Shown here: in pieces, positions 1 through 44,177 of the stretch
How positions within the stretch are numbered: position 1 is the stretch's first letter
How the letters are laid out: each line of letters begins with the position of its first letter
Source of the DNA: [Phormidium] sp. LEGE 05292
GTDB lineage: Bacteria; Cyanobacteriota; Cyanobacteriia; Cyanobacteriales; Aerosakkonemataceae
Direction: 5' to 3'
Assembly: GCF_015207735.1 (NCBI RefSeq)
Contig: NZ_JADEWG010000046.1
Coordinates: forward strand, 1 to 44,177
Length of the DNA: 44,177 bases
Program-made: the position numbers and the translations under genes
The notes under the pieces: generated by a model
What the model was told of the DNA's origin: nothing
Databases searched by the model: none
What the model saw: only the letters and a program-made list of their open reading frames with translations

Positions 1-66
1 GTCCCCATCTCCCCAGTCCCCTTTTAAAAGGTAGAATCTCTATCGTTGTGTAAAACATAGGGAATC
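1..66. other. Leader gap with CCCC(A/T) short repeats
   Basis: The first ~22 bases are a C-rich run of the CCCCATCT/CCCCAGT type, the same class of intergenic heptamer repeat seen at 41826-41868. No gene is seen ahead of the first coding region. The rest of the gap is the 5' leader of the MBL-fold gene. Confidence 0.5.
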
Positions 67-897
67 ATGAAACGGCGAAAGTTGCTGCGTTATACGGGGG
101 CGAGTTTGCTGACAGCTTTTGGTACTGCTTGGGCTTCAGGATGGCAAGCAACGCAAGCTCAAACTGGTAATTCGCTATCAGTTCGATGGCTGGGTCACAC
201 TTGCTTTTTGTTTACTGGTAATAATCAGCGTGTGTTAGTGAACCCTTTTCGCGCAATTGGTTGTACTGCTGGTTATCGGTTGCCAAATGTACAGGCAGAT
301 GTGGTTTTAATTAGTAGTCAATTGTTTGATGAAGGTGCGGTGGAAGGATTACCAGGTAATCCGAAAATACTTTATGAACCGGGAGTTTATCAATTTAATG
401 GTATTCAATATCAGGGTATTCGCACTAATCATGATACGGTAGGTGGGCGCAGGTTTGGTACAAATGTAGCTTGGCGTTGGACTCAAGGTGGTCTTAATAT
501 TTTGCATTTGGGAGGGGCAGCTGCACCAATTGAAATTGAGCAAAAAATTCTCATGGGAAAACCAGATTTGTTGCTGCTTCCTGTAGGTGGAGGCTCAAAA
601 GTTTATAATCCAAATCAAGCAATTGAAGCGATTAAATCTCTGAATCCAAAGATGGTGATTCCTACTCATTATCGAACTCAGGCTGCTGATGATAAGAGTT
701 GCGATATTGTGGGTGTGGAGGAGTTTCTAAAATTGACGGATGGTAGTGGTATCTCTGTCCGCAATATTAATAGTGATTCTATAACTATTAGTACTGCTGA
801 TTTGCCTGCTAATGGTTCTACAGTTAATATTCTGAGTTATCAGTTTAATTCTGTACCTGTTGCGCCAAAACCTGTGGCACCAAAAAAGGGTAGTTAA
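67..897 (+). CDS. Exported MBL-fold protein with degenerate metal site
   Basis: This 276-residue protein begins with an export signal that has a twin-Arg-like start (KRRKLLR) and a hydrophobic stretch ending near AQA (residues 30-32), so it is probably periplasmic or lumenal. The body resembles metal-dependent hydrolases of the metallo-beta-lactamase superfamily (UPF0173/UlaG-like): WLGHTCFLF at 41-49 and IPTHYRT near the C-terminal third are typical. The signature metal motif HxHxDH is not intact. At residues 84-89 the sequence reads SQLFDE, so only the Asp is kept and three His are lost. The role is therefore uncertain; it may bind no metal or use a different site. The next gene is convergent, with a hairpin element between them. 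Confidence 0.75.
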   Translation: MKRRKLLRYTGASLLTAFGTAWASGWQATQAQTGNSLSVRWLGHTCFLFTGNNQRVLVNPFRAIGCTAGYRLPNVQADVVLISSQLFDEGAVEGLPGNPKILYEPGVYQFNGIQYQGIRTNHDTVGGRRFGTNVAWRWTQGGLNILHLGGAAAPIEIEQKILMGKPDLLLLPVGGGSKVYNPNQAIEAIKSLNPKMVIPTHYRTQAADDKSCDIVGVEEFLKLTDGSGISVRNINSDSITISTADLPANGSTVNILSYQFNSVPVAPKPVAPKKGS

Positions 898-924
898 GAC
901 ATTTACAAATCAATTCAATAGTTT

Positions 925-967
925 AAGTTTGTAGTAATTAAACGATCGAAGTCGTTACTACAAACTT
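925..967. repeat. Perfect 13-bp stem hairpin, degenerate member of the REP-like family
   Basis: AAGTTTGTAGTAA (925-937) and TTACTACAAACTT (955-967) are exact reverse complements around a 17-base loop that itself holds AACGA...TCGTT. The TTACTACAAAC flank matches the conserved flank of the elements at 20851 and 31242. It lies between convergent genes and could also act as a two-way terminator. Confidence 0.6.
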
Positions 968-977
968 ATTATATGAT

Positions 978-2159
978 TTATCGTTTAAGTTTGATTGCTG
1001 GTCGTTCGATTAGGTAATAGCTTGCGGTGGCTAGTAATGTTGATAAGATTAGGGTTTCTAAGAATCTTAGGAAGAAAGCTTGTAGAGGGTTATTTGAGGT
1101 AAATAAAATGGGTGTTAGTTTGGTAACTATTGGGTAATGCCAAACGTAGATGCCATAAGAGAGGTTGCCTAAGTAACCCAAGGTTATGAAGGGCAATTCC
1201 CAGAAAGATTTTTGGGGAAAGTGATAAGATTTGGGGTAGGGGTCGGATTCTATTAAGTAAAGGAATGTTGATGTTAGTAGGGCGGTTATTGTGGGAGCAA
1301 TCAATAATAAGTTTAATTGATGGTAATATCTACAATAAGCTGTAAAAAAATAGAGAAATACAATTAATATAAATGCTAATTTAGCTTTAAATATTAATGT
1401 TTTATTAGGCTGATTAATTGGTTGTTTTGCTTTTTGTTTGATAATTATTGCATTGACTAAAAATCCACAAATAAAAGAGTCTAAGTTGGTGATTAAGGGG
1501 ATGTAAATATAGCTGATGAAGCTGTTCATCTGTTCTTGGGGAAGGGAAGTTTGAGTAGCGATCAATGTCCAAATTAATATTCGGAGGCAAAAGGAAAGGA
1601 AAATTAGACTGAAGCATAAGGTAATTATTTGGTTGAGTTTGGTTAGGCGATCGCGCAAGTAAATATAAATAAACGGAATTACTAAATAAAACTGCACTTC
1701 TGTTGATATATACCAAAATGCTCCGTGAAAATCGACGGGCAAGGTATAATCGTAAGTAAAGGTTAAAATTCTGAGTAAATATTGTCGGTTTTCTGGTTGC
1801 CAAATTTGAGGATAAAAAATTAAACCTAAAATTATTACAGCAAAGTAGTAAAGGGGAAAAATTCTTAAGGCCCGATTCCGCCAAAAATTAAGTATTCCGA
1901 TTAATTGGGCGGTGTAACGTTGATTATAAAAAGCTTTTCCGATTAAATAACCGGAGAGACAAAAGAAGATTCTGACTGCTACTCCTCCGGCTGTGAATAT
2001 TAACCAAGTTAAGTCATAATTGTGAAAGTAAATTGTGGATTTGGGTGGTGCGGAATGTGCCATAACCACCATTAAACAAGCAAAACCTCGCAATGAAAGT
2101 AGCGGATCTACTGCTAACCTTAGTTTTATTTTAGGAACAAAAAGCAGTATTTTTTTCAT
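978..2159 (-). CDS. Acyltransferase 3 family membrane protein
   Basis: This 393-residue polytopic protein belongs to the acyltransferase 3 (OafA/NodX-like) family. The diagnostic N-terminal block is visible: LSLRGFACLMVVMAHS at 21-36, with Arg24 and His35 in the family's conserved positions. About ten hydrophobic segments follow, ending in a YLIERPAIKL tail (a common ERPxxK-like end of these enzymes). Members transfer acyl groups, usually acetyl, to sugars of surface polysaccharides, lipids or other envelope molecules; the substrate here cannot be read from sequence. It is transcribed towards the MBL-fold gene and away from pepP. Length is normal for the short form without an SGNH domain. Confidence 0.85.
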   Translation of the reverse strand: MKKILLFVPKIKLRLAVDPLLSLRGFACLMVVMAHSAPPKSTIYFHNYDLTWLIFTAGGVAVRIFFCLSGYLIGKAFYNQRYTAQLIGILNFWRNRALRIFPLYYFAVIILGLIFYPQIWQPENRQYLLRILTFTYDYTLPVDFHGAFWYISTEVQFYLVIPFIYIYLRDRLTKLNQIITLCFSLIFLSFCLRILIWTLIATQTSLPQEQMNSFISYIYIPLITNLDSFICGFLVNAIIIKQKAKQPINQPNKTLIFKAKLAFILIVFLYFFTAYCRYYHQLNLLLIAPTITALLTSTFLYLIESDPYPKSYHFPQKSFWELPFITLGYLGNLSYGIYVWHYPIVTKLTPILFTSNNPLQAFFLRFLETLILSTLLATASYYLIERPAIKLKR

Positions 2160-2288
2160 TGCTGTAATAAATATTGTTTAATTGGTTAAATTTATCATAA
2201 ATCGGGAAATGGGAAAATTTATTCAAAGGTTCTATCGCTAATTAACTAAAGTTAGAATATCATAGTATTTTTTAGGTAGTCTGCACTT

Positions 2289-3578
2289 ATGCAAACAGAG
2301 TATCAGAAGCGTCGGGAAGAGTTAATGGCGAAAATAGGCAATGGTACAGCTATTTTTCGCAGTGCGCCAGTGGCGGTGATGCACAATGATGTAGAGTATG
2401 CTTATCGACAAGATAGTGATTTTTACTATTTGACGGGGTTTAATGAGGCGGATGCGGTAGCAGTTTTAGCGCCTCATCATGCGGAACATAGGTTTATTTT
2501 GTTTGTGCAACCGAAGGATAAAGAAAAGGAAGTTTGGACGGGATATCGCGTAGGGGTGGATGCGGCGAAGGAAAAGTATGGTGCTGATGAAGCTTATCCG
2601 ATCGCAGAATTAGATGAAAAGTTACCCCAATATTTAGAAAAAGCTGACAGAATTTATTATCATTTGGGACGCGATCGCAAATTTAATGAAACCGTCCTTT
2701 CCCATTGGCAAAGGTTAATTGCCACTTATTCTAAACGGGGTACAGGTCCGATCGCAATTGAAGATTCTAACTTTATACTTCATCCGATGCGCTTGATTAA
2801 AAGTGCGGCAGAATTAGAGTTGATGCGAAAAGCGATCGCAATTTCTGTAGAAGCACATAATCACGCTAGAGAATTCGCAAAACCGGGACGTTACGAATAC
2901 GAAATCCAAGCAGAAATTGAACATATTTTTCGCTTACGGGGTGGGATGGGACCTGCCTATCCTTCGATTGTTGCTTCTGGCGCGAATGCTTGCATTTTAC
3001 ATTATATTGAGAACGATCGGCAATTACAAGAAAATGATTTGTTGTTAATTGATGCAGGTTGTTGTTATCAATATTACAACGGAGATATTACCCGGACATT
3101 TCCGGTAAATGGCAAATTTACGCCCGAACAAAAGACAATTTACGATTTAGTTTTGACCGCACAATTAGCGGCAATTGACCAAGTAAAACCGGGAAATGCT
3201 TGGAACTTAGGACATGATAACGCAGTGCGAATTTTGACCGAAGGTTTAGTCGAGTTAGGGTTGTTAAAAGGTGACATTGAGGAATTGATTAAAGAAGAAA
3301 AATATAAAGCATTTTATATGCACAAAACTGGACATTGGTTAGGTTTAGATGTGCATGATGCAGGGATTTATAAACATGGGGAAGAGGTTTGGCAAACTTT
3401 ACAACCGGGACAAATTTTAACTGTCGAACCGGGAATTTATATTGCACCTGATTACCAACCAGCAGAAGGACAACCTGAGATAGATGACAAGTGGCGAGGT
3501 ATTGGCATTCGTATAGAAGATGATGTGTTAGTCACCGAGTCAGGAAATGAAATTTTGACTGCTGGTGTGCCTAAATAA
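2289..3578 (+). CDS. pepP: Xaa-Pro aminopeptidase (aminopeptidase P)
   Basis: This is an M24B metallopeptidase of 429 residues, which removes an N-terminal residue preceding proline. The N-terminal creatinase/AMP_N domain (about 1-150) is followed by the pita-bread catalytic domain (about 170-420). The five dinuclear-metal ligands are all visible: Asp255 (LLLIDAG), Asp266 (NGDITRT), His349 (TGHWLG), Glu380 (TVEPGIYI) and Glu410 (GIRIEDD). Cytoplasmic; likely peptide turnover. The next gene starts 2 bp after its stop, so the two are almost certainly cotranscribed. Confidence 0.95.
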   Translation: MQTEYQKRREELMAKIGNGTAIFRSAPVAVMHNDVEYAYRQDSDFYYLTGFNEADAVAVLAPHHAEHRFILFVQPKDKEKEVWTGYRVGVDAAKEKYGADEAYPIAELDEKLPQYLEKADRIYYHLGRDRKFNETVLSHWQRLIATYSKRGTGPIAIEDSNFILHPMRLIKSAAELELMRKAIAISVEAHNHAREFAKPGRYEYEIQAEIEHIFRLRGGMGPAYPSIVASGANACILHYIENDRQLQENDLLLIDAGCCYQYYNGDITRTFPVNGKFTPEQKTIYDLVLTAQLAAIDQVKPGNAWNLGHDNAVRILTEGLVELGLLKGDIEELIKEEKYKAFYMHKTGHWLGLDVHDAGIYKHGEEVWQTLQPGQILTVEPGIYIAPDYQPAEGQPEIDDKWRGIGIRIEDDVLVTESGNEILTAGVPK

Positions 3579-3580
3579 AA

Positions 3581-4147
3581 ATGCCTACAATGATGGATTT
3601 ACTGTTTAAGATAGATTGGTATAAGGTATTTATTCCTAGTACCTCAGTTGCCGAACTTTTTGTGCGGGGAACGCTAGTTTATTTGATGTTATTTGCGATT
3701 CTGCGCTTTCTTCCTAACCGTCAAATCGGTGTGGTGGGAATTTCCGATTTACTAGTAGTAGTATTGTTTGCCGAAGCTGCCCAAAATGCAATGGCAAGCA
3801 ATTATACATCTATTTCTGATGGTGTAATTTTAGTGAGTACAATTATTTTCTGGAGTTACACATTAAATTGGTTGGGTTTCAAATTTCGACCGTTTCAACG
3901 TTTTTTAAATCCTCCGCCAACACCATTGGTAGTTAATGGTAGAATGATACGGCAAAATTTGGAACAACAGTTAATTACCCAAGATGAATTAATGAGTATG
4001 CTTCGGAAACAGGGGGTGCAAAAAATGAGTGAGGTAAAATTGGCATTTATGGAGTCGGATGGCAATATTAGTGTGATTACTAATTTCTCAAAATCTACTA
4101 TTCCTAAAGAATCAAATGAAGAATCTGAAGCTTATGCGACAGAATAA
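3581..4147 (+). CDS. DUF421/YetF-like membrane protein
   Basis: This 188-residue protein has three hydrophobic segments in the first ~95 residues, followed by a small soluble domain. The pattern ending in PPPTPLVVNGRMIRQNL, then the LITQDELMSMLRKQGV stretch, is typical of DUF421 (YetF, YdfR, YcaP relatives). Biochemical function in the family is poorly defined. The start is 2 bp after the pepP stop. Other ATG codons lie at 3590 and 3593, so the exact start is uncertain by three to four residues. The C-terminal ~20 residues are acidic and probably disordered. Confidence 0.85.
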   Translation: MPTMMDLLFKIDWYKVFIPSTSVAELFVRGTLVYLMLFAILRFLPNRQIGVVGISDLLVVVLFAEAAQNAMASNYTSISDGVILVSTIIFWSYTLNWLGFKFRPFQRFLNPPPTPLVVNGRMIRQNLEQQLITQDELMSMLRKQGVQKMSEVKLAFMESDGNISVITNFSKSTIPKESNEESEAYATE

Positions 4148-4489
4148 ACCATTTGATGTGCGAGAATTTTGAGCAACTAGTGCAAGAAGGCAGAAGGCAG
4201 AGGGCAGAAGGCAGAAGGGTTTGATCAGCTTTTATGTTCAGCTTTCTAGCTGTTTTCAGCTGCTCAATCATTTCTGCCACGCTGCACTAGCAGCTTGAGT
4301 TATTAATTTACTGTCTTTTAGATAGATGCGGAAAAGTTAGATAAGGCTATAAGATTAATTGTTGTTAGTGCTTTTACTCGTTGATTGTGCAGGAAATAAT
4401 AATTTTTTTTACTATTCGTAAAAAGTAGTCTAAACTGATCGGAAAATTAAGTAAATTACTGTTATTGAAAATAGGGTAGGATTGGGGCA
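4148..4489. other. Gene-free interval with purine repeats and a TGCACTAG inverted pair
   Basis: No coding region or RNA gene is recognised. CTAGTGCA (4177-4184) and TGCACTAG (4283-4290) form an 8-bp inverted pair, around a purine-rich GGCAGAA-type tandem repeat (4185-4218) and several CAGCT copies. Further on, an AT-rich stretch near 4406-4430 could form a weak TTTTAC/GTAAAA hairpin, and GGGG precedes the next ATG by two bases. Confidence 0.5.
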
Positions 4490-6097
4490 ATGCAAGTAGT
4501 AGATTTTTCTGTAGATTCTCCAGGGGAAAAGTTTAGATTTCTCCAAAATCAATTGCGCGATCGCTGGCAAAGTATCGAAGGTGTTAATCTGGGAGATTAT
4601 GATATCTTGGTGATTCCTTCTGTGAGTTTAGATCAGCGAGAACTAAAGAAAGTGGAAGGATTTTTGAATTACGAAGAACGATTACTTTTTTCGTTAATTC
4701 GCTTGCGTAATCCTCGCACAAGAGTAATTTTTGTAACCTCTCAACCTCTGCCACCAATAGTAATTGATTATTACTTACAATTGCTCCCGGGAATTCCATT
4801 TTCTCATGCCCGCGATCGCTTAATGTTATTTTCCACTTATGATTCTTCTGCCAAACCTTTAACTCAAAAAATATTAGAACGTCCCCGATTAATGCAGCGG
4901 ATTCGCCAAGCATTAAGACCTGATAAATCTTTTATGATTTGTTATAACTCTACTCAATTAGAGAAAGACTTATCTTTACAGTTAGAAGTACCTTTATTAG
5001 CCGCAGATCCAGATTTACTTTATTGGGGAAGTAAGAGTGGAAGTCGGCAAATTTTTGCTGAATGTGGTGTACCGCATCCCGATGGAAGTGAAATGGTAAA
5101 AAATGCTGATGATTTAGCAGAAGCAGCTGCGGAACTTTGGGAACGTCAACCGAATTTACAGCGGATGGTGGTTAAGCTGAATGAAGGTTTTTCTGGGGAA
5201 GGAAATGCCATTTTGGATTTAAGAGAAATATCTAATATTGCGCCTGGTATTGTTTCTCATCAAGAAAGAGTTGGGGTAATTAGCGATCGCTTTACTTCCA
5301 TGAATTTCCAAGCTAAAAATGAAACATGGGAAAACTTTTCTAGTCGGATTCCTGAATTAGGGGCAATTGTGGAAGCTTTTGTAGAAGGAAAAACAAAAAA
5401 CAGTCCTAGCGTTCAAGGTAGAATTACCCCCGAAGGCGAAGTAGAAATTCTCTCCACTCATGACCAAATTTTAGGCGGTTCTGATGGTCAAATTTACTTA
5501 GGTTGCTATTTTCCCGCCCAAGAATCTTATCGCTTACGTTTACAAGAATTAGGATTAAAAGTAGGAAAAAATCTGGCGGAAAAAGGCGCATTAGAAAGGT
5601 TTGGCGTTGACTTTATTGCTGTACGTCTACCTGATGTAGCAGGTAAACCACAATGGGATTTCCAAGCAATTGAAATTAACTTGAGAAAAGGTGGTACTAC
5701 TCACCCGTTTATGACTCTAAAATTCTTAACAAATGGGCGTTATGATATGGCGACTGGCGTATTTTATAGTCAGCAAGGTAGCGCGAAATATTATATGGCT
5801 ACTGATAACTTACAAAAAGAACGTTATCGTGGTTTGTTACCAAATGATTTGATGGATATCATTGCCGATCATCGCTTACATTTTGATACGAGTACGGAGA
5901 CTGGAACAGTATTTCATTTAATGGGTTGTCTGTCAGAATTTGGGAAGTTGGGATTAACTTGTATTGGTAATTCTCCCCAACAAGCTAAAGATATTTACAA
6001 CAAAGTAGTCAAGGTTTTAGATGAAGAGACAAAAGAAACAGCTCTTGATTCTCATGCGTTATCATCTCATTGTTTACCTATGACTTGGCATGAGTAA
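4490..6097 (+). CDS. PGM1-like ATP-grasp (peptide ligase-related) protein
   Basis: This 535-residue cytoplasmic protein matches the cyanobacterial family annotated as peptide ligase PGM1-related. An N-terminal Rossmann-like part (about 1-150; YDILVIPSVSL, RTRVIFVTSQPL) precedes an ATP-grasp core (about 170-440). Visible ATP-grasp features are VVKLNEGFSGEGN, a FVEG segment, and FQAIEINLRKGGTTHP, where Glu and Asn would bind Mg-ATP. The C-terminal part (YYMATDNL to about 510) is like the PGM1_C region. PGM1 itself is known as an ATP-grasp ligase in pheganomycin biosynthesis that joins peptides. No peptide biosynthesis cluster is seen here, so the substrate is unknown. It ends 22 bp from the convergent ABC transporter gene. 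Confidence 0.75.
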   Translation: MQVVDFSVDSPGEKFRFLQNQLRDRWQSIEGVNLGDYDILVIPSVSLDQRELKKVEGFLNYEERLLFSLIRLRNPRTRVIFVTSQPLPPIVIDYYLQLLPGIPFSHARDRLMLFSTYDSSAKPLTQKILERPRLMQRIRQALRPDKSFMICYNSTQLEKDLSLQLEVPLLAADPDLLYWGSKSGSRQIFAECGVPHPDGSEMVKNADDLAEAAAELWERQPNLQRMVVKLNEGFSGEGNAILDLREISNIAPGIVSHQERVGVISDRFTSMNFQAKNETWENFSSRIPELGAIVEAFVEGKTKNSPSVQGRITPEGEVEILSTHDQILGGSDGQIYLGCYFPAQESYRLRLQELGLKVGKNLAEKGALERFGVDFIAVRLPDVAGKPQWDFQAIEINLRKGGTTHPFMTLKFLTNGRYDMATGVFYSQQGSAKYYMATDNLQKERYRGLLPNDLMDIIADHRLHFDTSTETGTVFHLMGCLSEFGKLGLTCIGNSPQQAKDIYNKVVKVLDEETKETALDSHALSSHCLPMTWHE

Positions 6098-6119
6098 TAG
6101 AGTTTTGTTTGTTAGGACA

Positions 6120-7829
6120 TTATACTACTTTATACTCCCTTATTTCCCATTTGTCAGTATCTAATAATTCTAATATTAGATGGTGATATTTGAACAGAGT
6201 CGGACGATGACCGACGCTGATAAAAGTTGTCTGAGTACCTAACAGATGTCGATAAAGATTTTCCTCGTTTTTCACATCCAAAGCACTGGTAGCTTCATCT
6301 AAAATCACATACTTTGGTTTAGAAATTAACAGACGGGCAAAAGCCACACGCTGTTGTTCTCCTAAAGAAAGCACATCACCCCAATCTTTTTCGATATCAA
6401 AACCACCGGATCTTTCTACTAAATTGGGTAGGTTTACTTCTTGCAATACTTGATGCAATTCTCGATCGCTAATTGTATCATTAACCAGCGGATAGACTAA
6501 CTGCTGACGGAGATTGCCCAACACCATATAAGGACGTTGCGGTAAAAATAAAATTTCCTCTAGTTTGGGTCGGATAATTGTGCCATTACCAGAATTCCAT
6601 AAGCCAGCGATCGCTCGCAGTAGCGAACTTTTCCCACAGCCACTCGCACCCATAATTAACATTCCTTGTCCTGATTGCAGTTTTACCGAAACATCCTGGA
6701 ATAAGGTTCTTTGATAGTTGGGTGTATACAATGTCAGGTCTTGAAGTGCTAAACAGCTATCTTCTACAGTATTAATAATTGTATGCTGAATGCTGCTGCT
6801 AATAATTCCTTTCTTGGGTTGTTGCAGGAAATTATAAAATTCAGATAAACGCTCAATTCCAGCAGCAAAACCAGCCAGTTCTTTAAACGTTCTGATAATT
6901 ACATGAATTTCCCAAGAAAGAGTATTAAACGCCCCTTGTGCTTCAGCAAGTTTACCGATTTCTAACTCACCTGAAAAAATTTGAGGGGCAATAATTAGAG
7001 CAGGCAAAAAGCTAGGAATATAGTAATAAAAGCTGCCCCCAATATTCACAATTAGGTCTTGCCAAAATAGAATATTATTATAATTTTTAAATACTTGATT
7101 AAATAGGTGTTTAACTTGATTGAATTCCTGTGCTTCTCCCCGATAAAAGGCAACAGATTCAGCATTCTCTCGGAGTCGGACTAATCCAAAACGAAAATTA
7201 GCTTCTTTTTTTAACTGCTCGAAATTGAGTCTAACTAATTTTGTCCCAAATAACCAAATTGTGAGCAGGGTTCCACTAACAGCATAAATCACCAAAACCA
7301 CCATCAAAGTGGGTGATATTATCCAAAGTACCGCGCTAAAAGCAATAATCTGTGAACCAGCATTGAACATATCAAAGAAGAAGAGTAGAAATCCGTCAGC
7401 GAATTTGTTGATATCTTCGGCTATTCGCTGATCTGGGTTATCAATTTTTTGTTGAAATTGACTGAGTTCATAAAAAGCCCGATTGCGGGAATATTTACCG
7501 AGAAAATGATGGGTTAACCACCTTCGCCAATAGAGAACAAGTTTTTTGCGGGTGTAGTGGTATGCACACCAAATAGTCGGTAACATCAGGGATAGCCCAA
7601 ACAGTTTCCAAGTAGTCGTCCAGAATCCATTTACATCCTTGGCAACGAGTGTGGAAAGGATATTACCTTGTTGAGTGTTGGCAAGTACTTTGACCTGGGT
7701 GGAAACTAGAACCAGCGCAATCAAGGTCAGTAGTAACGCGATCGCTCCCCATTTTTCATTCCCACACCAATAAAGTTTCGCGATCGTCCAAAACCGCTGT
7801 AAAAAACCCCGGTTCCGTTTATTTATCAT
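6120..7829 (-). CDS. ABC transporter, fused membrane and ATPase domains (ABCD/SbmA-like)
   Basis: This 569-residue half transporter has a membrane domain (about 1-340) of the ABC_membrane_2 type; NPDQRIAEDI at 131-140 is the family's hallmark motif, shared with YddA and peroxisomal ABCD proteins. The ATPase domain (about 358-569) has Walker A GASGCGKSS (394-402), the signature LSLGEQQR (487-494), and Walker B VILDEATSALD (508-518). Note LSLGE rather than LSGGQ, common in this subfamily. It would work as a homodimer in the cytoplasmic membrane. Relatives move peptides, cobalamin or acyl-CoA; the cargo here is not evident. It lies downstream of an orphan membrane gene on the same strand, 161 bp away. 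Confidence 0.9.
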   Translation of the reverse strand: MINKRNRGFLQRFWTIAKLYWCGNEKWGAIALLLTLIALVLVSTQVKVLANTQQGNILSTLVAKDVNGFWTTTWKLFGLSLMLPTIWCAYHYTRKKLVLYWRRWLTHHFLGKYSRNRAFYELSQFQQKIDNPDQRIAEDINKFADGFLLFFFDMFNAGSQIIAFSAVLWIISPTLMVVLVIYAVSGTLLTIWLFGTKLVRLNFEQLKKEANFRFGLVRLRENAESVAFYRGEAQEFNQVKHLFNQVFKNYNNILFWQDLIVNIGGSFYYYIPSFLPALIIAPQIFSGELEIGKLAEAQGAFNTLSWEIHVIIRTFKELAGFAAGIERLSEFYNFLQQPKKGIISSSIQHTIINTVEDSCLALQDLTLYTPNYQRTLFQDVSVKLQSGQGMLIMGASGCGKSSLLRAIAGLWNSGNGTIIRPKLEEILFLPQRPYMVLGNLRQQLVYPLVNDTISDRELHQVLQEVNLPNLVERSGGFDIEKDWGDVLSLGEQQRVAFARLLISKPKYVILDEATSALDVKNEENLYRHLLGTQTTFISVGHRPTLFKYHHLILELLDTDKWEIREYKVV

Positions 7830-7883
7830 TTATCATTGCTATTAAGTCGATTAATATTTTTTTATATAAAAATGTAATAGCCG

Positions 7884-7925
7884 TTTTGTATAAGGCAATA
7901 CAAAATTTTATCTCTTTATACAAAA
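7884..7925. promoter_or_regulatory. AT-rich inverted repeat ahead of the ABC transporter gene
   Basis: TTTTGTATAA (7884-7893) and TTATACAAAA (7916-7925) are exact 10-bp reverse complements separated by 22 bases. The pair lies 55-96 bp upstream of the ABC gene start and downstream of the membrane protein gene. It could be an operator or a weak terminator; there is no evidence to choose. Confidence 0.35.
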
Positions 7926-7990
7926 ATTAAGTAATTTTTACATTCTCTTCTTATTCGACAGGGAGTTTCGACTTTTCGATCGATTCGGGA

Positions 7991-9328
7991 CTACGTTTTG
8001 AGGGCGAAAATTATCTCTCTCATTATGTTCAAGTTGTTGATTCCCATTACAACAATAAGAATCACGATCGCTATCTTCCACGCAAGAAACTTAGTTAAAG
8101 ATTTATTCGTACATAATAATAACACTAGAAATGAGTAATTCGTAGTATAAATATACATTTCTTTTACATTATAAAAAGAATGTAATACTAAATAAAAAAA
8201 AATCGATAGAATTAAGGCTATAAGAATTTGTTTAACAATTGATTGCGAAACAATTACGTTTTTATAAAAACCAATCAAGAATAAAATTAACCATAGTGCT
8301 AGCGCGATCCAACCTAAAGCACTGTAGGCGAGATCTCTTGCAAAAAAGCTTAACTCTACCCTGTCTGAATGACCAGCAAAAGGCGAAGCAGAAACAAAAT
8401 TTACTAGGAGAAAGTTATTTAGTAGCTCTTTTAAAACTAATAAAGGATTATTAATTAAGGTGACATTTATATAATTCAACTCTTTAATAACCGTATAAGG
8501 TAAAAAGAAGTAAGATCCTCCTAAAAACTTTTTTTGAACGAGATTTAGACAAAAAGACAAGAAAACCACAGTTCCACCGTATTCTAAAATTTTTCTAATT
8601 CTTTGATGATACTCTAGGGCGATAATTGTTACAGCGAAGCATAAAAATGTGACAACAAAATTAGTTAGCAGAATACCGAAAGAGAAAATACCAACCAAAA
8701 TCCAATATAACCAATAAATTCTACTAGTTTGCAAAGAAATTATTAACAACAAACAGGTAATAACAATACTTAAAGCTTGCAAAGAACGAGATTCTGGTAC
8801 AGCACTAAAAAACAACTGATTCATGCTCAAGCCAAATAATAAGGTAAAGCACGTTGTAGAAAAATATTTTTTAGTCAATAGCCAAAACACTATACAGGAA
8901 AAAAAGATAGTAAAACCGCCAAATAAAGAATTTAAAAAAATTGCTAAATGGACTTTGGAAATAGGAGGAGAAAAGAGTCTTAAAAACCCGAATATTTCTA
9001 GAAATAGTAATCGGTTTGCATGAGAGCCTTTATGGTATCGAGACCATTCTAGAGTAAGCCATTCATTTTGATCCGCTCCAAAAAAATCTCCTTGGAAGGG
9101 AATTAGTTCTAAACCGAGCGAAATGTATAAAGCAGTAAAGCCTAAAGATAAAGCTAGAGACAGTAGGATAACTTTTCTATAGTCGAACAAGACTTGCTTG
9201 AAGTGTAAAAATTCTTGAATTAGGCTCTGAAATAGTGCTGTTTTATTTTCCAATAGTCTGACGCAGAACGATATAAAGAAAATTAGACTAGTGGTAATAA
9301 AGAGCCAAATTAGAACATACCTAATCAT
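7991..9328 (-). CDS. Polytopic membrane protein of unknown function
   Basis: This 445-residue protein is not assigned to a family with confidence. It has about ten to eleven hydrophobic segments. The first large exported loop (about 75-105) carries charged and aromatic residues (FFGADQNEWLTLEWSRYHKG), followed by helices with the FSAVPESRSLQAL motif. This layout, with a long first loop holding acidic residues and then many helices, is reminiscent of GT-C fold glycosyltransferases such as the GT39/ArnT-like group, but the match is weak. Base composition is notably AT-rich, especially at 8140-8200. It lies between a GH50-like hydrolase gene and an ABC exporter gene on the same strand, so a role in envelope glycans is a guess from context. 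Confidence 0.7.
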   Translation of the reverse strand: MIRYVLIWLFITTSLIFFISFCVRLLENKTALFQSLIQEFLHFKQVLFDYRKVILLSLALSLGFTALYISLGLELIPFQGDFFGADQNEWLTLEWSRYHKGSHANRLLFLEIFGFLRLFSPPISKVHLAIFLNSLFGGFTIFFSCIVFWLLTKKYFSTTCFTLLFGLSMNQLFFSAVPESRSLQALSIVITCLLLIISLQTSRIYWLYWILVGIFSFGILLTNFVVTFLCFAVTIIALEYHQRIRKILEYGGTVVFLSFCLNLVQKKFLGGSYFFLPYTVIKELNYINVTLINNPLLVLKELLNNFLLVNFVSASPFAGHSDRVELSFFARDLAYSALGWIALALWLILFLIGFYKNVIVSQSIVKQILIALILSIFFYLVLHSFYNVKEMYIYTTNYSFLVLLLCTNKSLTKFLAWKIAIVILIVVMGINNLNIMREIIFALKT

Positions 9329-9463
9329 ATTTATACTTTCTTTTTCGATGAACAGGGTAAAATTGATACAGGTTAAGCACTAAAGTTATTATATGTTGAA
9401 GAATGCTCGTGGGTTAGTTGCGAAGATAACAAACTATGGCAAACTAACAACTAAGTCAAACGT

Positions 9464-11359
9464 TTAATAAATTATGGGTTTTTGGTCGATCGCTTTTTCC
9501 TTACCTGCATGAATAGCATATAATTTGCGATGAGTTTCTTTCATAGCGTTAATTAATTCGGGATAAGGGCGATCGGTAACATCAACCAAACCAATATTAT
9601 AATTTTCCCCATCAAAACGTCCCGTACTTGGTTCATCTACCCATTGAAACCAATGTGTGCCAATTACTTCAGGAATTGCAGCTGCATTTTCCACATAATA
9701 ACGATAAGCAACACCCCGTTGTTTTTGGTCACGAACTTGTTTTAAACCTGCTGACATTCCTCTTCCAGGTGTGCCAAAATGAAACTCACCAATTAACAAA
9801 GGTCTTCCGCTTAAATTGGCATATTTTTGTATCTCTTCTTTCTTCAAACTGTATTCATATTTATTAATAGTGAAAACATCAAAAAAACGTCCTGCTTTTA
9901 TCATTTCATCTGGTGCATATCCGGCAAAACGAAAACCCAGAATTAAATGATTTGGATCGTATTTCCGAATCGCACTAGTGACAACTTGCAAATATTTATC
10001 GTAAGCGCGATAGAAAAACTCTTTACGTCTTTCTAGTGTATCTCCTTGCACCAAAAACTTTTGTAACTCCCGCCGAGTTGCTGTATCTGGGCCAGATAAG
10101 ATCAGATTAATAATATCTAATTCCCGTCTCGGCCAAATTGGTTCGTTACCAATAAAATATCCCAGTAAAAAAGGGTCATTTTTGCGAATTCCAGACTCTT
10201 TTGCGGCAACAGATTCGCTATTTTGCAGAAACTCTGGGGAATAAACATCAGGAAATTGCAAATATGATTGCTTTGTTTCCCATCCAGTTATCGGCAATAC
10301 ATAAGGCATTCTCTGGGCATCAGTTACCAGTTTAGTTGACCAATTTGCGATCGTATTTATTCCCCATGCTTGCATTCGGCGCACTGTTAAATCAACCCAA
10401 TCTTTCTGCCAACTTTCTCCGAAACGTCGCCAAATATTCCACTGATAAAAAGAGGTAACTGGTTGTTCTCTTTGCACTCTCACAGTTTGTGTATTTTCCG
10501 GGGGCATTGACTCAAACAAAGATTCTCTGTTAGTAATAGGTGTGCTAATTGTGGGAGTAATTACATTCACACCCGCAGAAAAAAACAAATGCCCTTCAGG
10601 ATCGACAAACCACCATTTTTCCTCAATCAATTCTACCCGGAAAAAACCTGTAGGCTTAACTTTTGTTGCACAGTAACCCCCATATTGGCAGTAATCAAAA
10701 TTACCTGGTTGTAGTTCTTTTTCCTCTGTTCTCCAAATTGCCTGTAACTCTGAAAGATTAGTGATTTTACCAGACCAATTATCCCGTATCCATTGCCCTA
10801 ATTTGTCAACGAGTGGCTGTTTTTCTAGTACTGCATCTCCCGGAGATTCCTTTGTTAATTGCATTGTGCGAATTTGTAAAGCTGGTTTCCCGATCGCTTC
10901 TGGCATCGCTATACTAATAGAATCAACTTGATTAAGTTGTAAATATGGCCCCCAATTAAACATAAAATAACCAGCACGTTGATTGTTCAACAAAGATGCC
11001 ATATCATTTCCCCGCTTAGGTGCATTGGAGAAAATTTCTAAAGGGATAGCAGCACGAATCCAACTATTTTGAAATGGATGAATGTAAGTACTAGTAACTC
11101 CCTGCGGAGTGTGCAACCGCAATAGAAAACGTTGCGGAGAAGAAGCTTTCATTTCTAAAACCAAAAACCGAAAATCCGACCAATCACTTGGCATTTTTGG
11201 TTGTAGTTCCGGCAAATTCCATTTGTATTCAGTTCTACTCTGACTGTCAAAAACTAATGTTTTCTTTTGTATTGCTATTACATTTAATGGAAAAATAAAG
11301 ATACTAATTGCTAGCCAAGTTAGGAAAAAAATAAAAGTAAATTGAAATATCTTACGCAT
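9464..11359 (-). CDS. Exported GH50 (beta-agarase-like) glycoside hydrolase
   Basis: This 631-residue protein has an N-terminal signal or anchor (about 5-30). A beta-sandwich, carbohydrate-binding-like domain (about 33-175) precedes a TIM-barrel catalytic domain (about 235-620). The barrel resembles family GH50, known mostly for beta-agarases. Catalytic candidates are Glu406 in GYFIGNEPIW (acid/base) and Glu525 in LLIGEFHFGT (nucleophile). The C-terminal run with GTHWFQWVDEPSTGRFDGEN is highly characteristic. A cyanobacterium would hardly live on agar, so the natural substrate may be its own or a neighbour's galactan-like exopolysaccharide; that is inference. It lies upstream of the orphan membrane protein on the same strand (135 bp gap). 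Confidence 0.82.
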   Translation of the reverse strand: MRKIFQFTFIFFLTWLAISIFIFPLNVIAIQKKTLVFDSQSRTEYKWNLPELQPKMPSDWSDFRFLVLEMKASSPQRFLLRLHTPQGVTSTYIHPFQNSWIRAAIPLEIFSNAPKRGNDMASLLNNQRAGYFMFNWGPYLQLNQVDSISIAMPEAIGKPALQIRTMQLTKESPGDAVLEKQPLVDKLGQWIRDNWSGKITNLSELQAIWRTEEKELQPGNFDYCQYGGYCATKVKPTGFFRVELIEEKWWFVDPEGHLFFSAGVNVITPTISTPITNRESLFESMPPENTQTVRVQREQPVTSFYQWNIWRRFGESWQKDWVDLTVRRMQAWGINTIANWSTKLVTDAQRMPYVLPITGWETKQSYLQFPDVYSPEFLQNSESVAAKESGIRKNDPFLLGYFIGNEPIWPRRELDIINLILSGPDTATRRELQKFLVQGDTLERRKEFFYRAYDKYLQVVTSAIRKYDPNHLILGFRFAGYAPDEMIKAGRFFDVFTINKYEYSLKKEEIQKYANLSGRPLLIGEFHFGTPGRGMSAGLKQVRDQKQRGVAYRYYVENAAAIPEVIGTHWFQWVDEPSTGRFDGENYNIGLVDVTDRPYPELINAMKETHRKLYAIHAGKEKAIDQKPIIY

Positions 11360-11567
11360 TGCTAAAGCTTTTATTTTGAATCTTTCAATTATAAATCACA
11401 AATATTTATCCGGCAATTAACGTTAACATACTTTTAAATAGGAAAAAATACTTTAACTCACTGCTTCATTGAACCATATTAACAAAAATTCTTTATGCTA
11501 TAATTTGATCCTGTTTGGCAGCAAACAATCATGAATTTCTCTTAAAGTGAAAATAAAGGAAAATCAA

Positions 11568-13301
11568 GTGTCTCAAACTGTTGCCACAGCTGCCCATTGC
11601 ATTAATCCTCTTTGCCCACGTCCTTATCCTCAAACTATGGGCAATAATTTTTGTAGTGTTTGTGGCGCACCATTGCGAATTTCAAACCGTTATATACCAC
11701 TCAAAAAATTAGGAGTTGGCGGATTTGCTGCGATTTACACACTTTGGGATGAAAAAACTAAAAAAGAGCGAGTATTAAAAGTTTTACTAGAAACTTCTCC
11801 CAAAGCTTTAGCATTATTTGAACAAGAAGCCACAGTTTTAGCAAGTTTACGCCACCCAGGAGTACCAAAAGTAGAACCAGATAGTTATTTTTATGTCACT
11901 TTTGGCAAGTCTCCTGAAATCGTTTTGCCCTGTTTAGTAATGGAAAAAATTTCCGGGAAAACTTTAGAAGACATTTTAGAATATCATCAATCTCAAGGTT
12001 TGCCGGAAGCATGGGTGCAAAATTGGCTCAAACAAGCTGTATATATTTTACGAGAATTACACCAACGTAAAATTATTCACCGTGATATTAAACCTGCTAA
12101 TTTAATGTTACGCGAAGGCACAGAACAAATAGTATTAATTGACTTTGGTGGGGCAAAACAAATTGGTGTAAAACAAGCTAATTTTCAGGCGAGTTCGACA
12201 AGGTTATTTTCTCCTGGATACAGTCCTCCAGAACAAATTGCTGGCGCAGTAGTTGGGCCAAATGCTGATTTTTATGCTTTAGGGATGACCTGTATTCACT
12301 TACTTACAGGTAAATATCCTTTAGATTTGGAAGACCCAAAGACGGGGGATTTACACTGGCAAAAATTCACTAATGTTAGCCCAAGTTTCGCTAATTTACT
12401 GGATGATATGATCCAGCCGAATATTCAAAAAAGACCAGCTAATGCTAATGAATTATTAAGTAGAATTAGGAGAACATCTTCTCAAACAATTACATCTGCT
12501 TTTGCTAAAGCATTATTTCAAATTATTAGCAAATTACCCGCAGATTTATTTAAATTGTCATTAGGTATTTTAGCATTTTTGGGTAAATCAATTACCCAAG
12601 CAATAGTTTTATTTTGGAAAACGATCGCACATATAACCAAAGCTTTTTTCAGTACTTTGTGGCAAATGATTTTAGGCGGAATTGGTGGTGCTTGTGGGTC
12701 AATAATTGGTTATTGGTTAGCTTACAAAACAGCTCTTGGTAAAGAATTAGACTATTTTATTTCTCAAAATTCACCTCAATTAACTGACTTTCCTATTTTC
12801 CTAAATTCAGGAATTATTTTGTTTGCTTGCGCTGGTTTAACTACTACTTGGGGCTTAATGTTAGCCGGAAAATTAAGACAACAACAACGTTATTTAATAG
12901 CGATAATAATCGGAATGAGCAGTTATATTTTAGGTTGTTTATTAGTGCAAAAAGTACCAGCAAGAACTATTTCACCAGAAGATTTAATATTAATGACCGG
13001 AGTAACAAGTGGTTTATTAACTTTGGGTTTAGGTTTACCAAGTCATCAAATAGTTTATATTTTAATTAGCGCCGTAGGTACAGCAATCACCTTTGCAGGT
13101 TTATTGGCGTTAGTTATGCAAATTGTTGTACCTTTGAATGGTGTTTTAGGAATTTATGGTAATTTTCTCGACAACTTCAATTGGACAAATTTTGCGTTTA
13201 GTATGGCATTTTTTAGTAGTATGGGAATAATTATTGGTTTTTGGTTGGGGGTCACTCACTTTTTTGTTGTACCTGTTTTACGAATGTTAGGTTGGCGTTA
13301 A
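11568..13301 (+). CDS. Membrane Ser/Thr protein kinase with zinc-ribbon N terminus
   Basis: This is a eukaryotic-type (Hanks) kinase. A four-Cys element (CINPLC then FCSVCG) precedes the kinase domain. Glycine loop GVGGFAAIY, Lys in RVLKVLLE, catalytic loop HRDIKPANLML, DFG as LIDFGGAKQ, and PPE in GYSPPEQ are all present, so it should be active. The C-terminal half has about six hydrophobic segments, so it is a membrane protein with a cytoplasmic kinase head. GTG at 11568 is preferred over an in-frame GTG at 11547 because AAGGA (11556-11560) lies 7 bases ahead. A glycerophosphodiesterase gene follows after 6 bp, implying an operon. The stimulus is unknown. Confidence 0.9.
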   Translation: MSQTVATAAHCINPLCPRPYPQTMGNNFCSVCGAPLRISNRYIPLKKLGVGGFAAIYTLWDEKTKKERVLKVLLETSPKALALFEQEATVLASLRHPGVPKVEPDSYFYVTFGKSPEIVLPCLVMEKISGKTLEDILEYHQSQGLPEAWVQNWLKQAVYILRELHQRKIIHRDIKPANLMLREGTEQIVLIDFGGAKQIGVKQANFQASSTRLFSPGYSPPEQIAGAVVGPNADFYALGMTCIHLLTGKYPLDLEDPKTGDLHWQKFTNVSPSFANLLDDMIQPNIQKRPANANELLSRIRRTSSQTITSAFAKALFQIISKLPADLFKLSLGILAFLGKSITQAIVLFWKTIAHITKAFFSTLWQMILGGIGGACGSIIGYWLAYKTALGKELDYFISQNSPQLTDFPIFLNSGIILFACAGLTTTWGLMLAGKLRQQQRYLIAIIIGMSSYILGCLLVQKVPARTISPEDLILMTGVTSGLLTLGLGLPSHQIVYILISAVGTAITFAGLLALVMQIVVPLNGVLGIYGNFLDNFNWTNFAFSMAFFSSMGIIIGFWLGVTHFFVVPVLRMLGWR

Positions 13302-13307
13302 GTAGAA

Positions 13308-14297
13308 ATGAAAAAGTATTTGCAACTTAATTCATCTTTGCCTATTATTATTGCCCATCGAGGCGCAAGCGGTTTTCGTCCAGAACATACTTTAGCTTCT
13401 TATAAATTAGCCATTACTTTAGGTGCAGATTATATTGAACCGGATTTAGTTTCCACCAAAGATGGTGTATTAATCGCACGTCACGAAAATGAAATTTCTA
13501 CTACTACTAATGTTGCTGAATATCCCGAATTTGTTAATCGTAAAACTACTAAATTAATCGATGGAAAACCAATTACAGGTTGGTTTACTGAAGACTTTAC
13601 CTTGGCAGAGATTAAAACTCTGAAAGCTAAAGAACGTTTACCTTTTCGAGATCAAAGTTTTAACAATCAATTCTCAATTCCGACTTTTCAAGAGATTATT
13701 GATTTAGTTAAACTTAAAAGTGGGGAAATTGGTCGATCGATCGGAATTTACCCAGAAACTAAACACCCAACTTATTTTGCTTCTATTGGTTTACCTTTAG
13801 AAGAACCATTAATTGAAATTCTTCATAATAATGGATATAGATCTGCTAAAGATCCGATTTATATTCAATCTTTTGAAACAGCCAATTTGCAAAAGCTGAG
13901 AAAATTAACTGATTTACCATTGATTCAATTACTAGAAAATTTCGGGCAACCTTTTGATTTAGTAATGAAAGGCGATTCGCGAACCTACAAAGACTTAACA
14001 ACACCCCAAGAATTAGCTAAAATCGCTGAATACGCTGCTGGAATCGGCCCCAATAAACAGATGATTATACCTGTGGATAAAGAGGGAAAATTACTATCTC
14101 CAACATCTTTAATTGCCGATGCTCATACTGTAGGATTACTAGTTCATCCTTACACTTTTCGGAATGAAAAGCAATATTTAGCACCTGATTACAATCAGAA
14201 TCCAGAAGCAGAATATGAGCAATTTTTTAACTTAGGTGTAGATGGAGTATTTACTGATTTTACTAATACTGCATTAATGGTAATTCAGCGAATATGA
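13308..14297 (+). CDS. Glycerophosphodiester phosphodiesterase
   Basis: This 329-residue enzyme would hydrolyse glycerophosphodiesters to glycerol-3-phosphate and an alcohol. The GDPD signature is clear: IIAHRGASGFRPEHTL with His17 and Arg18, then ADYIEPDLVSTKDG with Glu44 and Asp46 (metal ligands) and a conserved RHE with His59. The barrel extends to the end, where GVDGVFTDFTNTAL is typical. No signal peptide is seen, so it is probably cytoplasmic. It forms an apparent operon with the upstream kinase (6 bp gap). Its TGA stop overlaps a REP-like hairpin at 14296-14320. Phospholipid or phosphate recycling is likely. Confidence 0.92.
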   Translation: MKKYLQLNSSLPIIIAHRGASGFRPEHTLASYKLAITLGADYIEPDLVSTKDGVLIARHENEISTTTNVAEYPEFVNRKTTKLIDGKPITGWFTEDFTLAEIKTLKAKERLPFRDQSFNNQFSIPTFQEIIDLVKLKSGEIGRSIGIYPETKHPTYFASIGLPLEEPLIEILHNNGYRSAKDPIYIQSFETANLQKLRKLTDLPLIQLLENFGQPFDLVMKGDSRTYKDLTTPQELAKIAEYAAGIGPNKQMIIPVDKEGKLLSPTSLIADAHTVGLLVHPYTFRNEKQYLAPDYNQNPEAEYEQFFNLGVDGVFTDFTNTALMVIQRI

Positions 14298-14320
14298 ACA
14301 CTGAAGTGTTCACAACAGAC
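14296..14320 (+). repeat. Single REP-like element overlapping the GDPD stop codon
   Basis: GAACAC-TGAA-GTGTTC (14296-14311) is a 6-bp stem with a TGAA tetraloop, followed by ACAACAGAC. It matches one half of the 55-bp units at 36418-37528, with the outermost A-T pair changed to G-C, so pairing is kept. The element begins inside the TGA stop (14295-14297). Confidence 0.75.
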
Positions 14321-14333
14321 ATAAAAGTGATTT

Positions 14334-14357
14334 CCCCTCCCCGTTTACGGGGAGGGG
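14334..14357. terminator. Strong GC-rich hairpin between convergent genes
   Basis: CCCCTCCCC (14334-14342) pairs with GGGGAGGGG (14349-14357) around a 6-base loop. It lies between the GDPD gene (plus) and ftsH (minus), so it can stop transcripts from both sides, although no long T-run follows on the plus strand. Confidence 0.6.
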
Positions 14358-14376
14358 ATTAAGGGGTGGGGTTTAA

Positions 14377-16278
14377 TTAAACCGATAGCCAATCTTGCTT
14401 GAATTGAGATTCAGGTAACTGAGTATATTCAGAAACAATTTTCCGCAACTCTTCGCCATCAATTGTTTCCTTATCGATCAACAAATCGACTAAACGATCG
14501 ATCAAAGTGCGATTCTCCGCAATAATGCGTTTTGCATCGTCATAGCATTTGGACACGATCGATCTTACCTGTTCATCGACATCAGCCGCGATCGCTTCCG
14601 AATATTCCGAACGATTGGCAAAATCACGACCTAAAAACACCTCATTACCCTGATTTTCTAAAGCCAACAGACCCAAATTAGACATTCCGAAACGAGTCAC
14701 CATTTGCCTTGCTAAATTACTTACCTGTTGCAAATCGCCACCTGCACCCGTTGTAACTTCCGCATCACCGAAAATCACATCTTCCGCAGCGCGACCACCC
14801 AAAGCATCGCAAATCATCCCAACCAACTGTGACTTAGAAATTAAACCCCGTTCTTCATTGGGAGTAAACCAAGTCAAACCCAAAGCTTGACCGCGAGGAA
14901 TCAAAGTCACCTTTTCTACCGGGTCGTGACCTTTCATCAAAGTACCGACGATCGCATGACCGACTTCATGATAAGCAATTAACCGCTTCTTCTTGCTATC
15001 AACCAAAGGCGTACCTTCCATTCCTGCAACCACCCGGTCAACCGCATCGTTGATTTCCAGCATGGTAATTGCTTCTTTGCGCCGTCTAGCGGTCAAAATT
15101 GCCGCTTCATTGAGCAAATTCGCCAAATCTGCGCCTGTAAAACCGGGAGTTCTGCGTGCGATCGTTTCCAGCGACACCTCCTCTGACACCTTCTTATTCC
15201 GCGCATGAACCTTGAGGATTTCCAAACGTCCCTTCAGATCCGGTGCATCCACCATCACTTGTCGATCGAAACGTCCCGGACGCAACAAAGCAGAATCGAG
15301 CACATCAGGACGGTTAGTAGCAGCAATAATAATAATTCCCGAATTACCTTCAAACCCATCCATTTCCGTGAGTAACTGGTTTAAAGTTTGCTCCCGTTCA
15401 TCATTTCCGCCACCAATCCCAGTTCCCCGCATTCTCCCGACCGCATCAATTTCATCGATAAACACCAAACAGGGAGCATTTTCCTTCGCCTTCTTAAACA
15501 AATCGCGGACGCGGGAAGCACCCACACCCACAAACATTTCCACAAACTCCGAACCAGAAATACTGAAGAAAGGAACACCCGCTTCACCTGCGATCGCTTT
15601 TGCTAACAAAGTTTTCCCAGTTCCCGGAGGGCCAATTAATAATACACCTTTAGGAATTTTCGCACCCACAGCCGTAAACCGTTCCGGCTGTTTCAAGAAA
15701 GTTACAACTTCTTGCAGTTCCTCTTTTGCTTCCTCAATACCCGCTACATCTTCAAACTTGATTCCGGTTTTCGCTTCCATTTGGAAACGGGCACGAGACT
15801 TCCCAAAATTCATTGCTTGATTAGAAGCATTAGCCGATCGCCTTACAATCATCAACAACCCTGAAATCAACAGGATCACCAACAGTAGATTGATGACAAA
15901 GCCTAAAGCTGCACTATTATCCGTTGTTGGTTGGACAGCAAAAGGGATGTCCTTTGCTCGCAACCTTTTAATTAATTCTGGATTATCCTCAAACAAATTC
16001 ACCGTCGCTGGAGAATCCGTTTTATCCACTCCCTGCAATTCCACCCTAGCTACGCGCTGCGTCGGATCGATATCAACCTTCGTAACTTTGCCCGCATCTA
16101 TTTTCTTCAGCAACTCATTGTAACTCATCGTTTCCTGCTGGTCAGAAGAAGCTAGAACAGGAGGAACTCCTGGCAACGCACTCTGCAATAATAACCAACT
16201 AGCTGTAATCGCTCCCGTCAAAAACACATTTTTTCTAGGGTGCTGTCTACTCGACTTTTTCATCCAGGAATTTTTCAT
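14377..16278 (-). CDS. ftsH: ATP-dependent zinc metalloprotease FtsH
   Basis: This 633-residue membrane AAA protease degrades damaged or unassembled membrane proteins; in cyanobacteria FtsH hexamers remove photodamaged D1 in thylakoids. Two hydrophobic segments (about 18-42 and 124-146) bracket the exported domain. Then come Walker A GPPGTGKT (216-223), Walker B LVFIDEID, the second region of homology with RPGRFDR (333-339), and the zinc site HEVGH (437-441). Sequence across the AAA and protease domains looks closest to the FtsH2 (Slr0228) type, but cyanobacteria hold several paralogues and the exact orthologue is uncertain. An alternative start is Met6. The 282-bp upstream gap has direct and inverted ATTACCC repeats. 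Confidence 0.95.
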
Positions 16279-16303
16279 AATGCGTTAGCCCTTTTGCTGC
16301 TGT

Positions 16304-16329
16304 GATTACCCAGATTACCCAAGGGTAAT
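16304..16329. promoter_or_regulatory. Candidate operator: GATTACCCA direct repeat plus inverted copy
   Basis: GATTACCCA occurs twice in a row (16304-16312, 16313-16321), and ATTACCC (16314-16320) pairs with GGGTAAT (16323-16329). The set lies 26-51 bp upstream of ftsH in the divergent ftsH/DUF3038 gap. A regulator-binding role is inferred from arrangement only. Confidence 0.3.
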
Positions 16330-16560
16330 TTAAGAAAAGACACTTCTTTCCTCCAGTGTAGCTAAGCAGAGGTACTCCAAGGAGCCAACACTGTTTGGTT
16401 AAGGATAGGGCTTATCCGAAGCAGACGATCCCACTGTATTGGAATGGGCTGGTTCTCTGTATTTAAAACTCAAAACTTAAAACTTTCTACAATGGTGTGC
16501 GATCTTATCTAGAATGGTTTTGCTATCGAGCCAATTAGAATCCAAATACAAGCAAGCCTA

Positions 16561-17166
16561 ATGTATATAGATACCCCTACTGCTCAACCAACACCTTTAA
16601 TATTGGAAACTTTACCCGTTCCAGCTAACTTTGACGATCGCGAGTTTCCCAAACGCTCTCGGCAGCAAATAGACTTGATTTTACTGGTAATTGAAGCCTT
16701 GGATATTGGTGGTTCGGAAGCTATCCTCAGTGTGGCTAGGGAACTAGAATTGGAAGGAATAATTAAAAATCGGGTAACATTGTGGCGATTGCGCTGTACT
16801 AACCCAATGCGGCGTTACACTCAACGTCATTCTCTGAGTGTAGTCGAAGCCAAGGCATTGGTATTAATCGCCTGCAATCTAGCACGGCGGATGACAGTTC
16901 TGATCCGCCAGTTGCTACTGGCATATCAACAATTGTCCGAAAAACAATTGTCAGTAGAACATCATTTTCGACTTTCTTACTTTTTGGAGCGTTTCCGCAA
17001 ACATTTTCGCAGCCGCATGAATCCCCGACGCTCTGGAGTGTTAGCTTATAGTTCAGACGAAAAGTTGAATGAGTTAGCGATCGCCCTATTGGGACAGCTA
17101 CTTTTTTGTACAGGTACTTCTGGAATGCAACGCTTTTGGACTAGTCTGTTTGATGGGGAAATTTAA
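16561..17166 (+). CDS. DUF3038 family protein
   Basis: This 201-residue soluble protein belongs to the cyanobacterial DUF3038 family, whose function is not established. The conserved helical core is visible in the region with RQQIDLILLVIEALDIGG and the later WRLRCTNPMRRY segment, followed by VEAKALVLIACNLA. No signal peptide or membrane helix is seen. In many cyanobacteria DUF3038 and DUF4335 genes are neighbours, as here (184 bp gap), which suggests a shared role. The start ATG is directly at 16561; no strong ribosome-binding site precedes it. Confidence 0.85.
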   Translation: MYIDTPTAQPTPLILETLPVPANFDDREFPKRSRQQIDLILLVIEALDIGGSEAILSVARELELEGIIKNRVTLWRLRCTNPMRRYTQRHSLSVVEAKALVLIACNLARRMTVLIRQLLLAYQQLSEKQLSVEHHFRLSYFLERFRKHFRSRMNPRRSGVLAYSSDEKLNELAIALLGQLLFCTGTSGMQRFWTSLFDGEI

Positions 17167-17314
17167 AACGGCTAAGAGGCAAGGGAACAAAAAAAAGGGA
17201 ACGGGGAACAAATATTTCTGTTAGCTAGTCCCGGCTGATGTTGGTAGCCTATAAAAACTAACGAAAAACCCTGAAATACTAACCCCGAAAACCGATACAA
17301 ATCCCCGACTGGAG

Positions 17315-17349
17315 TGAATCTAAAATCTGAAATCTAAAATCTAAAATCC
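17315..17349 (+). repeat. AATCTAA heptamer tandem repeat
   Basis: The run GAATCTAAAATCTGAAATC and its continuation repeats an (A)AATCT(A/G)A heptamer about five times, ending 1 base before the DUF4335 start codon. This is one of several short tandem repeat types in the window's gaps. Confidence 0.6.
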
Positions 17350-17350
17350 C

Positions 17351-18922
17351 ATGACTACGATCCAACGACAGTACAGCTTGCCCAATTGCACCCTGATCTT
17401 AGAAGGGTTGAGTGAAACCACAGGCGGTATCATTCAATCAGATATGCGCCCAGTCTTGTCAATTTTAGTCAATGCCGAATGTCGTTTGGCAGGTTATACT
17501 GGGCCTTCATTAAGTGGGGGAAGAGACTTTTTTGAAAGTTTGGTGACAGCAGTTAGCAGCTACGCTCAAGAAATTTTAAGTGGTTTACCCCATCAACATC
17601 AACATTTGGAAAATGGTCATGTACCTTTGGTGCAGTTGCGGCGCAATGGGCAAAATTTACATCGGTTAATTATCCAACCACACAATTTAAATGCTTTCTC
17701 TCATAGTGCGAGTACACCTACAACTCCTACAAATCCCATTGCAATTGATTTATCTACGGTGCAATTGTTTGATTTAGTAGAAGCTGTAGATCAGTTTTTT
17801 GCTGACAGCCAAACTTTGCCTAGTTTAGGGTTGAAGTTAGCGCCAGTGGAAAAACGCTTTGCTAAGTCGGATGAAGATTTGGTGAAACAAGCTGCACCAG
17901 CTGCTTTGGGTTTGTCTAGTTTAGCACTGGCTGCGATCGCACTCTTTTTTGCCCCCATTCCTGAAGTGCAAAGACCCAGAGAACCTTTACCACAAGAGAA
18001 TTCTGGTGTTGTCTCCCCAAATTCTACTATTCCCGGACAATCTACCACCGAACCTCCCTTACCTCCCACAACCACAAATACAACTCCTCAATCTAATTTG
18101 GGCGGACAAACTACCACGCCTGTAACTTCCTCTACCACCGAAGTTCCTGCCAATTCTGCCGCAACACCCTTAGCAACACAAGTTCCACCCACTACTACTT
18201 CTAACTTGGGAACACAAACTCCCCCAGTTGCCACCCCCACACCAGAGGCAGTCCCAACTATACCGCCAAATTCCCCAGTTGCAGTGCAGTCAACTCCTGC
18301 GCCTGTTGCACCAACTGTACCGCCAACAGATTCTACAGTTGCAGTACAACCAACTCCTGCACCTGTCAGTACACCAACACCACCAACAGACTCTACAGTT
18401 GCAGTACAACCAACTCCCGCACCTGAGACATCAACTGCACCTAATTCAGTAGTGCAAACTCCTGTAGCTGTACCTACAATTCCCTCAACTGAGTCAAATG
18501 TAGGCTTGCAAACTCCTGCAACTACTTTACCTACCTCCACCCCTTCTACTTCAGGAACACAAACTCCCTTAATTACAGGAGCAACTTTAGGAAGGAATAA
18601 TGAAATTGTTGATGCAGCTTCACTGAAAATTTTGAATCGTAATCTTTACAGACAACTTCAACAAAGTAGAACAGAAATTACTAAGTTTCCTGAAGAATTA
18701 GTTTATCGGGTTGCTATGCGCCCAGACGGAACAGTAATCAACTATGAACCTCGTAATCAACCTGCACAGGAATATTTAAACCAAACTCCTCTTCCCAACG
18801 TAGGTGTTGCTAATGTTCCCACAGATTCTACTAGCGTAAATCAACAACCAGTTGCATATTTTAAGGTTGTGTTTACTCCTAAAGGTGTGTTGCAAGTTAG
18901 TCCTTGGCGAGGTTATCAGTAA
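17351..18922 (+). CDS. DUF4335 protein with a long Pro/Thr-rich linker
   Basis: This 523-residue protein starts with the DUF4335 domain (about 1-120; TIQRQYSLPNCTLILEGL is characteristic). A hydrophobic helix at about 183-203 (GLSSLALAAIALFFAP) would cross the membrane. Residues about 206-410 are a Pro/Thr/Ser/Val-rich, low-complexity linker containing 19-20-residue repeats such as STVAVQPTPAPV, presumably extracytoplasmic. A small folded-looking C-terminal domain (about 415-523) ends in VLQVSPWRGYQ. The layout suggests a cytoplasmic domain joined through the membrane to a periplasmic domain on a stalk. Function unknown; it follows the DUF3038 gene on the same strand. Confidence 0.85.
   Translation: MTTIQRQYSLPNCTLILEGLSETTGGIIQSDMRPVLSILVNAECRLAGYTGPSLSGGRDFFESLVTAVSSYAQEILSGLPHQHQHLENGHVPLVQLRRNGQNLHRLIIQPHNLNAFSHSASTPTTPTNPIAIDLSTVQLFDLVEAVDQFFADSQTLPSLGLKLAPVEKRFAKSDEDLVKQAAPAALGLSSLALAAIALFFAPIPEVQRPREPLPQENSGVVSPNSTIPGQSTTEPPLPPTTTNTTPQSNLGGQTTTPVTSSTTEVPANSAATPLATQVPPTTTSNLGTQTPPVATPTPEAVPTIPPNSPVAVQSTPAPVAPTVPPTDSTVAVQPTPAPVSTPTPPTDSTVAVQPTPAPETSTAPNSVVQTPVAVPTIPSTESNVGLQTPATTLPTSTPSTSGTQTPLITGATLGRNNEIVDAASLKILNRNLYRQLQQSRTEITKFPEELVYRVAMRPDGTVINYEPRNQPAQEYLNQTPLPNVGVANVPTDSTSVNQQPVAYFKVVFTPKGVLQVSPWRGYQ
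18242..18426 (+). repeat. Tandem 57-60-bp coding repeats in the DUF4335 linker
   Basis: Three units encode versions of PP(T/N)(D/S)S(T/P)VAVQ(P/S)TPAP. The last two share near-identical DNA over about 44 bases with a 60-bp period (around 18323 and 18383); the first (around 18262) is shorter and more diverged. Recent unit duplication is likely. Confidence 0.7.
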
Positions 18923-19016
18923 AACTACTAGACAATAGGGGTTTCTACCCTGACTGTTTATGTATTTCATCAGATAGGATGGAAAAGATTTATCATTGTT
19001 ATTTCTATTGCAACTG

Positions 19017-20861
19017 ATGAATATGAACTCCAATTCTCCCATGCCAGGGCATCAGAAAATAGCGCATCATTCCCGGAAATTTTGGGCTAATAAATTCAAC
19101 TTGTGGAAAGATTCTGCCGATCGCCTAAGTATTAGCACTAAAATTAGATGTGGCTATGCTCTGGCTTTGGGGATTGCGGTTTTAGGGACAACTGTAGGTA
19201 TTGGGTTGGGTCATTATTATGAAGAAGCTTTTCGGGAGGAAGCTGAAGAATGGCATGAAGCCGGGTTGCTGCTTAATGATTTACAAATAGCTGTTGGGCA
19301 AGCGCGATCGCACCAACAACAATTCGTCGCTTTACTGGAAAAACCAGAAGATTTTCAAAATCAACATTCCCATTTTATTGAATATATTCTTAATGTTAAA
19401 TTACTACTTCAAAAAACCAAAACTTCTTTAAAAGTTCAACAAATTCCTGCGTCTAACGTTTTTTTTACAACTTATGAACAAGTAGTAGAAAATTATTTTA
19501 CCCAAACAGAAAGTGTTATTAAAAAAATTAATTCAACCAATTTAAAGCCAACAGAAATTTCTCAATTACAGCAGTCACTATTAAATTTAACTATCAGTGA
19601 AACAGCACTAAAATTTGATGATTATTCAATGAAATTAGCCGAGATTGCTAGTCAGGCTTTTCGAGAAGAAACTACAGCAGCAAATAATGTAGAACGAAGT
19701 GAAGAATTACAAATTGGACTCACAATGTCTAGTATGTTGGTATCAGTGATACTAGCAATATTTTTAGCAATTTATACTAGTAGAGCCATCGCACGTCCTT
19801 TAAAAGCAACAACAGAAGTAGCTCAAAAAGTTACTCAAGAAGATAACTTTGACTTACAAGCACCTGTAACTACCAGCGATGAAGTAGGCGTTTTAAGTGT
19901 ATCTTTAAATCAATTGATTAGTCGGGTTAAATATTTATTAGCAGAACAGAAAGCCGCAGCTACTCGACAAGAAGAGTTACAACAAAAACAGTTACTCCAA
20001 AGTGAGAAAATGTCTAGCTTAGGGCGCATGGTTGCTGGCATAGCTCATGAAATTAATAATCCGGTAAACTTTATTTATGGCAACCTTGTCCATGCTAGCG
20101 AATATGTTAGCGACCTTTTGGATATTTTAGCGTCTTACGAACAAGAACTAACTCAACCATCCTTAGCTTTACAAGAAAAAGCTGAAGAAATCGATTTAGA
20201 ATTCTTGGAAGAAGATTTACCAAAAACTTTGCAATCAATGACTGTTGGTGCCGAAAGAATTCGCCAAATTGTGTTGAGTTTAAAAGATTTTTCCCGGTTG
20301 GATGAAGCCGAAGCTCAATTAGTTGATTTACACGCTTGTATTAATAGCACTTTATTAATTTTGCATAACCGCATTAAGAAGGGAATAAAAGTAGTTCTCA
20401 ACTATGGTGATATTCCCAAAGTTTTAGGTTATACAGGTTTTCTTTATCAAGTATTCATGAATTTAATTAGTAATGCGATCGACTCTTTCGAGTCACACTC
20501 CGTGAACGATGCTTTAGCAGAAACTCTTACAACAGAAAACTCTTCAGATAAAGAACTTTTAATTACTACAGAACGCCTAGATAGTAACTGGGTAATGGTG
20601 CGAATTGCTGACAACGGTTGTGGGATTTCTCTGGAAAATCAGTCCAAAATTTTTGATACATTTTTTACTACAAAACCCAGAGGTATTGGCACAGGTTTAG
20701 GGTTAGCAATTACTCGGCAAATTGTGGAAGAAAAACATGGCGGTAAAATTACTTGTACTTCCGAAATTGGTAAAGGTACAGAATTTGCGATCGCACTTCC
20801 CATTGATGCTTCCGCAGGAAAAGTCAACCACGCAACTGCCGAATCAGTTGGTTCGTTGTGA
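19017..20861 (+). CDS. Membrane sensor histidine kinase
   Basis: Two membrane helices (TM1 and TM2, at about residues 46-68 and 235-255 from the chosen start) bracket a largely helical exported sensor region of about 165 residues. A HAMP-like linker, a coiled-coil stretch and the DHp H-box IAHEINNPVNF follow. The HATPase_c domain has NLISNAIDSF (N box), DNGCGIS (G1) and GTGLGLAI (G2), so all kinase motifs are present. ATG 19017 was chosen; ATG 19023 or TTG 18996 are alternatives and no clear ribosome site decides. No response regulator gene is adjacent, so the partner is unknown. The final codons and TGA stop lie within a REP-like element (20851-20914). Confidence 0.9.
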   Translation: MNMNSNSPMPGHQKIAHHSRKFWANKFNLWKDSADRLSISTKIRCGYALALGIAVLGTTVGIGLGHYYEEAFREEAEEWHEAGLLLNDLQIAVGQARSHQQQFVALLEKPEDFQNQHSHFIEYILNVKLLLQKTKTSLKVQQIPASNVFFTTYEQVVENYFTQTESVIKKINSTNLKPTEISQLQQSLLNLTISETALKFDDYSMKLAEIASQAFREETTAANNVERSEELQIGLTMSSMLVSVILAIFLAIYTSRAIARPLKATTEVAQKVTQEDNFDLQAPVTTSDEVGVLSVSLNQLISRVKYLLAEQKAAATRQEELQQKQLLQSEKMSSLGRMVAGIAHEINNPVNFIYGNLVHASEYVSDLLDILASYEQELTQPSLALQEKAEEIDLEFLEEDLPKTLQSMTVGAERIRQIVLSLKDFSRLDEAEAQLVDLHACINSTLLILHNRIKKGIKVVLNYGDIPKVLGYTGFLYQVFMNLISNAIDSFESHSVNDALAETLTTENSSDKELLITTERLDSNWVMVRIADNGCGISLENQSKIFDTFFTTKPRGIGTGLGLAITRQIVEEKHGGKITCTSEIGKGTEFAIALPIDASAGKVNHATAESVGSL

Positions 20862-20914
20862 GGACTTTAGTCCTTTTATTCCAGAAAGAAACGACTAAAG
20901 TCGGCACTACTAAC
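20851..20914. repeat. Paired REP-like element filling a convergent gap
   Basis: Two hairpins face each other: AGGAC-TTTA-GTCCT after GTTCGTTGTG, and CGAC-TAAA-GTCG before GCACTACTAAC. Read backwards, the element at 31242-31304 is nearly the same sequence, including the TATTCCAGAA-type spacer. It supplies the stop codon of the histidine kinase and ends one base before the PBP stop codon. Confidence 0.75.
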
Positions 20915-20915
20915 T

Positions 20916-23180
20916 TTAACGGATAACTTGGCGCATATAATTTCCCCATAATAAAGCTGCTTGAGCACTAGCTCCTCTAGTTGGCGAATTATCATCATTT
21001 CCCAACCAAACACCAGTAACTAACTTCTGACTTGGAACATATCCAATAAACCACAAATCTCGGTTATCGCTATTAGTACCTGTTTTACCAGCTTCTTCTC
21101 CTAAACCTAAAGACGCATTTCTTCCTGTTCCAAATTGTACCACTCCGCGCAATAAAGTATTCATTCGATCGGCAACTTCTCGGCGTAAAACTCTTTGAGA
21201 ATTGGCGTTTTTATCAGGAGTAAAAGAGTAGATTTCCGGGCAAGTTTTCAGATCTTTGATATCACGACAAAAACTGGTATCACGAATGCGAACTATAGCA
21301 TGAGGACGATTCCAGACACCGTTATTTGCGATCGCACCAAAAGCACCAGTCATTTCTAAAGGATAAACTTCACTTTGTCCTAATACTAAACCTGGTACAG
21401 GATTAAGTTTAGATTGAATTCCCATTCTTTGTGCCATTTGCACAACATTATCTAAACCCACATCTTGCGCCACCCTTAAAGCAATCACATTTTCCGATTG
21501 CGCTATTCCATTGTACATATTTGCACTACCGCCGCCAGTACGTTCGCAACCTGGGTAACGTTTTTGCCAAACTAAAGGCGCACAAGAATAAGATTTATTA
21601 GGTGAAATACCTTTATCCAAAGCGGCTGCATAAGTAAACACTTTAAAAGTTGATGCTGCTTGTCGATGTGCTTGAGTAACCCGATTAAATTGACTTTGTT
21701 TGTAATCTAATCCCCCCACCATCGTTAAAATTGCCCCAGTATTAGAATCAAGGGTAACGATCGCACCTTGCGAAAACCTACTATTAGCACCAGCATTATT
21801 AACAGTATTCCGCAAAGCAGATTCCGCCTTAGCTTGCATTCCCAAATTCAAAGCAGTTTCAATGATAAAATTCCCTTCTCGCGCTAATTCTTCCCCCAAC
21901 AAAAACTCCAATTCATTGAATACATAACTGTAGAAATAGGGAGAAATTTTACTAGCTTGTTCCTGACAAACTTTCGGGTTAACTTCTAAAGGCGATCGCC
22001 TCGCCTTACTCGCCTCCTCCACAGTAATTTTACCTTGCTCCAACATCCGAGCAATCACCCCATTTCGCAAAGTAATTGCTCTTTCCCGCGCCTGACTATC
22101 GCCACAAGGATTAAAGCTATTTGGTGCAGGTAAATTACTCACCAAAGTCGCCGCCTCTGCTAAACTTATATCTCGTGCCGACTTACCAAAATAATACTGA
22201 GAAGCATCTTCAAAACCATAACTATCACCGCCCAAAAATACCCGGTTCAAGTAAGTTAATAAGATGTCATTTTTACTGTAAAAAGTTTCTAATTTTAAAG
22301 CCACAATTGCTTCTCGCAACTTGCGCCCCAAAGAATCTGCTGAACCTACATAATCACGGAATAAACTGCGAGCAACTTGTTGGGTAACAGTACTCCCACC
22401 TTGGCGATCGCCACCTTTACTAATAATAAAACTTGCCCTAGCAATCCCGATCGGATCGACCCCCAAATGCCAATAAAATCGCCTATCTTCCGAAGCAACT
22501 ACCGCCTTTGGTAAATAAGGAGAAAAATCAGATAATTTCTTAAATTCTACATGAGCATTATTACGCGGAGTTCGCAAAGGCGTTTCATCACCCGCATAAA
22601 CAATTACTGGCCCTCTGGTAGGATTTGGTAAAGGATGAACAGAGAATTTTTGCCACTCCAGCAACACTGTAATTGCCAAAAGTGCTGTTAATCCAGTAAT
22701 GCCATAAATACCCCAATTAATGGCTTTTTCATACCAAGTTGGCGGATCGTAATATTGAATTCTTACGCCACCAGCTAATTCCTTTGGCCCTAAAGTCAAG
22801 ATATCACCATGACGTAACTTTCTTGATGAAACTCTCTTTCGACCACGATAAATCCCATTCGTTGAGTTTTCATCTTTAATCAGAAAAGTTTTCTGTCTGC
22901 GCCCGACGCGAGTCAAAGATAAATGAATTTGACTAACTACCGGATTACGCACCACAATATCGCAAGATTTAGAGCTACGACCTAGTTTATAGCGATCGCC
23001 CAACAGCGGATAAACTTCAGCTTGATCGGCATCAGCATCCTGAACTCGCAATTCCGGTACCCTAGCATTCGGCTTCAATGCTAGTTTAGAAAAATTGACC
23101 TTCGCTTGTACCGTTTGCACTGCTTGGGTGATAGCACCCATAATTGTTGGGCGGGGTTTTTGTGGATGGGGAGGAGTCAT
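20916..23180 (-). CDS. Class A penicillin-binding protein with FHA domain
   Basis: This 754-residue bifunctional peptidoglycan synthase has an extra N-terminal FHA domain (about 55-135; YKLGRSSKSCDIVV and the NSTNG pattern), which in other proteins binds phosphothreonine. One membrane helix (about 153-175) follows. The GT51 transglycosylase domain (about 205-375) has catalytic Glu231 in ASEDRRFYWHLG and GGSTVTQQ at 261-268. The transpeptidase domain (about 455-750) has SxxK at Ser510-Lys513, SEN at 562-564 and KTG at 699-701. The cytoplasmic FHA head suggests control by Ser/Thr phosphorylation; a Hanks kinase is encoded at 11568-13301, but a link is inference. Confidence 0.93.
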   Translation of the reverse strand: MTPPHPQKPRPTIMGAITQAVQTVQAKVNFSKLALKPNARVPELRVQDADADQAEVYPLLGDRYKLGRSSKSCDIVVRNPVVSQIHLSLTRVGRRQKTFLIKDENSTNGIYRGRKRVSSRKLRHGDILTLGPKELAGGVRIQYYDPPTWYEKAINWGIYGITGLTALLAITVLLEWQKFSVHPLPNPTRGPVIVYAGDETPLRTPRNNAHVEFKKLSDFSPYLPKAVVASEDRRFYWHLGVDPIGIARASFIISKGGDRQGGSTVTQQVARSLFRDYVGSADSLGRKLREAIVALKLETFYSKNDILLTYLNRVFLGGDSYGFEDASQYYFGKSARDISLAEAATLVSNLPAPNSFNPCGDSQARERAITLRNGVIARMLEQGKITVEEASKARRSPLEVNPKVCQEQASKISPYFYSYVFNELEFLLGEELAREGNFIIETALNLGMQAKAESALRNTVNNAGANSRFSQGAIVTLDSNTGAILTMVGGLDYKQSQFNRVTQAHRQAASTFKVFTYAAALDKGISPNKSYSCAPLVWQKRYPGCERTGGGSANMYNGIAQSENVIALRVAQDVGLDNVVQMAQRMGIQSKLNPVPGLVLGQSEVYPLEMTGAFGAIANNGVWNRPHAIVRIRDTSFCRDIKDLKTCPEIYSFTPDKNANSQRVLRREVADRMNTLLRGVVQFGTGRNASLGLGEEAGKTGTNSDNRDLWFIGYVPSQKLVTGVWLGNDDNSPTRGASAQAALLWGNYMRQVIR

Positions 23181-23320
23181 ATCGTCTTCGATTGAACACT
23201 CTTAACTATGACTGACAAGGAGACAAGGGGACGCGGAAATAATTTTTCCACACCAACAAAGGGTTTTGACTATATTGGGAGAATAACTCAGCATTTCCCC
23301 TACTTTTTATAATGAACTAA

Positions 23321-23446
23321 AGTTGAGGCAGCAGGGGAGCAGGGGAACAGTTTCTCCCTAAACTCTAAAATTAATTAACCCAATTCAGATGTAAAACTCA
23401 CAAACTATTCTCTTGTGCCCCTCTGCCCCTCTGCCCCTCTGCTCCC
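23321..23446. repeat. GGGGAGCA / GGGGCAGA purine-rich repeats around the lspA 3' end
   Basis: A short CAGGGGAGCAGGGGAAC run lies in the gap (about 23325-23349). An octamer repeat, CCCCTCTG on the plus strand, runs from about 23416 to 23446 inside the lspA reading frame. The same octamer recurs at 44150-44177. Confidence 0.6.
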
Positions 23447-23911
23447 TTGCCCATTATCAAGGTGAGATTTACGAAATATCGAAATAAATAGACAAGCAAT
23501 TCCTATGTTAATACAGACATCTGCCACATTAAAAACTGCGAAGTGAATTAATCTAAAATCAAAAAAATCCACCACATAACCGAAAACAAATCGATCGATC
23601 CCATTGCCAATAGCTCCCCCTAAAATAAAACCATAGCCCAATTGCTCCCACAAAGATAATTTTGGGCCAAACCAAGCCATAGCCATTAAAGCTAAACTTA
23701 CGAACAAAGATAGCCAACGTAACCAGCTACCATCCTCACTAAACAAGCTAAAAGCTGCACCAGTATTTCTAACATAAGTCAGATGAAAAACTCCTGGCAA
23801 TAAAGGCCAACTTTCATTCACTCGGAAGTTTTGTAATACCCAATATTTAGTAATTTGGTCTACAACAATACAAATCAAGGCAACAAGCCAAAAAAAACGA
23901 TTTTTAATCAT
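23405..23911 (-). CDS. lspA: Lipoprotein signal peptidase (signal peptidase II)
   Basis: This 168-residue membrane aspartyl protease cleaves signal peptides of lipoproteins after diacylglyceryl modification. Four hydrophobic segments are visible. The catalytic Asp residues are Asp106 in GGAIGNGIDRF and Asp131 in VFNVADVCINIG. VDQITK near 18-22 and YVRNTGAAFS at 46-55 are also family motifs. The C-terminal tail after about residue 150 (GSRGAEGQRGTRE) is not family-like: it is encoded by an octamer repeat that has been read through. The function should be unaffected. Several lipoproteins in this window (PstS, Psb27, the PLD protein) would be its substrates. Confidence 0.95.
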   Translation of the reverse strand: MIKNRFFWLVALICIVVDQITKYWVLQNFRVNESWPLLPGVFHLTYVRNTGAAFSLFSEDGSWLRWLSLFVSLALMAMAWFGPKLSLWEQLGYGFILGGAIGNGIDRFVFGYVVDFFDFRLIHFAVFNVADVCINIGIACLFISIFRKSHLDNGQGSRGAEGQRGTRE

Positions 23912-23970
23912 TGGTTAATAGTCATTGGTTGATAGTCATTGGTCATTAGTCATTGATTGTTGGTCGTCAC
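23911..23970. repeat. GTCATTGGT tandem repeats ahead of lspA
   Basis: Degenerate TTGGTTAATAGTCATTGGT-type heptamer repeats occupy the lspA upstream region, a class common in filamentous cyanobacterial gaps. No promoter could be made out within them. Confidence 0.5.
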
Positions 23971-24075
23971 TCATTCGTTATTTACGAGTAATTTCATTAT
24001 CAATTACACCCTTTGAATTTCGTCAATTTTGCCTATTATTTAGTAGTAAAAATACAAATGACGAATGACCAATCA

Positions 24076-24663
24076 TTAGTAAAACATGATGCGTCTGAGG
24101 ATAAAAGCTAACACTGTAGCTGCACAAACAAGAGCTAATTGTCCTGGGATAGGGTCTAAAGAGTACTTTTGAATATCCGCAACTAGGGGAGGAATAGTTT
24201 CTGTATTCGCCAAAGTTATATAGTAATTGCAAACTAAATAGCTGATACCAACTAAATGAATCACTAGTAAACCGCAAAGGCAGCTAAGGGCTAAAGATTC
24301 TAATTTCAGTGGTTGGCGAAACGCTAAATAACCACATATCCAAGCACCAGGAACAAATCCCAACAAATATCCAAAACTAGGCAATTTGAGATAGGCAATT
24401 CCCCCGCCTTGGGAAAAGACAGGCAACCAAGTTAAACCCAGTACTAAATAAGCAATTTGGGAAAGGGCACCTGCATTTTTGCCACCAAGACAACCTACTA
24501 ATAGTACTGCACCAATTTGATAAGTGACACCTAAAGAGTGAATGGGAATTCCTGACTCACTCCAGTGCCAAGGTAAAGCAGTTACAGATGCTTCTAAAAA
24601 GGTGCCACCAATGGTAAGCAGTAAACCAATGAAGGCCCACAAAAGTTCAGTGGCAGAAAACAC
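24076..24663 (-). CDS. bioY: Biotin transporter BioY
   Basis: This is the substrate-binding membrane protein of an energy-coupling-factor type biotin importer, about 195 residues with six hydrophobic segments. The N-terminal ATELLWAFIGLLLTIGGTFLEA region and the LPVFSQGGGIAYLKLPSFGY motif are typical. The frame is open up to a GTG at 24759, which would overlap bioB by 29 bp, but the added residues (NPLPITHYQLPI) are encoded by an intergenic TGGTAAT tandem repeat. The GTG at 24661-24663 is therefore preferred, though no ribosome site supports either. It lies directly after bioB on the same strand. Confidence 0.9.
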   Translation of the reverse strand: MFSATELLWAFIGLLLTIGGTFLEASVTALPWHWSESGIPIHSLGVTYQIGAVLLVGCLGGKNAGALSQIAYLVLGLTWLPVFSQGGGIAYLKLPSFGYLLGFVPGAWICGYLAFRQPLKLESLALSCLCGLLVIHLVGISYLVCNYYITLANTETIPPLVADIQKYSLDPIPGQLALVCAATVLAFILRRIMFY

Positions 24664-24668
24664 AACTA

Positions 24669-24700
24669 TTGGTAATTGGTAATGGGTAATTGGTAATGGG
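24669..24700 (-). repeat. TGGTAAT(T/G) tandem repeat between bioB and bioY
   Basis: The plus strand reads TTGGTAATTGGTAATGGG and continues for about four units. It separates the bioB stop from the preferred bioY start and creates the false N-terminal extension of bioY. Confidence 0.65.
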
Positions 24701-24730
24701 TTGTTAATAGTTCGTTGAGTTAATTTGGAA

Positions 24731-25822
24731 CTATGAGTTTTGGGGAATTGGTGCTTCACCGCCTTGCAGTCCCAGTTTTTCTAACATGGCATGGTCTTGT
24801 TCTGGGGGTTGTCCCATTGTGGTTAAATAATGTCCAATCAACATGGCGTTGATTCCTGCTTTTAATCCCATTGCTTGCAGTTCTCCCATAACGGCTTCCC
24901 GTCCACCAGCGTAGCGGAGAATTTGTTCTGGTAGAATCATGCGAAAGGTCGCGATCGCCTTTAGTGCTTCAATAGGATCTAGTTTAGTGCGATCGCCTAA
25001 CGGTGTTCCCACTCTCGGATTTAACAAATTAATTGGCACCGATTCTACTTTTAATTCCCGCAAAGCTAAAGCCAAATCTACCCGATCTTCCCAGCTTTCA
25101 CCCATCCCGATAATTCCACCTGTGCAAGCTTGAATTCCCGCCGCTTTCAGGTTTTTCACCGTTTCCACTCTATCTTGCCAACTGTGGGTAGTGACAATCT
25201 GCGAATAAAAGTTTTCCGATGCTTCTAAATTATGGTTGTAGCGCGTTACACCTGCTTCTTTCAGTGCTTTGGCTTGTTCTGCGGTCACTTCTCCCAAAGC
25301 ACAGCAAGGTTTAATCTCAGTTTCAGCAACAATTTGCCGCACTGTTTCTAAAATGTTTTCAAACTCCGATGATTTAGGGCTGTTGTATTTAATACCTCTT
25401 CCCTGACTAACTAAGCAAAATCTCTTAGCACCTGCCGCTTCAGCTGCTTTTGCTTGGGCTAAAATTTCCTCTTTAGACTTCAATCCATACACAGGTGAAT
25501 CATTACCTGGATGATGAACTGATTGAGAGCAAAAACCACAATTTTCGGAACAATTGCCCGATTTAACATTAACGATGCTGCATAAATCTACTGTATTACC
25601 ACAACAAGCTTGACGCACTTGGTCAGCAGCGGCACATAATAACAAAATGTTTTCTTCACCTTCTATGTTGGTGAGTGCGATCGCTTCAGAGCGACTCAGC
25701 CGTTTCCCAGCAATAATTTCCTCTGTCAGCTTTTGTAACCATTCTCGCAACGGTTGCTCAACATTAAGAGCATTCTCATCCACAACAGAATTATTAGAAG
25801 TTAATAACAGCGTTTCTCTCAC
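24731..25822 (-). CDS. bioB: Biotin synthase
   Basis: This 363-residue radical SAM enzyme inserts sulfur into dethiobiotin, the last step of biotin synthesis. The [4Fe-4S] motif CSENCGFC has Cys91, Cys95 and Cys98. Downstream family motifs are visible: YNHNLEAS, TCTGGIIGMGE in the form ACTGGIIGMGES, and the ILRYAGGREAVMGELQ stretch. It starts with GTG at 25822, preceded by AGAGGG on the minus strand. The gene is followed by bioY, so synthesis and uptake of biotin are coupled. It is divergent from pstS. Confidence 0.96.
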   Translation of the reverse strand: MRETLLLTSNNSVVDENALNVEQPLREWLQKLTEEIIAGKRLSRSEAIALTNIEGEENILLLCAAADQVRQACCGNTVDLCSIVNVKSGNCSENCGFCSQSVHHPGNDSPVYGLKSKEEILAQAKAAEAAGAKRFCLVSQGRGIKYNSPKSSEFENILETVRQIVAETEIKPCCALGEVTAEQAKALKEAGVTRYNHNLEASENFYSQIVTTHSWQDRVETVKNLKAAGIQACTGGIIGMGESWEDRVDLALALRELKVESVPINLLNPRVGTPLGDRTKLDPIEALKAIATFRMILPEQILRYAGGREAVMGELQAMGLKAGINAMLIGHYLTTMGQPPEQDHAMLEKLGLQGGEAPIPQNS

Positions 25823-25933
25823 ACTTAACCCTCTACTACTAAAAAGTCAGTTTATCCCAGAAATATCATCTCACAAGTTAACGAGTAGCAAACTGTTTTA
25901 CTTTTTCCTCACCCAAACGGAGGAATCTTTGAT

Positions 25934-25952
25934 GTTAACCTTATCTTTACCA
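25934..25952 (+). promoter_or_regulatory. Candidate Pho box upstream of pstS
   Basis: GTTAACCT (25934-25941), 3 bases, then CTTTACCA (25945-25952) fit the cyanobacterial PhoB/SphR box of 8-bp (C/T)TTAA(C/T)(C/T)-type direct repeats spaced 3 bp apart. It lies 54 bp ahead of the pstS start. A weaker GTTAACGA sits at 25877-25884. Confidence 0.5.
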
Positions 25953-26006
25953 TAAAGAGCTATGCTGCAAAGGGTTTTTAACAAAAAAAGCTGAAAATTT
26001 ACCCGA

Positions 26007-27428
26007 ATGATTTTACGTCTTACTCTCACCAATCCCAAGACTGTAGCTGCTGCCCTTTCTGGAGTAGCTTTGACCATTAGCTTAAGTTCTTGTGGCCCAT
26101 CACAAACCACACCAACAGCCACTCAAACCACTCCTGCTGCTCCCAATGCTAGCCCAGCAGTAGCACCAGGAACACCTACCACCACCACTCCATCCAGACT
26201 CGACCTAACGCAAAACGTCCTACTCTCAGGTGCAGGCGCATCTTTCCCCGCACCCTTGTATCAAAGTTGGTTTGCACAGTTCAATAAAATCAATCCCAAA
26301 GCTAGAATCAACTACCAGTCAGTTGGTAGTGGTGCAGGTGTCCAACAGTTTATTAACAAAACAGTAGACTTTGGCGCTAGCGATGTCGCCATGACCGACG
26401 AAGAACTAGCAAAAGTTCAAGGCGGCGCACTCATGCTACCAGTAACCGCAGGTGGCATCGTCTTAGCTTACAACGCACCCGGAGTAGAAAACTTAAAACT
26501 ATCCCGAAATGTTTTAGCAGACATCTTTTTGGGGAATATCAAGACTTGGAATGACCCCAAAATTGCCGAAGCTAACCCAGGCGTAACCCTACCTAACTCA
26601 CCCATCACAGTAGTTTATCGTGCTGATGGTAGCGGAACCACAGGCATATTCACCAAATATTTGAGCGCCATTAGTCCCACTTGGAAATCGAAAGTCGGTG
26701 ACGGTAAAACAGTATCTTGGCCGACAGGTGTAGGTGCCAAAGGTAACGAAGGTGTGACTGCTCAAATAGCCCAAACAGCAGGCTCCATTGGTTACATTGA
26801 ATACGGTTACGCCAAACAAAATAATCTCAAATTCGCCACTTTAGAAAATAAAGCAGGCAATTACGTTACATACAATGAACAAACAGCTTCTAGTGCTTTA
26901 GACTCAGTACAACTACCAGAAAACTTACGAGCCTTCATTGTTGACCCAGAAGGTACAGACTCTTACCCCATAGTCAGCTATACCTGGTTGCTAGTCTATC
27001 CGAAATATCCAGATGCAGCCAAAGCCAAAACTATGGAAGCAATGGTGGAATATGCTTTGACTGAAGGACAAAAAATTGCTCCTCAGTTAGGTTATATTGC
27101 TCTGCCACCAAAAGTTGCTTCTAAAGTAGCTACCGTTGCTCAGGCAATTAGCCCAGATTACAACATTGCGGTTGCTCCTCCAGCAGGAACTCCAGATACA
27201 ACTGCTGCTAGTCCAGGTGCAACAACTCCGGGTGCAACTACCGTCACTCCGAGTACAGCTAGTCCTGAAGCAGCTACCACCACTCCTGGTGCAACGACTC
27301 CAGATACTACTACCACCACTCCTGGTGCAACGACTCCAGATACTACTACCACCACTCCTGGTGCAACGACTCCAGATACTACTACCACTACTCCTGGTGC
27401 AACTCCCACACCAGCTACTACTCCTTAG
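26007..27428 (+). CDS. pstS: Phosphate-binding lipoprotein PstS
   Basis: This 473-residue protein is the periplasmic receptor of the high-affinity phosphate ABC importer. A signal peptide ends in a lipobox LSSC with Cys29. The binding domain (about 70-375) has GAGASFPAPLYQSW near its start and VVYRADGSGTTGIF, which lines the phosphate site. The protein is long for the family (about 330-380 residues) because of a C-terminal Thr/Pro/Gly-rich tail (about 395-473) built from 12-residue repeats. The N-terminal stretch after Cys29 is also Thr/Pro-rich. It is the first gene of pstSCAB, with a candidate Pho box upstream. Confidence 0.95.
   Translation: MILRLTLTNPKTVAAALSGVALTISLSSCGPSQTTPTATQTTPAAPNASPAVAPGTPTTTTPSRLDLTQNVLLSGAGASFPAPLYQSWFAQFNKINPKARINYQSVGSGAGVQQFINKTVDFGASDVAMTDEELAKVQGGALMLPVTAGGIVLAYNAPGVENLKLSRNVLADIFLGNIKTWNDPKIAEANPGVTLPNSPITVVYRADGSGTTGIFTKYLSAISPTWKSKVGDGKTVSWPTGVGAKGNEGVTAQIAQTAGSIGYIEYGYAKQNNLKFATLENKAGNYVTYNEQTASSALDSVQLPENLRAFIVDPEGTDSYPIVSYTWLLVYPKYPDAAKAKTMEAMVEYALTEGQKIAPQLGYIALPPKVASKVATVAQAISPDYNIAVAPPAGTPDTTAASPGATTPGATTVTPSTASPEAATTTPGATTPDTTTTTPGATTPDTTTTTPGATTPDTTTTTPGATPTPATTP
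27276..27398 (+). repeat. 36-bp tandem coding repeat in the pstS 3' end
   Basis: Three almost exact 36-bp units (27276-27311, 27312-27347, 27348-27383) and a partial fourth encode TTTPGATTPDTT. Near-identical DNA points to recent copy-number change. It stays in frame because 36 is a multiple of 3. Confidence 0.85.
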
Positions 27429-27575
27429 TTACTAGCAATCAATCTTGCTACTAAAATTACTTAAGGTGAAGGTAGTCAAATTGTATTTAGCAGCATTACA
27501 AAAAATGCTGAATCTATTAAAGTTCGCTCTCTCATTTGTCAATTTTTCTTTCATAAATCTTTCATCAGAGCAATC

Positions 27576-28532
27576 ATGAGTAGCACAGGAGCAAAGGAAA
27601 ATTCTGGTATTTTCCAACCACCTACAGCCTTAGATAAAAGGTTAGATAGTGGGTTTGTTTGGTTAACTCGTTTATTTGCGTTAGGAATTGCAGTTTTATT
27701 GCTGTGGATAGCATTTCAGGTAGCTAAAGATGCTTTACCAGCAATCCAAGCTTTTGGACTGGGATTCATTTTTCAAAGTGCTTGGAATCCAGTCACAAAT
27801 CAGTTTGGGGTATTACCTCAAATTTATGGAACCCTAGTTACTGCTTTCATTGCTTTACTGATAGCTGTGCCAGTTGGAGTGGGTACAGCAGTAATTTTGA
27901 GCGAGAATTTTTTGCCACTTAAAGTTCGCACAATTCTAGTATTTTTGGTAGAACTACTAGCAGCAATTCCTAGTGTAGTTTATGGGATTTGGGGAATTTT
28001 TGTGGTAATTCCCTTGCTGCGAAGTACTCTAGGGGCATGGTTATATAGTTGGTTTGGTTGGTTTCCGTTGTTTAGCACTCCTTTAGCTGGCCCTGGTATT
28101 CTACCAGCGTCTTTGGTATTAGCAATTATGGTTTTGCCAATCATTACTGCTATCTCCCGTGATGCTTTAACTTCTCTGCCTCCTGATTTACGTCAAGCTT
28201 CTTTGGGTTTAGGTGCTACGAGATGGGAAACTATTCTCCAAGTGCTGATTCCCGCAGCAATTTCTGGTATTGTTGGGGGCGTGATGTTGGCGCTGGGTCG
28301 GGCTATGGGAGAAACAATGGCAATCACGATGTTAATTGGTAATGCTAATACGATTAATACCTCTTTGTTAGCGCCAGGAAATACGATTGCTTCGCTGTTG
28401 GCAAGTCAATTTGCTGAAGCTAGTGGGTTGCAAGTTTCAGCTTTAATGTATGCAGCTTTAGTGCTGTTTATTTTGACGTTGATAGTCAACATTTTCGCTG
28501 ATTTAATTGTGCAAAGAGTGAAGCGAATTTAG
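27576..28532 (+). CDS. pstC: Phosphate ABC transporter permease PstC
   Basis: This 318-residue inner-membrane permease has about six helices. The binding-protein-dependent permease motif is visible as ASLGLGATRWETILQVLIPAAISGI (the EAA loop, about 208-230), which docks onto PstB. FFGLGFIF-like text near the N terminus (AFGLGFIFQSAWNP) and the PSVVYGIWGIFVVIP segment are PstC-typical. It follows pstS after 147 bp and precedes pstA by 80 bp. It pairs with PstA to form the phosphate channel. Confidence 0.95.
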   Translation: MSSTGAKENSGIFQPPTALDKRLDSGFVWLTRLFALGIAVLLLWIAFQVAKDALPAIQAFGLGFIFQSAWNPVTNQFGVLPQIYGTLVTAFIALLIAVPVGVGTAVILSENFLPLKVRTILVFLVELLAAIPSVVYGIWGIFVVIPLLRSTLGAWLYSWFGWFPLFSTPLAGPGILPASLVLAIMVLPIITAISRDALTSLPPDLRQASLGLGATRWETILQVLIPAAISGIVGGVMLALGRAMGETMAITMLIGNANTINTSLLAPGNTIASLLASQFAEASGLQVSALMYAALVLFILTLIVNIFADLIVQRVKRI

Positions 28533-28612
28533 TTTTGATGATAGCTGGTTCATGAGAAATTAAAATAATCCAAACTACTCAAATAATTGCCGCAAATTTA
28601 GAGATTGAAATT

Positions 28613-29530
28613 ATGACCCGGAGTTACCCAGAAAAGGATTCTTCTTTTGATAGCAGTGGTTTGGTACGTGCCAATTTTTCTTCCCGGACTTTGTTTAATA
28701 ACATGATGACAGGGGTGGCATTTCTTCTTGCTGCTATGGCAGTTATACCTTTGTTTGCTGTACTTATTTATGTGACTGTACAAGGTATAACTAGTATTTC
28801 TCCTAGTGTATTTGTGGAATTGCCACCGCCGCCAATGGTAGAAGGTGGAGGTTTTGGAAATGCGATTCTGGGCACAGTTATGATGGTGGGAATTGGGGCG
28901 TTAATTAGCGTTCCTTTTGGCGTAATGGCATCAATTTATTTGACGGAATTTAGTACGGGAAAAGTTTCCCGTTGGGTGAGATTTGCAACTAATATTCTTA
29001 GTGGTGTTCCTTCGATTATTGCTGGGGTGTTTGCTTACGCTGCTGTGGTTTTGACTTTTACGACTTTGGGATGGGGTTCTTATTCTCCCATTGCAGGTGG
29101 TATTGCTTTGTCAGTGTTAATGTTGCCGATTATTGTCAGAACTACTGATGAAGCGTTACAGTTGGTGCCAAAAGATGTACGCCAAGCTGCTGTGGGTTTG
29201 GGTGCAACTAAATTTCAAACTGTTTGGGGTGTGGTTTTACCTGCTGCTGTTCCGGCAATTGTCACAGGTACTACGTTAGCAGTGGCGCGTGCGGCGGGAG
29301 AAACTGCGCCTTTGTTGTTTACGGCTTTGTTCTCACAATTTTGGCCGCAACTTTGGCCGCCAGATGCGTTCTTGCAACCAACTGCTTCTTTGGCGGTGCT
29401 AGTATATAATTTTGCGATCGTACCTTTCAAAAATCAACAACAATTGGCTTGGGCAGCTTCTTTAATTCTGGTGTTGTTGGTGTTAATTACTAGTATCATT
29501 ACTCGTTACGTTACCAGTAGGAAAGCTTAA
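28613..29530 (+). CDS. pstA: Phosphate ABC transporter permease PstA
   Basis: This 305-residue permease has about six hydrophobic segments. Family motifs include GIGALISVPFGVMASIYL, then NILSGVPSIIAGVFAYA and the EAA loop with AAVGLGATKFQTVWGVVLPA. It partners PstC in the channel. The start ATG at 28613 has no strong ribosome site. A 325-bp gap with a hairpin separates it from pstB, which is unusually long for a pst operon. Confidence 0.95.
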   Translation: MTRSYPEKDSSFDSSGLVRANFSSRTLFNNMMTGVAFLLAAMAVIPLFAVLIYVTVQGITSISPSVFVELPPPPMVEGGGFGNAILGTVMMVGIGALISVPFGVMASIYLTEFSTGKVSRWVRFATNILSGVPSIIAGVFAYAAVVLTFTTLGWGSYSPIAGGIALSVLMLPIIVRTTDEALQLVPKDVRQAAVGLGATKFQTVWGVVLPAAVPAIVTGTTLAVARAAGETAPLLFTALFSQFWPQLWPPDAFLQPTASLAVLVYNFAIVPFKNQQQLAWAASLILVLLVLITSIITRYVTSRKA

Positions 29531-29855
29531 GGTAAATATGTCTAATACGCAAGGCAATGATAGCTAGGAGGGAAATAATTCACAATAAAATCATCACCCA
29601 TAACATAAAATTAATATTAGATGTCGGAAATCTGCCTTAAGATATAGGTGAAGGAACTCTAAGTTAAGTAACGAACAGTAAAAATTCACCAAAAAAAGTC
29701 TGTGTTGTGATTGTTGCTTCTTGGCTGACGAGTAGACAAGAAGCATCTTGAAGAAATGAAGATTCATTGCTGGAAAATGAAACCCGCAGAGTAAATTATT
29801 CCAGCGTCCGCAAAACATATTATTTGACGAATGTATCCAAACAAAACAGGTGTAT
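29531..29855 (+). other. Long pstA-pstB gap with a hairpin
   Basis: No coding region is supported in this 325-bp stretch. The clear structure is GCTTCTTG (29716-29723) pairing with CAAGAAGC (29737-29744) around a 13-base loop. It could stabilise the upstream mRNA, attenuate pstB, or mark a separate pstB promoter region. GTTAAGTAACG near 29664 faintly resembles half a Pho box, which is too weak to call. Confidence 0.4.
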
Positions 29856-30674
29856 ATGCGTTCTAATCCAAAAACCAATCCCCAAACAGTTAAATCTACT
29901 GACAGTGTTTTTCAAGTGCGTAATGCAAATATTTATTATGGCAGTTTCTTAGCTGTGCGGGATGTCGTGATGGATATTCCCAGAAATCAGATTACGGCTT
30001 TTATTGGCCCTTCTGGTTGTGGTAAAAGTACGTTGCTACGCTGCTTTAATCGACTGAATGATTTAATTGACAGTTTCCGATTGGAAGGTGCTATTACTTA
30101 CAATGGCAGGAATCTTTACGATAGTAATATTGACCCTGTGGAAGTGCGTCGTCGGATTGGTATGGTGTTTCAAAAAGCCAATCCTTTTCCGAAATCAATT
30201 TATGACAATATTGCCTTTGGCCCACGTTTAAACCGATATAAAGGTGATATGGATGAGTTGGTAGAACGATCGCTCAGAGGAGCAGCTTTATGGGATGAAG
30301 TTAAAGATAAACTGAGACAAAGTGGGTTATCTTTATCTGGTGGTCAACAACAACGTTTGTGTATTGCTCGTGCGATCGCAGTGCAACCAGAAGTTATTCT
30401 AATGGATGAACCTTGCTCGGCACTTGACCCGATTTCTACCTTGCGGGTTGAAGATTTGCTCCATGAATTAAAACAGCAATATACAATTATTATCGTTACC
30501 CATAATATGCAGCAAGCATCACGGGTTTCCGATCGCACTGCCTTTTTTAATGTGCAACTTTCCGAAAAAGGTGGACGCACAGGTTATTTAGTTGAGTACG
30601 ACAACACCGAATCCATTTTCCAAAGTCCCAAAGAAGAATCTACTCGTGAGTATGTGAGTGGACGCTTCGGTTGA
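29856..30674 (+). CDS. pstB: Phosphate ABC transporter ATP-binding protein PstB
   Basis: The ATPase subunit (about 272 residues) has Walker [13 protein letters not shown], the PstB-typical CFNRLNDL just after it, signature LSGGQQQRL, Walker [14 protein letters not shown] and the H-loop [15 protein letters not shown] 29856 is preferred over an in-frame GTG at 29850 because AGG (29848-29850) lies 5 bases ahead. It ends with EYVSGRFG, typical for PstB. No phoU gene follows, which differs from many pst operons. Confidence 0.96.
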
Positions 30675-30680
30675 TTTTTA

Positions 30681-30709
30681 AGAAGGCTCCAAGGCAGAAG
30701 GCTCCAAGG
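30681..30709 (+). repeat. AGAAGGCTCCAAGG direct repeat
   Basis: The 14-base sequence occurs at 30681-30694 and 30696-30709, one base apart, in the pstB-psb27 gap. It is low-complexity intergenic repeat of the same general type as at 4185-4218. Confidence 0.6.
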
Positions 30710-30830
30710 TAGGAGGGAAAAAAGTTGTTCCTTCCTTCTTGTCTTCGGAGTTCTAAATCAGAAAATTTTGAGTTGATGTACTCATTTCAAGATAGGATGG
30801 GACATAGCTAATCAGATCTGAAAAAGGCTT

Positions 30831-31226
30831 ATGAAGCGTTATTTGTCCCGTCTGTTCGCCCTAGTTTTAGTTGTTACCATTGGTTTGGTAGGTTGTTCGA
30901 CACCATCAGGTTTAACTGGTAAATATAGTCAGGATACCTTGGATGTAGTGGCTAGTTTGAGAAATGCGATCGAACTACCAAATGATGCACCGAATAAAGC
31001 AGCAGCACAAGCTGAAGCAAAGAAAAAAATCAATGATTTTGCTGCTCTTTACTGGCGGGATAGTTCGTTGAAAAATTTGCGCTCTTTTACCACAATGCGA
31101 ACTGCATTAAACGCTTTGGGTTCACACTACGCATCCTACCCGAATCGTCCGGTTCCTGACAAGTTGAAAAACCGTTTACAAGTCGAGTTTAAACAAATCG
31201 AAACCGCCATAAACCAAGGAGCCTAA
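30831..31226 (+). CDS. psb27: Photosystem II assembly lipoprotein Psb27
   Basis: This 131-residue protein has a lipoprotein signal with lipobox LVGC (Cys22) and a four-helix mature part. The sequence TGKYSQDTLDVVASLRNAIELP and the later SFTTMRTALNALGSHYASY region are characteristic of Psb27. It binds CP43 on the lumenal side of photosystem II during assembly and repair, before the oxygen-evolving cluster is in place. The length is typical. It stands alone, followed by a paired REP-like element and a terminator. Confidence 0.95.
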   Translation: MKRYLSRLFALVLVVTIGLVGCSTPSGLTGKYSQDTLDVVASLRNAIELPNDAPNKAAAQAEAKKKINDFAALYWRDSSLKNLRSFTTMRTALNALGSHYASYPNRPVPDKLKNRLQVEFKQIETAINQGA

Positions 31227-31241
31227 AATCTATTTTAGATT

Positions 31242-31304
31242 GTTTGTTGTAGCGACTTTAGTCGTAAATTCTGGAATCAAAGGACTAAAGTCCTCACAAC
31301 GAAC
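31242..31304. repeat. Paired REP-like element 3' of psb27
   Basis: CGAC-TTTA-GTCG follows GTTTGTTGTAG, and GGAC-TAAA-GTCC precedes TCACAACGAAC. The reverse complement aligns along its whole length with the element at 20851-20914, including the central ATTCCAGAAT-like spacer, so these are two copies of one 63-64-bp unit in opposite orientation. Confidence 0.75.
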
Positions 31305-31322
31305 CAAATTTTTCCAAAAAAA

Positions 31323-31377
31323 AGAATTCTAGAAACTAAAGCTCAGAATTTTTTTCCCAACTGAGTTTCTGAATTCT
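31323..31377. terminator. Hairpin between convergent psb27 and the deaminase-like gene
   Basis: AGAATTC and AGAAACT (31323-31329, 31331-31337) pair with AGTTTCT and GAATTCT (31364-31370, 31371-31377), giving a 14-bp stem with one bulged T and a 26-base loop holding a T-run. Likely a two-way terminator. Confidence 0.55.
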
Positions 31378-31404
31378 ATTGTTCGGGTGAAATTTTACCT
31401 CTTT

Positions 31405-32475
31405 TTAGTTTCGATTAACTAATTCAAATTCATTCAAATCAACATCTGCAAAATCTGAGGTTGCGGTTTGAAACAGTCCGTTTAATAAGAGGGCTGGTGG
31501 CTGTTCGTAAGGCCAAGCAAAGGCATGACGAAAAGAGGCATTTTGACAAGCTTGCAATTCCTCAAAACCGATGATGTCGTAGGTTAGCAAGTTTTCATAT
31601 TCAAAGGGTAAACGGACATTATGTAAACCAGCATTATCGGTGCAAATAGCAATGTCTACACCTGCGGCGAAACAGCGATCGAAAACTACTTTGAGTTGTC
31701 GAATATCTTCCAGGTTGCCAGTTTTCAAGTAAGTCGTGGGACAAACTTCCAAACAAGTACCAGCACTTGCTAACTCACCGAGAAGTTCGGGATATAGTAA
31801 GGGAATTTGAATGCCATGTCCGATTCGCATTAAATAAGGTAAAAGTTCTGGATAACAACCTTCTTTAGTTTCGTAAAGGTGTCCAGTAGTTTTTAAACCG
31901 AGCGATCGCGCATAAGCGTATAATTCGATAAACTCGTCTAAGCGATCGGCATAATGAGCATCGCCACCTGCTAGATCGATCGCACAAACATATTGCCGTT
32001 TTTGTGCAGCTAATTCCACGATCGCCTTATTCACCTCATAAGGAAGTCGCGAGTGCATACACAAAATTTGACTCGTAACAATAGGATACTCCTTCACCTG
32101 ACTAGAAATACCCACAATATCGACAATTTCAGCCATTTGGTCAATTCTTTCCGTTTGACTGAGTTTGTCAGAAGTCCGCAAAAAAGGAGTATAACGTAAC
32201 TCTAAATAAGCCAGATTTTCAAAAATATAAGCGCCGCGAATTAAGCGATAAATAAAGTATGGTAAAGTTTGGGTAGTTTGCACACCTTCAACCAGAGTAT
32301 GCAATTCCAAATACTCATCTAATGTATTCCGAGGTTTAGTGTAAAACTCCTCAAACTCAGAATACTCAGGAAAACGATTTGCTAAATCAGCATCACTGCG
32401 ATGAAAATAGCGCCAGAGAACGCGGGGTACAACCGATCCGCCTAAGTGACGGTGTAATTCTGCATATAGAGCCAC
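31405..32475 (-). CDS. Adenosine deaminase-family hydrolase
   Basis: This ~356-residue protein belongs to the adenosine/AMP deaminase superfamily (zinc TIM barrel). The metal and catalytic residues line up with adenosine deaminase: HRH near the N terminus (ELHRHLGG), TGHLYE with His and the catalytic Glu, RIGHGIQ with the base His, and CTDN with the metal Asp. The second Asp of the usual TDDP, which contacts the purine, is Asn here, and NAG replaces DP, so the true substrate may not be adenosine. GTG 32475 was chosen: AGAGG lies 5 bases ahead and the protein then starts with the usual (M)ALYAELHRH. An upstream TTG (32538) is unlikely. Confidence 0.85.
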   Translation of the reverse strand: MALYAELHRHLGGSVVPRVLWRYFHRSDADLANRFPEYSEFEEFYTKPRNTLDEYLELHTLVEGVQTTQTLPYFIYRLIRGAYIFENLAYLELRYTPFLRTSDKLSQTERIDQMAEIVDIVGISSQVKEYPIVTSQILCMHSRLPYEVNKAIVELAAQKRQYVCAIDLAGGDAHYADRLDEFIELYAYARSLGLKTTGHLYETKEGCYPELLPYLMRIGHGIQIPLLYPELLGELASAGTCLEVCPTTYLKTGNLEDIRQLKVVFDRCFAAGVDIAICTDNAGLHNVRLPFEYENLLTYDIIGFEELQACQNASFRHAFAWPYEQPPALLLNGLFQTATSDFADVDLNEFELVNRN

Positions 32476-32625
32476 AGTAACCTCTTTAATTTCGATATAG
32501 ATGAGATAGAAACTAGTTATTATTCCAATTATTAACAAATATTTCGGATTTGACCGAGCAACAGCCAGTAATTTTGCGGTTAATCAATAAATTGAGTAAT
32601 AATACCCAAAAACTCTTACTCAGAA

Positions 32626-33015
32626 ATGGACATCATCGAAATTTTGCGCCAAGACTACCAGAAATTTCCCTTAGACCAAACTTACAGTATTTACGCGGAA
32701 AACGTTTATTTCCAAGACCCGATGAATCAGTTTCACGGTGTCAAGCGGTATCAACAAATGATCGGCTTTATCCGCACTTGGTTTATTGACCCACAACTTG
32801 ATTTACATGAGATTAGTCGGAAGGGAGATTTCATCGAAACTCGTTGGACGTTAAGCTGGAATACACCTTTACCTTGGAAACCTCGGATTAGCATTTCTGG
32901 GTGGAGTGAATTAAAGCTGAACTCCGATGGTTTAATCGTTTCCCATATCGACTATTGGAACTGTTCGCGGTTAGATGTTCTCAAACAGCACCTAATTCCG
33001 CAAAATAATAGATAA
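32626..33015 (+). CDS. DUF2358 family protein
   Basis: This 129-residue soluble protein matches DUF2358, a cyanobacterial and plastid family with an NTF2-like fold look. Characteristic text is LRQDYQKFPLDQTYSIYAENVYFQDP near the start (residues about 7-32) and the WNTPLPWKPRISISGWSEL stretch. Function not established. It is divergent from the deaminase-like gene and lies 42 bp ahead of the ArsA-family gene on the same strand. Confidence 0.85.
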   Translation: MDIIEILRQDYQKFPLDQTYSIYAENVYFQDPMNQFHGVKRYQQMIGFIRTWFIDPQLDLHEISRKGDFIETRWTLSWNTPLPWKPRISISGWSELKLNSDGLIVSHIDYWNCSRLDVLKQHLIPQNNR

Positions 33016-33057
33016 AGTAAATAAATGTAAACAATTCTCAGGCAACAGAGGAAAATT

Positions 33058-34239
33058 ATGCGTTTAATTCTCATGACTGGAAAGGGAGGCGTGGGAAAAA
33101 CCTCCGTCGCCGCTGCTACTGGACTGCGTTGTGCTGAACTCGGCTATCGTACCCTAGTTTTAAGTACTGACCCCGCACACTCCTTAGCAGATAGCTTTGA
33201 TATGGAATTGGGACATGAACCCAGAGCAGTTCGCCCAAATTTGTGGGGTGCGGAACTGGATGCTTTGGTGGAATTGGAACAAAACTGGGGTGCGGTGAAG
33301 CGATACATCACTCACGTTTTACAAGCAAGGGGTTTGGAGGGAGTTCAGGCGGAAGAATTGGCGATTTTACCGGGGATGGATGAAATCTTCGGTTTAGTGA
33401 GAATGAAACGCCACTACGATGAGGGTGAGTACGATGTACTCATTATTGACTCTGCACCAACTGGAACTGCGCTGCGCTTACTCAGCTTACCGGAAGTTAG
33501 CGGATGGTATATGCGCCGTTTTTACAAACCGTTGCAGGGGATTTCAGTTGCACTCAGACCTTTGGTTGAGCCAATCTTTAGACCGATCGCAGGCTTTTCT
33601 TTACCTGATAAAGAAGTAATGGACGCGCCCTACGAATTTTATCAGCAAATCGAAGCACTAGAAAAAATCTTAGTTGATAATACCCAAACTTCTGTACGCT
33701 TAGTCACAAATCCTGAAAAAATGGTGATTAAGGAATCGCTACGTGCCCATGCTTACTTAAGTTTGTACAATGTTTCTACAGATTTAATAGTTGCTAATCG
33801 CATTCTTCCGGGTGAAATCCAAGACCCATTCTTCCAAAGATGGAAGGAAAACCAACAACAATATCGTCAAGAAATCCACGAAAATTTCCATCCTTTACCC
33901 GTGAAGGAAGTTCCGTTATTTTCAGAAGAAATGTGTGGTTTAGCGGCTTTGGAAAGATTGAAAGATACGTTGTATAAAGATGAAGACCCAACCCAGGTTT
34001 ATTATCAAGAAACCACTGTCAAAGTTGTGCAAGACCGCAATCAATATACTTTAGAATTGTACTTGCCTGGTATTGCCAAAGACCAAGTTCAATTAAGCAA
34101 AACAGGTGATGAATTAAATATCCGCATTGGTAATCATCGTCGCAATTTGGTTTTACCTCAAGCTTTAGCAACTTTGCAACCTGCTGGTGCGAAAATGGAA
34201 GAGGATTATCTAAGAATTAGATTTGCCGATGCAGCTTAG
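33058..34239 (+). CDS. ArsA/Get3-family ATPase with Hsp20-like tail
   Basis: This 393-residue protein has the deviant Walker [10 protein letters not shown] near residue 8 and the switch motifs [12 protein letters not shown] and [13 protein letters not shown], which define the ArsA/TRC40/Get3 family of SIMIBI ATPases. The C-terminal ~75 residues (about 318-392; [16 protein letters not shown] and [10 protein letters not shown]) form the ArsA_HSP20 alpha-crystallin-like domain. There is only one ATPase half and no arsenic genes nearby, so a role in handling membrane or client proteins is more likely than arsenite export. That is inference from family architecture. Confidence 0.9.
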
Positions 34240-34276
34240 TTGCTTATAGAAGTCCTATTTGATTTCTGAAAGGGAT

Positions 34277-34313
34277 TTTTTTTGAACCGCTTCGCGAACG
34301 CGGTTCAAAAAAA
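34277..34313. terminator. Bidirectional terminator with T/A flanks
   Basis: Seven T plus GAACCGC (34277-34290) pair exactly with GCGGTTC plus seven A (34300-34313), with a 9-base loop TTCGCGAAC. The G/C core with flanking T and A runs fits a two-way intrinsic terminator for the convergent ArsA-family and PlsC-like genes. Confidence 0.8.
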
Positions 34314-34400
34314 TAACGATCGCCTATCAACGAATTAATTATTGCTGGATGTTTTGAGTTGCTGCAAGATCTGAGCCTACGAATCAGGGGGGACAAATTG

Positions 34401-35051
34401 TTACTCACTTTTTAAACTTTCGATTAAAGAAGTTTCTAAAGCTTGTGTGAGGAGAATAGCTGTTTCTTTGTCATTTTTTTGGCGATAATCTCGACTATAA
34501 ATTGGGGGATTGATGTTGATGAATACATCTGCTAAAAAGTTAGCATTAGGTTGATATTTTAAGGTAATGGGAATGATGGGAATGGAGGTGGGTTGAGGTA
34601 ACTTGGCTTCTGCTTGTAAGACTAATCTCGCTAATCCTGGTTTGAGCGAGCGCAAAATTCGATCGCGCACAATTCCCCCTTCTGGAAATAACACCAATTT
34701 TTTCCCAGCTTGTAACAACTCAATTGCATTACGCATACTAGATACGGTAGGATGATTTAAATCAACCGGGAAAGCTCCCAATCTTTCAATAAACCAGCCT
34801 TGAATACCCCCGAATTGATTTGCATTAGTCATGAAAAACAGGGGTTCTCTGCTCAGTAAACTAATCAATAACGGGTCCCAACGACTATAGTGTTTCGGCG
34901 CAATTACTACAGGGCCAATCTCTGGTAAATATTCCTCTCCTTTGATGATAATTTTACCAAAGTACAAACTGAGAAAAATTCGATGAATCGGCAAAAGTGA
35001 CCAATAAAGCAAAGGAGATACGTGAGGTGATAATGTAATTTTGGAACTCAT
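34401..35051 (-). CDS. 1-acyl-glycerol-3-phosphate acyltransferase (PlsC-like)
   Basis: This protein of about 216 residues belongs to the PlsC acyltransferase family, which acylates lysophosphatidate or related lipids at the membrane. The catalytic HX4D motif is PKHYSRWDPL and the substrate-binding motif is LFPEGGIVRD; a GAFPVDLNH block lies between them as expected. A hydrophobic N-terminal segment may sit on the membrane. ATG 35051 was chosen over a TTG at 35066. Cyanobacteria often hold more than one such enzyme, so the exact substrate is open. Confidence 0.88.
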   Translation of the reverse strand: MSSKITLSPHVSPLLYWSLLPIHRIFLSLYFGKIIIKGEEYLPEIGPVVIAPKHYSRWDPLLISLLSREPLFFMTNANQFGGIQGWFIERLGAFPVDLNHPTVSSMRNAIELLQAGKKLVLFPEGGIVRDRILRSLKPGLARLVLQAEAKLPQPTSIPIIPITLKYQPNANFLADVFININPPIYSRDYRQKNDKETAILLTQALETSLIESLKSE

Positions 35052-35132
35052 TTTTAAATTAGTCAATAAGGTTATGGTATAATTTATTAAAATCTGGAAT
35101 TCAATCTAATTAAACAGTAAAAATCAAGAAAA

Positions 35133-36419
35133 ATGAATAAGCGGTCATGGTTGGTATTTGTTATATTAGCGATCGCAGTACTCATTAGAGTGATTCCTCT
35201 TAGTTTAGCAAATCCTCAAGAAACAGCAACAACTGTGAACTCATCTCCTGAACCTTCACCTTCATTAGTAATTGCTGGCGGTAATCTCCGTTACGATAAT
35301 GCCGAAGTTTTCCAGAAAATCATTGAATTAGCTGGGGGAAAAGGCGCTAAAATTGCCGTTTTACCAACAGCTAGCGGTAATCCCATTAACAGCGGCAAAT
35401 ATTCAGTAGAAGCATTTAAAAAATATGGTGCTGAACCAATTTTCATCCCCGTTGCTGTGGAAAATATCGATGTAGATTACCGAAAAGCTGTACAAGATTC
35501 CGCTTTAATTAAAGAATTAGAAGAGTGTGAAGGAGTTTACTTTACTGGCGGTTCCCAAGAAAGAATAACTCAGGCACTTTATACTGAAACAGGGGAAAAA
35601 ACCCCGCTATTAGATGCTATTTGGAAACTTTATAAAAAAGGCGGTGTAATTGCTGGAACTAGTGCAGGTGCAGCAATTATGAGTGATACCATGTTTCGCG
35701 ACGCAAACAATGTATTAAGCGTTTTAAAATATGGTGTAACCGAAGGTAAAGAAATAGATAAAGGACTAGGTTTTATTGGCAACGATATTTTCATCGATCA
35801 GCATTTCTTCATTCGCGGAAGATTTGCCCGTTCCTTAGTAGTCATGAAAAAGAAAGGCTACAATTTAGGAATAGGTGTAGATGAAAATACTGCTTTAGTA
35901 GTGAAGAATAACATTGCTGAAGTCATCGGATACAAAGGCGCTTTAGTCATGGATTTATCTGCCGCCACTACTAACCCAAGTATTAAAGAGTTTAATATCA
36001 AAAATGTCAAATTAACATATTTGGATCGGGGTGACAAATTTAATTTGCAAACTAAAGAAGTGATTGTCCATCCGCTAAAATTAGCGGGAACCAAAGTAGA
36101 ACCGAACAATCCCATTTATCAACCTCATTTTAATCATCAGAAATTGTATCCCGATATCTTGGCAAATACAGTTGTAGTAGATTTGATGTTTAACTTTGTT
36201 GACAACGAGCAACAAGAAGTAATTGGGTTAGCATTTACCAATATTTCCGAAGATGAAAAACCCGAATTAGGTTTTGAATTTAAGTTTAGAAAGGGAACGG
36301 ATACTTTAGGATATTTTACCAGTGCTTTTGGCAGTGAAGATTACACTGTTATGAATATTTATTTGGATGTAACGCCGATTCGGATGACAGATAAATTGTA
36401 TGAGTATATTTCAAGTTAA
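35133..36419 (+). CDS. Exported cyanophycinase-like S51 peptidase
   Basis: This 428-residue protein starts with a signal or anchor helix (about 5-25). A cyanophycinase domain follows (about 45-310): VIAGGNLRYDNAEVF, FTGGSQERITQAL, the nucleophile elbow IAGTSAGAAIMS with Ser177, and FIDQHFFIRGRFARSL. Cyanophycinase cleaves the Asp-Arg storage polymer to beta-Asp-Arg. The usual enzyme is cytoplasmic and about 270 residues; this one is exported and carries an extra C-terminal domain (about 315-428). It may act outside the cell on polymer released by lysed neighbours. Its TAA stop overlaps the first REP unit. Confidence 0.85.
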   Translation: MNKRSWLVFVILAIAVLIRVIPLSLANPQETATTVNSSPEPSPSLVIAGGNLRYDNAEVFQKIIELAGGKGAKIAVLPTASGNPINSGKYSVEAFKKYGAEPIFIPVAVENIDVDYRKAVQDSALIKELEECEGVYFTGGSQERITQALYTETGEKTPLLDAIWKLYKKGGVIAGTSAGAAIMSDTMFRDANNVLSVLKYGVTEGKEIDKGLGFIGNDIFIDQHFFIRGRFARSLVVMKKKGYNLGIGVDENTALVVKNNIAEVIGYKGALVMDLSAATTNPSIKEFNIKNVKLTYLDRGDKFNLQTKEVIVHPLKLAGTKVEPNNPIYQPHFNHQKLYPDILANTVVVDLMFNFVDNEQQEVIGLAFTNISEDEKPELGFEFKFRKGTDTLGYFTSAFGSEDYTVMNIYLDVTPIRMTDKLYEYISS

Positions 36420-36634
36420 ACACTGAAGTGTTTACAACAGACAGGTTCGTTGTGAGCGCTTTAGCGCTAGTTAAACACTGAAGTGTTTACAACGGACAGG
36501 TTTGTTGTCGGCGCTTTAGCGCTAGTGAAACACTGAAGTGTTTACAACGGACAGGTTTGTTGTGAGCGCTTTAGCGCTAGTGAAACACTGAAGTGTTTAC
36601 AACGGACAGGTTTGTTGTCGGCGCTTCAGCGCTA
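36418..36634 (+). repeat. Left REP array, four 55-bp units
   Basis: Units start at 36418, 36473, 36528 and 36583 (the last is cut to 52 bp). Each has AAACACTGAAGTGTTT, then ACAAC(A/G)GACAGGTT, then (C/T)GTTGT, then a hairpin AGCGC-TTTA-GCGCT. The two hairpins are inverted copies of the same motif plan: tetraloop TRAA plus the ACAAC flank. Units two and four have CGGCGC, giving a G-T pair in the stem, and unit four has a TTCA loop. The array starts inside the cyanophycinase stop codon and ends 8 bp from the transposase stop. Confidence 0.92.
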
Positions 36635-36642
36635 CTTGCTAC

Positions 36643-37236
36643 TTACTTATCCCAGTCAATTCCGTAATCTCTTACTGGATATTCAACCCAAGCATCACGC
36701 AACCACTGTCTTCCATATTCTTGAAAATACCAGTGAACGCTACTATGAACCCAATTGTAAGGAGAATTTGCCCAATTATGTTTGACTGGGTTGTAATGAA
36801 TATAATTAAGAGTTGTATAATAATGTCTTTCGGAACGAATAGCGCGATCGTTCCATTTACACCATATTTTTCGCCCAGTTATATTTTCTTCCAAATTCCA
36901 TTTTCGAGATGTTGCACCATGAATTTGGCGAAATAATTCACTTAATATATCAAAATTTATTAAATGCACTAAAAGATGATAGTGATTAGGTAAAATAACC
37001 CAAGCTAAAATCTCTATATCATTAGTTATAAACTTTTCAAATATTAGATCTAGTAGTTGCTGACGGCGAGATTCAGAATTTAAATGACACTTATGTTCAT
37101 AACAAGCTGATGTTAATAAATAAAGAGATCTATTCCGTACTTGATGCGGTGGGGAGTGAGGTGGAAAACCACGTTTTAAGCGATGCTCAACTAATTCAGC
37201 TTTTTGTTTTGGAGTTAATTTACGATATTCGTACAT
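36643..37236 (-). CDS. REP-associated tyrosine transposase (RAYT)
   Basis: This intact 197-residue Y1 HUH nuclease of the IS200/IS605-related RAYT group has the HUH motif LPNHYHLLVH (His85, His87) and the catalytic-Tyr region LNYIHYNPVKH, with Tyr145 as nucleophile; YIHxNPVKH is the hallmark of RAYTs. In known systems RAYTs nick and join single-stranded REP hairpins and are domesticated single-copy genes. Here it is enclosed by two arrays of a 55-bp palindromic unit, so the arrays are the likely substrate. There is no frameshift and all key residues are present, so it may be active. Its upstream region contains the right array's first hairpin about 27 bp away. Confidence 0.93.
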   Translation of the reverse strand: MYEYRKLTPKQKAELVEHRLKRGFPPHSPPHQVRNRSLYLLTSACYEHKCHLNSESRRQQLLDLIFEKFITNDIEILAWVILPNHYHLLVHLINFDILSELFRQIHGATSRKWNLEENITGRKIWCKWNDRAIRSERHYYTTLNYIHYNPVKHNWANSPYNWVHSSVHWYFQEYGRQWLRDAWVEYPVRDYGIDWDK

Positions 37237-37255
37237 ATTGTGAGTTTGTTTTTTA

Positions 37256-37528
37256 GTTTGTTGTGAGCGCTTTAGCGCTAGTGAAACACTGAAGTGTTTA
37301 CAACGGACAGGTTTGTTGTGAGCGCTTTAGCGCTAGTGAAACACTGAAGTGTTTACAACGGACAGGTTTGTTGTGAGCGCTTTAGCGCTAGTGAAACACT
37401 AAAGTGTTTACAACGGACAGGTTTGTTGTGAGCGCTTTAGCGCTAGGGAAACACTGAAGTGTTTACAACGGACAGGTTTGTTGTCGGCGCTTTAGCGCTA
37501 GTGAAACACTGAAGTGTTTACAACGGAC
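37256..37528 (+). repeat. Right REP array, four full and two partial 55-bp units
   Basis: A partial unit (37256-37283) with the AGCGC hairpin is followed by full units at 37284, 37339, 37394 and 37449 and a half unit (37504-37528) with the AAACAC hairpin. The unit at 37394 has a TAAA loop in the first hairpin. The unit at 37449 has CGGCGC. Orientation is the same as in the left array, so transposase plus margins interrupt one continuous tandem series. Confidence 0.92.
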
Positions 37529-37587
37529 TTTTTATTAGTTTACCTTATTTTATTAGGGTGGAAAATTTTCCACCCTCACTCGATGAA

Positions 37588-38373
37588 TTAGTTATTCAAG
37601 GCACGTAAAAAGCGTTGCATACTGGCAAAAATTCCGGGTTTTTTCGGTTTTGGTGCATCACCGGAATTATCACTTGTTGGTTGAGTTTCTCTCATTAAAA
37701 TTTGATCGATTTCCTCACCAACTGGTTTTGTCGGTAATTCCACCAAGAGTTGATATTCGCTGTTATTTTCTAACCAAACTTGCCATAAACCAGGATAACA
37801 ACGGAAAATTGCTGCACCTTGTAATGGTCGAACATAGTAACAGGAAAAGAGTGTACTAAGAAAACGCAGACGCAATTGGCGTGTACTGTAACCAATTCCT
37901 ACAGTACCAGCATCTTCTAAGTGTGGGTTGAGTAAAATTACAGGTCGATCGCCAACTGCATTACAAATTTTTTCCACTTCCCCCACTTCCACAGAACTGG
38001 GATCAATTAACAGAAAAACATCATCTTCGGGAGCAATTTTATCTTGTACTGGCAATCTACCTAAACCAATATCTTCTAATTTGTAGGGAATATCTTTTCC
38101 CCAGTCGCGTCGCGCCAACGCTGCTGCACCTGCATCAGGGAAAAACACTTTCACTTGGGGACGAGTTTTTGCTTCTGCGTCTTCACTGTTTTGGAAATTA
38201 GGGAGATTGTCGAACACAGGAAGAAATTGTAGTGCGATCGACTGCGCTTGCAAGGCGATTTCGGGAAACACCATTTCGACTTGGATTCTATTTTGTCCAT
38301 TTGCGATCGCTGCTAGGGTAGCTTGTTGTGCTTGTGCGATCGCTTCTTCTAAAGTTTTGGGAAGTTCCACCAT
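37588..38373 (-). CDS. DUF1995 family protein
   Basis: This 261-residue soluble protein matches DUF1995, found in cyanobacteria and chloroplasts (related to plant LPA3, which aids photosystem II accumulation). Visible family text includes LPKTLEEAIAQAQQAT near the start, RPQVKVFFPDAGAAALARRDW, and VILLNPHLEDAGTVGIGYSTR. The C-terminal ~30 residues are basic and Pro-rich. Function in cyanobacteria is not established. It is divergent from the TAXI gene. Confidence 0.85.
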   Translation of the reverse strand: MVELPKTLEEAIAQAQQATLAAIANGQNRIQVEMVFPEIALQAQSIALQFLPVFDNLPNFQNSEDAEAKTRPQVKVFFPDAGAAALARRDWGKDIPYKLEDIGLGRLPVQDKIAPEDDVFLLIDPSSVEVGEVEKICNAVGDRPVILLNPHLEDAGTVGIGYSTRQLRLRFLSTLFSCYYVRPLQGAAIFRCYPGLWQVWLENNSEYQLLVELPTKPVGEEIDQILMRETQPTSDNSGDAPKPKKPGIFASMQRFLRALNN

Positions 38374-38456
38374 AGAGGATTTGTAGCTGGGTTTTAAGTT
38401 AACTTACGATCAACAATAGTATTATTCAAAAACGCCACTAATACCATCTAAAATTC

Positions 38457-39785
38457 ATGAGTCGTAAATTAATTGCTTCTGTTTCCATAGCTGTATTATG
38501 TTTAACGATCGCTGGCGGGACTATTTGGAACTTAATAAAACAAAAAAATAGTACGATCGAACTCAAACTTGCCACAGGTAGTAAAGGCGGAGATTACTAT
38601 ACTTTTGGTGAAGCGATACGCCAGGTAATTGCCAAGAATGAACCGCGCATTCAACTAAAAGTAATACCTACTAATGGTTCTGTGGAAAATATGCAACTCT
38701 TAGATGAAGGTAAAGTACAACTTGCTCTTGTCCAAAATGATACACCAGCCAAGCCTTCAGCCCGTGCTATTGCTCTAATTTATCCAGAAGTTTTCCATTT
38801 AATTGTTTCGCAAAAATCCGAAATTAAAAGCATTTTCGACCTCAAAGGTAAACGTATAGCCTTAATGCCTAAAGGCAGTGGTGCTTATAATGCTTTTTGG
38901 ATTTTAGCTAAGCATTATGATTTTAAACCTACTGATTTTCAGTTGCGGGAAATGACTCCTCAACAAGCAGCATTAGCTTTGCGTAACGGTCAAGTAGATG
39001 CGATTTTTCGGACTTTGCCAATAGGTAATAGTTGGACAAGGGAATTACTGAGAACAACTCAAGCACGAATGATTCCGATCGACCAAGCAGCAGCCATGAA
39101 AATCTCTTATCCTTATTTGGTTGATAGTACAATTCCTAAAGGAACTTATAAAGCTATTCCGGCTGTTCCTGAAGATAATTTACCTACTGTTGGTGTGCAA
39201 GCAGCATTAATCACCAGTGAACAAATACCTGGCAAATTAGTTAAAGACATTACCAGTATTCTCTATGAGAATCGTCATGATTTGGTGAAAATTGAACCGA
39301 AAGCTGCTACCATTTCTCAACCAGATATAGGTCAAAATTTAGGTTTTAGTTTGCATGAAGGAGCCAGAGATTACTACGATCGCGAAAAACCCTTTTTTCT
39401 GGCTGAAAATGCTGATTATTTTGCTTTGTTGATATCAATTGCTACTTTGGTTGGTTCTGGTTTGTGGTCTTTGCGTTCCAATTTTGTAGCTAAACAAAAA
39501 AACCGTGCTGATAATTACAATTTAAAAATTTTAGCTTTAACAGAAACAGCACGCCAGACAGATAAATTAGAAGATTTGGAAAACTTACGGCAAGAATTAT
39601 TCAAAATTCTTCGGCAAGTTGTGCAAGACTTAGATACCGATCGCATTTCCCCCGAAGCTTTCCAATCCTTTGCCTTTTCTTGGCAAGTAGCAATTAATAC
39701 TATTCATCATAAAGAAATTATGGCAATTAATAAGTTACCTAATCCTAAAGATTTGGAACTAGAGTCATTAAATAATAATAAATAA
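38457..39785 (+). CDS. TAXI-family TRAP solute-binding protein with membrane anchor
   Basis: The N-terminal helix (about 5-27) is a signal or anchor. The TAXI (TRAP-associated extracytoplasmic immunogenic) binding domain covers about 35-300; LATGSKGGDYYTFGEAI and the GSVENMQLLDEGKVQLALVQND text are typical. Unusually, a second membrane helix (about 323-342; ALLISIATLVGSGLWSL) and a ~95-residue charged, coiled-coil-like cytoplasmic tail follow. Plain binding proteins lack these. No TRAP permease gene is near, so it may be a sensor or work with a remote permease. Confidence 0.85.
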   Translation: MSRKLIASVSIAVLCLTIAGGTIWNLIKQKNSTIELKLATGSKGGDYYTFGEAIRQVIAKNEPRIQLKVIPTNGSVENMQLLDEGKVQLALVQNDTPAKPSARAIALIYPEVFHLIVSQKSEIKSIFDLKGKRIALMPKGSGAYNAFWILAKHYDFKPTDFQLREMTPQQAALALRNGQVDAIFRTLPIGNSWTRELLRTTQARMIPIDQAAAMKISYPYLVDSTIPKGTYKAIPAVPEDNLPTVGVQAALITSEQIPGKLVKDITSILYENRHDLVKIEPKAATISQPDIGQNLGFSLHEGARDYYDREKPFFLAENADYFALLISIATLVGSGLWSLRSNFVAKQKNRADNYNLKILALTETARQTDKLEDLENLRQELFKILRQVVQDLDTDRISPEAFQSFAFSWQVAINTIHHKEIMAINKLPNPKDLELESLNNNK

Positions 39786-39787
39786 GC

Positions 39788-39822
39788 AAATTTTAGATTT
39801 GAAGAGTTGAAATCTAAAATTT
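39788..39822. terminator. AT-rich 13-bp hairpin between convergent genes
   Basis: AAATTTTAGATTT (39788-39800) and AAATCTAAAATTT (39810-39822) are exact reverse complements around GAAGAGTTG. It lies 3 bases after the TAXI gene stop and 8 bases before the TPR gene stop. Two-way terminator is the likely role. Confidence 0.65.
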
Positions 39823-39829
39823 ATTGACT

Positions 39830-40456
39830 TTAACAGCCTTTCATCTCTTGTCCCTTATTCGGGGGAACGATCGGCCAACTAGTTTTTAATTTACTTTCGT
39901 CTTTATTTCGGACTGCTTCAATTAACTCCATCATTTGAGCAAATTTAAATTTAAATAATCTGGCTTCTGCTAGAAAATCAGCAATTGCAGCTTGATTATA
40001 GCCCAAAAAATAATTAGCAAATCCTCTATTTTCTCGCACTAAAGGCGTAGAACTATTCAGTCTAATTGATTGGGTATAATCAGCAATAGCAGCCCGATAA
40101 TTCTTCGATCGCGCATACGCAGTTCCCCGATTAGCATAAACTAAATGAGCGTTAGGAAAGTCAGGTTTGAGGCGCAAGAGAAAATTGTAATTAGCGATCG
40201 CATTTGGTAAATCTCCTAATAATACATAAGTGTTACCTCGGTAGAAATAAATGTTTGCATAGTGAGGATTGCGCCGCAAAGCTTCATAGAAGTTTGTCAA
40301 AGCACTGCCTAACTTATAATTGAAATAATCTCGCTTACCTCGACAAAAATACTGCTCTACCGAAACATTTGTAGATGAATTAGTTAACTTAGGATAAATC
40401 ACCTCATTTTTCAGTAAACAATTTGAGGCAAAATAAGCTGAACAAATTGACAACAT
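39830..40456 (-). CDS. TPR-repeat protein
   Basis: This 208-residue protein has an N-terminal hydrophobic segment (MLSICSAYFASNCLL) that may be a signal peptide. Then come about four tetratricopeptide repeats (about 50-180) of the form A..Y.RGNTYVLLGDLPNAIANYN and RGTAYARSKNYRAAIADYTQ. TPR domains mediate protein binding, and no partner is evident. A short unstructured tail ends in KGQEMKGC. It is convergent with the TAXI gene and 57 bp downstream of the cysteine desulfurase gene on the same strand. Confidence 0.85.
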   Translation of the reverse strand: MLSICSAYFASNCLLKNEVIYPKLTNSSTNVSVEQYFCRGKRDYFNYKLGSALTNFYEALRRNPHYANIYFYRGNTYVLLGDLPNAIANYNFLLRLKPDFPNAHLVYANRGTAYARSKNYRAAIADYTQSIRLNSSTPLVRENRGFANYFLGYNQAAIADFLAEARLFKFKFAQMMELIEAVRNKDESKLKTSWPIVPPNKGQEMKGC

Positions 40457-40513
40457 GATTACCTATTTAATTGATAGATACGGAAACCTCTACAGCAAGT
40501 GCAAAGGTAAAAA

Positions 40514-41680
40514 CTAAACTTTAGATAAAGCTGGTTCAGGAGTCAACCTTTGTAAAACTTGCTGTAAAACCATCGCCGTCCAATCTACGTCTTCTTCAGT
40601 AGTATAACGCCCCAAAGTCAGACGAATTCCAGCTTTTGCCATTTGATTGCTGTAGCCCATTGCCAGTAGTATCGGACTAGGATTAAGTTTACCACTGTTA
40701 CAAGCAGCACCAGCACTAATCCCAATTCCGGCTAAATTTAATTGCCGAACGATCGTTTTACCACTTAATTTTTTACCATCAGCATTTAGCAAACAAAAAC
40801 TCACATGATGGGGTAAACGCTGCCAACGATGTCCAGTAGATTGAAGGTTTATCAAATCAGATAATTGCTCAAAAAGCCGATCGCGCAACCCGATCAATCT
40901 TGGCGTTTCTTCACTCATTTCCTGCGCCGCCAACTCCGCCGCCACACCAAAACCAGCGATAATTGGTACAGCTTGCGTTCCCGATCGCAACTTCATTTCC
41001 TGACCCCCACCACCCAACAAAGGCACCAACTCCACACCCGGACGCACATACAACGCACCCGCACCTTGAGGGCCATAAATTTTGTGACTGGAAAGGGAAA
41101 GCAAATCTACCCCTAATTTTTGCACATCGATCGGCAATCTTCCCGCCACTTGCACCGCATCAGTATGAAATAATACCCCATGAGAACGGGCAATTTCGCT
41201 CAATTTTTCAATTGATTGCAAAGTTCCCACTTCGCTTTGACCATAAATAATTGAAACTAAAACCGTGTTCGTTCGCAAAGCATTTTGCAAATCATTTGGA
41301 TTCACCCAACCCCAACTATTCACAGGTAAACGAGTGATTTCCCAACCCCAACTTTCCAACAACTTTGCAGGTTCGGAAATCGCTGAATGTTCCACACTAG
41401 AAATAATAATATGTTGCGGTTGAGAATAACATCGCGCCACACCCATAATCGCCAAATTATCTGCTTCCGTACCACCAGAAGTAAAAATAATCCCATCAGC
41501 AGGCGCATTAATTAACCCTGCTACTTGCATTCTCGCTTGTTCTAATATAGTTGCTGACCTTTGCCCCCACTCATGCAAACTGGAAGGATTTCCCCACTGT
41601 TGAGTGAGGATTTGTTGCATAAGTGCGATCGCCTCTGGACGGGGCGGAGTTGTGGCGCTGTAATCTAAATAAATTTGCAT
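40514..41680 (-). CDS. Cysteine desulfurase (NifS/IscS-like)
   Basis: This 388-residue PLP enzyme would take sulfur from cysteine as a persulfide for Fe-S clusters and thio-cofactors. The N-terminal YLDYSATTPP and the PLP-binding Lys200 in SLSSHKIYGPQG are clear, as are HTDAVQVAG (Asp174) and the active-site Cys327 in ISAGAACNSG. The loop usually reading NNEVGT is GQSEVGT. The C-terminal part is short, closer to NifS than to IscS with its LEEDLV tail. BioB, encoded elsewhere in this window, is one Fe-S enzyme such a protein could serve. Confidence 0.92.
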   Translation of the reverse strand: MQIYLDYSATTPPRPEAIALMQQILTQQWGNPSSLHEWGQRSATILEQARMQVAGLINAPADGIIFTSGGTEADNLAIMGVARCYSQPQHIIISSVEHSAISEPAKLLESWGWEITRLPVNSWGWVNPNDLQNALRTNTVLVSIIYGQSEVGTLQSIEKLSEIARSHGVLFHTDAVQVAGRLPIDVQKLGVDLLSLSSHKIYGPQGAGALYVRPGVELVPLLGGGGQEMKLRSGTQAVPIIAGFGVAAELAAQEMSEETPRLIGLRDRLFEQLSDLINLQSTGHRWQRLPHHVSFCLLNADGKKLSGKTIVRQLNLAGIGISAGAACNSGKLNPSPILLAMGYSNQMAKAGIRLTLGRYTTEEDVDWTAMVLQQVLQRLTPEPALSKV

Positions 41681-41825
41681 ATTTTTAACTCTAACAGTTT
41701 CAGAAACAACAGATTATTTAACTTTTAGAATATAACGCTGATTCCACCTTAATTTGTTTAGTTATCAATTTGTACCTAAAGACACAGAAAAAAGTTTTGA
41801 ATTTTGAGTTAATAAACTTCTTCTT

Positions 41826-41868
41826 CCCCCCATCTCCCCATCTCCCCATCTCCCCATCTCCCCTGCTC
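41826..41868. repeat. CCCCATCT octamer tandem repeat
   Basis: The plus strand runs CCCCCCATCTCCCCATCTCC and continues with four CCCATCTC-type units. It sits just 3' of the small Cys-rich gene and matches the repeat at the window start. A false frame through it encodes GDGEMGRWGDGG. Confidence 0.75.
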
Positions 41869-41877
41869 CGAAAACCC

Positions 41878-42258
41878 CTAACAACCAGGTTTCTTGACGT
41901 TATAATCCTCATGAGACAAAACCTCTTGGGGAATTAACATTGTACCGCAGTCACGGCAAAGCATTCGGTAATTGCGGGTGATGGGAATACTAATGATAAA
42001 GCGATCGTAGCGCAAACGCTTTCCACCAAACTCTCGATAATCCTTATTTTCTTGTAAAGCGGCGATTACCAAACGCGCCTTAGTCACCACATGATAAGGC
42101 AAATCCCTTAAATTAATGGGGTCTTCATTAAAGGTAGACTCCCAATCTTGTTTTTCCCGCCGCTTCTGTTCCAAAATGGCGCGTATTTGGGCGCAACAAT
42201 GGCAAATTTGCCCATAACCCTTATGACCACAGGGAAACAGCTTCTTTCGTCTTGCCAT
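41878..42258 (-). CDS. Small Cys-rich, probably zinc-binding protein
   Basis: This 126-residue basic protein has an N-terminal Cys/His cluster (FPCGHKGYGQICHCC: Cys10, His12, Cys19, Cys21, Cys22) and a CRDC pair (Cys101, Cys104), consistent with one structural zinc site. It resembles small cyanobacterial hypothetical proteins of this layout. Between the clusters, residues 53-100 (LPYHVVTKARLVIAAL then FGGKRLRYDRFIISIPI and RNYRMLCR) look like the helix-then-sheet order of RelE/ParE-type folds, but that match is weak. No antitoxin gene is adjacent. The leader has overlapping hairpins around AGGAGG. Function unknown. Confidence 0.7.
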   Translation of the reverse strand: MARRKKLFPCGHKGYGQICHCCAQIRAILEQKRREKQDWESTFNEDPINLRDLPYHVVTKARLVIAALQENKDYREFGGKRLRYDRFIISIPITRNYRMLCRDCGTMLIPQEVLSHEDYNVKKPGC

Positions 42259-42269
42259 AAAACAACGGT

Positions 42270-42300
42270 GTGCCTCCTATTTGGCACCCAAAAGAGTGCC
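42270..42300 (-). promoter_or_regulatory. Overlapping hairpins around AGGAGG in the leader of the Cys-rich gene
   Basis: On the minus strand GGCAC (42300-42296), GTGCC (42287-42283) and GGCAC (42274-42270) follow each other. The middle GTGCC can pair with only one of the two GGCAC copies at a time. AGGAGG (42278-42273) lies in the loop and 3' arm of the second hairpin. Its spacing to the ATG (14 bases) is long, so its use as ribosome site is unproven. Confidence 0.35.
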
Positions 42301-42468
42301 CACCTAGTTAAAGTTGTATTAATCCCAGCGAAAAAACAGCCCGATCTAAAATTACCTTGTAAATTCCCCAAAAGTCTGTAACTTAATTAATCTCTACTGA
42401 TTTATCTGATGTTATTGTACTTAATAGCTGGTAACTAAAATTACCCAAAATCTTTTCTTTGGTGAGTG

Positions 42469-44139
42469 ATGTTGCATCTACCTACCCGCAATCTCCCAAA
42501 ACTTTTTCCGGCAATTGTTTTGGCATTCTTCCTCTCAGCTTGCCAAAAAGCAGTCCCCCAAACGCAAAAACTTACTCCCTTACCCCAAGATCCCTTCGTT
42601 CAGGTATATTTCAATCACGCCCAGTTACCTGAATATGTAGAATCTTACCGTCCACAAAGAAGGTCAGGAGATGACCTAGAGCAAGTTATAGTTAATACTA
42701 TTGCTAATGCTAAGTCCACAGTAGATGTAGCAGTGCAAGAATTACGTTTACCTAAAATTGCCCAAGCTTTAGTTGCACGCCAAAAAGCAGGTGTAAAAGT
42801 TAGAGTAATTTTAGAAAATAATTACAGTCGTCCTTGGAGTAAGTTTACCGCAGATGAAATAGCAAAACTGCCTCCTAGAGAACAAGACCGCTACAAAGAA
42901 TATCGCAAACTTGTAGACCTAAACGAAGATGAAAAATTAGATGTTGGAGAAATTAATCAGAGAGATGCTTTAGTAATTTTAGAAAATGCTAAAGTGCCAA
43001 TAATTGATGACACTGCTGATGGTTCTGCTGGTAGCGGTTTAATGCACCACAAATTTGTCATTGTTGATAATCAGACATTAATTATTACTTCAGCTAATTT
43101 TACAACTTCTGATATTCACGGAGATTTGCAAAATCTTGATAGTTTAGGAAATGAGAATAATTTACTCAAAATCAATAGTCCTACATTAGCAACAGTTTTC
43201 ACTGAAGAATTTAATTTGATGTGGGGTGATGGAGTCGGGGGAAAACCAGATAGTAAATTTGGGGTGAAAAAACCATTACGTCCTGCACAAACAGTAGATT
43301 TAGGAACTGTTAAAATATCTGTCCAATTTTCACCGACATCTAATACAGTACCTTGGGAACAAAGCAGCAATGGGTTAATTGGTAAAACTTTAGTTACTGC
43401 TACTGAATCGATCGATCTAGCCTTATTCGTCTTTTCCGAACAGCAATTAGCCAATATATTGGAAACAGATCGTCAGCGAGGAGTAAAAATCAAAGCTTTA
43501 ATTGAGCCGGATTTCGCCTATCGTTATTATAGTGAAGGTTTGGATATGATGGGAGTAGCTTTGGTCAATGATTGTAAATACGAAATCAACAATCGACCTT
43601 GGCAAAACCCAATTAATACTGTAGGAACACCTTTGCTCAGAAAAGGCGATTTATTACATCATAAATTTGCGGTCATTGATGGAAAAATTACGATCGCAGG
43701 TTCCCACAATTGGTCAGACGCAGCAAACAGCAACAACGACGAAACATTAGTAATAATTCAAAGTCCCAAAGTAGCCGCCCATTTTCAAAGAGAATTCGAT
43801 CGACTTTATGCCGACGCTCAAATTGGTTTACCAGATAGAATTAAGCAGAAAATTAAAACTCAACAGCAACAATGTCCCCAAATTGAAACAGCCTCTAAAC
43901 CAGTTCAGCAAAACTCAAATTCTCCTACAGTTCCCGAAACTCAAAATCTTCCCAAAGTTAACCTAAACACCGCAACGCAACAAGAATTAGAAGCATTACC
44001 AGGAATCGGGCCAAAATTAGCTCAAGAAATTATTAAAGCAAGACAACAAAAACCTTTTACCTCCCTAGAAGATCTCGATCGCATCCCCGGCATCGGGCCA
44101 AGATTATTAGAAAAATTGAAAGACCGAGTAACTTGGTGA
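42469..44139 (+). CDS. Secreted phospholipase D-like lipoprotein with HhH domain
   Basis: This protein of about 556 residues has a signal peptide with lipobox FLSAC. Numbering from the upstream in-frame GTG at 42466, HKD motif 1 is His194, Lys196 and Asp201 (MHHKFVIVDN) with TSANF after it, and HKD motif 2 is His398, Lys400 and Asp405 (HHKFAVIDG) with GSHNWS. Two HKD motifs form one PLD active site. An insertion at 151-162 (DLNEDEKLDVGE) fits an EF-hand calcium loop. A ComEA-type helix-hairpin-helix domain at 498-557 has two PGIGP motifs, a DNA-binding fold. It could be an extracellular nuclease. ATG 42469 is preferred. Confidence 0.88.
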   Translation: MLHLPTRNLPKLFPAIVLAFFLSACQKAVPQTQKLTPLPQDPFVQVYFNHAQLPEYVESYRPQRRSGDDLEQVIVNTIANAKSTVDVAVQELRLPKIAQALVARQKAGVKVRVILENNYSRPWSKFTADEIAKLPPREQDRYKEYRKLVDLNEDEKLDVGEINQRDALVILENAKVPIIDDTADGSAGSGLMHHKFVIVDNQTLIITSANFTTSDIHGDLQNLDSLGNENNLLKINSPTLATVFTEEFNLMWGDGVGGKPDSKFGVKKPLRPAQTVDLGTVKISVQFSPTSNTVPWEQSSNGLIGKTLVTATESIDLALFVFSEQQLANILETDRQRGVKIKALIEPDFAYRYYSEGLDMMGVALVNDCKYEINNRPWQNPINTVGTPLLRKGDLLHHKFAVIDGKITIAGSHNWSDAANSNNDETLVIIQSPKVAAHFQREFDRLYADAQIGLPDRIKQKIKTQQQQCPQIETASKPVQQNSNSPTVPETQNLPKVNLNTATQQELEALPGIGPKLAQEIIKARQQKPFTSLEDLDRIPGIGPRLLEKLKDRVTW

Positions 44140-44177
44140 TTGGGGAGATGGGGTGCAGGGGGGCAGAGGGGCAGAGG
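44140..44177 (+). repeat. Start of a GGGGCAGA octamer repeat
   Basis: After a GATTGGGGAGATGGGG stretch the sequence becomes GGGGGGCAGAGGGGCAGAGG and runs off the window. It is the same octamer, in complementary form, as in the lspA 3' end (23416-23446). Confidence 0.65.

Follow-up and report, generated by a model that had tools for sequence, protein, structure and literature searches.

[Phormidium] sp. LEGE 05292 probably carries a REPtron (a single-copy RAYT and the hairpin repeats that belong to it) whose repeat tag shifted from GTAG to GTTG along with a change of RAYT residue 126 to Cys. The locus is part of a 44,177-nucleotide stretch of genomic DNA that was analyzed at its full length and is referred to below as the window. 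Judged from sequence, the window gene is an intact RAYT with cognate REPs, whose cleavage is predicted, and the system is a REPtron of a known kind, close to cyanobacterial subclass 2.8 (PMC6006769). The tag is GTTG in place of GT[AG]G.

The RAYT gene and its product

The RAYT gene, located at positions 36643..37236 on the minus strand, codes for a 197-amino-acid TnpAREP-like Y1 HUH nuclease that was reported as intact in the initial annotation. The protein passes the cut-offs of both the NCBIfam model of REP-associated tyrosine transposases, NF047646 (87.2 bits, cut-off 80), and the Pfam Y1_Tnp profile (27.7 bits, cut-off 23). By alignment, residues 84-87 read NHYH, the HYH (HUH) motif being encoded by codons 85-87 (36976..36984, minus strand) and the catalytic tyrosine by codon 145 (36802..36804, minus strand); codons for H85, H87 and Tyr145 are all intact. 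Codon 126 (36859..36861, minus strand) is TGT, encoding Cys, and corresponds in an HMM alignment to 4er8 to Q95 of E. coli TnpAREP. The dN/dS values of the gene relative to its two nearest relatives are 0.146 and 0.185.

The AF2 model of the protein (mean pLDDT 87.9) has 4er8, E. coli TnpAREP with a REP hairpin, as its best PDB match (Z 16.5 over 159 residues; next match 10.3), and the predicted structure thus has the TnpAREP fold rather than that of IS200 transposases only. Chains of IS608 and ISDra2, which share the HUH/Y1 fold, rank after 4er8 (Z 9.3-10.3), and hairpins are present on both sides of the gene, as they would be if the gene were a mobile IS200/IS605-type element and the repeats its ends. 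We consider this reading very improbable, given that 57 of 61 genomes with a RAYT of this clade contain one copy (matches with E 1e-35 or better; the RAYT of genome G091, which is in two pieces, was counted as one), that the remaining four contain two copies of different tag type, and that the repeats far outnumber the gene in the source genome. An IS200-type mobile element was rejected as a candidate: a genome search retrieved one RAYT match rather than multiple copies with fixed ends, and NCBIfam assigns the protein to RAYTs.

The REP arrays and the repeat family in the source genome

Two arrays of a 55-bp unit, all units being in one orientation, flank the gene. The array 3′ of the gene (36414..36634, plus strand) contains 4.0 copies with 93% matches and the array 5′ of it (37256..37528, plus strand) contains 5.0 copies with 97% matches, as determined by TRF. 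The initial annotation had described at least eight near-identical units on both sides of the gene, which agrees with these counts; its placement of arrays around the gene held as well, with the start moved from 36418 to 36414. The first hairpin (AGCGCTTTAGCGCTA, at most two mismatches) is found nine times compared with a mean of 0.07 in shuffled sequences, and the second (GAAACACTGAAGTGTTTACAAC, at most three mismatches) ten times in the window, nine of them within the arrays, compared with 0.00 in shuffles.

The two hairpins of each unit are indeed inverted, as first annotated. However, since both tags read GTYYGTTGT, the unit is not one REP with two hairpins but a pair of inverted REPs (BIME/REPIN), each consisting of GTYYGTTGT and a CTTYAG-topped hairpin, with tags facing outward. 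REP 1 is exemplified by 37315..37334 on the plus strand (GTTGT followed by the AGCGCTTTAGCGCT hairpin); its nine tags start at positions 36449, 36504, 36559, 36614, 37260, 37315, 37370, 37425 and 37480. REP 2, also present in nine copies, is exemplified by 37338..37359 on the minus strand, opposite to REP 1 (GTTGT followed by the AAACACTTCAGTGTTT hairpin). All 18 REPs flanking the gene are GTTG-tagged, and the canonical GTAG or GTGG is not present at the foot of these hairpins. By position and structure, the GTTG repeats are predicted to act as REPs. Elsewhere in the window there is a dispersed single REP pair with two GTTGT tags and other stems (CGACTTTAGTCG and AGGACTTTAGTCCT; 31246..31300, no strand assigned), another dispersed pair with one GTTGT and one GTAGT tag (20855..20910, no strand assigned), and a single GTTGT-tagged REP with the stem GAACACTTCAGTGTTC (14295..14316, minus strand). 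A known structured RNA was rejected as a candidate, there being no Rfam match at gathering score within the window.

A strict motif, GTYYGTTGT-N5-CTTYAG, was found 369 times in the source genome (control, 0) and five times in the one same-genus genome searched. As can be expected of a RAYT system, the tagged hairpins flank the gene and are dispersed through the source genome. REP stems vary yet stay paired: the 67 distinct REPs have 24 different 5′ stem pentamers, and 3.9 of 5 pairs are formed on average, compared with 2.1 when the halves are shuffled (largest of 200 shuffles, 2.4). In another genome (G023), the sampled repeats mostly have TGTGC or TGCGC stems.

The initial annotation considered an array around the gene unusual and possibly still amplifying. 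The first part of this view did not hold. There are 18 REPs within 700 nt of the window RAYT, the second highest number among 100 loci (median 5), but locus L111 has 21, tandem REP pairs are already in print (PMC3733652, partial text), and arrays also occur on contigs of the source genome other than that of its one detected RAYT. The high REP count at the window gene, together with the arrays that flank RAYTs in several relatives, is what one would expect if the RAYT itself catalyzed tandem amplification of its flanking REP pairs. We regard this as unlikely, since the only RAYT detected in the source genome is on contig C264, that of the window, apart from the other contigs with tandem arrays (C78, C37, C285, C186, C79, C241 and C67, the last with 9 x 28 bp), and variants are common to units within one array, as slippage or recombination predicts. 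Most likely, the 55-bp arrays would have arisen when a REP pair was locally duplicated in tandem, through slippage or unequal recombination, array growth possibly having been started by RAYT nicking. Tandem BIMEs also occur in E. coli.

No insertion boundary could be read, because cyanophycinase is missing from the compared stretches, those of the same-genus genome G125 (3.8 kb) and of eight further genomes (2.0-3.7 kb); DUF1995 is 89% identical in G125.

Residue 126 and the third base of the tag

Relatives were compared using 111 RAYT translations, which gave 96 after 15 duplicates were merged and 94 after removal of L145 (many stops) and L154 (partial). A further 32 loci yielded 26 known proteins again and six new ones, bringing the set to 100 distinct RAYTs; the split gene L075 was kept outside it, and X was used for the internal stops of L051 and L156. 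A locus with fewer than two REPs was considered untagged (6 of 100; 9 of 100 under a stricter hairpin rule), and a tagged locus was called GTTG if T exceeded A at the third base and GTAG otherwise. Repeats and RAYTs were also surveyed in 195 genomes.

By majority calls, the 94 tagged loci comprise Cys/GTTG (9), Cys/GTAG (3), Tyr/GTAG (66), His/GTAG (9) and Phe/GTAG (7). Thus, Cys126 is present at all nine mostly-GTTG loci, and every one of the 82 tagged loci that have Tyr, His or Phe instead is of GTAG type. Some calls are thin: L071 was counted as GTTG with three GTTG and three GTCG tags, L139 and L207 have two good GTTG REPs each, and L141 (Phe; one A and two G in GTGGTGG runs) is a weak GTAG call as a result of the T > A rule. 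Under the stricter rule 91 loci are tagged (Cys/GTTG 9, Cys/GTAG 3, Tyr 64, His 9, Phe 6), with 61 GTTG-tagged REPs at Cys loci and none at the other loci, and 462 GTAG-tagged REPs at non-Cys loci. Of the alignment columns scanned, none shares more information with the tag than column 126 (mutual information 0.30 of 0.40 bits; second-best column, 0.20). We infer that residue 126 helps to read the third base of the tag, presumably by contacting it.

An ordinary REPtron with a drifted tag would offer a different explanation, in which GTTG and Cys are co-inherited fellow travellers and residues other than 126, for example in the C-terminal tail, read the tag. On a tree built without column 126, the tag changes six times and Cys seven times; strongly supported independent switches are few (three starred pairs, six in total), too few for the sign test to reach significance. 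At L064, L101 and L108, the Cys RAYTs are accompanied mostly or exclusively by GTAG repeats, GTTG being at control level in the genomes of the latter two, and since three Cys loci have mostly GTAG, Cys is insufficient for GTTG. GTTG-rich genomes without a Cys RAYT also fit a drifted tag: G023 combines 672 GTTG-type REPs with a His RAYT that has GTAG/GTCG flanks, G125 has 123 such REPs and a Phe RAYT, and in G074 and G189 the 195-genome survey detected no RAYT of this clade. In E. coli, moreover, C-terminal G160 and E161, which group 3 enzymes lack, contact the final two bases of the tag (PMC8266576, partial text); Q95 therefore need not read base 3.

However, when Cys was simulated independently of the tag, it fell on all nine GTTG tips in only 11 of 20,000 runs, and a Pagel-type test of Cys against tag gave LR 29.3 (p 7e-6). 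All four two-RAYT genomes pair one Cys/GTTG-major copy with one Tyr or His/GTAG copy, and the six new out-of-sample proteins all fit the pairing. The equivalent of position 126 is a named GTAG-contact residue, Q95 being listed as such (PMC8266576, partial text; position also in PMC6006769). Finally, the window RAYT is nested among 25 Tyr/GTAG-type rows (support 84), and its nearest relatives, Plectonema, Hassallia and Rhizonema PD37, have Tyr, with GTAG high genome-wide and GTTG near control; because of these Tyr/GTAG relatives, the switch in the window lineage looks independent. Taken against these results, a merely drifted tag seems rather unlikely to us.

The 195-genome survey contains ten GTTG-rich genomes (at least 100 REPs), six of which have a Cys RAYT, compared with two among the other 185. 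Together with the residue-tag pairing, this ties repeat type to RAYT type and bears out the original suggestion that GTTGT parallels GTAG. Copy number of the repeats had also been proposed for comparison with RAYT presence. The two are correlated, yet the contrary case of many repeats without such a RAYT partly exists: G008 has 800 GTAG-type CTTYAG REPs (control, 38) and no RAYT of this clade. Since some genomes have hundreds of CTTYAG-type REPs without a clade RAYT, its presence is not obligatory.

Predicted action and relation to known REPtrons

By analogy with TnpAREP of E. coli and S. maltophilia, the RAYT of the proposed GTTG/Cys126 REPtron would bind one REP strand as a folded hairpin, recognize its 5′ tag along with portions of the hairpin itself, and cut nearby via Tyr145, which may aid the spread of REP pairs. 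We know of no Cys RAYT whose structure with DNA has been solved.

The window RAYT shares NHYH, YIHYNP, a length of about 199 aa and a proline-rich N-terminus with subclass 2.8, which is cyanobacterial in the sample of Quentin et al. 2018 and has, like the window, long perfect-stem flanking REPs (PMC6006769). Members of the subclass have a W[YH] motif, and the REPs beside their genes are reported to bear GT[AG]G tags (PMC6006769), whereas the window has Trp125-Cys126 and 18 of 18 GTTG tags; because of its tags, we assign the protein to RAYTs, nested within 2.8-like proteins, but not to the subclass itself. E. coli TnpAREP resembles it in fold, in inverted REP pairs flanking the gene and in a 5′ tag at the hairpin foot, but has a GTAG tag, bulged stems and Q95 instead of GTTG and Cys126; the proline-rich N-terminal part of the window protein is mostly beyond the range aligned to the E. 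coli enzyme. Group 3 REPtrons (S. maltophilia, Marinomonas) likewise have perfect hairpins, in which certain bases of the loop are required, and TTNA, the loop in Marinomonas, resembles TTYA of the window family, but their tags are GTAG (PMC8266576, partial text). In S. maltophilia TnpAREP, a GTAG to GTTG change abolishes cleavage (Corneloup et al. 2021, PMC8266576, partial text). Cyanobacterial families GTAG-12, -15 and -16 are also tagged stem-loops, dispersed, in pairs or tandem groups, with complementary stem variation; the tag degeneracies given in the available part of that source are GYAG, GYRG, GTRG, GTMG and GTGG, and GTTG is not listed there (PMC3733652).

The paired change, T in the tag and Cys in the enzyme, suggests how RAYTs may choose their repeats, and a natural GTTG family whose RAYT differs by a single substitution at a position named as contacting the tag bears on RAYT/REP co-evolution and on what keeps the widespread GTAG tag fixed. 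Tentatively, and with rather less than even confidence, we propose that this one residue (Cys versus Tyr, His or Phe at the E. coli Q95 position) may control which third tag base is tolerated, that it flipped several times, once in the window lineage, and that it lets two differently tagged REPtrons coexist in one genome. Such a pairing would help to explain two repeat populations in one genome without mixing. If it is true and the tag also directs cleavage, as has been suggested for Marinomonas (PMC8266576, partial text), GTTG repeats would be cut at CA, not CT. No clear shift in CT/CA dinucleotides was seen around 433 GTAG and 53 GTTG REPs. Surveys limited to GT[AG]G would miss GTTG-type repeat families. 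The Cys and Tyr codons at position 126, TGT and TAT, are one base apart.

The RAYT gene and its REP arrays

The window represents a complete contig, C264 (44,177 bases), of the 7.5 Mb, 351-contig assembly. The ORF called at positions 36643-37236 of the minus strand (197 aa) matches NCBIfam NF047646 (87.2 bits, cut-off 80) as well as Y1_Tnp and is a RAYT, the only copy detected in a search of the genome. Its neighbors, assigned by ORF calling and profile matches, are a cyanophycinase gene (35133-36419) on one side and a DUF1995 gene on the other. An AlphaFold2 model (51 input sequences, mean pLDDT 87.9) is closest, among PDB entries, to 4er8, the E. coli TnpAREP in complex with a REP hairpin (Z 16.5, 159 residues); the ISHp608 transposase comes next (Z 10.3). 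Residues H85, H87 and Tyr145 are all intact, and tandem repeat finding revealed 4.0 copies of a 55-bp unit at 36414-36634 and 5.0 copies at 37256-37528, which agrees with the initial annotation of an intact Y1 HUH gene with arrays on both sides. Values of dN/dS were 0.185 and 0.146 relative to the two nearest relatives, at high dS (0.84 and 1.07), and ranged from 0.05 to 0.33 in ten further RAYT pairs; these low values suggest purifying selection on the RAYT proteins. The first repeat unit starts over the tail of the cyanophycinase gene and takes in the TAA stop codon (36414-36425), an overlap through which the repeat may have reshaped the cyanophycinase C-terminus.

On the plus strand of the unit, a single base separates GTTTGTTGT from AGCGCTTTAGCGCT; the minus-strand sequence is GTCCGTTGT followed by AAACACTTCAGTGTTT. 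It thus follows that GTTG(T) is the tag of both REPs, with the two tags pointing outward in a BIME- or REPIN-like manner, and that the two inverted hairpins annotated in each unit are two inverted REPs. Each hairpin occurs nine times within the arrays; shuffled sequence yields none or almost none. REPs of the same design with different stems are scattered across the genome. The pattern GTYYGTTGT-N5-CTTYAG retrieved 182+187 matches (control 0), and five in the only genome of the same genus that was searched; any match was present in 27 of 195 genomes, with at most two in each of the remaining 25. The stems vary yet remain paired: 67 distinct REPs, a non-random sample from stretches of this genome partly picked by similarity to the window unit, had 24 distinct 5′ stem pentamers and 3.9 of 5 possible pairs, versus 2.1 with stem halves shuffled (maximum of 200 shuffles, 2.4). 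Tag and hairpin top were preset in the pattern used for collection, so this test bears on the stems and not on the constancy of those two parts.

With 18 REPs, the window ranks second among 100 RAYT loci (median 5), after locus L111 with 21. Further tandem arrays are present on contigs C78, C37 and C285 (5 units each), C186, C79 and C241; unlike these and the array of C67, the sole RAYT found lies on C264. To account for the arrays, local tandem duplication suffices. The C67 array (L219:14904-15152) consists of nine head-to-tail 28-bp single REPs with a GTAGT tag in an otherwise GTTG-dominated genome, and is adjoined by a GTTG-tagged REP on the opposite strand. Two other tandem repeats of the window code for Pro/Thr-rich stretches: a 60-bp repeat (18254-18436) within ORF 17351-18922, and a 36-bp repeat (27189-27403) within ORF 26007-27428, which looks PstS-like.

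The REP tag and RAYT residue 126

The array REPs carry GTTG tags, whereas GT[AG]G tags are reported for REPs of the cyanobacterial RAYT subclass 2.8 (PMC6006769). According to another paper (PMC8266576), a GTTG substrate was bound but not cut in S. maltophilia, and Q95 is listed among E. coli TnpAREP residues touching GTAG, but the last two tag bases are contacted in E. coli by G160 and E161. An HMM alignment to 4er8 places E. coli IWQPRFWEHAIR opposite IWCKWNDRAIR of the window RAYT, with one gap column, by which Cys126 corresponds to Q95 (numbering after the papers).

REPs were scored as GTNGT followed by a hairpin with 5 or more base pairs, no further than 700 nt from each RAYT; shuffled flanks gave 0.03-0.05 REPs per locus and tag base. 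A majority tag call required at least two flanking REPs and was obtained for 94 of 100 distinct RAYTs, leaving out two with Cys and four with Tyr at position 126. As can be seen from these calls, GTTG was found solely with Cys (9 loci), and GTAG with Tyr (66), His (9), Phe (7) and Cys (3). Single REPs sorted by third tag base were 67 T, 21 A and 3 C at Cys loci; 384 A, 3 C, 1 G and 1 T at Tyr loci; 65 A, 2 C and 1 G at His loci; and 28 A and 2 G at Phe loci. A stricter hairpin rule retained 61 T, 21 A and 3 C (Cys), 369 A and 3 C (Tyr), 65 A, 2 C and 1 G (His) and 28 A (Phe), with Cys loci again split 9 to 3, GTAG called with Tyr (64), His (9) and Phe (6), and nine loci untagged. A column scan of the first 94 proteins, restricted to well-filled positions, gave the strongest tag association for column 126 (0.30 bits; next, 0.20).

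The pairing was conceived from 27 proteins, when 80 named loci had already been fetched; these were scored only afterwards. For the second copy of genome G032, the tag was already known at that point, but the residue was not. All six new proteins obtained later fit the pairing: four Tyr proteins with GTAG only and two Cys proteins with a GTTG majority (7 T and 3 A; 4 T, two of which passed the stricter rule).

There are counterexamples. RAYT loci L101 and L108 have Cys, yet solely GTAG near the gene, and GTTG is at control level in their genomes (28/34 and 35/45); L064, also Cys, counts 3 T against 7 A, and L071 an even 3 T to 3 C. Conversely, four GTTG-rich genomes lack a Cys RAYT: G023 (His), G125 (Phe), and G074 and G189 (no RAYT of the clade). 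These cases are most simply read as Cys permitting GTTG and being needed for it without demanding it, with old REPs outlasting their enzyme. In the open-licence literature, as far as its accessible text goes, we found no description of natural GTTG tags or of residue 126/Q95 as a tag switch. A GTTG-tagged REPtron with Cys126 is a variation on an already known kind of RAYT/REP system.

Phylogeny and genome distribution

A maximum-likelihood tree (quick search) from which column 126 was left out has 6 changes of the tag state and 7 of the Cys state. Within its group of 26 rows (support 84, not starred), the window alone has Cys; the other 25 are Tyr/GTAG. Genomes of its nearest relatives contain GTAG-type REPs, with GTTG just near control: Plectonema (GTTG-type/control 22/17, GTAG-type/control 198/25), Hassallia (21/19, 377/40) and Rhizonema PD37 (35/47, 189/40), each with a Tyr RAYT, and Iningainema (42/33, 126/26), whose RAYT copy is interrupted by stops in the frame that was read. 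The Cys/GTTG association has a Fisher value of 2e-10, which ignores relatedness. When Cys was simulated along the tree independently of the tag, all nine GTTG tips were Cys in 11 of 20000 runs, and a Pagel-type test gave LR 29.3 (p 7e-6); an independent-pairs test, with too few pairs, was below significance.

A RAYT of the window's clade was present in 30 of 195 genomes (E below 1e-39). In the comparison of repeat number with RAYT presence proposed at the outset, ten genomes contain at least 100 GTTG-type REPs, and six of these have a Cys RAYT, versus 2 of 185 others (Fisher 8e-8, relatedness ignored). Out of 35 genomes with at least 100 GTAG-type REPs, 19 have a clade RAYT and 16 have none. 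Therefore, REPs persist without a clade RAYT, or other RAYTs serve them. Seven genomes in which no clade RAYT was found (G008, G104, G121, G150, G127, G167 and G179) have 304 to 1072 GTAG-type CTTYAG matches; G104 has a distant Y1 match. Genome G023 has 672 GTTG-type REPs and a His RAYT flanked by GTAG/GTCG; a search for a second RAYT gave no match at E 1e-3. Clade RAYTs with GTAG REPs also occur in records without cyanobacterial titles (L105, L134, L135, L140, L143, L144, L146-L153 and L155), all MAGs, titled Chloroflexi/Anaerolineae, Oscillochloris, Caldilineaceae, Poribacteria, Parabeggiatoa, Aquidulcis, Terriglobia and Kiritimatiellota.

Two RAYT copies were found in 4 of 61 positive genomes (388 searched, E 1e-35 or better), the two matches in G091 being counted as one gene in pieces. 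In all four, the copies are split by tag, Cys with mostly GTTG versus Tyr or His with GTAG: G032 (Cys 7 T; His 8 A), G126 (Cys 7 T; Tyr 7 A; same protein in Planktothrix rubescens LR882958), G208 (Cys 7 T and 3 A; Tyr 21 A) and G238 (Cys 4 T; Tyr 4 A). Across genome G208, GTAG-type REPs number 2552 (control 20) and GTTG-type REPs 366 (control 35). In the His copy of G032 (L156), the codon for the catalytic tyrosine is replaced by a TAG stop, yet 8 GTAG REPs still flank the gene.
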